Part shown: positions 1 to 64,000 of the stretch, in pieces
Position numbering within the stretch: position 1 is the first letter of the stretch
How the letters are laid out: every line of letters begins with the position of its first letter
Source of the DNA: Apostichopus japonicus
Taxonomy: Eukaryota > Echinodermata > Holothuroidea > Aspidochirotida > Stichopodidae
Assembly: GCF_037975245.1 (NCBI RefSeq)
Contig: NC_092577.1
Span: 31,213,398-31,277,397, forward strand
Direction: 5' to 3'
DNA: 64,000 bases
Translations under genes and position numbers: made by a program
Notes under the pieces: model-generated
Database searches by the model: none
The model's input: the letters and a program-made list of their open reading frames with translations, nothing else
Told to the model about the DNA's origin: nothing

Positions 1-419
1 TGCGGTAAATGTTCCAGTCGATAGCCCTTGCGTGGCAAAAATATGAAAACTTATAACAGTTCTTGTTACAAGACATGACTTGATTCGGGTATGTCATTTT
101 GACGAAATTGAGTTATAAAGACATATGGCAAAGAATTCGTGACGCACCTTTTTTTTCTTGTGTTTGTTTTTTTAAGATAAAAAAACATAGAACATGAACA
201 AACTTGGAACTGATGGAAATGATAGCACCATTTTGTATCTCGGACCTCTTCCATAAGCAACATTTTTTTCAAAGGGGAGGGGAGGGGACCCCCTCCCCTT
301 GCGAGACATTTTAACCTTGCAATTTCTTGGTATTTGCCGGCTTGTTGTACTCCGCTATGATTTACTTTCAGGTTGAATTATTTTTTGTATAAGTCTTTTT
401 CTTTTATATGTCCATGCAG

Positions 420-1809
420 ATTCCCAAAGTTCTAGTTACAGTTACAGTTATAGTTCTTATATCATCGATCTCTTCGATAGACGTCCGTGTGTCTTTGGGG
501 GTGAATTATTCCTTCACGGAGAAGAGTGGGATCCGGGACCTTGTGCAAACTGTGAATGTAACAATGGAAGCAGTCATTGTTCCTTCAAGACCTGTCCGAT
601 TTGTCAGGGCAAGGCTAACGCCGCACCCAAAGGCTATCAGTGTTGTGGTACATGTGACGGTAAACCTGTTGGTAAGTACTTATCCATTCTGTACGTAAAA
701 GTTATTAGACCCCCCCCCCCTATCCTCCTCCTCCCACCTGTCTCTCAGCCAAGCCTAATTTAATAATGTTAATGACATGCAGTGCTTGGAGAGTTCTGAC
801 TCCTGCAGTACGGTGGTGTACGTTAACACCATGTGTTTCCCAACAGCGCGTTCTGCGTTAATTATGGGGCTGAGTGTATGTAGGCCTACAGCCGCACTGA
901 TCAACGCTGTAAAATTTGCAGTATATAAGTTGGAAGTCAAATTGTAACCACTTTATCAAACGCAAATTTAATCTAAAAGTGCCTGCAGGAGAGTGTTTAA
1001 AACTGCTTTAGTATAAAGAAAGGAAACATCGCGCTTTTTTGGGGGGGGGGGAGGTATTTTCATGAATAATTTCACCCAAGTTACATACCGGAATTATACA
1101 GTAACTTGCTTCAACGCATGCGCGGTGACTGGGAATTTTCTTGGATTCGAGGTTTTTGACTCACTTCTGGCGAGATCTGATCATCAAATCATCGACGTAA
1201 TCATGCACAACAGTTGGAGGATAAAACTATGGGAAAAAAATAACCTAAATCACAGAGCAAATCAGAGAGATCACCATTCCGTTAATGGAACACTATGCGT
1301 GCTCTTAGCACCATGGAGTCATAGTTTAATCGGTATATACTATCCTATATATTACATTATAATACACCAGCATATATAAGCGAAAGTATAAAAGCATTAT
1401 CATTTCTGAGTGCTCAGTTTTCTTAACACTTGAATGAATCGCGCGCACATGAGTTTTGCGTACATTTTATAGAATCACGTTTAATTCATATTATTATTAA
1501 TATACCAACTAAATTATTCATTACTTATTACATATTTATAAGTTACCCGGATGTATAATTCTGTTTTTATTTTTATTTTTTATTTTATTTTTTGAATGCT
1601 CAGCACCTACCGAAAAGGATTTCTGTTCCTGGCGGGGGAAGACCTACCACGATGGAGATAAATTTACCCTTAATCCCTGCACCGACTGTATTTGTAATGG
1701 CGGAATCAGTCACTGCGTAATCCGTAGCTGTCCTCCTCTGGACTGCGAGGATTATGTTGTTGTGGAAACTGAATGCTGTCCAGTTTGTCAGAAAAAAGGT
1801 TCGTTATAG
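420..1809 (+). CDS. Two-VWC secreted protein, copy 1 (partial, first exon not in window)
   Basis: Two exons encode consecutive von Willebrand factor type C domains. Exon 420-671 follows a CAG acceptor and ends at a GGTAAGT donor, in phase 1 at both ends. It encodes a Ser/Tyr-rich linker, then a domain with the VWC spacing of ten cysteines, including PCANCEC, TCPIC and QCCGTC. Exon 1604-1809 also enters in phase 1 and encodes a second ten-cysteine VWC ending ECCPVC, then KKGSL and a TAG at 1807. AATAAA signals lie at 1978-1987. By comparison with the paralogue at 19.2 kb, a signal-peptide exon is expected upstream, outside the window. VWC domains are extracellular and often bind BMP-type ligands; no specific role is claimed. 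Alternatively the exon could use the homologous donor after AAAAAAG at 1798 and continue. Confidence 0.78.
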
Positions 1810-2545
1810 GCTAAACGTGTTCTTCTTTGCGTTTTTTTTAACTTTTCTTATTAGATAGTCCAAAGTTAACTTTGTTCTTAAATGTATGAATGTGAAACTA
1901 TATTCTAGGATATACTGAGAAGTTTTCCGTTTTAATAGTATAATATAGGAATATGTTTCTCTTTATAGCCAATCCAAAATAAATAAATTGACTATCCCCT
2001 TTAAAAGGAAAACCATTTAAATCATTATTGAAGTATTTAACTGTTGAATTATTAACGAGTTTGGTTTGATTTAAATTGTTCTCTGTGCTATACTCTGGAC
2101 ATATGTCGATTCAGTTATTTGAACACACACACACACACACAGACGCACACAAACCCCATTTTTCATACTTTTGTGGATTTCCCAAACAATTATGTGGAAG
2201 GAGAAGTAAGCCCGAGCTGGAGAAGACTTCCAACTCATGGAGTGCTAGGCCGCCCCTTTCTCCTGACCCCGTCCCTTTCCCCCTGACCCCGCCCCCGCTG
2301 GTTACGTCACGTCTTCGTCGTAACACGGCCTTCGTTCGGTACGCTTCAGGGTAACTATGAACATAATAAATAATAATAATAAAAATACCATATATTAAAG
2401 TGCTGTTATCATGAAATAAAACATGCTCAAGAGCACTGTACAAAAGAACCAATACCAAGTTTTCGGGCACCTATGTAAGAAATATAAATTGCAATGTGTT
2501 TTCAATGGTTAAACTTATATTATTATTATTATTATCATTGTTATT

Positions 2546-2735
2546 GTAACGACTTCCCCACAAAAGTTATAACCAATATGGATGTGTAATGACACGGCAA
2601 ATGATTGTATGTTATTGGCATGCGATGTAATAACCGATGCATGCCTATATATATATATTTTTCGGGCAAGTCGTTACAGCCCCCCCCCCACCCCCCAAAA
2701 AAAGAATCAAATTGGGCTCCTACGCCTATGCACAA
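2546..2735 (-). repeat. Interspersed repeat ending in GTAACGACTT inverted termini
   Basis: The stretch starts GTAACGACTT and has AAGTCGTTAC near 2670-2680, followed by a C-rich tract and a sequence resembling TAGGAGCCC reversed. Its reverse complement matches 51193-51360 in order: GCGTAGGAGCC, a G-run, GTAACGACTTGCCCGAAAA and the ATCGGTTATTACATC segment. Two copies in opposite orientation show an interspersed family; its class is unknown. Confidence 0.7.
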
Positions 2736-3640
2736 CGGTAGGCTTTTAAAGCATAACGGTCTTAACTTCGCAATTACAGTGGCGGATTCAGGGGGTGTGC
2801 GGCAACAGGCGCCCCCCCCCCTTTGGCCGCCCGTTCGATAATTCTATTGTTTGCACGAGAACACGTTTTGCTGGAGCCCAAAAGTTGTTTTTACTCTTTA
2901 TAAATATATAATAATTTATAGCAATATGACGGAAACGTGTTTTGAAAGATCAGCAAGCCGGCCAAGTCTCTAAGTCTCATTTCTCCTCAAATTGGGCAAT
3001 GTATGAAGGGAAACATCTAAATGAAGGTTTTTCTTTATAAATAACTAGAACACCATATAATATGTTCTGTATCTGTTCGGGATACTATACAACGCTCCCA
3101 AGTTGGAGCCAAGCGTACAGGAATGGCTGTGCACAGGCGGCGTAAACTATATAGTCTCGATGAAGTTGGTTAAGTACAGCAGATTTAAAGCTGATTGGAT
3201 CTTATAGATGTATAATTTTATGCTGTAAATGTTCCAGTCGATAGCCGTGCGTGGCAAAAAAATGAATACTTATAACAGTTTTTGTTACAAGACATGACTT
3301 GATTCGGATCTGTCATTTGACGAAATTGAGTTATAAAGACATATGGCAAAGAATTCGTGACGCACCTTTTTGTCTTGTTTTTGTTTTTTAAGATAAAGAA
3401 AACATAGAACATGAACATACTTGGAATAGATGGAAATGATAGCACCATTTTGTATCTCGGACCTCTTCCATAAGCAACATTTTTTTTCAAAGGGGGAAGG
3501 GGACACCCCCTCCTCCCCTTGCGAGACATTTTAACCTTGCAATTTCTTGGTATTTGCCGGCTTGTTGTACTCCGCTATGATTTACTTTCAGGTTGAATTA
3601 TGTTTTGTATAAGTCGTTTTCTTTTTATATGTCCATGCAG

Positions 3641-5041
3641 ATTCCCAAAGTTCTAGTTACAGTTATAGTTCTTATTCCATCGATATCTTCGAGAGACTTC
3701 CGTGTGTCTTTATGGGTGAATTATTCCTTCACGGAGAAGAGTGGGATCCGGTACCTTGTGCAAACTGTGAATGTAACAATGGAAGCAGTCATTGTTCCCT
3801 CAAGACGTGTCCGATTTGCAAGGGCAAGGCTAACGCCGCACCCAAAGGCAATCAGTGTTGTGGTACATGTGACGGTAAACCTGTTGGTAAGTACTTATCC
3901 ATTCTGTACGTAAAAGTTATTAGACCCCCCCCCCCTATCCTCCTCCTCCCACCTGTCTCTCAGCCAAGCCTATAATTTAATAATGTTAATGACATGCAGT
4001 GCTTGGAGAGTTCTGACTCCTGCAGTACGGTGGTGTACGTTAACACCACGTGTTTCTCAACCGCGCGTTCTGCATTAATTATGGGGCTGAGTGTATGTAG
4101 GCCTACAGCCGCACTGATCAACGCTGTAAAATTTGCAGTATATAAGTTGGAAGTCAAGTTGTAACCACTTTATCAAACGCAAATTTAATCTAAAAGTGCC
4201 TACAGGAGAGTGTTTAAAACTGCTTCAGTATAAAGAAAGGAAACATCGCTTTTTTTTGGGGGGGGGAGGTATTTTCATGAATAATTTCACCCAAGTTACA
4301 TACCGGAATTATACAGTAACTTGCTTCAACGCATGCGCGGTGACTGGGAATTTTCTTGGATTCGAGGTTTTTGACTCACTTCTGGCGAGATCTGATCATC
4401 AAATCATCGACGTAATCATGCACTACAGTTGGAGGATAAAACTATGGGGAAAAATATAACCTAAATCACAGAGCAAATCAGAGAGATCACAATTCCGTTA
4501 ATGGAACACTATGCGTGCTCTTAGCACCATGGAGTCATAGTTTAATCGGTATATACCATCCTATATATTACATTATATTACACCAGCATATATAAGCGAC
4601 AGTATAAAAGCAATATCATTTCTGAGTGCTCAGTTTTCTTAACACTTGAATGAATCGCGCGCACATGAGTTTTGCGTACATTTGATAGAATCACGTTTAA
4701 TTCATATTATTATTAATATACCAAGTAAATTATTCATTACTTATTACATATTTATAAGTTACCCGGATGTATAATTCTGTTTTTATAGTTTTTTTTCAAT
4801 TTTTTTTAATTTTGAATGCTCAGAACCTACCGAAAAGGATTTCTGTTTCTGGCGGGGGAAAACCTACCACGATGGAGATAAATTCACCCTTAATCCCTGC
4901 ACCGACTGTATTTGTAATGGCGGGACCAGTCACTGCGTAATCCGTAGCTGTCCTCCTCTGGACTGCAAGGATTATGTTGTTGTGGAAACTGAATGCTGTC
5001 CAGTTTGTCAGAAAAAAGGTTCGTTATACACGTTTTCTTAA
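3641..5041 (+). CDS. Two-VWC secreted protein, copy 2 (first exon not found)
   Basis: This is the duplicate of the preceding exon pair. Exon 3641-3886 (phase 1 to phase 1) encodes the Ser/Tyr linker and first VWC; it is six bases shorter than copy 1 in the linker. Exon 4824-5041 encodes the second VWC and reads past the copy 1 stop, ending KKGSLYTFS with TAA at 5039; AATAAA follows at 5204. All twenty domain cysteines are kept. I found no signal-peptide exon between 1810 and 3640, where a separate gene should have one. The copy may therefore be a 5'-truncated duplicate, or copies 1 and 2 may be exons of one longer gene, since all these exons are symmetric phase 1-1. A pyrimidine-rich acceptor at 5675 could supply a terminal exon, but this is weak. 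Confidence 0.7.
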
Positions 5042-5545
5042 TTGCTTTTTTTTTCAAAACTTTTCTTATTTTGAAGAAATAGTCCAAAGTTAACTTTAAA
5101 CCTTAAATGCATGAATATGAAACCACATTCTAGGATATACTGAGGAGTTTTCCGTTTTAATAGTATAATATAGGAATGTGTTTCTCTTTAGCCAATCCAA
5201 AATAATAAATTGACTATCCCATTTAAAAGGAAAACTATTTAAATCATTATTGAAGTATTTAACTGTTGAATTATTAACGAGTTTGGTTTGATTTAAATTG
5301 TTCTCTGTGCTATACTCTGGACATATGTCAATTCAGTTATTTGAACACACACACACAGACGCACACAAACCCCATTTTTCATCCTTTTCTGGATTTCCCA
5401 AACAATTATGTGGAAGGAGAAATAAGCGCGAGCTGGAGAAGACTTCCAACTCATGGAGTGCTATAGGCCCGCCCCTTTCTCCTGACCCCGCCCCTGACCC
5501 CGCCCCCGCTGGTTATGTCACGACTTCGTCGTAGCACGGTCTACT

Positions 5546-6299
5546 TTCAGTACGCTTCTGAACATGTTACAACACGTAATTGTTTACTGGCATTCCTTAA
5601 AAGAAATGGGGAGGGTGGGGTGGGGTGGGTCTGGGGTAGGGGTTCATGCTATCTCCTCTGTCGTCTGTCCTGCAGATGATTAAATCTTGGAATTGTTACA
5701 ATCAATTCCGGCAATATTATCACCACTTCTCCGGTTTTGTTGTTCCGGGAAAACACCGTACATGCATGGGAGTCGACTTCAACGGCCCAGGCTAAGTAAA
5801 AGAAAACCATTATAGAAAACCCTGTTTCATCGTTGGCCCTTCCATAAAGATTGATTGCGCCTATAGCTAAATCAGTCGGCGGAAATTTACAATTTGACCT
5901 CCCAGCCCCCCACCCCACTACCCCACCCCAACGGTGAAAATCTTGTTCACGCCAATGAATAAGACCAGTCATTCTGAGAACAGCTTTTTGCGTATTCTTA
6001 AGGTTGGCCAACACGTTGCTTTGCATTACATGACGTCAAAACCAACAAATTAATCCAACCTATTCATTGTTTATAAAATGACTTGGAATGAATATTTGAA
6101 ATAGCAATATGACCACATACAAAAATTTAACAACGACGTATATTTCATCGAGTATGAGTGTTCATATAATTGTCAATCTAGTCATCGATTTGTCATTATC
6201 ACAACAATTTAGCCAAAAATGGTCAAGGCATAAACGGGTAATATGAAGTTTTATTGATTAGAAGGAATTTTAATTGATATGAATTAACAAAAACATCTT
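5546..6299. other. Intergenic, no gene recognised
   Basis: After the duplication there is a G-rich stretch (5606-5640) and unique-looking sequence. A 125-codon minus-strand reading frame at 5649-6026 has no recognisable domain, no splice context and no homologous copy nearby, so it is not called. Confidence 0.5.
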
Positions 6300-7875
6300 T
6301 TCCTTCCTCTTCTTCCTTGTTTTTCTTCTTATCTTTGTTTTTTTCTCATCTTTGTTTTTCCTTGTCTTTTGTTTTCTTCTCATCTTTGTTTTATTTTATC
6401 TTTGTCTTTTCTCATCTTTGTTTTTCTCATCTTTGTTTTTCCTTATCTTTTGTTTTCTTCTCATCTTTGTTTCTTTTATCTTTTGTTTTCTTCTCATCTT
6501 TGTTTCATTTATCTTTGTTTCTTCTCATCTTTGTTTTTTCTTATCTTTGTTTCTTTCTCATCTTTGTTTTTTCTCATCTTTTTTTTCTCATCTTTGTTTT
6601 TCCTTATCTTTTGTTTTCTTCTCATCTTTGTTTCTTTGATCTTTGTTTTTTCTCATCTTTGATTTTCTCATCTTTGTTTCTTCTCTTCTTTGTTTTGTTC
6701 TCATCTTTGAATTTTCTTATCTCTGTTTTTTCTATCTTTGTTTTTTCTCCTCTTTGTTTTTATTCTCATCTTTGTTTTTCTTATCTCTGTTTTTTCTATC
6801 TTTGTTTTTTCTCCTCTTTGTTTTTATTCTCATCTTTGTTTTTCTGATCTTTGTTTTATTCTCATCTTTGTTTTTTCCAATCTTTGTTTTTTCTTATCTT
6901 TTTTTTTCTCATCTTTGTATTTTCTTATCTTTGTTTTTATTTGCCATCTTCATTTTGTCTCATCTTTGTTTTTTCTCATCTTTGTTTTATTCTTATCTTT
7001 GTTTTTTCCAATCTTTGTTTTTTCTTATCTTTGTTTTTTTCTCATCTTTGTTTTTTCTCATCTTTGTTTTTTTTTCAATCTTTGTTTTTTCTCTTCTTTG
7101 TTTTTTTTTCTCCTCTTTGTTTTTTTCTCATCTTTGTTTTATTTCTTATCTTTGTTTTTTCTCATCTTTGTTTTTTTCTCATCTCTGTTTTTTTTTCTCA
7201 TCTTTGTTTTTTTTTCTCTTTGTTTTTTTCTCATCTTTGTTTCTTGTCATCTTTGTTTTTTTCTCATCTTTGTTTTTTCTCATCTTTGTTTTTTTCTCAT
7301 CTTTGTTTTTTCCCATCTTTCTTTTTTCCCATCTTTGTTTTTTCTCATCTTCGTTTATTCTCATCTTTGTTTTTCCTTATCTTTTGTTTTCTTCTCATCT
7401 TTGTTTCTTTTATCTTTGTTTTTTTCTTATCTTTGTTTCTCATCTTTGTTTTTTTCTTATCTTTGTTTTTTCCCATCTTTGTTTTTTCTGATCTTTGTTT
7501 TTTCTCATCTTTGAATTTTCTCATCTTTGTTTTTCCTTATCTTTTGTTTTTTTCTCATCTTTGTTTCTTTTATCTTTGTTTTTCTCATCTTTGTTTTTGC
7601 TCTTCTTTGATTTTCTGATCTTTGTTTCTTTCTCATCTTTGTCTTTGTCTTTTTCTTGTCTTTGTCTTTTCTCATCTTTGTTTTTCCTTATCTTTTGTTT
7701 TCTTCTCGTCTTCTTATCTTTTATCTTTGTTTTTTCTCCTCTTTGTTTTTTCTCATCTTTGTTTTTTCTCATCTTTGGTTTTTCTCATCTTTGTTTCTTT
7801 CTCATCTTTGTTTTTTCTTATCTTTGTTTCTTTTTCTCATCTTGTTTTTTTTTTCTCCTTATCTTTGTTTCTTCT
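6300..7875. repeat. Pyrimidine-rich minisatellite, about 16-17 bp unit TTTTTTCTCATCTTTG
   Basis: About 1.6 kb is built from a loosely repeated unit of roughly 16-18 bases (T-run, CTCATCTTTG), with variants such as CTTATC and CCCATC. One strand is almost purely pyrimidine and the other purine. There are almost no stop codons in the plus frames, giving overlapping Phe/Ser/Leu-rich reading frames of up to 282 codons in all three frames at once, which marks them as by-products of base composition and not proteins. Confidence 0.95.
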
Positions 7876-8660
7876 CCAGGTGCGAATCGTTCTCGAGCGA
7901 TATGAGCAAACGGATACGACGTATACATGAAACTATCGAACGAAAGCCGGAACGGACACTTTTAATGTTTAATTTAACTTTGTAGTTAAAACTACATTAT
8001 ATAAGATGATAATCTTTTATTATAAGATAGAGTTTTTATTTCTGAAAGTAAAATATATACAGCTGAAGTAATATTGATTTATCCAGCAAATTGAGCACAG
8101 TAATGTATTTAAGCTCTTTTGGTGTATTTTTATATATCTCACCGACATAATTCAACATCTAGTTGGTATTACAGTCACACGGTGACACTTACTGTTAAAA
8201 AGCCTGTACTTCACCCACACCCCCATCAAAATAAATAAATGATGGGTAATAAAGCTCCTTATACCCACTGCATATTCATGTCGGTTGCAACTTAAATTTT
8301 CGTTGTTTTCACTTATTCACCCTTCTGTTTTCTTACCAATTTACATATAAAGCTTAACTTATTTTATGTTTTTAACCAATTCCCGAGCAAATTTTAACAT
8401 CCGTTTTGTTTCCCACTAATTCATCATTTTTTTTTAATATTCGTTATATTTACATCCCTCCTCACTTATCTGTCTACCCTCCCCTATACCCTGGCTTAAG
8501 AACTGGTAACATTCTTGTACTGCGCCCAAACTAACCCCCTCTATAATCGGAGTTTACATTAATCTGGACCCCTATATATCAACGAGGAGACGCGGGGAAA
8601 ATACGTACGGGGTCATGTGACGTGCTCCCTTGTAATACTCAACTCTCATAGTACTCCTTG
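7876..8660. other. Intergenic, no gene recognised
   Basis: AT-rich sequence with no coding signal. From about 8540 to 8660 it matches 9290-9410 (including TCATGTGACGTGCTCCC), so it is one arm of a local direct duplication; a third related stretch occurs near 25205-25225. Confidence 0.5.
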
Positions 8661-9042
8661 CAAGGGCGTAGGAACCGGGGGCTGGGGGCGCCAGCCCCCC
8701 AGTGAAAAATGTGGAGGGGCGGAAGTATCATTCCGCCCCCCCCGGTTCGCAAGTCAGAAAACCCCTTTTTCATTTTAAAATGAGAAAAAAAAATCTCATT
8801 TGGAGCACCAAATTGCATCTAAGGCCAGGTGAAAATACAAAATTAAGTCTACAAATTGGAGTGGGTGTTGAAGTGTGCTATATTGCACCAAATTGCATCT
8901 GAGGCCACCTGGAAATGCAAAAAATGCAAAATGCAAAAAAAATGCAAAAAAAGGGGAACCCCCTCCCCTTAGACCCCTCCCCCAGGCCGGCCATCAGTCT
9001 TCAGCCCCCCCCCCCACTCAAAAGTACCTTCCTACGCCACTG
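8661..9042. mobile_element. hAT-like non-autonomous DNA transposon (MITE)
   Basis: The 382-bp element has short terminal inverted repeats: CAAGGGCGTAGGAA at the left and TTCCTACGCCACTG at the right. It is bracketed by an exact 8-bp target-site duplication, ACTCCTTG, at 8653-8660 and 9043-9050. Eight-base duplications and CAG-type termini are characteristic of the hAT superfamily. The interior is GC-rich at both ends and AT-rich in the middle and codes for nothing, so it is a passive element needing a transposase from elsewhere. Confidence 0.88.
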
Positions 9043-9460
9043 ACTCCTTGAATGTGTATTCTACAACTTATGTCATGTCACAATTTTAATCTAGCTAAGT
9101 GGTACATTTTCCCAATGTTTACCACAATTTTCAATTCAAAACTTGTCATTTAGAGTATTTTCTTTCAAACAATCCCGAACTGCAGCTGGAACGCACGCAG
9201 CTTATCAGGACTGTACACAAATGTATATAGACATGAGAAGCAGACGACAGGATTCGTTGTTCCTTAGCGACACAAGTTTTCTAGGCAGACAGTGCAGACT
9301 ATATGTCAACGTGGAGACGCGCAATGACACGTAGCAACCGTGGAGGGTCATGTGACGTGCTCCCATGTAGCACTCAACTCTTATAGTGCTCCTTGAATGT
9401 GTTAGGCCTATTCTACAAGAACTCATGTCATAATCTCATAGCTATCACATTCCAACCTAA

Positions 9461-9946
9461 CAAAGTTTAACTTACGCTATGTTTCTCACCAATTCACTAA
9501 CAAAGTTTGTCCAATTGCGTTATATTTCTCACCAATAACCCAACGAAGTTTAACTTCCGTTCACCAATGTAGTTTACTTACATTATATACTATACAAATT
9601 TACCAATAATTGATTTTATCAATTCACAGATAACGTTAGCATAGAAAAAGGTTCCTCACCAAGTTATCGGTAACCTCGATTTACTTTCTGTTCTACCCCA
9701 ATTCACCCTCAAACTTAATCTTCCGTTGTTATGTTTCTCACTAATTTACAAATAAATTAAACTTCCATTGCGTTGCACATCAGTTCACCGACTAAGTTGA
9801 ACGTTGCGTCATGTTTCACCGACGAGCTTAAACTATACTGTTATAGATCTCACCAATTCACGAAGAAAGTTAACAGTTTGTATATCCAGTACCAATTCAC
9901 CAATAAGTTGACTTTTGTTATCAATTTACGAATAACGTTAACATAA
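9461..9946. repeat. Degenerate tandem repeat, about 38 bp
   Basis: Repeated variants of CACCAATTCACCAAYAAAG followed by TTTAACTTCCGTTATG recur through this stretch with many substitutions and gaps. Similar units occur upstream near 8310-8420. The decay suggests an old minisatellite; no function is visible. Confidence 0.65.
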
Positions 9947-10431
9947 GGGTCACATTCCATACAAAATCAAACAAATTTCGGAACATCTTGGCAGGTCACC
10001 TCTTGAATTTGGTTCACTCGATAGAACTGCTACTGATTATTATAGATATTAATGAGTTAGGAAGGTCGGCAAACTTTGAACGTCCTCGGCGTTGTAGGCT
10101 ACTGTTTTTGAGTTACAGCTGTTCAAAGCTGACTGGTGCCACGCCCACTTTTTGCGCGGCAGAGCTTGGCGCATGACTGCAGAATATTTTATCAAGAATA
10201 TGAATACTGATATGAACAGTTTGTTCTACCCCTTCTAGTTACTTTGGATTACGGGCAGGCGCTGTCGCGCAAAAGTGGGCGTGGCAACTCAACTTTGAAC
10301 TGCTGTAAGTCAAAACGTAGAAAGCTGAGGACGCTCAAAGTATGCAGAATTTCCTAACTAACACACGTATATCTACCGAACGATGCAATATGAGCCAAAT
10401 CCACTGGTTGATTTTGTATGGAATGTGACCC
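9947..10431. mobile_element. Long-inverted-repeat element (foldback or MITE-like)
   Basis: The left end reads GGGTCACATTCCATACAAAA and the right end is its exact reverse complement. Similarity continues inward for roughly 180-220 bases per arm, with matching blocks such as GCCACGCCCACTTTTTGCGC against GCGCAAAAGTGGGCGTGGCA. The arms flank a short AT-rich centre. I could not identify a clean target-site duplication, so the superfamily is unassigned. It contains no transposase. Confidence 0.82.
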
Positions 10432-11397
10432 ATACATTATGTTTCACCAACAAAATTAATGTTGCTTATATTGCCAATCAATCAGGCACTTCGACTCTGT
10501 GATGTCACCTTAGAGCACAATTTCACCAATCGAATTTAAGATTGAAAGTTTTATTTTTATGAAATTCATGGCGTGTTATACGAAACACGTTCCTACAAGA
10601 GGAATATTGACAGAGAAATGAAACTAATATTTGGCGTTAAAGAAATTATTCTTGTTTAGTTTAAGTTGATATGATGAGAATCCTATTTCGGAGAAATAAG
10701 TTTAGTCATGAATGTAGACTGTACGTGCCTATAACGATGATATGTCGTTCTGCCCTTTATCCATTTGTATGAGATGGAGGACGAAGTTTACTCACGTTAT
10801 AATTTGTTTGCAACAGTTTTCATCATTTGAGATAAAAAAAATAACAATCCAAATTAAAAACAAGTAGGAATAAAGATTCGGTGAGATAGATCTAGGCCTA
10901 ATTATGCACACAATTATGTTCAGTTCTTCATTTCCAGTTGATTGGCATAAGAAAAGCCCATTCCGAACTGGAGTAAGTAATAAATGTGTAGAAAACTGGC
11001 AGCAGATCTAAAAAATGGATATGAAATGTGCTCTATATAACGGTTGATTTCTGATCAGAATGAAATTTCATATACATTTGGTGATATCGAAATGGAAGCA
11101 AAAACAAACTTTTTCTCTGAAAATGTCATTTTACAGCACTTGGTTTGAATTGTAGAGACTTAATAAGGATGGTGTGCAATCACCAGAGACATAATTTAAA
11201 TTCCATTTGCCATGAAGACTTTACTTTGTTAGAGGAAATAAGAACATATCTTTCTTGGAGTTTCAACCCTTGAGTCAGTTTGTAACCTAACACACATTTT
11301 ACTATGTATGCTGAAGCCTATCCTACCAGAATTTAGACCTCCACTGTTATTCTTACCCAACCTATAGTATAGCTATTGCTCTAGTTGTATTTCAAGA
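10432..11397. other. Intergenic, no gene recognised
   Basis: AT-rich sequence without open reading frames of note, recognisable repeats or RNA genes. Confidence 0.4.
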
Positions 11398-13215
11398 ATG
11401 CCTACAATATCTCAGGAACAGAATCAGCAAACAATGACAGAAGTCGCTTCAATGGTCTCCACTGAATTTTTGTCAGGCAAAGAATTCCAATCTACAATTG
11501 AACAGTGTGTGCTGAGAGCCATTGAACAATGTGTGCTGTGAGCTATTGAGGAAACAATTGAAGGTATCAGCGAGCTCATTGATAAACTGGAATCCAGATG
11601 TTTTGATTTAGAAACTTAACTTGATGAGTCACATAAAAGAGAATTTGGAACTAAACCCAACAAACCACAAAGATAGAGGAGGCTCAGCAGTAGACCCAGA
11701 GATCACTAAATGGTATGAAACAATACTCCAGAAGGAACAAAGTTCGGGTGTTTGGAATAAAAGAAAATATTGGGGAGAATGCCACTGACATCATCCTAAA
11801 CATGCAGGCAAAAGAAATATTAGCCTTACAACTGCAGCAGAGCGATAAAGATCGTTGCCACCGTGTTGGTAAAACGTATCCTGGTGCCAGCCGCCCTATC
11901 ATCGTCAAATTCATATCGTAACGACAAAAACAACAGTTGATACAGGCTAGACGAAATTTGAAGTCAACAGGTATTGTGATTAAAGGAGGACCACACCTGG
12001 GCAAACCACGGTGTTTTATGCCAAACCCATAGACACGCAATAGTCATCAACTGCTGGACTCTGGATGGACGAGTTACAGTGTTGGTAAAGACGGCCGACC
12101 AACAAGAAATTAAAGTAATTATAACCATCAACTCTGTTTCTGATCTCATGAAAATATAGCAATGGTATTTATTTCAAAATATTTGTTATTTCAATGCCAC
12201 TCGTAGTTCAGCCTGGGTCATGCTTGGTTTTGTTTTGTATTGTGAGACATTACTTGTACCGTCATGGAAATTTTGCTTTAACTATGAGATTTCATTGTAT
12301 ATACTAATTGGGTATCATATAGTTTTTTGGACACATTACTCACAACTGATGAATATACTCTTTTTTTCAGTGACATCAAAACACTTTTACAAAGGGTGAT
12401 ATATTTCCATTTTCAAATATACCCTAATGAAGATTTTTTTTTTGTATTGAAGTCCGATTTTTGACTTTAACAGGTAACTTGTCCAATTTATAAAGGGAAA
12501 TTTGCAACTTTAACTTTAAGACTTTCCAGTATACAGACTATCAGTTTGTTGAAGAAAATGAAAAGGATATAGCTCCATTTCAATTGTGTCATTATTACAC
12601 AGACGACCGATTTAAAAGTAAAATTGTAACTCAAAAAGCACTTTCCATTATCCATTTTAATTGTACAAGTATATTCATGCTAATTTTTTCCCACCTAGAG
12701 AGTTATTTGAGGGATTTGAAATAGTGATTTCGATGTTATAGCAATAAGTGAGACCTGGTTAAATTCTTTCTCAAATTTAGCACTTTATTAAAATTGATGG
12801 ATATGATATTTTGTCATATTGATAGAAGTGACAAAAGAAGAGGGGCATGGAGTTGCTCTTAATGTTCTCAAAAATAGTCAGTACAAAATGCTAGATAAAA
12901 TATGTATTACAATTAATGATGTTCTCGAATGAATTTCAGTTGAATTTTTTTTTAGAAATGAAGAATAATATTATCATTATAGTTGTCTTTATACAGACAG
13001 CCTGGTTCCTCTATAGATGTTTTCACCAATACGCCTGAAAATTTATACAGACACAAATGAAGTGATGTGTACTTATGCGGTGACTTTAATATTAATCTTC
13101 TTAACTATGAAAATCATATCGGTAGCAGAGACTTTCTAGATATCCTCTTCAGCCTAGATTTGGTTATCTGGCACCGTCGGATCGAGTCACCATATTACAC
13201 CATCTATCAAATAAT
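11398..13215 (+). mobile_element. Decayed LINE retrotransposon (ORF1 and endonuclease part)
   Basis: Two parts of a non-LTR retrotransposon survive with many stops and frameshifts. From the ATG at 11398 to about 12160 the broken frames give an ORF1-like protein: a coiled-coil-like start, then RVFGIKEN, DRCHRVGKTYPGASRPIIVKF and, in another frame, WTLDGRVTVLVK, the order seen in L1/CR1-type ORF1 RNA-binding proteins. From about 12640 an apurinic endonuclease-like domain follows, with AISETWLNS near 12740 and CGDFNINLLNYE near 13077-13112, both hallmark motifs of that domain. No reverse transcriptase follows before 13.3 kb, so the copy is 3'-truncated or interrupted. It is inactive. The CR1/L2-like assignment is tentative. 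Confidence 0.82.
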
Positions 13216-14320
13216 GAGAATCTGATCACATTGTGGTATGAAAACATCTATAACCATATCGAGTAGAATGTATCATTGGTGATATCTTTTTTCTACCAAC
13301 ATTCTGCCAGCCCCGTTTCATCGCAGGAAGCTTTATATATTTGGGCTCATTTTGGTCACCCTTACCCTCCCCCCCCCCCACGTGGCGTGACCAGTCGAGA
13401 GGGACAGGGACGAGAAGAGGGAGAATATGGTAGTGGGAGTTCAGAAAAAGGGGAAGAGGATGGAGAAGGACAATATCTAAAATAGTCGAAGGTGGAGCAA
13501 CAACTTTCGGGACAATAAAGAAAAGAAAAGCAAAGAAAAGCACAGAACAACTCTGTTGATTTCTATCTTGAAGAAAAACTAATTAATAGCACAACCAAGA
13601 AATGTGTCATAGAATTAGCTCCTTTTCGGTATTACAACCTTCTCATAGTTTCCGCTCTAAAGAAGATTTTTACTCAGCCTTCGTTACAACCTCCAGGCTA
13701 CAGAAGCGTAAACCGTTTACCTTCTTCCAAAAAGAATAGATTAATATTAACGTTACTATGTATTATTATATCTAAACATTATGGAAAACTATCCAGATGT
13801 ATAGTCATTTGTGCTGCTTGCGCGCGTGGGCGCATGTGTGTGTGCGTTGCTGTTGCCACGGAAACTAACCTTTACCGAGAAAAAGTCGTAAGTCGAAAAA
13901 TTCGTAAGTAAACTGTGAAATGTCAGTCACGTTTTAGATATATACTTCCGCCCTTATATACGGTACCGCTAAAGACCAAGCCTGCTCACCCATAACCAAA
14001 CTTTCTTCTTTTTAATGTCAGAATATTTTCAGTTAAAAAGTTAATTACATTGTCAACTTGTGACCTTCCTTCCTTATTTATGGGGGATTATTTTCAGGAG
14101 GTAAAACTTCTCGAAGTGAAGTGAAGCTTTGAACTGACTTTTTTTTCCAACGATAACAGGCTTGTCTTGTCTTTTTAAGATGTTGTCTTCTTAAAACATA
14201 GTTTGAGACAAATATTTGGTAACTTTGACCTAAGCCAAAGATTTGTAAAGCGCTAAAGGCGGTACATGGATGACTCCTATACGTCTTACACGTGCAAACG
14301 TACGTGAAGCTAAAACATGC
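13216..14320. other. Intergenic, no gene recognised
   Basis: Contains a C-run followed by a purine-rich stretch (13368-13470) and AT-rich sequence. Short opposing reading frames here are low-complexity shadows. No gene is supported. Confidence 0.4.
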
Positions 14321-15242
14321 GCGCGTATGGAACGCCATTTTTGCATTTATTCAATAATTACAGATATCTTTAATTCATTTCCAGATATCTCTAATTCATT
14401 TCCAGATATCTCTAATTGAAACATATTTGAGATATCAGAAATTGAATTCGAGATATCGAGAATTCGATCATAGATATCCAAAATTGAATTAGAGATATCT
14501 GGAATACATTAAGAGATATCCAAAATGAATTAGAGATATAAAAAATTCGAATTCGAATATGGAACGCCATTTTAACATTTATTCAATAATTACAGATATC
14601 TCTAATTCATTTCCAGATATCTCTAATTCATTTTCAGATATCTCTTAGTCATTTCCAGATATCTCCAATTCATTACCAGATATCTCTATATTTCAATTCA
14701 AGATAATGGAATTCCATTTTCTAGATATCTCTAATTCAATTTTGGATATCTCTAATTCGAAGTCTTGATATCTCTATTTGAAGTTTGGATATCTCTAATT
14801 GCATTCCAGATATCTCTTATTGTATTCCAGATATCTCTAATTCGAATTCTTGATATCTCTAATTCAATTTAGATATCTCTAATTCGAATTCTTGATATCT
14901 TGAATTCAATTTTGGATATCTCGAATTCTTTTCTTGATATCTTGAATTCAATTTTGGATATCTCGAATGCAATTTTGAATATCTCTAAATTCAATTCGAG
15001 ATATCTTAAATAATGTTTCCTTTTTTTGATATCTTTAATTTATTTCTTGATATCTTTAAATTCAATTTAAGATATCTTAAATAAAATTCAATATATCGAA
15101 AATGAAAATTTCTGATATCTCAAATTGAATTCAAGGTATCTTCAATAATTAGATATTTCTTTAATTTAATTCGAGATATCTAAAATTAATTGAAGATATC
15201 TCTAATTATTGAATAAATGTTAACATGGCGTTCCATACGCGC
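14321..15242. mobile_element. Palindromic element with GATATC-phased interior, copy 1
   Basis: The termini are inverted repeats beginning GCGCGTATGGAACGCCAT and continuing into TTTATTCAATAATTA. The roughly 850-bp interior is a tandem array of about 20-21 bases per unit, each with a GATATC palindrome followed by CTAATTC-type sequence. The terminal sequence occurs again internally at about 14559-14600, so the element looks partly duplicated or nested. There is no coding capacity and no clear target-site duplication. It is related in design and in terminal sequence to the element at 49934. Confidence 0.78.
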
Positions 15243-18126
<2,884 letters not shown>

Positions 18127-19076
18127 GGTATATATATTACATTCTTAAATTAAATATTCTATTAATACCTTTATAAATAAACCCCACCAGGAAACAAGAA
18201 ATTGTTGAGTATTGACTCTCGCCAGCCTTATTATTGTAAATTTGGATAATGATTCAGCGCAAAGCTTTCAAAATGTCAGAAACCCACGTTTCCTATAATA
18301 ACACATATACTAAAGTGGTGTAACCCTTCAATTGAATAACAGCAAAAAACTGTTGTAACTTTTAGTCATTTTTATGAATCAAATAATGTCGGATTTTGGC
18401 TGACAATTATTTTTTTACAAAGGGACATCTGGTCGTCTCCGACCGTGACTGTATAGCCGCAACCCTAATTGTTGTCCTTCTTATATTATGTAATTAGTCG
18501 AAAGTATAACGCCCCGCTTGAAGAATCCAAAACGGTGCGTGGTTTGGTTGGGACATTAAAGTCTAAGTTGAGGCATACTCTGAACCCATTTCATGTTGAT
18601 ACTACTGTTGCATGGGATAGTGTTGTCGTCCATGCATTAACAACTTGATATAAATATCTAGTTTGATGTCCACATCACTGTCTTTTGACTAATAAACATC
18701 GAGTTTGCATTGATGCATGGTATGATTTGTATAGTCAAATTACCGAAGCATGAAAACAGGATTAACTTTGGTTAATATCAGCTTTACAAAATTGCTATCA
18801 CTCATTTTGTTAATGCCTTTTTTTTTTAAAAGTTGTTCTGTCAGTGGTTTTCTCATTAAGGCATATATCGCCAGTTTTTTTCCCTCTAACGATGCAATAT
18901 TTGTTCTGAATCGGTGAGTTCTCTAAACAATAGGACGGTTAAGATATTATAATATTATAAATATTATACAAAAAAAAAGAAGAAGAAGAAAAAGAAGAAG
19001 AAATTGGAAAGAAATTCATTGAAGTAAAACAAAACGTTTTTTTTTTCCCCGCCTTTCTTTCTTTTCAAAACTGTTT
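18127..19076. other. Upstream region of the VWC gene, no gene recognised
   Basis: AT-rich sequence with a GAAGAA run near 18980 and no coding frame. Its distal part may contain regulatory sequence of the gene starting at 19197. Confidence 0.35.
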
Positions 19077-19084
19077 TATATAAA
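19077..19084 (+). promoter_or_regulatory. Candidate TATA box of the VWC gene
   Basis: TATATAAA lies 113 bases upstream of the ATG at 19197, preceded by a pyrimidine tract and followed by GC-richer sequence. It is the only good TATA motif close to the first coding exon, but in this AT-rich genome the match alone is weak. Confidence 0.45.
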
Positions 19085-19196
19085 AGAAGCTGCAATAGAT
19101 AACACAAGTCTAGATCAACTTTGATGTTGGAAGTAATTCTTCAGTCTTCTTAAAGTAAAATTTGTTCTTACGGAGTGGTAAACACAGCTCATCAGT

Positions 19197-19692
19197 ATGA
19201 CTACCAGCCTGTTTCTCGCCGCATTAGCTCTGGGAGTATTCCCTTCTGTGTTATCTGAATGTAAGTTTTACTTTTATTTTGGTTTCCTCAAAAATGTGTT
19301 CGTGTGTTAGGCAGATGATTTTGTTCAGTGGCGCAAGGCCGGGGTGGGGGTTCGGGGTGGGGGTTCGCGGTGGGGGTTTCGGGGTGGGCATCGGCCTCAC
19401 CTAACGTCGTCAGTCGAGGGGAAATGGTACAGTCGGGGGATTATTTTGGCATTCAGACGGGGGGTGTGGGGGGGGGGGAATAGTCCATCTCTGCCGATGC
19501 ATTACACACCCAACTCCTTAATCTTGGGGGAGGGGCGGACCCAGGGAGGGTGCCTAGTGCCCCCCTCCCCGATCTCTACCACTTCTGGACTTTTTTTTTT
19601 CATTTTGGGGGGCAAAGATAACCTACAAATATAATTTATTTGTCAAAACCAAGGTACGTGCGTGTGTGTCTGTGTATATGTTAATGGATATT

Positions 19693-19724
<32 letters not shown>

Positions 19725-22247
19725 TCATCCTCAAAACATGCCCGAACAAACTAGAATCTTCCGTAAGTTTGTAGGTCTTGTAAATGAAACGACAAGTGGT
19801 TCTGAGAAAACTGATTTCAGAAGTTCGGTGCTTTGAAGTAAATGAAAATTTCTTCTGAATGATATCGGCCAGTGGTGCAGGGAGACCAGTTTGGAATGCA
19901 GCAACCAATGGTGCCGTTTTGGAATTGGTTTTATACGTCAATGTTTTCAGTGCGGGGTTTGCTTTTTGGCCTTTTTTGATGGCATTTAAATAGAACCCCG
20001 AAAATACTGTCTGTTGAGGATTCAGGTGTTGTGACAGTTCTTTTGTGCGAGAATCAGAATCGACGCTATCGAGGAACATGCGTCGAATGCGCAACGCTTG
20101 ACTGTATATGGAATGTTTCTGGTACAATATGAAGTGGGATGGCAGTTATGCTCGTTCGTGGGTTTATTTGAACTAGTCTCTTCTGAGTGAGCCATTTTGT
20201 ATAGGATCACAGTGAACGTCAGTGTCTACAAATATCTGCAGTGAATTTGATTTTTTGATGAAACGAGTTGGTGGAGAGATATTTAGGCTATAAATAACGC
20301 CAGTATAGGTCCACCGTCACCGCAATGTTATTCTAATAACTACTTTTAGGTGTTTTCTATGGTTGACACGTAGGGGATGGGTAGTGTACACCCCCACCCC
20401 ACCCCCAACACACATCCCATGAATCCGCCATTGTATAATAGCTCTTGTTTGTAACCTCATGATCAAATTCGGGTTATATATTTATTCATTTCTATTTAAA
20501 CACAGCATCATCATCATCATCGTATTCTAGCTACAGCTTTGATGTCTTCCAAATGAGGCCATGTGCCTATAACGGCAAATTTTACATGCATGGCCAAACA
20601 TGGGAACCGTTACCATGTGCGTCTTGTACCTGTAGGAACCTCATCAGCTACTGCACCATAGACACTTGTCCAGCTTGCGACGGATCACTGACGGAACCCG
20701 TAGGAGACCAGTGCTGTGGTACATGCGATGGCGAGACAGTTGGTAAGTTTATACTATACTTACACCCAGGGGCGGACTGGTTCTTAAAACCGGCCCGGGC
20801 ATTTTTCCACCTAGACCGGCCCATTATTCATTGATATGCTACTTACATAGTGATCGCCGTCCTGTGGAAGGGGTCTAAGGGGAGGGGTGCCCCCCCCTTG
20901 AGATTTTTTTTTGGAAGTTAAGGACTGCCTAGATGCAAAATGGTGCTATATTTCTTCATTTTGTAGGTTACAATAATCCTTGAAAAATGACCCAAAAATA
21001 ATTTTCCAGAAGCAACATTTGATTAATCTGAGGAAAGTTAAAAACGTAAACAAAAGTAGACAAAAATATATGTTTTACATTGGAGTTTATGTAGTTTTTC
21101 AAGCATTTTGTGACAACATGCTGTAAAAATGAATTCTGATTCCCACAGTTAAACATATATTTCTACACAGCCCGTCTGTATTCTATTAACTACTGTGAAA
21201 ATGGGCTGTAATATTTACCAGGCTCCCCAGCCCACCGGGCCACCGGCCCACCGGGCATTGCCCAAATTCCCGTATGGCCAATCCGCCACTGCTTACACCG
21301 TAACGTTGTACGCGCGATCTGGAATTTATAACCTCTGTGTAATAGTAACACAAGTGACCTGGTTCATTTTGGCGGGGTTAATCACAAAATAAGCCAACCG
21401 GGGGGGGGGTGGATGGGAAGGGGGGGGGGTTCGGTACAGTAAGAGAAAACTAGAAGGGTTCGACGTGAAACTGGTATATATATATATATATATATATATT
21501 GCCGATTCTTTGGTAACAAAGTTTGTAGGATCGCAGAAATAAAAACCATGAATCCAGACTAACTATTGGGTATCCAACCATATGTTACTTAAGATCCATA
21601 GATAGCCATGCCTTTAACTTGTAACACACGGTACCTTTACCAACTGACACTGTACTACGTGAGTGTCACGGTTTACCGTGAGATTCGCGGTTCAGTTGCG
21701 CAAAAATCATTATAACCAGCAAAACAAAGTCAAGCAGATTAAAAACGATGCGTTTTATTTCATTATTTTTAGAACGTCTTGTGAAATTTTCCAGGTTTCG
21801 GACATCAATCTCCAGTTCTTCAGGGTGTGTGTGTGTGTGTGTGTGTGTGGAGGGGATGAGTGGGGGGGGGGGGTTGAAGCAGTTTGCGCCTGATGGTCTT
21901 TAATACATTATTTCAAATGGAGTCTGGATTTCTATATTGATCAATAATAAGATATTCAAAAACAAAGATTTTGTTCAGTGTTTCTCAAACAGTACCAACT
22001 TTGTTCAACGTTTATACTTCTCTCTCCTCCCCCCTCCCACCCCTCCCAATCCCCAGAGCCAAATGAGGAGGATTTCTGTGTCTGGAGAGGCGTAACGTAC
22101 CAGAATGGAGACAGCTTTACACTAAACCCCTGCACTGATTGTACTTGTGAAGCTGGCAAAGGTAAATGCGAGGTGCGTTCTTGTGGACCTCCAGAGTGTG
22201 ATGATCCTGTCGAAGTTGAGGGTGAATGCTGTCTAGTCTGCCCATAG
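19197..22247 (+). CDS. Secreted protein with two VWC domains (complete, 163 residues)
   Basis: Three coding exons join in frame: 19197-19260, 20506-20742 and 22057-22247, all junctions phase 1 with GT-AG ends. Residues 1-20 form a signal peptide (MTTSLFLAALALG start, Ala/Val/Leu core). Residues 22-33 are a Ser/Tyr-rich linker. VWC 1 runs from Cys41 to Cys95, VWC 2 from Cys108 to Cys162, each with ten cysteines and the ECC.VC or QCCGTC end typical of the family. The protein should be extracellular; related VWC proteins bind TGF-beta/BMP ligands or matrix, but nothing here specifies a ligand. It is the closest complete relative of the exon pairs at 420 and 3641, with the same exon plan. The TAG stop falls one base before a GTAAGT donor, so the last intron lies in the 3' UTR. 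Confidence 0.88.
19735..20215 (-). mobile_element. Reverse-transcriptase fragment, Penelope-like or related retroelement (antisense, intronic)
   Basis: The minus strand reads IYSQALRIRRMF, then DSRTKELSQHL, then further down PLVAAFQTGLPAPLADII. This order matches the C-terminal part of reverse transcriptases whose signature is IPYSQALRLRRIC followed by an acidic block and a T(Y/F)-P-LP-(I/L)I segment, known from Penelope-like and some other retroelements. The upstream HPTSYCTRNIPY is in a neighbouring frame, so one frameshift has occurred. It lies inside intron 1 of the VWC gene in antisense orientation and ends beside a (TA)n tract. It is a dead fragment. Confidence 0.68.
20767..21291. mobile_element. 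hAT-like non-autonomous element with exact 8-bp duplication
   Basis: The 525-bp element begins CAGGGGCGGACTGG and ends CCAATCCGCCACTG, imperfect inverted termini. CTTACACC is duplicated exactly at 20759-20766 and 21292-21299. It sits in intron 2 of the VWC gene, shortly after the donor at 20743. The interior has no transposase. Terminal motif and target duplication point to the hAT superfamily, but its sequence differs from the other hAT-like families in the window. Confidence 0.88.
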
Positions 22248-22284
22248 TGTAAGTATATATACAATACAGTATTGCTTTCATGTA

Positions 22285-22770
22285 CACCATTAACCCCACC
22301 TAACCCACCCACCCACCCCAACCACCCCTCCATGGCCTGCCTTCCACCAACTTGAAACTATCAACCAGATGATTCATTTACACCATTCACCCCACCCACC
22401 CCTGGCCTTCCTTCCACCAACTTGAAACTATCCACCCGAGGATTCATTTACACCATTCACCCCACCCCACCGACCCACCCCTGGCCTTCCTTCCACCAAC
22501 TTGAAACTATCAACCAGATGATTCATTTACACCATTCACCCCACCCCACCCGACCCAACCCTGGCTTTCCTTCCACCAGCTTGAAACTATTCACCCGAGG
22601 TTTCATTTACACCATTAACCCCACCCAACCCACCCCACCCCTCCATTGCCTGCCTTCCACCAGCTTGAAACTATCCACCCCATGATTCATTTACACCATT
22701 CACCTCACCCCACCCGACCCACCCCTGGCCTTCCTTCCACCAACTTGAAGCTATCCACCAGTTGATTCAT
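22285..22770. repeat. About 70-80 bp C-rich minisatellite in the 3' UTR intron
   Basis: A unit built from CTTCCTTCCACCAACTTGAA, ACTATC, GATTCATTTACACCATT and a CACCCCACCC tract recurs six to seven times, with length changes in the C-rich part. It lies in the intron that follows the VWC stop codon. Confidence 0.88.
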
Positions 22771-23296
22771 TTCTTCAAACATATCGTTTACGTGCAGTGG
22801 CGTGCACACGATTTCAAAGGTGGGGGTGGATGGGTGGTTGGTTGGGGCCGGGAGGATGAAATTCCAGGCCTATTATGGTCAGGGCATGATCGAGCCTTTA
22901 TGAACGGGCTGTAGGCGAACCATAAATGTTTGCAGAGGGGTATGGCTGTGTGGTCGTTGAATGCGACTCCCACGTTGGGGGGGGGGTCTATGGGTCCACA
23001 GGGCAAACAAAAACAAGGACAAAAAACAACTTAGGTCTATAATTTAGGCCTAAAGGCAAGGTTCTACTTATTAATACTGTTGAGTTTGAATAAAAGAGAA
23101 ACAACAGACGATGTATATGGGTGGCATGACCACCCCTCCCCCTCCCCTCCCATCCCCCCCAGTCTTTCATTGATGATATGTCGGTACTTCTACTTAAAAG
23201 CTTTCCAATCTTTATTTGGTACATAAAGTTAGACTGATACAGAGAAATGCAACTTGTGTATTATTGTGTGTTCGCTTTTCATTTCCACTTTTGCAG

Positions 23297-23400
23297 CAAC
23301 TGTTGGTTTCGACGTGATATTGAAATAACCCGGACCAGACCCATGATGGATTCCTCGACGAAGGGATGTAGCATAATAAAAGTAAAATATGATATTCGTT
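23297..23400 (+). other. 3' UTR exon and polyadenylation signal of the VWC gene
   Basis: A CTTTTGCAG acceptor ends at 23296, pairing with the donor at 22249. AATAAA lies at 23375-23380. Read in the old phase, the exon starts with codons for TVGFDVILK followed by TAA, which suggests it was once the coding terminal exon (see findings). Confidence 0.6.
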
Positions 23401-25639
23401 AGTTTGCTGTTTAATCCAGAAATATTAATTATAATAAATACTAATAAAATACTACTACTAATAATAATGCCATTGTGTTTTTAGTGAATTAATTAATACA
23501 TTAATACATTTATTAATACATTTGTTTTGTTTAAAACACAATTCGGCGGTTTCAATAGTATTAACAAGATTTAGTGGTTGAAAAAAAAAAGCAATCTTAT
23601 TTTGGTATATCTCCAGAGCAGAGTTTGATATGTTCACTTAGTGAAAAGAAGGTTTGTTACAACACAGCAAGAACAAGGAGGTAAAATTGGAAGTAGCTTA
23701 TAGGAGAGAGGAAACAACTCAAAATATCAGTCATTTGAAAGATATTTGTGATCGGAGTTATATCTTAATATTTTTGAGCGTTTATGATTATTGTGTTAAA
23801 TCTGTTTGTTCAATTATGACTATCTTAAACTACAGTTTTCATTCTTGTATTTCGTTTTAAAATATATTTGGTTCAAGTACAAGCTGAGCAGGGGTGGGGG
23901 GGGGGTGGGGTGGTATGTGAGAGAGAGAGAGAGGTGGAGAGAGAGACAGACAGACATACATATACATAGAGAGAAACACGGATTCCGTTTGGAGTTTAAA
24001 TGGCTGATCATATAATGTTTTGAATGTGCATAGCTAAAATGTTACGACTTTTTTTTGGATATAAACACCCAGATAGTGAGTTAGACGTTATTGTTCAGCC
24101 GTTTTCTCCGACAGCTCAATGGACTTCATCCCAAAGTCAAGATGATAACATTTTCTTTACTGTCTTAGTCTAGTTGATTGACTCTGCACAACAATGCATG
24201 AGGACAAGAAAATCCCAAGTCTTCCTTTATTAAGGGACGGGGGAGGGGATGGGTGGGTGGGTGGGTGGGTGGGGATAGAGTTTTTTAAGACTAGTTTTCC
24301 CAGGTACTTAATTAGAACGAAAAAACAAAAGATTAACGGATACAAAACCCAATTGTTTTCTAACTTTCGAGCAACATTTCCTTCTGAAAGTTTGATTCAA
24401 ATCTTAGTAGTGTGTCGCTGATATTGTTTCACAATGTCTCGAGCTTATTGCACTTACACACCGCTATTGATTGCTACTTAAATAAATTAAAGTTGTCATT
24501 TTACTTACAATTTCAATGTGCATATACGTATCTTAAGTTAAAGAGTACGATTTACCAACTATATTAAAAGTTCAATGCAATCAGAAAATTGCTTGAGTTT
24601 GTTCTTTGCTAACACTGCAGTTCGCTGTTCGCTATACAGACTGAAAGATATATAGGGAACACATTCAATAGTCCAATCTGCTACTTAAAAAAAACTACCC
24701 CCCCCCCAATACCCTCTTCCCTCTCCAATCTTAATACCATGTTCCTTGGGCCTACTCTGCCTTTCGTATATGTCTGGTTATGGATGTCTTAAGAAAGGTG
24801 GATTATTTCTGCTAAGTGAATCTTTCGTTAATATCTGCAAATAGAAAAATGGAACAAAGTAGTTTGTGACGTCATCATGTATTTGGCTGATCTCTGTTTC
24901 AAAGATGTGACTTTTCTTATATTATCTTCTGTTTGTTGACTTCTCGTTGTTGAAAGCTCCTGTATAAGACAAACTGTTAAAGATGACGTAACCCCTCCCG
25001 CCCCACCCCCCCCTCGCGTTACGTCCTTACTGTAGACCGCCGTGCTCGAGATTCAGTGTTAGTAGCCTATAGGTTATCGGCCGCTGATTCCTTGTCGACG
25101 GTACTAACATTCTTAGCAACAGATTGTCTAGTTTCGCGGACTATAGACAGAAACCGATATTGATACTGTTCCAGGCAACGAATGTAAAATGACCAACCAT
25201 GATGAAGGGTCATGTGACGTGCCCTCAAGTGCTACTAACATATTATTTAGCCCCTTGTCAGTTCAAAGAGATAAGCGTTCTGTAGATAACCGAACGCCAC
25301 TTTAACGGGCATTATGGTAAATTTGAGAATAATTGCTATAGGTTTGGAGGTTAACGTTGTTTAGATATGCTTTGCGTCACGTAAAATGGTTGATCTGCAT
25401 GTACCGTGGCTACTATTCGAACATCTACTGTCAGGGTCCTTTAGATTGCTACGGCGGTCACTTCTGTCATGTCATACGCACTTGTGTACGTGCAAACACG
25501 GCAAGGAATGCGATAGCCACGATATCATGACTTTAGTTGTTGTAGAATATACAGTACACGCGCGCAGAGAGGGAAAAAAAGTTACAGCGCGGTTTCATTT
25601 TCAGTAAGAAGTCAAGAATCAAGCGCCTATCTAAGGCGC
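23401..25639. other. Intergenic, no gene recognised
   Basis: AT-rich sequence with a G-run and GA-repeat (23890-23950), a GGGTG run (24240-24275) and C-runs. No coding exon or RNA gene is supported. Around 25200 a stretch resembles the duplicated sequence at 8590-8630. Confidence 0.4.
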
Positions 25640-26022
25640 TGTAACATAGCTCTACTTTCTACAAGAATTTAAGTAACCTTTTCTAGCGCCAAGGCGCTGT
25701 AACAGATCTCTGCATCAAATATCAATTGTGGTGATGAAATCGTGTTCGAAATGCACAGGGTGTATAGCCTCTTCAGGTATAGTTAGGCGATACATAGCAA
25801 GCCAATGAATATACGCAGTCGCTTTACCATGTTTACGCACAAGCGCGTTCATGAGATATTACACAAATAATGAATGGTTATGAGTCGCAATTTAAGGACA
25901 TTAATATTAACAATTTCGAGGAAGCAATAAACCTTGCGCAAGATCGTGATACGTGGCGGAGGTTAATCACTGAGCATGTCGGATAGACGAGACTCAACTT
26001 ACTACTACTACTACTACTATGA
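25640..26022 (+). mobile_element. LINE 3' end fragment, copy 1
   Basis: From about 25883 a frame reads FEEAINLAQDRDTWRRL and ends HVG-stop; AQDR..WR.L is the usual C-terminal motif of one group of LINE proteins. An (ACT)n tail follows at about 25998-26020. The whole 380-base stretch, including non-coding sequence upstream, matches 39615-39985 closely, so both come from the same inserted family. Confidence 0.7.
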
Positions 26023-27151
26023 GTGCAATAGTGCAAATATTTCATGAGTTGAAAGATGGAATGTTCCATTCAACGAGGCGCAGCCGAGTTGAATAGAGCG
26101 GATTTTGCATGCAATCAACGAGCAATTGACCAATCAAATGACCAGAATACAATTAGGTGTTGTATAAATAGGGTTCATTCATACTTGTTAAAAATTGTCG
26201 AATCTGATTTTGGCCTATTGTCGTCAGGCTGATCGTGCATTAAACATGTTGATAATGCAATGTCAACTCACCGGCGGATGAACATAAGTTGAAAAAAACG
26301 ACAATCTTGGCAGGCTTTAAACCCAATCCCAGAGCTATAGCTGGCTAAGTTAATTCAAAACAAAAGGATCAGATCAAGACGTATGGTATGGCAACGAGCT
26401 CTCGACTCATTGAGAACTACATAGCTAAGCACTGTGTATACTGTACTATATGACGTATTCATAGTACACGTAAATGACCGTTATGTCGACTAACGCTTTC
26501 GCTGTACGGCTCGGTCCATGTTGTTATGTTAACTGGACGCACGCGCAGTAGACCTATGCCCTTACATCAGATCGTTATGCTGCACATGTTTTTTTTTCAA
26601 TGTATACATAAATACTGTCATTTTCTTGTCTTTTTATTTGCTGATTTTACATTGATCTGAGACTTTTAGCTATAATAAAAATGAAGAAAAACGGGTACCT
26701 TTTTGTGACAATCATTGGGGTTTTTTTTCTCTCAAGGTTTTTATTAAATTGTAACGTCCTGAGATTAAACTTAACGTGTATTTAGTGCCATGTGTGAATG
26801 AACAGTTCGTGCATTATCCCGAGATTAACAAACGGTAGACCGTTGATTAACCCCTAATTATTGTTATAGCGCCAAAAACCCTCTCTGCGTAATTTATGGC
26901 TCTGTACTCTAATAACGCGCCGACAAGTTTTACACGCATTGGTGCTTTGCGTCAAAGCCATTATATCTAATGCGCGCGTACAACAAACATAATCCACGGA
27001 TCATTGTGACAAAACAGATATTATAGCAAGACTACATGAGTGAAATAAGCTTTTAACTTAATGTTTTATTGTGAAAGCAGTCGTAGCTGGAGTTTATATA
27101 TAGTTTATATAGCGATATTTTCACTGTCGAATTGTGCATATAGTTAATATC
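26023..27151. promoter_or_regulatory. Upstream region of the 27.15 kb gene
   Basis: No coding frame. A TATAAATA motif at about 26164 and TA-rich motifs near 27100-27115 are possible core-promoter elements, but the transcription start cannot be fixed from sequence. Confidence 0.3.
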
Positions 27152-28814
27152 ATGGGTTCAGCAGCAATCGCATCCAAGCACCAATCTCAGTTAGCTGGAA
27201 ACTCATTTGAGCATGTGTTCCCAGCAAAGACTATTCCTAAGAGAAGGAATAAACCATCCACGGAAAATGGAACAACTTCGAACCCGACAGGAAGTTTAGC
27301 AAAGAGTTCCGTCGATGGAGAAATGATCAATTTCGACAAACATCTGGAAGACATTTTTGGTCCGTTTACGAAAACCAAGCCGGATATCGATAGACAAACG
27401 GCGAGCAATTCGGATGACAGTAAGTCGGATGATTCAAAATTCGATCTGGTCGTTTTACTGTCGGCTGAGGATCTCCATAGCAACCATAAAGGGATGTCGA
27501 CATCCATTCCGAGCTTTGATGATCAACTTGACAGTCTAGCCGATGACATCGACGATGCCTTAACCGGTCACGATGACGTCATGAAAGCAATACGAGGGCA
27601 TTCTTTAACCAGGGTCGATTCGAGTGTAGGAATAATGGACCCTGGCGGTGAATTGAGGAAGAAAGGAAGCGCAATAGAACCCCTACCAGGTGTCATCCCT
27701 ATCAGGGTGAACTGGTCCGATCCAGAAAAAATAATGAGGTAAAAGTTGGTTGGTTTGAAAAAAAGCAAGAGAAAATGTTACCATAAAGATATAAAAAATA
27801 TAGTAACCGCCGATATAGGCCTATATAGCTGATTTTAATGGTAGTTTGTAGTAAATACGTTTTTGGGGTTAATTTTGCTTAAGTTTTATTTTATACCAGG
27901 ATCCGATAAATAATGCATTTTTAAAAAGTTTGTGTTAATCGTTTTGTTTCAAAAAGTAACGGGGAATTAAGAACAGAAGAAATTGGGTTGTCGAATTCAT
28001 TTCATATAAAGATAACGATATGACTGTGTTAGCCATTACTTTATGTTTGACAAAGAGGTGCATAAAATATCAATATATTGCTAATGTTCGTATGTTTATT
28101 ATAAATTGTGCTGCAGCTGATCAAATTTATATTGAACAAGTTAATTTAAATAAAGCAAGAAGTTTGGTTTGTGATAGCACGTGTTTGCGTATCTGGTAAA
28201 ATTAATAAAAGCTTAAAAAATAATAAAAATACAAGACCGTATCTAAACTTAAAGTTTACTAAAATTGTATGTCATTTCATTTTATCCAGTTTTCTATGTG
28301 TGTATGTGTGTGTTTGTTAGTGCATTTAATTTATCAGTTTAAAGCCTTCTTTAGTTTTTCTTTCATTTTATTGAACACAGACAAGAAAGGCTCCTTCACA
28401 AGACATTTGAAGCTAAGATCAAATCCCTTCAAGATGTCACAATCAACATAGTTCAAGAACCGCATGCGGAGGTAAAGTAAACACAATTTAAGTCCCAAGA
28501 AAGGAAACAATGGAAGCTATACAAACCTCTACCCCCCCCCCATACTGTCACCCTTTACCCACACTCAAACCACATTCTGGAGCAAGAAAGGGAAAGCTTC
28601 GATGAATATATATATATATCATATATATATATATATAAAAATATATAAATATATTTGATATATATATATATATATCATATATATTTATAAATATATATAT
28701 ATATAAATATATATATATATTTATATATATACATATATATATATATAAATAAATAAATATATATATATTTATATATATATATAAATATATATATATATAT
28801 TTATATATAAATAA

Positions 28815-28845
<31 letters not shown>

Positions 28846-28858
28846 AATATATATTAAT

Positions 28859-28889
<31 letters not shown>

Positions 28890-28945
28890 CAAATATATAA
28901 ATATATTTGATATATATATATATATATATATCATATATATTTATA

Positions 28946-28979
<34 letters not shown>

Positions 28980-28993
28980 AATATATATATATT

Positions 28994-29029
<36 letters not shown>

Positions 29030-29043
29030 AATATATATATATT

Positions 29044-29074
<31 letters not shown>

Positions 29075-29103
29075 TTATATATAAATAAATAAATATATAT
29101 ATA

Positions 29104-29168
<65 letters not shown>

Positions 29169-29855
29169 CAGGCAACACCAGGCAACAGTTGATAGATAGA
29201 CGCCAATCAACCAAACATATAGTTTTAGGATCAGTTCATCGTATTTGTCGTAATTAACCTCTTTTGGATTCTAAATGTTTTTCTCTTCTTTGTTCTAAGT
29301 TCCCTTCTTGCTAGTTTCTGAAATTTCAATTTTCTCACTTTTATATATTCGCTAACTTTTGTGATTTAAATTCAAATCGTTTCATATAATAAAAATAATT
29401 ATAAGGAATACGGTACATAAAACGGTTTGTTCCCTTTGTTTTTATTGAGCAGGTAGATGTAAAGAACACGCAAACATCAACCGGGTCGGGTGACTCCCAT
29501 GATTCCATTACGCCTAATGAACCAGTGTAAGTTTCAATTTTTAATTTCTATTATACCATATCTCCAATATACACCTGATGAAATGTATAATGTAAACACG
29601 GTCAGTACCTTTAAGTCACAGCGGATATATCCGTGAATAAGTACATGAAAATAACGTTCTTTTTTATCTTACATTTTTGGACAGATTATTCTGTAGAAAG
29701 TAAAAAATAAAAATAAAAAAATAAAAATTATGTTTCCGAAATATTTTGTTCATTTCAGGACAAAACCAAAACCAATTATCATTCAGTTTGAGTACTCGAA
29801 CGAAGAGCTGGAGTTGATGCGGAGTATAGAAAAGGAGTATGGATGGCAGCACTAA
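27152..29855 (+). CDS. Unrecognised four-exon gene, 282-residue hydrophilic protein
   Basis: Exons 27152-27738, 28381-28471, 29453-29526 and 29759-29855 join in frame with GT-AG introns in phases 2, 0 and 2; AATAAA follows at 30126. The ATG at 27152 is the first in the frame. There is no signal peptide or membrane segment, so the protein should be cytoplasmic or nuclear. Residues 25-32 hold a basic patch (TIPKRRNK). Residues about 90-150 are Asp/Ser-rich and probably disordered. Residues 183-215 ([10 protein letters not shown], then a charged helix-like stretch [17 protein letters not shown]) and the C-terminus ([20 protein letters not shown]) look like short ordered modules. I do not recognise the family. 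The N-terminus MGSAAIA does not fit the usual N-myristoylation pattern because Ile occupies the fifth position from Gly. Confidence 0.78.
28604..29168. repeat. (TA)n-rich low-complexity tract in intron 2
   Basis: More than 560 bases of TA repeats interrupted by TAAATA and TTTATA variants, with internal self-similarity and many short palindromes. It fills much of the 981-base intron between the second and third exons of the 27.15 kb gene. Confidence 0.95.
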
Positions 29856-30125
29856 CAGCCTGACAGATATAAGACGAGAAATATTAAAAATAATAAAAAC
29901 CTTCTTATTATGTTATTTTCATAATTATTCTGCGCAATCAAAAATGAAAAGTACAGCAAAGAATGAGATTTTTTTACTTGTTTCAATGTGTAGTTTTGTG
30001 CCCTATCTTTGTACGACGTATGTTGACTAACGGGACAAATTTCGTCACAGTATCGCAAATACATTCAGTATCACCGTGTAAAGGATACCTGGTTTTAATG
30101 TTACGCGTTATTTATTATATGTTAC

Positions 30126-30131
30126 AATAAA
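30126..30131 (+). terminator. Polyadenylation signal of the 27.15 kb gene
   Basis: AATAAA lies 271 bases after the stop codon, the first good hexamer downstream of it. Confidence 0.5.
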
Positions 30132-30528
30132 TCATTTAGGTGGAACTGATTTGGGCTTTTCTTGAACATTAAAAAAAAAACTAAAAAAACATCAAGGTGT
30201 CGAAATATGCAGTCAATTTCGACACGGTGATTTTTTTGTACAGTTTTTTAATGTATATGTTTTATCTCATTGCGAGGGCCAATGGAATCCAGTACCAGAT
30301 CGGTCCCCGTGGGTGGGGAGGGGGTAGGGTTGGTCAATTCCTAGAAGCTAATTCATTCAATATTTTGAGTTTGATGCTACCATCGAGTTTTCCATTTTAA
30401 TTGTATCTGATGCTGCGCAGATTCTTGATCCTGGGCGGCGATCTATTTTTTCTCATGCAAGTTTGTTGTTCACGCGAACAGCAGCGAGGAAGTTTTGTCC
30501 GTTTGGTGTTCTACACTTGTTAAGCTCG

Positions 30529-30534
<6 letters not shown>

Positions 30535-30627
<93 letters not shown>

Positions 30628-30935
30628 AATAACGGAAAAACTGTTAAACAACTATGCTGCATTTAGAGAAAGGCTGGATCTCGAGTGAGATACAATAATT
30701 GAATTAGGTAAGTGATTGGAAGTAAAACAGCCAATGTTTGGTTTTTGCAGAGCTTTCGAGCAAAACTAGCTCTTCTTCAGTGCATGATCACCGAAAGTGA
30801 CAAGGAGTAGCAGGAATTGAAAAAGTTTCAATTCCTGCTACTCCTTGTCACTTTCGGTGATCATGCACTGAAGAAGAGCTAGTTTTGCTCGAAAGCTCTG
30901 CAAAAACCAAACATTGGCTGTTTTACTTCCAATCA

Positions 30936-31004
<69 letters not shown>
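30535..31004. repeat. (TA)n tracts flanking a perfect 114-bp-arm palindrome
   Basis: A (TA)n run occupies about 30535-30624. Then 30709-30822 and 30826-30939 are exact reverse complements with only AAG between them. The right arm runs straight into a second (TA)n run (30938-31002). The arm sequence includes CTGAAGAAGAGCTAG and CTCGAAAGCTCTGC, a motif style found at the ends of some retroelements, but it is not a gene. Confidence 0.97.
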
Positions 31005-31009
<5 letters not shown>

Positions 31010-31056
31010 AGAATTGCACGGTACGTAGTAGTAATTAATCAACATTAGTATATATG

Positions 31057-31283
31057 TAGATAGACCTATATATATCCATATATCCAGAGAGAAGTACTAA
31101 TCAAACAATTTGCATACTTTCGAATGTCAAAATTTGCGGGGACAGAAAATTAATGGTTGGTTGTAATAAATAGATAGACCTATATACTCATATATCAAGA
31201 GAGTAATACTAATCAAACAATATGCTACTTTCGAATGTCAAAATTTGCGGGGACAGAAAATTAATGGTTGGTTATAATAAATA
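31057..31283. repeat. 114-bp tandem duplication
   Basis: The sequence starting TAGATAGACCTATATA at 31057 repeats at 31171 with few changes, each copy ending with AATTAATGGTTGGTT and TAATAAATA. No coding capacity is seen. Confidence 0.9.
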
Positions 31284-31508
31284 TATACATGAATGCACCA
31301 CAGAGTACGGTAGTTTACCATCTGTCCGCGTTCCATGGTATTGTGACTCTACTTTTGTAAACGACGAACTGGTAACAAAGTGTTGCACGTCAAGCGTAAA
31401 TTGCAAAACTATCACTGACTTCACGATCTGGTTGTTACTCATGGACTGAGTGCTAAAATCAGAGAGAGACATTACTGAATGGTTCCAGGCGATTCACAGG
31501 TCTGCAGG

Positions 31509-31889
31509 CAGATGCGGAGCTAGGGGTATTGGTCAGGGGGGGGGGCGAGAATGGTCTGTAGGGGCGCTTTCGACACTATCTAAGCGGAGCGCCACCACGG
31601 GTTGGCGCGTAGCGTACAGAATTTTTTTGATTAAAGATACTCCCTAGATCGCCGGAAATGACCCTTTTCGGGCCTGGCTAATTTGCAGATAAACGAAGAA
31701 TAAATAGGTGTCATCGCCAAATTACACCAACAAAATGTGACAAATGTCAATAGGTAGATGAGAGCGCAATAAAAAGTCAATAATCGCGAATAAGTAAAAA
31801 GTGTTAAAGAGCTGAAAAGGGCGCCAGCAGTCCATTTGAGTCCGTCAGGGGGGCATCCGCCCCCTGACTGTATGGACGCTCCGCCACTG
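31509..31889 (-). mobile_element. hAT-like MITE family A, copy 1
   Basis: The 381-bp copy lies in reverse orientation to copies 2 and 4. Left terminus CAGATGCGGAGC, right terminus GCTCCGCCACTG. TCTGCAGG is duplicated exactly at 31501-31508 and 31890-31897. It shares the full interior with the other three copies, including the GGTCATTTCCGGCGATC block (reversed here). No coding capacity. Confidence 0.93.
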
Positions 31890-32125
31890 TCTGCAGGGTG
31901 TGCGAGGAACATGAACAAAAAGTTACTTTTTGAAGCAGAATGCAAACATTCATACTGGTTGTGATGATACTATACAATCACTATTTTGTAATGAGTCGGA
32001 CATGCTGTACATTGAGAGGTTTGAATATATTTGATGTAGGAAGTACAGCAAGACGCATCTAAAGGTGACATGAATGTCATCACAGTGATAGATGTTGACC
32101 ACCAACTTCCACTGATATGTTTCTT

Positions 32126-32512
32126 CAGTGGCGGAGCGTCCATACATTCAGGGAGCGGATGCCCCCCCCCCCCCCCTGACGGACTCAAATGGACTGCTGG
32201 CGCCCTTTTCAGCTCTTTACCACTTTTTACTTATTCGCGATTATTGACTTTTTTATTGCGCTCTAATCTACCTATTGACATTTGTCACATTTTGTTGGTG
32301 TAATTTGGCGATGACACCTATTTATTCTTCGTTTATCTGCAAATTAGCCAGGCCCGGAAAGGGTCATTTCCGGCGATCTAGGGAGTACCTTTACTCAAAA
32401 AATCTCTGTACGCTACGCGCCAACCTGTGGTGGCGCTCCGCTAGATAGTGTCGAAAGCGCCCCTAGAGACCATTTTCGCCCCTCCAGACCAATACCCTTA
32501 GCTCCGCCACTG
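32126..32512 (+). mobile_element. hAT-like MITE family A, copy 2
   Basis: The 387-bp copy begins CAGTGGCGGAGC and ends GCTCCGCCACTG, with TGTTTCTT duplicated exactly at 32118-32125 and 32513-32520. It lies 236 bases from copy 1 in opposite orientation, so the pair could fold into a long hairpin. Confidence 0.95.
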
Positions 32513-32520
32513 TGTTTCTT

Positions 32521-34077
32521 GTACTCAATGTTTTACATGTGCATACTAAACAGCAGATCTGTCCAACTTCCACAACTTGAGATTTATTTACGATAATTGT
32601 CACTATTTGATCATTGTTGACTCTAACTGACTTCCAGTCAACAAAAAAACAATAGTGTTCTGACGCACTAATTTTGGTTCACCTATAGAAACCTAATCTG
32701 AGGTGAATTCAAGCTTTCCTTCTTGAGATATCATGTTTACATACTTTTGACATATGGACCGCAGCTGAATCCAAATTATATGTGACTTTCACATCGAATA
32801 CAGATAAAAAAGAACTTTAGAAGCATCATCCCCTCTTGAGTTAATCATGTTTACAAGTTGTGTGGACTTTGCGTCTGCCAATCCATTATTACCTCTACTC
32901 AAAGCAATAGAGCACATCTACAAATCATATATGCATCAATATGTAACTATATGAAAGAAGTACAAGCTTCCCTCCAATTGAATTATTGTGTTTACAAAGT
33001 ATAGGTGTCACCACCACACATACACATATGGGGCACATATACATAGCTATAACCACAACTGTCAGTTTCATGTGAACCATGTGGTTCGCCTTCCATCGTG
33101 AGATATCTTGCCAACAAAGTTTCCCTATTTGGCTACTATACTGACTATAGAAGTGTACTCAAAATGGTATTCCAGCAAACCTAATACAAGGATTGCGTAT
33201 AAGGTTTCCTTGAGCTAACCTGTTTATCATTTTCCTTTTCTTCATTTGCACCCGAAATGATATTCAGATTTACCAGAATAGCCTTCTTGTATTCAACGTG
33301 CAATACCAATATACCAAGTATGAGACGTCACTTCTCAGTGTAACATATTTTCTTTCCACATACTGGTTTACATGTGAAACATAATATGCACACACCCTAT
33401 AGCATGACTAGATAGGTAATGATTTCATAAAAAAAAAATGAAAGAAATAAATACTTTCTAGATAGATAGAAACAGTTTTTATTGAGCACAGTGACACTTT
33501 CAATACAGATATGGATTATTGCATTAATATTGCAGCCTTGCAGGCCCTAAACGAATTTTAATTTGCTGATTCGGCCTAGTGCTTATAGTACATACAGGTT
33601 ACAACGTTAATGCTCATGTCGTTCTACTCTTCAGGGACTAGCCTAGGCCTAAGTTACTCTACCACGAACGTTAGACAATCGAACGCATTACTTTTTTTCC
33701 ACACAAGCAAAACAAGCACAGACTTTACAACCCCATCAGCAGAAAAGAATGGATAGGGACTGAATACTTATTAATGGTACAGGAATACCTGGTCATTGCA
33801 TGCTAAAAGTTCATGGTAACCAGGAATGAATCTCGGAATTTTATGAAAGAGGGGGCGTGGCTCTTGGCCCGTCGTCGAAGTTGATTCCCCGGTAGGGTTT
33901 CTATGGCATCCCCGCCCCCTCCTCCCCTAAAAAAAAAAAATAGGCGTCAATGTAATGGTGCATTCCGAAACAAAGAGAAAATTGATAGGTAAAATTAGAT
34001 ATTTAATAACGCCCAAACGCAAGGTTGTGCTAATGAGTACTTTTGAAGTTTGGTGTGATGTTGGCAAGAAAAGAAGG
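32521..34077. other. Intergenic, no gene recognised
   Basis: AT-rich sequence without domains, RNA genes or named repeats; an A-run occurs at about 33929-33940. Confidence 0.4.
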
Positions 34078-34490
34078 GGTGAGGGTTGTGCAAGGCAGCA
34101 CATTGCACCGGTGAGGGTTGTATACCACTCTGCACCGGTGAGGGTTGTACACCACACTGCATCGGTGAGGCTTGTATACCACACTGCACCGGTGAGGGTT
34201 GTACACCACACTGCATCGGTGAGGCTTGTATACCACACTGCACCGGTGAGGGTTGTACACCGCACTGCACCAGTGAAGGTTGCACACCACACTTCACCAG
34301 TGAGGGTTGTACACCACACTGCACCGGCCAGGCTAGTTTACTACTCTGCACCGGTGAGGGTTGTACACCACACTGCACCGGTGAGGCTTGTACATCACAC
34401 TGCACCGGTGAGGGTTGTACACCACGTTGCAACGGTGAGGGTTGTACAGCATTCTGCACCGATGAGGATGGTACACCACACTGCAACGGT
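34078..34490. repeat. 27-bp minisatellite, about 15 units
   Basis: The unit starting GCACCGGTGAGGGTTGTACA repeats every 27 bases from about 34078, with a partial two-unit alternation between GGGTTGTACACC and GGCTTGTATACC forms (54-bp higher order). Because 27 is divisible by three, several frames on both strands stay open, for example a nine-residue CTGEGCTPH repeat. No signal peptide, splice context or conserved domain supports translation. Confidence 0.93.
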
Positions 34491-35700
34491 TTGGGTCCAT
34501 GCCTGGAATATACGACATCTATGATATGACAATGTTTCATTGCCGGTGTGTCTGAAATCATGCAACAATAAACAGATATGATCCACTTTATGGTTATTAT
34601 ATTACATATATGATGACGTCACAAAGCAGCAGAGATAAAGAATTGTTTGGAGGAGATTTATCGGAAAATGTTTTGTCTTATTTTTGATAACATTTTGCGA
34701 AACGTTTCTAAAACCCTTTCGTGTGTGTTTGTGTGTTATTGTTGTTGTTCAAGCGACTCAATATTTAATATTATTAACAGCTTTATCAGAAACTCAGAAA
34801 AGATTTGGTGAAATGATAAGAATGATTTTAGCAATGATTCAGAAAAGTTTCCCTGTTATCCTAGCAAGGAATTCAGCTTTAATACTTTCAAAATGTAGTA
34901 AACAACAATTTGATATGTGTAGCTTTACAACATAAAATAAATAAATTATGAATTAAATAATGGATTAAATAACTAAATAAGAAAAAAGAGACGTTTTCTT
35001 GGAGCTATTTATAGGCCTAATAAGATCTTGATAAACGTTGCATTACGACCTTTTTTCTTCATTTTTATCAAGTTTCTAACCAATATTATCATTACTGTAT
35101 AGAGGAAACGATTTGGTGATATAAATTTACAGGTAATTCACTTTTGTCATTAAAACAATCTGATCCAAAATGAAATAAAAATTACAATAATGGAAGCGAC
35201 ACTGGTGTATAGACGGTTGCTTTATTCTATTATATTCCACTTACGTTTTCAGAGATAAAGATTCTTGTACGATTATATACATTGGAAACGTAATTCCCAG
35301 AAGGAAAAAAATATATTAGACTGCTGAATGGGGAACATAATTATTGTAAGCAATCCTATTGAAATTTCCATCCAATTCCTACATGGTGTTCTCGAGATAT
35401 ATATATGATAGTTGAAATTGTGACAGTTCGTACCACAAGTGAACTTAAAAGCAAACAATTTTAAATGCCATAGTTGCACACTCAAAATTATATATTTGTC
35501 TTTATATATTTGTTTTTATATTTTTTTCAAATATTTGATGTTCTTCACCTTGGACTGGGTATCAGGCTCTTGAACTATACCCTAGCCCCAACGAGATGTG
35601 AAGCTAACAATAAACCTATGACAGTAGCGCAATCATCATCCATACTGAGATGCATCCTGCAATTATGATATAGAAAATGGTCATTTTTTAACGTTTGAAG
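34491..35700. other. Intergenic, no gene recognised
   Basis: AT-rich, with several AATAAA-like motifs (34937, 34967) but no gene to which they can be tied. Confidence 0.35.
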
Positions 35701-36116
35701 CAATGGTGGAGCTAGGGGTATTGGTCAGGGAGGGCTGGCGGCGAGAATGGTCTGTAGGGCGCTTTCGACACGGCGCGGAGCGTATATAATTTTTTTGAGT
35801 AAAGATACTCCTTAGATCGCCGGAAATGACCCATTCCGGGCCAAGTTGTTAATTTGCAGGTAAACGAAGAATAAATAGGTGTCATCGCCATTTGTCATCG
35901 CCATTTAATTAAAGACCGCCGTTAGAGCATTTTGTCAGAAAATTACACCAACAAAATGTGACAAAAGTCAATAGGTAGATGAGAGCGCAATAAAAAAGTC
36001 AATGATCGCGAATAAGTAAAAATTGGTAAAAAACTGAAAAGGGGGCCAGCAGTCAATTTGAGTCCGTCAAGGGGGGAGGGGCATCCGCCCCTGACTGTAT
36101 GGACGCTCCGCCACTG
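35701..36116 (-). mobile_element. hAT-like MITE family A, copy 3
   Basis: The 416-bp copy begins CAATGGTGGAGC and ends GCTCCGCCACTG; GTTTGAAG is duplicated exactly at 35693-35700 and 36117-36124. It is the longest copy: a CGCCATTTGTCATCGCC stretch shows an internal duplication, and a segment near 35908-35940 is absent from copies 1 and 2. It lies about 280 bases beyond the 3' end of the NXPE coding region. Confidence 0.93.
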
Positions 36117-36399
36117 GTTTGAAGGGATTATCAAACAAATTTGAGAGTGTGCTGTTATGACATCATACTTGTTTGCTTCAAAGTTCACTTCTGCCACAAA
36201 ACGTGTCAACTTCATAATACGCACATGTTATCTCGAAAAACGGTACATATGTAAATTTCACCCAGGATATTTACTTAAGAGTCATATTCCTCTTCCTTCA
36301 TTCAAATATAAGTTTTCCTCTGGATTTTACTTCTTATATACTATCCATCGTTGATGGGGGGAGGGGTGGGGGAGGGGGTGGAGGGGGGAGTCTTTACCG

Positions 36400-39300
36400 T
36401 CACTGACAAATCATTGTGAGCAGGTAATCCAACATCTGGATCAACGTGGTTTCCCGTGGGTGAACGTTATCAGGACACTCCTGTACAAGTGTCATGTCCC
36501 AAACATCTAGAAAAGAAATCCGCTCATCTTTACTAAATACATCTCTGAGGATCCTCTCGCCTTGAAGCGCCACCCAGTCACTAGAGACCAATAGAAATGC
36601 TCCGATCGAGTGCTCTCGAATATTCGCGCTTCTCACGATTATTCGAGTCTCGGGACGTCTCTCTAGTAAACGATCTATCGCACTTTTGACTGACAATAGC
36701 CGATCTCTGTAGAAGGTTTTGTCTGGGTACACCAAATGTGCCCACAGAGAAAGAATTATGTACACCCCTGGGCCCCCTTCTTGGTTATTATCTATTTCGT
36801 CGGCGATATAACCCAGTTCCCTGACTGACCCGGGCGTTCCCTTCCTCACAGGTGGGCCATGGAATTTAAAGAGCATAGTCGTATTTTGGCCGGTGCAATG
36901 TCTCATCCACTTGTTCCCATTATCGACGCAGTTAATTTTCTTTAGTATTATATACTCGTACATTTGTCTGGCCGTGGAATCACCGTAGAAATACATTGAT
37001 TTGAAATTGAGACAAGACTGGACTTGTTCCGATTCGAAATGAGTGAGCCGACAGTCGAAAGGTTGCCAGATACCCTTGTGAAAGAAACCCCGAGTAGAAA
37101 TTCCCGTTGGAACTGGTTGAAAATTACACAGAGGTAACTTAGAAGTCGTGAATGATGACGTAATGTTCGAGGCTTCCACTTGGAATGATGGCATTGGTAA
37201 GGTAGTAAATGGAACCTTTGTCCTGAAATGAAGAACGTTCGAAAAAGTCTTTTTGTATCATATTTTTTTACAATTTCATAGATACTCACATTCATACAGT
37301 ATCCGTATAGCCATTACTCCACCCCCAACCCCAACCCCACCACCATACCCGACCCCTTTTTTGCTGTTGTAAAAGGGTACTTAAATGCGAAATTTTGCGA
37401 CTTACAAAGGAAAAAAACTTACGTTGAAGAAAATATCTGTACGTATACCAGTAAACAAACCTACCATCTTTCCTTAATTTTGTCGAAAATGTTCAAGCTT
37501 CATGTAGAGGTCAAATTTTGTACATATACATTTCATTATTTAAACTACAAATATATTATAATCTACATCGTGCTAATAAGTAGGGGGGGGGTCAGGAGAG
37601 GTGCAATTAAAATTAGAGGTGCTATTAAAATATGACCAGATGCTAATCACGTGGTAGATTAGGAGTACATATGTTGAGTTAGAAGGTAAGAACGTTACTC
37701 TTAAAAACTTTTGTGAACTTTTGTATATAGCTGACTTTGTAATTCTAACTTCACCGGGTGTTTTTTTTATATCTTTATATAGGGGAGGAGGAGAGGTTGT
37801 CTTCGTTTGCAAGTCTGTAACATCTGCAACAATTTTTCAATGATGTATTAATGTATTTCAAATTCACCTTCAAATGTGAACAACAATTGGAACTTATTAA
37901 AGTGTGCCCTATATACGGCAAAGTAACTTGAGCGTTACTATATTGCAAACTTCTTAGCTTCAATGAAAACAACTTTCTGTATAACCGACAATCTGGCCAC
38001 AGAATTGTGCTAGGAAGCATTTGAAGTTGTACCTCTCTTTAAAGAGCTTAAACTTCTTACTCTCTTTGACCTATATCATTATCAACTTGGGATTTTTTTT
38101 TATATAAATTTCACAAAGGTACACTCCCAGTAGCTTTCAATAATTTCTATTGTAGTAACATTCCTTTAACACTCGTTATAAACACTCTCTAAGTCAACCA
38201 TATTCTAGAACTATCCGCAGTCAAACCCAAGTGTATACGAAGTACTGGTGTACATTTCTGGAACTCACTTGATCAAGATATCAAAAACTCAAATACTCTT
38301 AACTCATTTAAAAGAAAACTCAGTCATTACCTTTTAACTAATAGTACAAACCACCCACGCTGACTTGTTACATTGTCTCTTTGTATGGATTTGCTTTTAC
38401 CTTTCTTCGCTTCCTCTTTATTTATTTTTTCTCTGTTTTTCCTTATCTCTTTACTCTCTCTGTACTTATATGTGATTTTTGAAATTCTCTTTTGTTTGTT
38501 AAGGGTCCAGACTCGAAAAGTCTCTACTTACTTCTGGTTCCTCCACTTCCATTGATTGTAGCATATTTTGTACTTTGTTATTGTTATTTCATCATAATGT
38601 GAGTAAATTACTCATTGACTCTGTTACTGTTTATATATATGGAAAGTGGAAAATAAACTTGAAACTTGAAGTTAAATAACCGGTAACCACAAAATAAGGT
38701 ATACAGAAAGTGCTCCCCCCCCCCCAGCTCATCTATTGCTAAATACAGAATTTAATCGAAAGTAAGCTATTTAAAATGTTATGATAAATGAAAATCTATA
38801 AACATGGAAATTGGATGGTAAGTTTTCTTGGGGGGGGGGGGGGGGTTGGGGTCATCCGAACCCCAAGAACCCTCACCCCTAACCCACTTTGTGCAGTGTA
38901 GAGCCGAAGTATGATGACTGATAAAAATTCGACCTACCGTAGGAGAGCTTTGTATTCTTTTGGCGTGATTAACTTTTTTAACTTTTTGGTTGACTTTGAT
39001 GCGTCGAAGTTGAAATGAGTCCAATCCCGACATGAGATATTGCTGTTTTCCGCTTTGTTGCAGAACCAAGGCCCATGAGTGTGATTAGCGCTGAGATTAC
39101 AGAATGGAATCTATAATATAGAGAAATTAGTCCAAAACACAGACAAAATTGTAACATGAAAATAATTAATTTTTTTATGAAAATTTTGTGAAATTATTAT
39201 AAACACACTGTGCAAGTGTTGGCAATGAATATATATATATATATATATATATTATGTTCTGCAATTATTTTTCATATACGAATAGAAGATAACTGTGGGG

Positions 39301-42300
39301 CACAACGAAGGATCTTGATCGCAAAATTGACACTTTTTCAATGGAGACTACTTCGTAATATTCTCAACATTAGATGGACCAATAACAATTGGTTATCAAA
39401 CGATGAGCTCTACAATGAAACCAACCAAACACCTTGGTCATCCATAGTCGCACATAAAAGATTGAGGTGTTTTCGGTCATGTAGCAAGACTCCAGGAGGA
39501 CGCTCCAGCAAAGGTTGCTATAAGAGAAGCACTGAGACATACTGCTAAACCAGTAGGAAGGCCCGTGACAACCTTGCTTGGAAAAATAAAGTCGCAATTT
39601 AAGGACGTTAACATTAACATAGCTCTACTTTCTACAAGAATTTAAGTAACCTTTTCTAGCGCCAAGGCGCTGCAACATATTTCTGCATCAAATATCAATT
39701 GTGGTGATGGAATCGTGTTCGAAATGCACAGGGTGTATAGCCTCTTCAGGTATAGTTAGACGATACATAGCAAGCCAATGAATATACGCAGTCGCTTTAC
39801 CATGTTTACGCACAAGCGCGTTCATGAGATATTACACAAATAATGAATGGTTATGAGTCGCAATTTAAGGACATTAATATTAACAATTTCGAGGAAGCAA
39901 TAAACCTTGCGCAAGATCGTGATACGTGGCGGAGGTTAGTCACTGCGCATGTCGGATAGACGAGACTCAACTACTACTACAATGGAAGATATTATGACAT
40001 GTTGATGCCAAAAAGCCACTGGTTTATACGTGTCATATTATAATGATGGCTATACCTTGTGTATGGCTTTATATGCCTCAAAGTATTTGACTATCTAATT
40101 ATATATTATTTGCTATACGTAATGATATAACATAGGTATTGTCTACATATGTCTCTATGTAGGCCTATCTATTTAAAGTATAGGTTTCGACTATAGTGAT
40201 GCAGACATGCTAATGGACTGCTGCACTATTACGTGGATTGTAAAGTTTAGATGTTGTTGGGATTATATTTGAAAAAACAAGACCGCTCTACAGTGGCGGA
40301 GCGTCCATACAGTCAGGGATCGGATGCCCCCCCCCCCCCTGACGGACTCAAATGGACTGCTGGCGCCCTTTTCAGCTATTTACCACTTTTTATACTTATT
40401 GCGCTCTCATCTACCTATTGACATTTGTCACATTTTCTTGGCGATGACACCTATTTATTCTTCGTTTATCTGCAAATTAGCAAGGCCCGGAAAGGGTCAT
40501 TTCCGGCGATCTAGGGAGTATCTTTACTCAAGAAATGTATGTACGCTCCGCGCCAACCTGTGGTGGCTCTCCGCTTAGATAAAGTCGAAAGCGCCCATAC
40601 AGATCATTCTCGCCCCTCTGACCAATACCCCTAGCTCCGCCACTGCCGCTCTAAGTTAGCCTATATATAGGAAGTACCTATAGAGAGCTTATATGGGCCG
40701 CTTACTTAACCAGTCGGAGCCCCCATGCAACTGTCGCATCTGGATATGAAACAGCATAACGTGACTAAAACGTTAATACTATACCTGTCGTGGTTGGAGA
40801 CCACATTGGACTTTTTCCACATAACTGGTGCCATTCTGGCGCTGTTTCTCAAATCTTCCAATGAACACGAAACTTTCCACAATACCTTCTTGTGTGATCC
40901 CCTTCAATGTGTCTATAACACAGCGAGGATGTACCAATTGTACGCTGACATTTACAATACCCTGCCATCGTAAAGTGAACGAAGCTAAATAAGTTCCGTT
41001 GTCGTAATCAATAAATGTATCGGGCCCAATCGCAGAGTAAGGCTTTTTGGAAAACAGTTTCATCCGTAAGAAGTCTCCCCCGAATGGCTGGATCGAACCA
41101 TTTGCTGTTCTTGCTTCGATTCGTATTATAACTTGTTCAGATACACGGTATACCGTTCTTGGGTTCACTATTTCAACCAAGGATCTATTGAAAGTGCTGA
41201 AGGAGGTAACTTGGTTTCTGAAGACGGTGGTCTGCGGGTTTAACAAGGATAAAAATAGAGGAAACAATATGTTCTTGTTTATAATCAAATTTAATGATAG
41301 CAATCCGTAAACTTTTAACCCCACGAACCAGGATCTTCCATCAAGACTGACCCACGACCACTGACTGACCCATGGATTGACCCACGACCCACCAAACACC
41401 TGTATTCAATGATGCCAAGTAAAATGTATTTATACTCGCCTGCTTCGTAACATTATGAAGTGTGAGGGTGTTGTGTTCAAGTGGTTAATGCAGTGGACTT
41501 GGGATCTAAGGATTACAGGTTCGAGCCCTGACCAGATCATTACGTTGTGTCCTTGGGCAAGGCGCTTTATCTCCATTGCCTCTCTTCACCCAGGTGTACA
41601 AATGGGGACTTGCGAGGTAACTTGTAAATATAGTTGTTTGCGCCGGTTTGTGGCTGCACCCTATGAGAAGTCCCCCGGGGAACACGTGGTTGTGGTGCAC
41701 TGTGGTGCCCCAGGAGAGATTGATTGAATTGTGCACACTTTGGTGTGTAGGTGTGACAAGTTACCAATGACCAGGGTTAAGTTGTAAAATCGTGTGAGAA
41801 GGCCTTGGCCCTGAACAAGACTGTAAACCTAAAAATTAAAATTAAAAATGAATTACTCATACACCAACTAAAATACAGTATACCTGTAGTATTTCTATCT
41901 AATCATGCATTTGCATTCCAGAACCACGTGAGAAGCGCTGGCTGACTAAATACCGCCATTGTGCTGATTGACTTCGAACCATCAACATCATTGACTGGTT
42001 TACGCTATTGTGTGTGTCTGCTGACCGTGGACGATTTTGTTCACAGCAGATAATAGCTCTTTTGTCTCGGAGTTGCTGCATGGCTATATTGGCAGTGCTC
42101 TAATTTTCATAACGGTGATAGCCAACGATATAGGTTAGGCATAATTGCCTGCACGGTAGACCTGTATTTATACTCTACTGAGTAAATTTAGTATCAATTT
42201 AGTATCAATGGAGTGTTAGCTCAGTGGTTAACGCCGGTGCCTTTCAATCATAAGGTCCCGCCCGGTTCGAGTCACTCCCAGATTTATGTATGTCGTCCAG

Positions 42301-45300
42301 TTTACAGAGTTGTTGACAGTTAACAATTCATAATCATGGACGTTAAATATGAACGTACGAGACTGACTTCGGTCAGCTTGCGGCTTTGATAAGCCAATGA
42401 GGCTTCTTCGCGAGTTCCTGCTTGCAGGAGGATCTAATATACATACTTACAATAGTATTTGGGTGCTCAAAGGATTAATCGTCGTTTTGTGAGCTAAAGT
42501 AATTAAAATCTCCAAGATTAACTAGGTTAACTAGGTATGTACAATATATGTGGATAGTGAAGTGGTCATTGTATTAATGAGAAATTTATTGACATTTTCT
42601 TTCAATTAACTCATCTCATGCATTTGAAATGAAGGGGCCACATGGTTAGAATAAAAAAGGCCCTGAAACTTATATGTAGGAGCTTATAGTGTTTGCTTTA
42701 TAAAAAATATATAGAACAGTTTGAATTTTTAAGAAAGTTATGGTATATTTAAACATATCTTCTGCCCTTGCAATACATATATTCTACTAAGTTACCGGTT
42801 AATGTATTTAATTAACAGTCAATAATATGTCAGTATCAACAATGGTAGGGATGAAAATACTGTTCAAAATTGGCTGTTTTCTTGCATAAGAGTTATACAA
42901 GGCAGATACTTGCAAATGCTATATCATAAGCACTATTTAGGATGTACTCTCAGTGCCAAACCCGTCATGCTTAAAAAAGTAATTATATTTGAAAAGTATT
43001 TATGATATACTTCATGTACATGCCATATTCAGCAAAACAATTGAAGAATTTCATCTGGAATCGGGACCATTTGCCTGATTTGTGTATGGTTTAATATTAG
43101 TGAACACATAATATGCAGTCATGTCAATTTGGAGTATTATGATGTAGTTTGTCTCTAGGAATGGCATGATGTATGCCTGACTTTCTATAATCTCCGGTTA
43201 CTTAACAGGTTTTACACTTTGAGCTTAAATAGAAAGACATAACCTCCAGTATATTGGAAGTTTGATTTTCCTGCTCTCAGTTGGATTTTGCAAGATATGA
43301 ATAAGACAAAGAGAAATGAAAAAGAAACTTCAAACAACTGATGACGTTAACCTATCACCATCGAATAAAGACCACCATTGAAGGGAAAATAACTGTAACA
43401 GAAGTTAAGAATATACTCTTACCCAGTTTTGCTGGAAACAAGTGAGGTAATTTGCTGTATACCTTTCTCTTATAAACCTTAATATGGGTATGTTTATAAA
43501 TTGGAGGTCATAGGTCATCTGAGGGATTTAGAGCTATCTTTTGAAAACGGTATAACTTATGCTTCTTTTTCATATACTGCTTGGGTGTTGATTAAGCTCT
43601 GGGACAATGGGTCAAACGAAAAATCTTTAAATTGCAATAACGCTGCAACCTCAAGTCGGATATGTAGCCAAACTTGGTATACAGTTGTTACTTAATATCT
43701 GGTACATGATGGCCTAAATTTTGTGAGACCAAGTGGGCCCCCTAAAATTGCGGGCCCATATTTGGGACGGGTGGGTGATTTCCACCTTAAATACATTTTG
43801 GGACTCATTCTTTGTGACAAAAATTGTGGAGACCAATATTTTGGGGACCAATTTGGCCCTCATATTTTGGGCTTCAATGGGGGGGGGGGGGAGACTTATT
43901 TATGACCCAGTTTGTTTGGGCCACATATTTTTGGGATCATTCAGACACAACATTTTATCTAGCCCAAGTTTTTGGGGAGTGACCAAATTTTAAAATTGCA
44001 ATAACTCCACAACCCCTTAATCGGATTGTATCCAAATTTGGAATACAGTTGTTGTTTAACTTGATAAGCAGGGTAGGAATAAAGCAAAACATTTTTTTCA
44101 TGGGGATAAAACGAAAGAAGTTGCAATTATCAAATTTCATGTTCAAAAGGAATGTTGTTGTATTAATTTAGTATTAGATACTCTGTCATTGCAGTTTTAT
44201 GTATATGCAATGCTGGAATGTACATGTGTGCAACAGAAGTACCGCTTGTTGTCAGGGTTTCAGTTATTATACCTAAGTTTTTTTAAATTTTTCGTACTTC
44301 ATGTTTTACGTACTTTCATGTTTTAGGTCTTACCACAGGGTAGTCCAAAACACATTGTTTGCCACACCCTTTAAACAAAGGAAAGAAAACAATTTGTCAT
44401 TGCATAATAAATGTGTGGTTCACAGTATGACGTCACTGATACCATAATTTGTGAAGAGAGTGCGATTATAGTTCTTTTGAATTGATTGGCTTTATAAATA
44501 TATGATTAATGAAGTATTAAGCAAATCCATTAATAATACTTTCCTGTTTCATGTTAACTCCAATCTAGTTAATACTCTATGCAGGTCAGGTGTCTTCGGT
44601 AATATTTGTGATGTGACCAATTCAGTTGATATGAGTTTTGGATCATTATTATTTTGCAAATAATTTGAAATTTGGCGATATCAGATATCAAGTGCATGCA
44701 GTATAGGCTTTTTATTTCTGTTCTCACTTGGAGGGGTGTAAGCTTGGGACTTGGTATTTTACTTCATACATGGTTTACAGTGCAAGAAAAGCTCTCTTGA
44801 AGAGAACGTTCTCTCGACCTGTCAAACATTTCGTATACATGTAGCTGGAATTGTGATTGGTGGATCTCAGTATTCATAGCAACAACTTAGCAGGCCATTT
44901 TAGCAGTATTCTGGCATATTCTGGGATGACAGTATACAGAGATTAAAAGACGCTATAAAGTGTATATATCTACTTCGGATCCCTATAGATTTTATTTATC
45001 TGCAGTATGTCCTTCATTCCCTTCTAATACAGTTCAATAATTTGTCCATTGGGGTTAAAATATACGTAAGTCATGGAAGTCATGAAATTAATAAATAAAT
45101 AATAAAAAATAATAAATAAATAAATAAATCGCAAATCGCAAGAGACTCGTAGTTTGCGGTGCGTCAGTAATAAAAACAAATATCAAACTGAAAATAAGAC
45201 AGTAAAAAAATTCATTTGATTTTTTCTTAATGAAAAAAAAAGGATAAACGAGATTATTGCGTATCATAATTTTCAGAGTAAATAAATTGCCAATTCTTAT

Positions 45301-45698
45301 AGGGATGGATTCTGGGAGATCAAAGTGCCTGCATGTCAATTGATGTTGACATATTGAAACTCAAAGCATATATAGGAAGTTAAGTTAATCTAACCCCTCC
45401 CCGACCCACACACACGCACCTCCACGTATAGGTGTACATTTTCCTATTTTCATGTATTATGACAAGTTTATAACAGAATTTTTTAGTGTAATCAATTCCT
45501 ACAGTACTTAACAGCAATATTGTCGGCGTGACTTACCGTTAGCCAGTTTCGAGAGTTTACCGGCACGTGAGAACCGTATTTAAACTTCAATTCGTTTCCA
45601 TAAACTACCAGCCTATCGGGAGAGAAGCGGAAGATCAAAGAACTAATCACTAAAGCCGAAACTGTGAGTACGAAAGTAAACCAACGGTAAAATGTCAT
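36400..45698 (-). CDS. NXPE-family glycoprotein, complete, four exons, 534 residues
   Basis: Exons in transcript order are 45698-45537, 41231-40785, 39110-38938 and 37222-36400. Junction phases 0, 0 and 2 agree and all introns are GT-AG. Residues 6-23 form an N-terminal hydrophobic anchor, so a type II Golgi membrane or secreted protein is likely. Residues 55-203 are the N-terminal NXPE/neurexophilin-like domain (GGDFLR at 105, LVHP at 153). Residues 204-260 carry the linking Cys motif with GPWFC at 216. Residues 262-534 are the C-terminal NXPE domain, with GDSTARQ at 341, DVWDMT at 500 and DNVH at 512: a GDS plus DxxH pair as in the PC-esterase fold. Family members are tied to glycan O-acetylation; a human relative has been linked to sialic-acid acetylation. 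Length fits the family (about 540-560). Substrate here is unknown. Confidence 0.9.
37850..38670 (+). mobile_element. LINE 3' end with reverse-transcriptase C-terminus (intronic)
   Basis: Broken frames give LNENNFLYNRQSG (reverse-transcriptase core), then LFKELKLLTLFDLYHYQLG, and then WNSLDQDIKNSNTLNSFKRK, the C-terminal order of CR1/L2/RTEX-type LINE proteins. A 3' UTR follows and ends near AAACTTGAAACTTGAA at 38655-38670, a typical short repeated LINE tail. The copy is 5'-truncated and mutated, inserted in intron 3 of the NXPE gene on the opposite strand. Confidence 0.78.
39287..39985 (+). mobile_element. LINE 3' end fragment, copy 2, with internal insertion (intronic)
   Basis: Frames with shifts read WRLLRNILNIRW, then HKRLRCF and, in the next frame, KIKSQFKDVNI: the C-terminal region of LINE proteins with the RRLRWFGHV-type motif. 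At 39589 the sequence GTCGCAATTTAAGGAC is followed by about 250 unrelated bases and then occurs again at 39857, leading into NFEEAINLAQDRDTWRRL and a stop. The last 370 bases match 25640-26022. It lies in intron 2 of the NXPE gene, antisense to it. Confidence 0.75.
40291..40645 (+). mobile_element. hAT-like MITE family A, copy 4 (intronic)
   Basis: The 355-bp copy begins CAGTGGCGGAGC and ends GCTCCGCCACTG; CCGCTCTA is duplicated exactly at 40283-40290 and 40646-40653. It lies in intron 2 of the NXPE gene, 140 bases from the donor of exon 2. Internal deletions relative to copy 2 include the segment after ACTTTTTATACTTATT. Confidence 0.95.
41457..41850 (+). mobile_element. tRNA-derived SINE, copy 1 (intronic)
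   Basis: The head contains an A-box-like GTGGTTAATGCAGTGG and a B box GGTTCGAGCCC (41519-41529), the two internal RNA polymerase III promoter parts of tRNA genes. The body has TCCTTGGGCAAGGCGCTTTA and CACCCAGGTGTACAAATGGG, wording I associate with SINEs of echinoderms and other deuterostomes. A diverged second copy in the same orientation lies at about 62068. It sits in intron 1 of the NXPE gene. Confidence 0.82.
42207..42450 (+). mobile_element. tRNA-derived SINE of a second family, or tRNA pseudogene with tail
   Basis: The head GAGTGTTAGCTCAGTGGTTA resembles the 5' half of a tRNA with an A box, and CCGGTTCGAGTCACTCC is a B box with the 3' acceptor strand; the outer ends can pair. The T-stem is mismatched, so a working tRNA is unlikely. 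Another roughly 170 bases follow, including GCTTGCGGCTTTGATAAGCC, consistent with a SINE body. No second copy is in the window. Confidence 0.6.
43620..44075. repeat. Diverged direct repeat around a TTTTGGG-rich core
   Basis: AAATTGCAATAACGCTGCAA at 43628 and the related AAATTGCAATAACTCCACAA at 43992 begin matching stretches of about 75 bases, both containing ATACAGTTGTT. Between them lies a stretch rich in recurring TTTTGGG and GGGACC/GGGCC words (43735-43985). Confidence 0.6.
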
Positions 45699-46107
45699 AT
45701 TGACCGTTTACTATAGTACAGTACCTCTACTGAATAACATCGTTACCGGTGCACCGCAACAATAATATACGTATATTTATATGTGTATACAACCAACAAA
45801 CGCGTTGAACGGTATACGGTCCACCTTTTGTATCCAATGTAAAAGCTGTAAACGAATAAGAAAGATCCAATGTTTACAGAATGTCTATACATTGACGTAC
45901 GTATAAAGCATATATATATATACGTACAACATAAATCATATATACACTTACATATAACATATCACCGTACCGGACTTATTGACGTGGTATATCACAAGTG
46001 ACAATAAAATAATTAATGGAAACATTTGGTTTTTGCTGTAATCTATACAAACGAGATATATATAGGCATATTCATAATTTAATTTATTACCAGCATAGAA
46101 GTGACTA

Positions 46108-46545
<438 letters not shown>

Positions 46546-47828
46546 TGTATATTCGATTAACTACAATATCTTATCTCCCTATAAATTCATTACATTATGT
46601 ATTGAATCAGTACACATTGCTCAAAATTCCTACGTGGTGATATGAAATTTGGGTGGCTTGACTGGGTCAAGAAGTTCATTGCTTCAACTTTTACCCTGCA
46701 TGATATGGCTCTATAATTGAGGTAAATGATTAATGGATAACTTATCTGCCTATTGCACAAATCTGCTGATTATTTTTGTTTGAAGATTGTGAGATAAAAC
46801 TATGTAATCATGTTGCTTGTTCTTCAATATATTCCCTCTGTTTGCACTCCACACACATACAAACATATGATTATAGTTACACAGCCGTTCATATATAGGC
46901 CTTTTTCCATAAGTATGTTTACGCACATTAAATATTGTTTCCAGGTGTTAATCAAAAACTTGACGTGTACTGTTTTTTAACTTCTTCTTTTCACACTGCA
47001 ATATAATTACTGTCTAGTTAAATTTTACAAACCAAATAATATTGCATAATTTGAATAATATTTAACTCATAGGTCATTATAGGCTATATTTATAGACTAA
47101 ACAATACACCTTCGACCAAATGAATGCAAGCATTTTACAAACTGAATAGGATATTCCGGTGTCTGAAGTTGACTTCCCTGCATGGTAAAGTGTTGAAAAT
47201 ATAATTCCGCAACTTTAAAGGTTGACATCCAGACTCACAGCATTTTGTACGACAAAGGCAACGACTATTTCAAAATTGGTGATATTGTTTTTAATTCATG
47301 CATCTGGCAACATTATAAAGTAAATGATCTTATCATTGCAATTCAACTTAGAATGTATCGTTATTATACGTACTTATGTTATTATTATAAATATTTTCAT
47401 ATTTCGAGGAAAATTCATCGAGACTGAATATTATATAACAGAATCTGCGAAGCATTTGCAGGGTATTTACCGTGACGTCATTAACAGACCACCTAATGTG
47501 ATTCACTACCCTGGAAGAACGGAAGAACCAAGGGTTTAGCCATGTCACAATAGGTTACATTGAAGCAACCTTGTCTCGAGTTAGGGACAAAATATTGAAA
47601 AGGGGTTTCAAGTAACAGTGGGGAATCTTTTCCCCTACATTGTATGTCACCTGAATATCGCGTTTAGAACAACAACAAAATACGAGTAGGTTATACTTAA
47701 GCTATGACGAACAGAGTTCTTTATAGACAATTGACGTAAGTTAACCTGCGTGGTATAACTATTAACTATTTACATTGACGCACGTATACTGCACACACAC
47801 ACACACACGCATGTTTGTAATACATTCA
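46546..47828. other. Intergenic, no gene recognised
   Basis: AT-rich sequence; a CA run lies at 47795-47808. Small reading frames have no recognisable domain. Confidence 0.35.
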
Positions 47829-47977
47829 GACCGAGGACCCCATTGTATTTTCCATTGTTCAAATCCACGTACCCTAACCTTAACAATACCCCATACAATA
47901 GAATTCTTCCGAGGACGTGGTGATTCTTTAGAAATCATAACCGAGGACGTGGAATTCTTTTGTTCAAGTCCTCGGTC
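47829..47977. repeat. Short inverted-repeat element, GACCGAGGAC termini
   Basis: GACCGAGGAC at 47829 and GTCCTCGGTC ending at 47977 bracket about 130 bases; CCGAGGACGTGG also occurs twice inside. It sits between a CA microsatellite and a CA/TA microsatellite. It may be a small MITE, but no target duplication is evident. Confidence 0.5.
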
Positions 47978-48024
47978 AGATAGAAAAACAAACGCACACT
48001 CACACACACACACACATACACACG

Positions 48025-48064
<40 letters not shown>

Positions 48065-48349
48065 TTAACAACTACTAGTTTTACAAGCATATGTAATCCG
48101 TTCTTTTGCTCCTTAATCCGCTTCCTTTATAGTCATGGTTTATTTGGTTTTAACTCCATCAATTCAACTTACACTTATCTAGCGTCATACTTTCATTGTA
48201 TTACATGTTGTACTTTTCATTCGACTGCCAAGTATTGCTGACGAAGGTCCCCGGGGGACCGAAAATTCCAATATATTTTCTAAAACTTATTCCTTATTTG
48301 TCAATTATGAGTCATATCTTATTTCTCTGGTTTTCTCTAATAATAGTAA

Positions 48350-48387
48350 TAATAATATATATATATATATATATATATGCATATATA

Positions 48388-48429
<42 letters not shown>

Positions 48430-48615
48430 TATATATACATACACACACACCCATATATATATATATATATGCATATATATATATTTATATATATAAACAT
48501 ATATATATATATAAATATATATACATATATATATACACACACACACACATATATATATATATGCATATATATATATACACACACACACATATATATACAT
48601 GCATATATATATATT

Positions 48616-48651
<36 letters not shown>

Positions 48652-48660
48652 CATTTTTAT
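48350..48660. repeat. TA/CA compound microsatellite
   Basis: TA repeats with interspersed ACACAC and ATGCAT words continue for over 300 bases. The Tyr/Ile-rich reading frames here are artefacts of the repeat. Confidence 0.95.
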
Positions 48661-48684
48661 ATAGTTATATAGTTTTTTATACAG

Positions 48685-48761
48685 TTTATAAAATGACGCT
48701 TTTATCGAACCTTTTATGAGAGAGTCGGCAATGTAAAAAGCAAGATATATCCAATTTATTA

Positions 48762-48803
<42 letters not shown>

Positions 48804-48903
48804 TTCGAATCGATCTTCTGTTTGTTTAATAAATTGGATATATCTTGCTTTTTACATTGCCGACTCTCTCATAAAAGGTTCGATAAAAGCGTCATTTTAT
48901 AAA
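48685..48903. repeat. Perfect palindrome, 81-bp arms around a (TA)n centre
   Basis: 48685-48765 and 48823-48903 are exact reverse complements. The 57-base spacer is a (TA)n run followed by CTTCGAATCGATCTTCTGT. This is the third (TA)n-linked palindrome in the window, here with the TA tract at the centre and not at the edges. Confidence 0.97.
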
Positions 48904-49933
48904 CTCTGCCTGTTTGTTCATGTATATATTTCCAATCCTAACTTATACATATATTTTCACACATATGCCGATGCATATCAAATATAAGGTATTTCTGTAG
49001 ACATATTTATTTAAAGAGATGATAGAGCACTGACATGGAAATTTAGTCTGATTGGTATATGTAGAGATTTGTGCAGTAAAAAGATGTGACTTTGTGGGGA
49101 TGTGTCTCAGGTATAGTCAGTAATAGCCTATAGTAAACGTTATTCTACGATAGAGCCTTTGTAATTGTGCATTTATCTCTGTTTACTTTCTGGTCTATAC
49201 GTGAGTGTTTACTTGATGTTGCGTTCATCAAGTTTTATATCCCAACTCTTCCCCTCGCCTGCAAATTACATCCAAAAGAAAATGATATGCACCCTATCTG
49301 AACTTCGATGACAGTAATCGAACCACCCCCGGGCTTCGTCACTTTCCAAGGCCGATAGAGCAAAGATAGAAGTTTTCAACTGACATGTCCTTATAGACTT
49401 AAAGATATGATAGCTAATGGCTTTGGATCATAAAACATTCAACTTTTGCCACCATGACTATTTAGATTTTGAGCTAGAAGAGCTCAAAGTTTATCACGGT
49501 GCTCCCCCTTCCCATCTGCCAGTTGTCGCTGCGGAATCTTCTTGTTTCATCCAAGATTTTTTTAAATATCTTTAATCACCTTCAATCCTCCAAATTTTTA
49601 GACCAGTAGTAGTTTATTACATCCTCATCAACGTCCGAGCATCAAAGAACATGGTGATGACTAAAAAAATGCCAACAAAATCAACACAGTAGGGCACTTT
49701 AGGGCTATTTTCCGACAATGGTTAACCTCTCAGGCGGACGTGCACCCCTCTAATTGTGGTGCGATACTTTTATATTCTTCATCACCAGGTATTGGGTCTG
49801 ACGTCGCTGTCCTGGTTTAAAGAGGGCGCCATTTGCGAAAGAATACCAGAGCTGTACATGGATCTGAAGAGAAGATGCATAGATCGACCAGAACAACTCC
49901 CTGGATAGACAATCCGTAAAGTATGAGAGCGAC
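48904..49933. other. Intergenic, no gene recognised
   Basis: No coding exon or RNA gene is supported. A short open stretch near 49820-49900 (EGAICERIPELYMDLKRR) has no recognised relative and no splice context. Confidence 0.35.
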
Positions 49934-50405
49934 CGTATGGCAAGCCGTTTTACTTTTTATTCGATATTTGATGATATCATCAAATATTTGGTGATATCAG
50001 CAAATAATTGTTGATATCATCAAATCATTTGATGATATCATCAAATAATTGCTGATATCAACAATTATTTGCTGATATCACCAAATAATTGTTGATATCA
50101 GCAATTCATTTGCTGATATCACCAATTCATTTGCTGATATCACCAATTCATTTGCTGATATCACCAATTCATTTGTTGATATCATCAAATAATTGCTGAT
50201 ATCAACAAATAATTGCTAATATCAACAAATATTTGCAGATATCAGCAATTATTTGGTGATATCAGCAAATTATTTGGTGATATCAGCAAATTATTTGATG
50301 ATATCAGCAAATCATTTGATGATATCAACAATTATTTGCTGATATCACCAAATATTTGATGATATCATCAAATATCGAATAAAAAGTAAAACGGCTTGCC
50401 ATACG
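49934..50405. mobile_element. Palindromic element with GATATC-phased interior, copy 2
   Basis: The termini are exact inverted repeats for at least the first 55 bases, starting CGTATGGCAAGCCGTTTTAC. The interior is a run of roughly 20-base units, each with GATATC followed by an A/T half such as ATCAAATAATT or AGCAAATCATT. Because each unit is itself nearly palindromic, the 472-bp element can fold on itself at many scales. Its ends align with those of the element at 14321: GTATGG, GCC(A/G)TTTTA, TTTATTC, ATA.TT, GATATC in the same order. No coding capacity. Confidence 0.82.
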
Positions 50406-51192
50406 ACCGCGAAGTGTGGTTCACGCGAAAATGTTTCGGTGGGTCCATGGTAGTGTCCACGTGACCCATTGGAAAATGATTCTACAGATTTCATGCACTC
50501 AGAGGACATATTTCTGAGGGGTGTGGATATATTGAGGATCGAGCCTCAGCCTTTTGATGGAACTCAGTCCTGGGTCTTGGCCCTAAATGCTTGCGAACCG
50601 TTGGCATAGAGCACACTAGTGTCTATAAAGAAATCAAGAACGACAGCTAGGGCACATTCGTTTAAAATGATGGGAAAGGGTTCCTTACATTCCTAGTCCT
50701 TGATGGGGACTGCAAGTGTCCCTCCTGATCCTTTTTTCTACTACACTAAACTAAGAAAAAAAGCCACACCAAAAACAAGTAGAACAAACAATAAACAGAG
50801 CTACTCTCAGGTTTTTAGTTGGCAGGGCGCGTGGCACATCGAACCACCCCTTGCGCGCTCCCAACCCCACAGCTGAAATGAACACTTTTTTGGTTGAAAA
50901 ATACACACCGCGGGAACAAGCTTATACACGAGGAAACCTTGTACGGCAGTTTAAGTGAAACGACTATAAGTAGTAATGCTATATTGACATTTTTCAAGTG
51001 TGCTGTATCATATCCTTCATAAAAATGTCGAAAGTTTTATTTGTTTTCTTTTGTCAATTCAGCAAATTTTCTGTAATTGTACTTAATGGTCATCTTGTGC
51101 GATCCGTATGAATTTAGCCTATAGTAAGTTGAATTGCTTTAAAATAATGATATTGTTGTTTGATGAAATTGTTGTTGTTTCACATACCTTGT
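50406..51192. other. Intergenic, no gene recognised
   Basis: No domain, RNA gene or repeat identified. Confidence 0.35.
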
Positions 51193-51565
51193 ATGCATAG
51201 GCGTAGGAGCCTAATTTGATTTGGGGGGGGGGGGGGGGCTGTAACGACTTGCCCGAAAATATAACCAAAATTTTTCGCGCGTTCAGCGCGCGCTCAACAT
51301 CTTAATGTGCATATCATATAGGCATTCATCGGTTATTACATCACATGCAAATAACGGATAAATGCCTGTATGATATACACATCGAGATGTTGAATTTTCA
51401 CCCCCAAAAAATTGAAAAACACATTGCAAATTATTTTGCTTTCAGTAGGTGCCCGAAAAAATCTCAGCATATTGCTCGAATTTTCACCCAAAAAAAATTG
51501 AAAAACACATTGCATATAATTCTTCTCTCAGTAGGTGCCCGAAAAATTCCCAGCATATTGCCCGA
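51193..51565 (+). repeat. Interspersed repeat related to 2546-2735, with two internal tandem units
   Basis: GCGTAGGAGCC, a G-run and GTAACGACTTGCCCGAAAA match the reversed element at 2546-2735. After the shared part, a roughly 110-base unit with TTGAAAAACACATTGCA and AGTAGGTGCCCGAAAAA occurs twice (about 51380-51485 and 51480-51565). The end runs directly into the first satellite monomer. Confidence 0.72.
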
Positions 51566-54500
51566 ATTTTCGCTTTACGCTTTGGACCACCAAACCGATG
51601 GTTAACATGAACTCTAAGGACATTGTAGAAGAGTACCATAATGCGTCTTGCCCGGTCCAAAGCGTGCTTGACCAATTAAACTGACCATTAAATCATTACT
51701 TCATCATCGAGTGTAACCGGACCACGAAAAAGCTTTGGGCCCTAATCCATGCAGCACGCCTTGGACCACCTAACCAATGGGTAACATGTACTCTAAGGAC
51801 ATTGTAGAAGAGTACCGTAATGCGTCTTGCCCGGTCCAAAGAGTGCTTGACCAATTTAAATGACCACTAAATCATTACTTCTTTAATGAGTGTAATTGGA
51901 CCACGAAAAAGCTTTGGGCCCTAATCCATGCAGCACGCTTTGGACCACCTAACCAATGGGTAACATGTACTCTAAGGACTTTGTAAAAGAGTACCATATT
52001 GCGTCTTGCCCGGTCCAAAGCGTGCTTGACCAATTAAACTGACCATTAAATCATTACTTCATCATCGAGTGTAACCGGACCACGAAAAAGCTTTGGGCTC
52101 TAATCCATGCAGCACGCCTTGGACCACCTAACCAATGGGTAACATGTACTCTAAGGACATTGTAGAAGAGTACCGTAATGCGTCTTGCCCGGTCCAAAGA
52201 GTGCTTGACCAATTTAAATGACCACTAAATCATTACTTCTTTAATGAGTGTAATTGGACCACGAAAAAGCTTTGGGCCCTAATCCATGCAGCACGCTTTG
52301 GACCACCTAACCAATGGGTAACATGTACTCTAAGGACTTTGTAAAAGAGTACCATATTGCGTCTTGCCCGGTCCAAAGCGTGCTTGACCAATTAAACTGA
52401 CCATTAAATCATTACTTCATCATCGAGTGTAACCGGACCACGAAAAAGCTTTGGGCCCTAATCCATGCAGCACGCCTTGGACCACCTAACCAATGGGTAA
52501 CATGTACTCTAAGGACATTGTAGAAGAGTACCGTAATGCGTCTTGCCCGGTCCAAAGAGTGCTTGACCAATTTAAATGACCACTAAATCATTACTTCTTT
52601 AATGAGTGTAATTGGACCACGAAAAAGCTTTGGGCCCTAATCCATGCAGCACGCTTTGGACCACCTAACCAATGGGTAACATGTACTCTAAGGACTTTGT
52701 AAAAGAGTACCATATTGCGTCTTGCCCGGTCCAAAGCGTGCTTGACCAATTAAACTGACCATTAAATCATTACTTCATCATCGAGTGTAACGGGACCACG
52801 AAAAAGCTTTGGGCCCTAATCCATGCAGCACGCTTTGGACCACCTAACCAATGGGTAACATGTACTCTAAGGACATTGTAGAAGAGTACCGTAATGCGTC
52901 TTGCCCGGTCCAAAGAGTGCTTGACCAATTTAAATGACCACTAAATCATTACTTCTTTAATGAGTGTAATTGGACCACGAAAAAGCTTTGGGCCCTAATC
53001 CATGCAGCACGCTTTGGACCACCTAACCAATGGGTAACATGTACTCTAAGGACTTTGTAAAAGAGTACCATATTGCGTCTTGCCCGGTCCAAAGCGTGCT
53101 TGACCAATTAAACTGACCATTAAATCATTACTTCATCATCGAGTGTAACGGGACCACGAAAAAGCTTTGGGCCCTAATCCATGCAGCACGCTTTGGACAA
53201 CCAAACCGATGGTTAACATGAACTCTAAGGACGTTGTAGAAGAGTACCATAATGCGTCTTGCCCGGTCCAAAGCGTGCTTGACCAATTAAACTGACCATT
53301 AAATCATTACTTCATCATCGAGTGTAACGTGACCACGAAAAAGCTTTGGGCCCTAATCCATGCAGCACGCTTTGGACCACCAAACCGATGGTTAACATGA
53401 ACTCTAAGGACATTGTAGAAGAGTACCATAATGCGTCTTGCCCGGTCCAAAGCGTGCTTGACCAATTTAACTGACCATTAAATCATTACTTCATCATCGA
53501 GTGTAACCGGACCACGAAAAAGCTTTGGGCCCTAATCCATGCAGCATGCTTTGGACCACCAAACCGATGGTTAACATGAACTCTAAGGACATTGTAGAAG
53601 AGTACCATAATGCGTCTTGCCCGGTCCAAAGCGTGCTTGACCAATTAAACTGACCATTAAATCATTACTTCATCATCGAGTGTAACCGGACCACGAAAAA
53701 GCTTTGGGCCCTAATCCATGCAGCACGCTTTGGACCACCAAACCGATGGTTAACATGAACTCTAAGGACATTGTAGAAGGGTACCACAATGCGTCTTGCC
53801 CGGTCCAAAGCGTGCTTGAACAATTTAAATGACCACTAAATCATTGCTTCTTTAATGAGTGAAAAGGGACCACGAAAAAGCTTTGGGCCCTAATCCAGAC
53901 CAGAACGCTTTGGACCACCAAACCGATGGTTAACATGAACTCTAAGGACATTGTAGAAGAGTACCATAATGCGTCTTGCCCGGTCCAAAGCGTGCTTGAC
54001 CAATTAAACTGACCATTAAATCATTACTTCATCATCGAGTGTAACCGGACCACGAAAAAGCTTTGGGCCCTAATCCATGCAGCACGCCTTGGACCACCTA
54101 ACCAATGGGTAACATGTACTCTAAGGACATTGTAGAAGAGTACCGTAATGCGTCTTGCCCGGTCCAAAGAGTGCTTGACCAATTTAAATGACCACTAAAT
54201 CATTACTTCTTTAATGAGTGTAATTGGACCACGAAAAAGCTTTGGGCCCTAATCCATGCAGCACGCTTTGGACCACCTAACCAATGGGTAACATGTACTC
54301 TAAGGACTTTGTAAAAGAGTACCATATTGCGTCTTGCCCGGTCCAAAGCGTGCTTGACCAATTAAACTGACCATTAAATCATTACTTCATCATCGAGTGT
54401 AACCGGACCACGAAAAAGCTTTGGGCCCTAATCCATGCAGCACGCCTTGGACCACCTAACCAATGGGTAACATGTACTCTAAGGACATTGTAGAAGAGTA

Positions 54501-55840
54501 CCGTAATGCGTCTTGCCCGGTCCAAAGAGTGCTTGACCAATTTAAATGACCACTAAATCATTACTTCTTTAATGAGTGTAATTGGACCACGAAAAAGCTT
54601 TGGGCCCTAATCCATGCAGCACGCTTTGGACCACCAAACCAATGGGTAGCATGTACTCTAAGGACTTTGTAAAAGAGTACCATATTGCGTCTTGCCCGGT
54701 CCAAAGCGTGCTTGACCAATTAAACTGACCATTAAATCATTACTTCATCATCGAGTGTAACGGGACCACGAAAAAGCTTTGGGCCCTAATCCATGGAGCA
54801 CGCTTTGGACCACCAAACCGATGGTTAACATGAACTCTAAGGACGTTGTAGAAGAGTACCATAATGCGTCTTGCCCGGTCCAAAGCGTGCTTGACCAATT
54901 AAACTGACCATTAAATCATTACTTCATCATCGAGTGTAACGTGACCACGAAAAAGCTTTGGGCCCTAATCTATGCAGCACGCTTTGGACCACCAAACCGA
55001 TGGTTAACATGAACTCTAAGGACATTGTAGAACAGTACCATAATGCGTCTTGCCCGGTCCAAAGCGTGCTTGACCAATTAAACTGACCATTAAATCATTA
55101 CTTCATCATCGAGTGTAACCGGACCACGAAAAAGCTTTGGGCCCTAATCCATGCAGCACGCTTTGGACCACCGAACCGATGGTTAACATGAACTCTAAGG
55201 ACATTGTAGAAGAGTACCATAATGCGTCTTGCCCGGTCCAAAGCGTGCTTGACCAATTTAACTGACCATTAAATCATTACTTCATCATCGAGTGTAACGG
55301 GACCACGAAAAAGCTTTGGGCCCTAATCCATGCAGCATGCTTTGGACCACCAAACCGATGGTTAACATGAACTCTAAGGACATTGTAGAAGAGTACCATA
55401 ATGCGTCTTGCCCGGTCCAAAGCGTGCTTGACCAATTAAACTGACCATTAAATCATTACTTCATCATCGAGTGTAACCGGACCACGAAAAAGCTTTGGGC
55501 CCTAATCCATGCAGCACGCTTTGGACCACCAAACCGATGGTTAACATGAACTCTAAGGACATTGTAGAAGGGTACCACAATGCGTCTTGCCCGGTCCAAA
55601 GCGTGCTTGAACAATTTAAATGACCACTAAATCATTGCTTCTTTAATGAGTGAAAAGGGACCACGAAAAAGCTTTGGGCCCTAATCCAGACCAGAACGCC
55701 TTGGACCACCTAACCGATGGGTCATATGATTTTTTAAGACAGTGTAGAAGAGTACCATAATACGTCTTGCCAGGTCCAAAGTGTGCTTGACCAATTTAAA
55801 TGACCACTACATCATCACTTCTTAAATGAGTGTCCATCTC
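51566..55840 (+). repeat. 179-bp satellite array, about 24 monomers, higher-order organised
   Basis: Monomers begin at GCACGCTTTGGACC (51754, 51933, 52112 and so on) with a strict 179-base period. Three variant types can be read: A (AACCAATGGG with ATTGTAGAAGAGTACCGT), B (TTTGTAAAAGAGTACCAT) and C (AACCGATGG with TAACATGAAC). A and B alternate as a 358-base dimer through 51754-53185. C-type runs follow. A nine-monomer block of about 1612 bases starting at 53186 repeats from 54798, marked by GGACGTTG, GCATGC and GGGTACCACAATG variants. The last monomer (from about 55695) is diverged. Each monomer carries GCACGCTTTGGACC and, 65 bases on, its reverse complement. Confidence 0.97.
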
Positions 55841-57111
55841 ATATGTTATGTATCGTGCGTTTAGTGTCAACCGGTAGCATTACAAATTGCACTTTGGACC
55901 CTCAAGGAATGAAAAAGAGAGAACTCGTTTTAAGTGCATTCCAATTAATGGCAGAATGTCTATATACATGGCCAAATTCTGTCGGAAAGTTTTTACAATT
56001 TAAAAAAGCCTCTAAATAACTTCCGAATTCATCGATATGTTAGCATATAACACTTTAACTTATTCAAATCACTTACGAAATTTCAGCCTAATCAAAAGGG
56101 AAAAATTGCAATGTGGCAGATATTTGAACACGATGGCATAAAGCGACAGCATCTTTCTATGGCTGTAGCAAGGCCGTAGCAAGGCTGTAGCAGGCTTGTA
56201 GCAGGCTTGCACTGTCATGATAGCCCAATGAAGCTTATGAAGCTTACAGCCGGAGAAACAATCAAAGAAATAAACCATCCCCTATATAGGCCTACCAAGT
56301 ACCATGAATTAATGGTACATGCAGTAACGTTCAAACATTGAACAATATCACTTTAACTCTCCTAACGTGGGTCAGAGACATTCGTAGAAGGAAAGATATT
56401 CCGATATTTCATTCATTTGGGAATACAAATGCAAAAAAGCAGTTAAACTGTCAACATGCTGCAGATTATTTCAGTTATCTATCAATTTTAATGGTTCGAC
56501 GCAAGGGAGCAATCACGCTATGATAAATATGAACTCTCAGCCTAAAGGTATTCCATGGACGTTAAATGACGGTAGGCAGTCAGCTCGTACATCGGTATCA
56601 ATTTGTTCGAGCCTAATGTTCAAGCGCTCTTTTACGAGAGAAAACTTCTAGGAAACATCCTGAATGAGTCATTCAATTACAATCAGAACGCATGGTCCTT
56701 TATTCCGCTCCTTCAAATTTATCTTATGAAGTACTGAGTAATAGTGTATGGAACATCTTTGCACATAGATTGGTAAAAGTGTATCAATTCTACCAGATTA
56801 AAGTAATTTGGCGTGAAAATTTTTCTTCTGCAAGTACATTTCAATCCAATCAGAGAATAAATGGGGAGGGGTGGGGGGGGGTGGATATTAAGCATGTAAT
56901 ATTTCTCTTGACTTCTATACTTCCATAATTGACTCAGCATATAGCCTAATTGATATTTACCGAAGAATTAATACATTAAATACAATTGTAAGTGATTAGA
57001 AAGTGTATTTTTGACTTAAATTAACAAACGCGAAATTGACCTTAAATCTAGCACTTTTGCTAATGGATTGAATGTGTTTTGTGTATTGTGTAAAATGTGT
57101 ATAGCTAGATA
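55841..57111. other. Sequence between the two satellite arrays, no gene recognised
   Basis: Unique-looking AT-rich sequence with a small repeated GTAGCAAGG/GTAGCAGGC motif at 56166-56210. No coding exon is supported. Confidence 0.35.
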
Positions 57112-58393
57112 CAGGGACGTAGCTAATGCATGATGATTGGGGGTTTAGTGGCTGAAATTCCAACTGGATGGGTTTTGGAGCCAGAAAATTCCGACTGCTG
57201 CCTTGTACCCCCCCCCCCCCCCCCCCCGCACTATACTCGTCAACGATACGGTCAGTGTCAGTCAGACACCCTATCTTTCGCGACTGCACTTTTGTTCCAA
57301 ACTTTTCTCGGTACATTTGTACCACTGGCCCTCACTTTACAAACTTATCAATCACTCTGGTTAAGCGAGTAAGCAACTGAGTACAAGTTATCTGCTTGAT
57401 AAGCTACATAGACTACTGACTAAAAAAGCTATGTTAATGTAACAAAGGGGAAACTTTTTTTCGAAAATTATATTCGACGACATAGTGAATTACCCAAAAA
57501 TACAGTGCTTTTTCCTAGCGGGCTTAATATTATTTTCTTGGGGGTGGGGGTGGGGCTATTTATCACTCACATGAATAAAAAAACATTGTTCACTTCATTC
57601 CAACTGAGCATTTGGAATGATGTGAACAATTAAACATTTTGCAGAAAAATGTTGAGTTGACGTTATACGATAAGTTGTCAATTAAACATTTTGCAGAAAT
57701 TTTTTCAATTGCTCAATTGGAATGAAGTGAACAATTGAACATTTTGCCAAAAATGTCCAATTGACGAGATAAGATAAGTTGTCAATTAAACATTTCTCAG
57801 AAAAGTTTTTCAATTGTTCTTATGGAATGAAGTAAACAAATGAACATTTTGCAGCAAAAAATGACTAATTGACGAGATTTGATTAGTTTTCAATTAAACA
57901 TTTTTCACAAAATTGTTCAATTACTCATTTAAAGCAAGTAAGCAATGCAACATTTTTCTGTTTTTTGATAACATTTTATCTTGTTATCTAAACAATTTAC
58001 AGAAAAATTTCATCTTATGGGGCAAAGTTTTTCTTATGTTGATGGCATTTTTAAGCTTCCGTAGATTAGCATTGAGCGTTTTAATAGTACATGTTGTGCA
58101 GAAGTTCTATTAGGCATTTTTTTTAGAGTATTCAAAATCATACGAAGTTTTGTATGGTGGAGTATAAAGATCGCGACATACAATTTCTCATTGTGACAAG
58201 GAAATCGTAGCAAATATGACTGATTCAAGGTCAATTTTGACCGAAAATTTTAGGTCACGACAAGAATATTTGAAAATTCGAGTGCGACAGTCGGAAATTC
58301 CGACTGTCGCACAAATTTTTTCCAACTTTCGTCAGTTTTACCAAGATTGGGGGGGGGGTGAGACACCCCACACCCCCTCTAGCGACGTCCCTG
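57112..58393. mobile_element. hAT-like non-autonomous element, 1.28 kb
   Basis: The element starts CAGGGACGTAGCTA and ends TAGCGACGTCCCTG. Flanks GCTAGATA (57104-57111) and GCTAGATT (58394-58401) form an 8-bp target duplication with one mismatch. A roughly 105-base unit containing GGAATGAAGTGAACAATT and CAATTAAACATTTTGCAGA recurs three to four times at 57600-57930. No transposase domain is visible. It lies between the two oppositely oriented satellite arrays. Confidence 0.75.
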
Positions 58394-58799
58394 GCTAGAT
58401 TATGGACGTTATAATTAATAATTAGGTAGAACTGAATGAAAGGAAATCAACTAAAAAATCACACTAACTCTGGTCTATGTTTAGTTGGAATAAACCCAGT
58501 GAGACTTCTTATGGTGGATCTGCCTTCTACACTCCAAGAGAAACTTTCTATTGAAAAATCGCTAAGAGAAAGAACAAGCACATGCATGGGAACACGATAA
58601 AATCAAAATGCATAGAATGGCACTATAGGGTAACTTGGATGGTTCATTACCAACTATGGCTAATGGAGATCATAAATAAATCAGAAAGGGATGACGGCAT
58701 AAAATATATGTCTGGGTAGACCTATTTCACTTGAAGACTATTTTGCTAAATAAACTATTAAAGTCAGTTTATCTCCGCTTGACCCGAGATGACTGATTG

Positions 58800-58945
58800 T
58801 CTGTTTATAGCTCCATGGTCAGCTCTAGAATGTAGCAGTGGAATCTTTCAGAATCTACGAAGGGGGTTAAAGCGTTCAAAACCACTTTCAAGAAGAGAGG
58901 CCAGAACACTTCTCTGTTCTTTAAATCTGTAAATATGTGAAGGGT
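58800..58945 (+). mobile_element. Possible LINE C-terminal fragment
   Basis: One frame reads WNLSESTKGVKAFKTTFKKR, resembling the WN-(S/L)-L-..-F(K)..(L)K ending of LINE reverse-transcriptase proteins. The match is short, so this is tentative. Confidence 0.35.
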
Positions 58946-59289
58946 TGACGGGTGAAATGAATAAAAGAAATAAAATTAAGTTCTATAAACGAATAATTAA
59001 AACAAAAACGTTTTCAGTTCGTTGCCAGTCTACAGAAATCACTTCATTCTGAAAATGTAGTTGCGCTAAGGCCCTCCCCCCCCCCCCCCAAAAAAAAGAA
59101 GAGTGCGCGTGTGTTTCTCCGGAATGGGAAGGAAACTTTGTATGCTGATGATTGTAAAGCACCAATAAGCATTAAACTTGCGAGCCAAAGGTGTTGCTTT
59201 TGTTTTGTATCACCACACTGGTACAGACGTAGAGTTGAAATTCAAAAAAGAAGATATTGATGAATCTACTGGATAATGATTGTGCATTA

Positions 59290-60830
59290 GTCGTTTGTAT
59301 TTGTCAAATACTCTTTGGACCGGGTAAGACGCATTATGGAACTCTTCAACAATGTCCTTAGAATTCATAAGACCAATTGGTTGGGTGGTCCGAGGCGTGC
59401 TGGTCTTCACAAGGGCCTAAACATATTTGCAAGTCCATTAACATTCATTAACGAAGTAATGATTTAGTGGTCATTTAAATTGGTCAAGCACTCTTTGGAC
59501 CGGGCAAGACGCATCATGGTACCGTTCTACAATGTTCTTGGACTTCCTGTGACCTATTGGTTAGGTGGTCCAAGGCGTGCTGGTCTTGATTGGGGCCCAA
59601 AGCTTTTTCGTGGTCCCTTTACACTCATTGAAGAAGTAATGATTTAGTGGTCATTTAAATTGGTCAAGTACTCTTTGGACCGGGCAAGACGCATTATGGT
59701 ACTCTTCTACAATGTCCTTAGATTACATGTTACCGATTGGTTAGGTGGTCCAAACCGTGCTGCATGGATTAGGGCCCAAAGTTTGTTCGCGGTCCCTTTG
59801 CACTCATTTAATAAGTAATGATTTAAAGGTCAGTTTAATTGGTCAAGCACGCTTTGGACCGGGCAAGACGCATTATGGTACTATTCTACAATGTCTTTAG
59901 AGTACATGTTACCGATTGGTTAGGTGGTCCAAGGCGTGTTGCATGGATGACGGCCCAAAGCTTTTTCGTGGTCCCGTTACACTCGATGATGTAGTAATGA
60001 TTTAGTGGTCATTTAAATTGGTCAAGCACGCTTTGGACCGGGCAAGACGCATTATGGTACTCTTCTACAATGTCCTTAGAGTTAATGTTACCCATTGGTT
60101 GGGTGGTCCAAGGCGTGCTGCATGGATGAGGGCCCAAAGCTTTTTCGTGGTCCCGTTACACTCGATGATGTAGTAATGATTTAGTGGTCTTTTAAGTTGG
60201 TCAAGCACGCTTTGGACCGGGCAAGACGCATTATGGTACTCTTATGCAATGTCCTTAGAGTTCATGTTAACCATCGGTTTGGTGATCCAAAGCGTGCTGC
60301 ATGGATTAGGGCCCAAAGCTTTTTTGTGGTCCCGTTACACTCATTAAAAAAGTAATGATTTAGTGGTCATTTAAATTGGTCAAGCACTCTTTGGACCGGG
60401 CAAGACGCATGATGTTACCCTTCTACAAGATCCTTAGACTTCCTACGACCCATTGGTTGGGCGGTCCAAGGCGTGCTGGTCTTGATTAGGGCCCTCATGT
60501 TTTTATTTCAGTTCCCGTTACATTTATTTAAAAAAAATGTTGATATAATGGTCATTTTAATTGGTCAAGCACTCTTTGGACCGGGCAAGACGCATTATGG
60601 TATCCTTCTACAATGTGTCAAGAATTCATATGACCCATTGGTAAGGTGGTCCAAGGCGTGCTAGTCTTGATTAGGGCCTAAAGTAATTGTTTACATTAAT
60701 TTAAGAACTGATGAAGTACTGGTCATTTTAGTTGGCCAAGAACTATTTGGACCGGGCAAGATGCATTATGGTACCCTTCTACATAGTCATCGGAGTTCAT
60801 ATGACCCATGGGCCATAGATAAACCTCTTT
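59290..60830 (-). repeat. Diverged 179-180 bp satellite array in reverse orientation, about 8-9 monomers
   Basis: CTCTTTGGACCGGGCAAGAC recurs about every 180 bases (59311, 59491, 59671 and on to about 60749). Each monomer is the reverse complement of the 51.6 kb satellite: the CAAGCAC(T/G)CTTTGGACCGGG and GGTCCAAGGCGTGCT motifs are shared. Monomers here differ more from one another, especially beyond 60400, and no higher-order repetition is visible. This looks like an older edge of the same satellite. Confidence 0.95.
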
Positions 60831-61608
60831 CCACGACCAAATGTTGAACATCTTGTAAGAAAGCTTTTGTCCAGAGGTGTTACGTCGATACAATTGTCGA
60901 ATACGTAACCGAATAGGCAGCTCAGTTACTCATTCGCGAATATCGAACGAGGAACGGGGAATAAGTATCTAACTTCACACCGGTATGACTTAATGATCAT
61001 TAGGGTGCCATTATTATCGTAATGAACAATCTCTGAAGATAAAAGAGACTAGGACTTTAACGCCATGTTCAAATGTTGGCTCTGTGACTCATAATGGTAA
61101 GATTAATTTCGCATAGGCACCTGTTCAGGAAGCAATGGGCATACATTAAGTCACCATATTGGTCTCGGTAATTATTCGCTGGCCTAAGTTAGGCATACAA
61201 TAACGTTACTTAGTGCCTAGGCTAGGCCTAGACATTATTATACCTAGCCTAGGCCTAGCCAAAGCTACTGTAACTACTGTAAGCTACTTGTAACTGTTGG
61301 TGAGGCCAGCTTATGAAAATTGTTACCAACAAACTGGAAACAGTGTCAGGCCTAGGCTGTATCACTAGCAGTGAACAGTAGGCAAGACAAGAAAGCCCTT
61401 CACAGTGTACCTCATTTCCCTAAAGAAAGCAGTTTAAACAATTAAAAGTTGCTGTAGGCCTACAGTACTGAAGCCAGGCTGTTGCATCATTAAACAGAAG
61501 TAAGACCATCATTAAAACATTGTGTAACCTTCTTTTGCAGAGTACCTTCCAATATATTTGGGAGACTTGTGTGACCTTAGATGAATATTTCCCTGAATTC
61601 CATGGTAA
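60831..61608. promoter_or_regulatory. Upstream region of the kelch-like gene
   Basis: No coding exon found. A cluster of overlapping CCTAGGC/GCCTAGG palindromic words at about 61215-61260 stands out. Upstream non-coding exons are possible. Confidence 0.3.
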
Positions 61609-63373
61609 ATGAGAAAAGATCATTTCAAAATGATACAGAATAGAGTATACACAATCAGCCTCCACACGAACAGTGCCTTCAAAGTTATGAATGATCTGCG
61701 ATGGAATAAGGAGCTCTGCGATATTGTGCTGTGCATCGAAAACCAGAAGTTCCTGGCCCACAAGGTGGTCCTTGCTGGATGCTCTCCATACCTCTTGGCC
61801 ATGTTCACAAATGGTATGCTGGAGACAGCTAAAGACCATGTGGAGATCCAGGGTATAGACCCGGTTGCAATGGAGATTATTTTGGCCTTTATGTACACAG
61901 GAACGATAGAAATTACGGTGGAAAATGTACAGATTGTCCTGGGTGGAGCAAGCATGTTGAATATGACCAGTCTACGCAATGTTTGCTGCACATTCCTACA
62001 GTCTCAACTGGCTGCTACAAATTGCCTTGGTAAGCACATTTATTTTGCTGTCTGGATGTGAAACAAAATGAGAGCATTGTGGTCAAGTACAGTAGTTACG
62101 GCAATGGACTATATTAACGATTGCAGGTTCTGGTCTGAATGTCCAGATCATTACGGTGTGTGTTTGGGCAAGATATTTATATCTATTGCCTCTCTTTTTC
62201 CAAGTGTATAAATGGAGGTCTGGGTGGTAACTTGTGAAAATATTTGCAATCTGTGGCTGCACCCTGTGGGACGTCCTGCAGGGAACACGCAGATGTAGCG
62301 CATGCACTGTAGTGCCTTAGAACCCAGTGTTTGAATTGTGCACACTTAAGAGTGTGGGTGTGAAAAGTTACCCATGATGACTGTGGGTAAACTGACATTG
62401 TAAAAGTTGTGTGAAAAGGCCTTGACCTTATACCAGACTGTAAACCTTCAACTTTGAAACTTTAAGTTCAGTGTAAGTCACAGAAGGTAGGATTGGGAAC
62501 ATCTTAGAGAGAAAGGTTAAAGGAATAACAAAGGCAGGGATAAAAGACTGTTGGACTGAATATGCTCGCTTTGAAAATTGGCTCCAAAGGCCTCACCACA
62601 ATACACAGTAAGCCGCTATTGATTACGTAATACGCTTGAAATTTCATATAGGTTACTGAATAATCTAATTCGTCTTTGATCCCTGCCTTTGTTGTTCCTT
62701 AAAAGGTAAAATCACTGGAACCTGGCAGACAAAAAGTCAATTTTCAAAGCGATTGTATTCAGTCAAACAGGAAGCAGTTAACTTAAAAATTGAATATTAG
62801 AGAGTTTTGAGGTTACTGAAAAATATAAATCGTCTTTGATCCCTGCCTTCGTTGTTCCTTTAACGGTAAAATCACTGGAAACCTGGCAGACAAAAAGCAT
62901 TGTGAGTGTTGTACCATTTGAGCCCACATCTGGTGATATCATTTATAGTTATCTTGACAGTTTAATATTACTGTATTATAAATCTCTTAAATTATGATAG
63001 ATATTTATAAATATGATTTTCACTTGCATATTTCTTGTGTATATTATACAGGTATTCATTCCTTCGCTGATATGTATTCTTGTGAAGACCTGAAGAATGT
63101 CGCACAGAGATTTATCTATCAGCATTTCCCAGAAGTTATTCAAACGGAGGAGTTCTTCTTAACCCCCGAGCAGGACGTTGTGAGGCTCCTCAGGAGCGAT
63201 CAGTTGCAGGTCGACAACGAGGTGGAAGTCTACGAAGCAGCGATCTCTTGGTTGACCTATGACCTAAAGAACAGAGGTCACTGTTGTTGTTCAATTCTCC
63301 AGCAAATTCGATTTGCTCTCCTTGATAAGGATTATCTCATCGAAAGAGTCTACAAATCGGATTTTATCAATAG
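61609..63373 (+). CDS. Kelch-like (KLHL) protein, N-terminal BTB and BACK exons (partial)
   Basis: Exon 61609-62029 (140 codons, ends phase 1 at GGTAAGC) and exon 63052-63373 (starts after TATTATACAG, ends phase 2 at AGGTAAAAG) join in frame. The ATG at 61609 follows directly on an in-frame TAA, supporting it as the start. Residues about 25-135 are a BTB domain with LCDIVL at 36-41, FLAHKVVLAGCSPYLLAMF at 48-66 and the ending AATNCLG. Residues about 142-247 are a BACK domain (FADMYSCEDL, EEFF, LLRSDQLQVDNEVEVYEA, WL). BTB-BACK-kelch proteins are substrate adaptors of Cullin-3 ubiquitin ligases. The kelch repeats that would choose the substrate lie past the open donor, outside the window, so the subfamily cannot be set. 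Confidence 0.92.
62068..62470 (+). mobile_element. tRNA-derived SINE, copy 2 (intronic)
   Basis: This stretch in intron 1 of the kelch-like gene aligns in order with the SINE at 41457: ATCATTACGGTGTGTGTTTG, TTGCCTCTC, CTGTGGCTGCACCCTGTGGG, GGAACACG, TTGAATTGTGCACACTT, GAAAAGGCCTTG and GACTGTAAACC. The A and B boxes are more decayed (GGTTCTGGTCTGAATG), so it is the older copy. Confidence 0.8.
62515..62900. repeat. Direct and inverted copies of a 90-base unit (intronic)
   Basis: GGTTACTGAAT...GTCTTTGATCCCTGCC through CTGGCAGACAAAAAG occurs at about 62651-62735 and again at 62810-62899. An inverted partial copy (AAAGGCAGGGATAAAAGAC) lies at 62532-62550. All lie in intron 1 of the kelch-like gene. 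Confidence 0.75.
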
Positions 63374-63423
63374 GTAAAAGAGAAGTGTTAACAAACTACT
63401 TATCTGTAAAGCAGTGTAGGTAA

Positions 63424-63546
63424 ATGTTTAGTAAGAGGGCCTGACGTTTCGATCCTAAACAGGGGTTTCTTCAAAAACAAACTGACCTATGGATTTGCCT
63501 TGGAAGAGAAGATCCTGCTAGAATCGAAACGTCAGTCCCTCTACCT
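63424..63546. repeat. Inverted repeat with GACGTTTCGAT / ATCGAAACGTC arms (intronic)
   Basis: AGGGCCTGACGTTTCGAT at 63437 and ATCGAAACGTCAGTCCCT at 63524 are inverted and similar over about 45-50 bases. The ATCGAAACGTCAG wording occurs near the ends of several retroelement families, so this may be a fused pair of element ends. It lies just past the second kelch-like exon. Confidence 0.6.
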
Positions 63547-64000
63547 TAAAATTCACTCATGGATGGGTAAGTATGTATTTCCTGGTTTTTTGTCTCCTTA
63601 CTGATTTCCCACCTTTGCCTAACCAATCCTAAATTTGTCTAAATGTCACTCTGTAAACCAAATGTGGGGAGATTGTTGTGAAATGTTACCCAGTTTTAAG
63701 ACAAATTTCTAACTACTGTACTTTCAATTTTTTTTGCTTTGAAGCATTTGTAATGCCAGTTTGAGCAGTATGAATATCCTGTGTCAATTAAAATGAAGAT
63801 CTGGGACAGTTCGTACTTTTACGGTTCAGATGCCTTGAAAAACAGGATGGGACAGAGTTGTATCAGAATTTAGGGAAATTATCCCAACTGGTTTTGCTAA
63901 TTTTTTGTTTGCTAATTTTGCTAATTTTTATCAAGAATCATTATATAAAGTTTTCCAACTTGTGACAAGTAGGTGGCAATCCGCTTGAAACCTGTGAATC
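63547..64000. other. Intron of the kelch-like gene to the window edge
   Basis: No further exon is seen; the next coding exon after the phase 2 donor at 63374 must lie beyond 64000. Confidence 0.5.

Follow-up and report, generated by a model that had tools for sequence, protein, structure and literature searches.

Results

Locus, E2 and its relative E1

We analysed a 64,000-nucleotide window of the Apostichopus japonicus genome (C17:31213398-31277397) and searched the whole genome (671,581,487 bases, 35 contigs) for related sequences. The genes of the window are animal-like, with host exons at 36403-37257 and 40782-41405 on the minus strand and at 61609-63374, 377-760, 20463-20831 and 21951-22244 on the plus strand; their domains are NXPE4_C, neurexophilin, BTB/BACK (kelch-like) and VWC. 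The window also holds a perfect (TATC) run at 16439-17665 (about 307 copies, 1,227 bp) and a 179-bp satellite in two blocks, 51577-55821 (92% matches) and 59299-60809 (83%), which contains the motif CATGTGACCCATTGG. Two related elements, which we call E1 and E2, are the subject of this study.

E2 occupies 49936-50403 on the plus strand, reads TATGGC...GCCATA and at 468 bp has the size of a MITE. Exact inverted arms, a 6-bp duplication and the match of its array to the left array of 3.2-kb elements described below mark it as a probable non-autonomous element of IS3EU type. The target-site duplication, CGACCG, is perfect (6/6) and lies at 49930-49935 and 50404-50409. The first-pass annotation had recognized a real element but drew it at 49934-50405, 472 bp; because the leading and trailing CG belong to the duplication, we have corrected its limits. 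A description with 4-bp duplications and GTATGG ends was rejected, since the outermost base at either end changes along with the duplication beside it, leaving 6 bp and TATGG ends.

The inverted arms of E2 are exact over 91 bp, counted from GTATGG, that is from 49935, which bears out the earlier claim of exact termini. Equally sound was the claim of a GATATC-phased interior: GATATC occurs 19 times, against a mean of 0.14 and a maximum of 3 in 2000 mononucleotide shuffles. The left terminal segment (49936-49972, plus strand) is outside the array, and its first 27 bases, free positions included, gave the pattern used to search for ends throughout the genome. The array itself, 49973-50366, has 20 cores spaced 20-21 bp apart, 19 of them exact; the sole 40-bp gap between GATATC copies spans a unit reading AATATC. 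Its order, for which the positional logic is taken from a related copy on C16, is the dyad TGATATCA, a free base, the dyad CAAWT(N)AWTTG and a second free base. To the right of E2, near 50456, stands CACGTGACCCATTGG, by eye similar to the satellite motif CATGTGACCCATTGG. An empty-site search within the 64-kb window found neither the E2 nor the E1 flank a second time, and none of the 40 copies scored among 314 candidates has exactly E2's form.

E1 is a related older element of 912 bp at 14326-15237 on the plus strand, flanked by CGCGCG (14320-14325) and CGCGCT (15238-15243), which match at 5/6 positions. A second copy of its left end lies inside it at 14558-14600 (plus strand), 95.3% identical to the outer end over 43 bp. 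The ends of E1 and E2 had been said to align, and they do: 32/44 bases are identical, ungapped, through the first GATATC, while the best of 200,000 random draws from the window (draws on E1 or E2 skipped) reached 26/44. The interior units had been said to differ. They are distinct, but less so than stated, as the E1 unit GATATCTCTAATTCATTTCCA and the E2 unit GATATCACCAATTCATTTGCT, each present twice in exact form in its own element, have 17/21 bases in common. These comparisons support the view that E1 and E2 have diverged from each other but belong to one kind of mobile element whose plan is conserved, and that the phased palindromes are more than chance microsatellites. An ordinary microsatellite is ruled out by the ends, the duplications and the copy number.

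A genome-wide family with a sharp target preference

The 27-position terminal pattern, with at most one mismatch, matches 655 genomic ends (317 + 338), while the reversed pattern gave zero in both counts across the same genome. Individual locations are known for about the first hundred of the 655 matches listed, and both E2-type (TATGGCAAGCC) and E1-type (TATGGAACGCC) ends are found among the matches. Phage and viral-contig searches returned no match, the pattern of the viral scan having one free base too few.

In the fetched loci, 27/28 paired E2-type elements, E2 included, have exact 6-bp duplications, the exception (L017) matching at 4/6. To these can be added two long copies, one on C16 with CGCCCG at both of its ends (L044/L045), 20,787 bp apart, and one on C17 with CTCCCG at both (L047/L052), 20,435 bp apart, as well as a 9.1-kb copy (L053) with CGCCCG on either side. 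An exact duplication therefore flanks 30/31 two-ended E2-type copies in all. TATGG..CCATA ends are found in E2 and the paired copies, within the mismatches of the search, and one end of L033 reads TATGA. For E1-like ends, 7 of the 9 listed were examined, and GATATC arrays are present at 7/7 of these other E1-type loci; four E1-type loci have both ends, with exact duplications in 3/4 and a 5/6 match in the fourth.

In the 29 exact duplications counted with L053 left out, C stands at position 5 in 29/29 and CG at one end in 29/29, and their G+C content is 81%, compared with 37% in the window. As read from these inserted copies, the apparent target site is CGNNCG-like.

Two further arrangements of ends were seen. 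At one locus (L050, C4:22474935 and 22475246), a pair of like-oriented ends is 311 bp apart, a doubling that resembles the 14326/14558 left ends of E1 and looks like a rearrangement within the arms. At another (L056:1365-1383), one CGGGCG is all that separates a back-to-back pair of E1-type ends, as if one element had inserted exactly next to another.

Long copies encode an integrase-like transposase

The two long copies, C16:29793053-29813839 and C17:6325041-6345475, are 20.4-20.8 kb in length. Compared outside the middle of the C17 copy, they are 99.7% identical over 6,452, 99.5% over 1,215 and 99.6% over 282 aligned bases. This identity, taken with their differing duplications, indicates that they are separate, recent insertions rather than one duplicated locus.

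On its plus strand the C16 copy has an N-terminal exon that is also present in the 3.2-kb elements, then an HTH_7-like domain (Pfam, 1.7e-5) upstream of the transposase core, and an integrase-core transposase in two pieces (Pfam rva_4, 6.8e-8 and 2.9e-74). For the two core pieces NCBIfam gave only IS481 (0.018) and IS3 (0.0016), both below cut-off, and the best NCBIfam match for the helix-turn-helix exon, HTH_Cbp1 (3.5e-6), is below cut-off as well. A 282-aa stretch of the transposase is identical and stop-free in the C16 and C17 copies. Two C12 copies, with agtacg beside the one end seen, have a stop inside this stretch and look like a duplicated locus. The C16 copy also contains a 364-aa stop-to-stop ORF with a match to HECT ubiquitin ligases (8.8e-8), antisense to the transposase and seen in this one copy (L051:2221-3312, minus strand; C16:29801520-29802611).

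The transposase stretch has 91 matching pieces in the genome, down to 27% identity. C17, which makes up about 5.5% of the genome, holds 40/91, some of which belong to one locus, and 38 fall within 15.4-25.6 Mb; the window itself is at 31.2 Mb of C17. One possibility is that this cluster is a non-recombining or repeat-rich block. The 3.2-kb copies have no transposase ORF among ORFs of at least 75 aa, nor has the 9.1-kb copy among ORFs of at least 110 aa, and on visual inspection the fetched shorter copies contain none of the 91 matches. Copies of 3.2 kb and 9.1 kb were therefore rejected as autonomous partners.

Length and 6-bp duplications of the long copies would also suit another superfamily with duplications of this size, such as Polinton/Maverick or Dada. 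Polintons/Mavericks are 15-20 kb long, with 6-bp duplications, DNA polymerase B and capsid genes, and Dada is a superfamily with 6-bp duplications. Pfam searches covering 11 of the C16 copy's stop-to-stop ORFs (two listed ORFs and the shorter ones lay outside the scan) found neither polymerase nor capsid, the sole transposase found is rva_4, accompanied by HTH_7, and the ends read TATGG..CCATA. We regard membership of such a superfamily as highly improbable.

E2 as a deletion derivative

A consensus of the 3.2-kb elements was built from 14 copies of 3.0-3.3 kb. Its left and right arms agree at each of the first 239 alignment columns; individual copies depart from this, L022 for instance by a deletion in its right arm. 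Common to the 3.2-kb element and the copies of about 20.5 kb are the right array and the left 1 kb with the first coding exon.

Unit for unit, E2 matches the left array of the 3.2-kb consensus, apart from an additional 21-bp unit, and then switches to the right end, of which it has the final 91 bp. This switch falls inside 34 bp (50314-50347, plus strand; positions 380-413 counted from 49935) found in both places, at consensus positions 359 and 3088, so that relative to the consensus E2 lacks about 2.7 kb between two array units. By this comparison, E2 arose from a longer, 3.2-kb-like relative by a deletion between two units of the array. Alignment of E2 with the 3.2-kb copies leaves 8 mismatches and 21 gap bases, the latter corresponding to the one missing unit, and a copy on C4, which does have that unit, shows 20 mismatches. 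E2 may have jumped as a miniature, or it may have been formed by deletion after a longer copy inserted.

The same alignment bears on the evolution of the units. It had been asked whether concerted evolution homogenises the units within each element, and here the outcome was mostly negative: since E2 and the 3.2-kb elements correspond position for position in the left array, the inheritance of units goes by position, without homogenisation within a copy.

The array: hairpins, slippage or protein sites

The first-pass annotation had proposed that the palindromes act either in hairpin formation or as a protein-binding array. On the hairpin view, the palindromic units and inverted arms would be extruded as hairpins or cruciforms, and mobilisation would use these structures as substrates or pass through them as intermediates. 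The predicted foldback of E2 is strong, with a z-score of -32.8 against dinucleotide shuffles, and exact arms of at least 91 bp arose in 1/5000 shuffles of unit order, a match beyond what palindromic units lead one to expect. Each unit is palindromic, however, and much of the hairpin energy follows from this alone: 40 random unit orders already reach -188.7 +/- 4.1 kcal/mol, compared with -205.4 kcal/mol for E2, and the foldback is mostly retained when the order is shuffled.

A closer look was taken at the C16 copy, which has 42 clean units: 20 measure 20 bp and 22 measure 21 bp. Since GATATC was used to call the units, its constancy is uninformative. Outside the core, several positions are invariant, among them A-A at 10-11 and T at 13 (n=42), whereas all four letters occur at the lone bases that border CAAWT(N)AWTTG to left and right (n=42). 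A conservation test anchored on the spacer was blurred by the mix of 20 and 21 bp and gives no support. If hairpin stems were being maintained, the free bases that face one another would need to pair. Instead, they are complementary in 6/42 cases across the spacer dyad, against 11.3 in shuffles, and in 9/49 across TGATATCA, against 14.2, counts that are non-independent because the two arms have units of common descent. On the two sides of TGATATCA, the flanking bases are the same letter in 18/49 cases, against 10.1 in shuffles (P 0.004), for which we offer no explanation. The upkeep of hairpins is not favoured by this local test, and the 6-bp duplications and DDE transposase would, by comparison with known families, point to ordinary cut-and-paste. 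We regard a role as secondary structure as improbable.

Alternatively, the arrays may be functionless, a minisatellite grown by slippage inside a transposon end and carried along with it. The units are in tandem, E2 and the 3.2-kb left array differ in length by one unit, and arrays of this kind invite recombination. Copy L029, 316 bp long and flanked by a perfect AGACCG duplication, carries a short array on the left and hardly any on the right. Full arrays may thus be dispensable, unless this copy was shortened after it had inserted. However, a passive repeat fits poorly with invariant positions that adjoin fully free ones, with a plan kept in the E1 lineage despite ends diverged to 73%, and with the fact that the transposase-coding C16 copy, the 9.1-kb copy and the 3.2-kb consensus each have an array at either end. 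On balance we think it unlikely that the arrays lack a function. A row of putative protein sites fits the pattern of fixed and free positions better than hairpins do, and it is this half of the earlier proposal, a candidate protein-binding array, that the letters of the array favour.

Discussion

E2 is, in our judgement, likely to be a miniature non-autonomous IS3EU-type DNA transposon, on which the transposase of the long copies would act in trans and whose arrays are candidate binding sites. In those parts of the literature available to us, IS3EU elements are described with TA..TA ends and usually 6-bp duplications (PMC10045372) and with termini TAYGG..CCRTA (PMC12730594). The elements described here fit the IS3EU superfamily (with GingerRoot) in their TATGG..CCATA ends, in their duplications and in an integrase-like DDE transposase, whose weak similarity to IS3 and IS481, with scores below cut-off, is at the level of resemblance only.

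Other features set them apart: several hundred base pairs of phased dyad arrays at both ends, a form of about 20.5 kb with a HECT-like ORF (in one copy), and the CGNNCG target preference. None of the three was met in the portions of the IS3EU literature searched, including PMC8268682 and PMC12730594; Repbase entries fell outside that search. Foldback-like arms on an IS3EU-type element may thus be new to the literature covered by those portions. In common with MITEs in general, E2 is short and non-coding, keeps both ends and is a deletion derivative of a longer element. It differs in that 34 bp of homology link the two array units brought together by its deletion, making its body a continuous dyad array.

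The arms invite comparison with foldback elements. Members of the P superfamily have a P-type transposase and 7-9 bp duplications. Galileo, which belongs to that superfamily, and likewise FB, Tetris and a sea urchin element have, as far as the consulted sections describe them, long, internally repetitive inverted arms and copies that vary in size. Unlike in Galileo and the P superfamily, the duplications here are 6 bp and the transposase is of the rva_4 integrase type, and Tetris units measure about 220 bp, compared with about 20 bp. As duplication length and transposase place our elements outside the P superfamily, the foldback likeness is one of convergent architecture and not of membership. 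Repeated secondary transposase sites have been reported for Galileo and proposed for repetitive arms generally, in the sections consulted of PMC3573991 and PMC4079207.

We propose a model where the transposase made by long copies would cut at the TATGG/CCATA ends and insert the element into CGNNCG-like sites. The two alternating dyads could offer repeated candidate sites to the helix-turn-helix domain of the transposase or to a partner protein, the identity of the protein being a guess. Protein bound in this way might load both ends and draw them together. Any unit could recombine with any other, giving rise to short derivatives such as E2 that retain both ends and would still be movable in trans. 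We raise tentatively, as somewhat short of an even chance, the broader idea that an IS3EU-type transposon independently evolved a foldback architecture, in which dyads held in register serve as a cooperative platform for loading transposase and as a built-in generator of miniatures.

The transposases of IS3EU elements are relatives of retroviral-type integrases, and to our knowledge little is known about how they find their ends. The series in this genome is nearly complete: two recent coding copies, shorter copies of 0.3-9 kb whose duplications are intact, a sharply defined target motif and an array of two dyads that can be read. It makes the recognition of ends, the choice of targets and the origin of MITEs directly testable. 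In a broader context, our analysis suggests that foldback arms are not a family but an architecture that has been reached in more than one superfamily.
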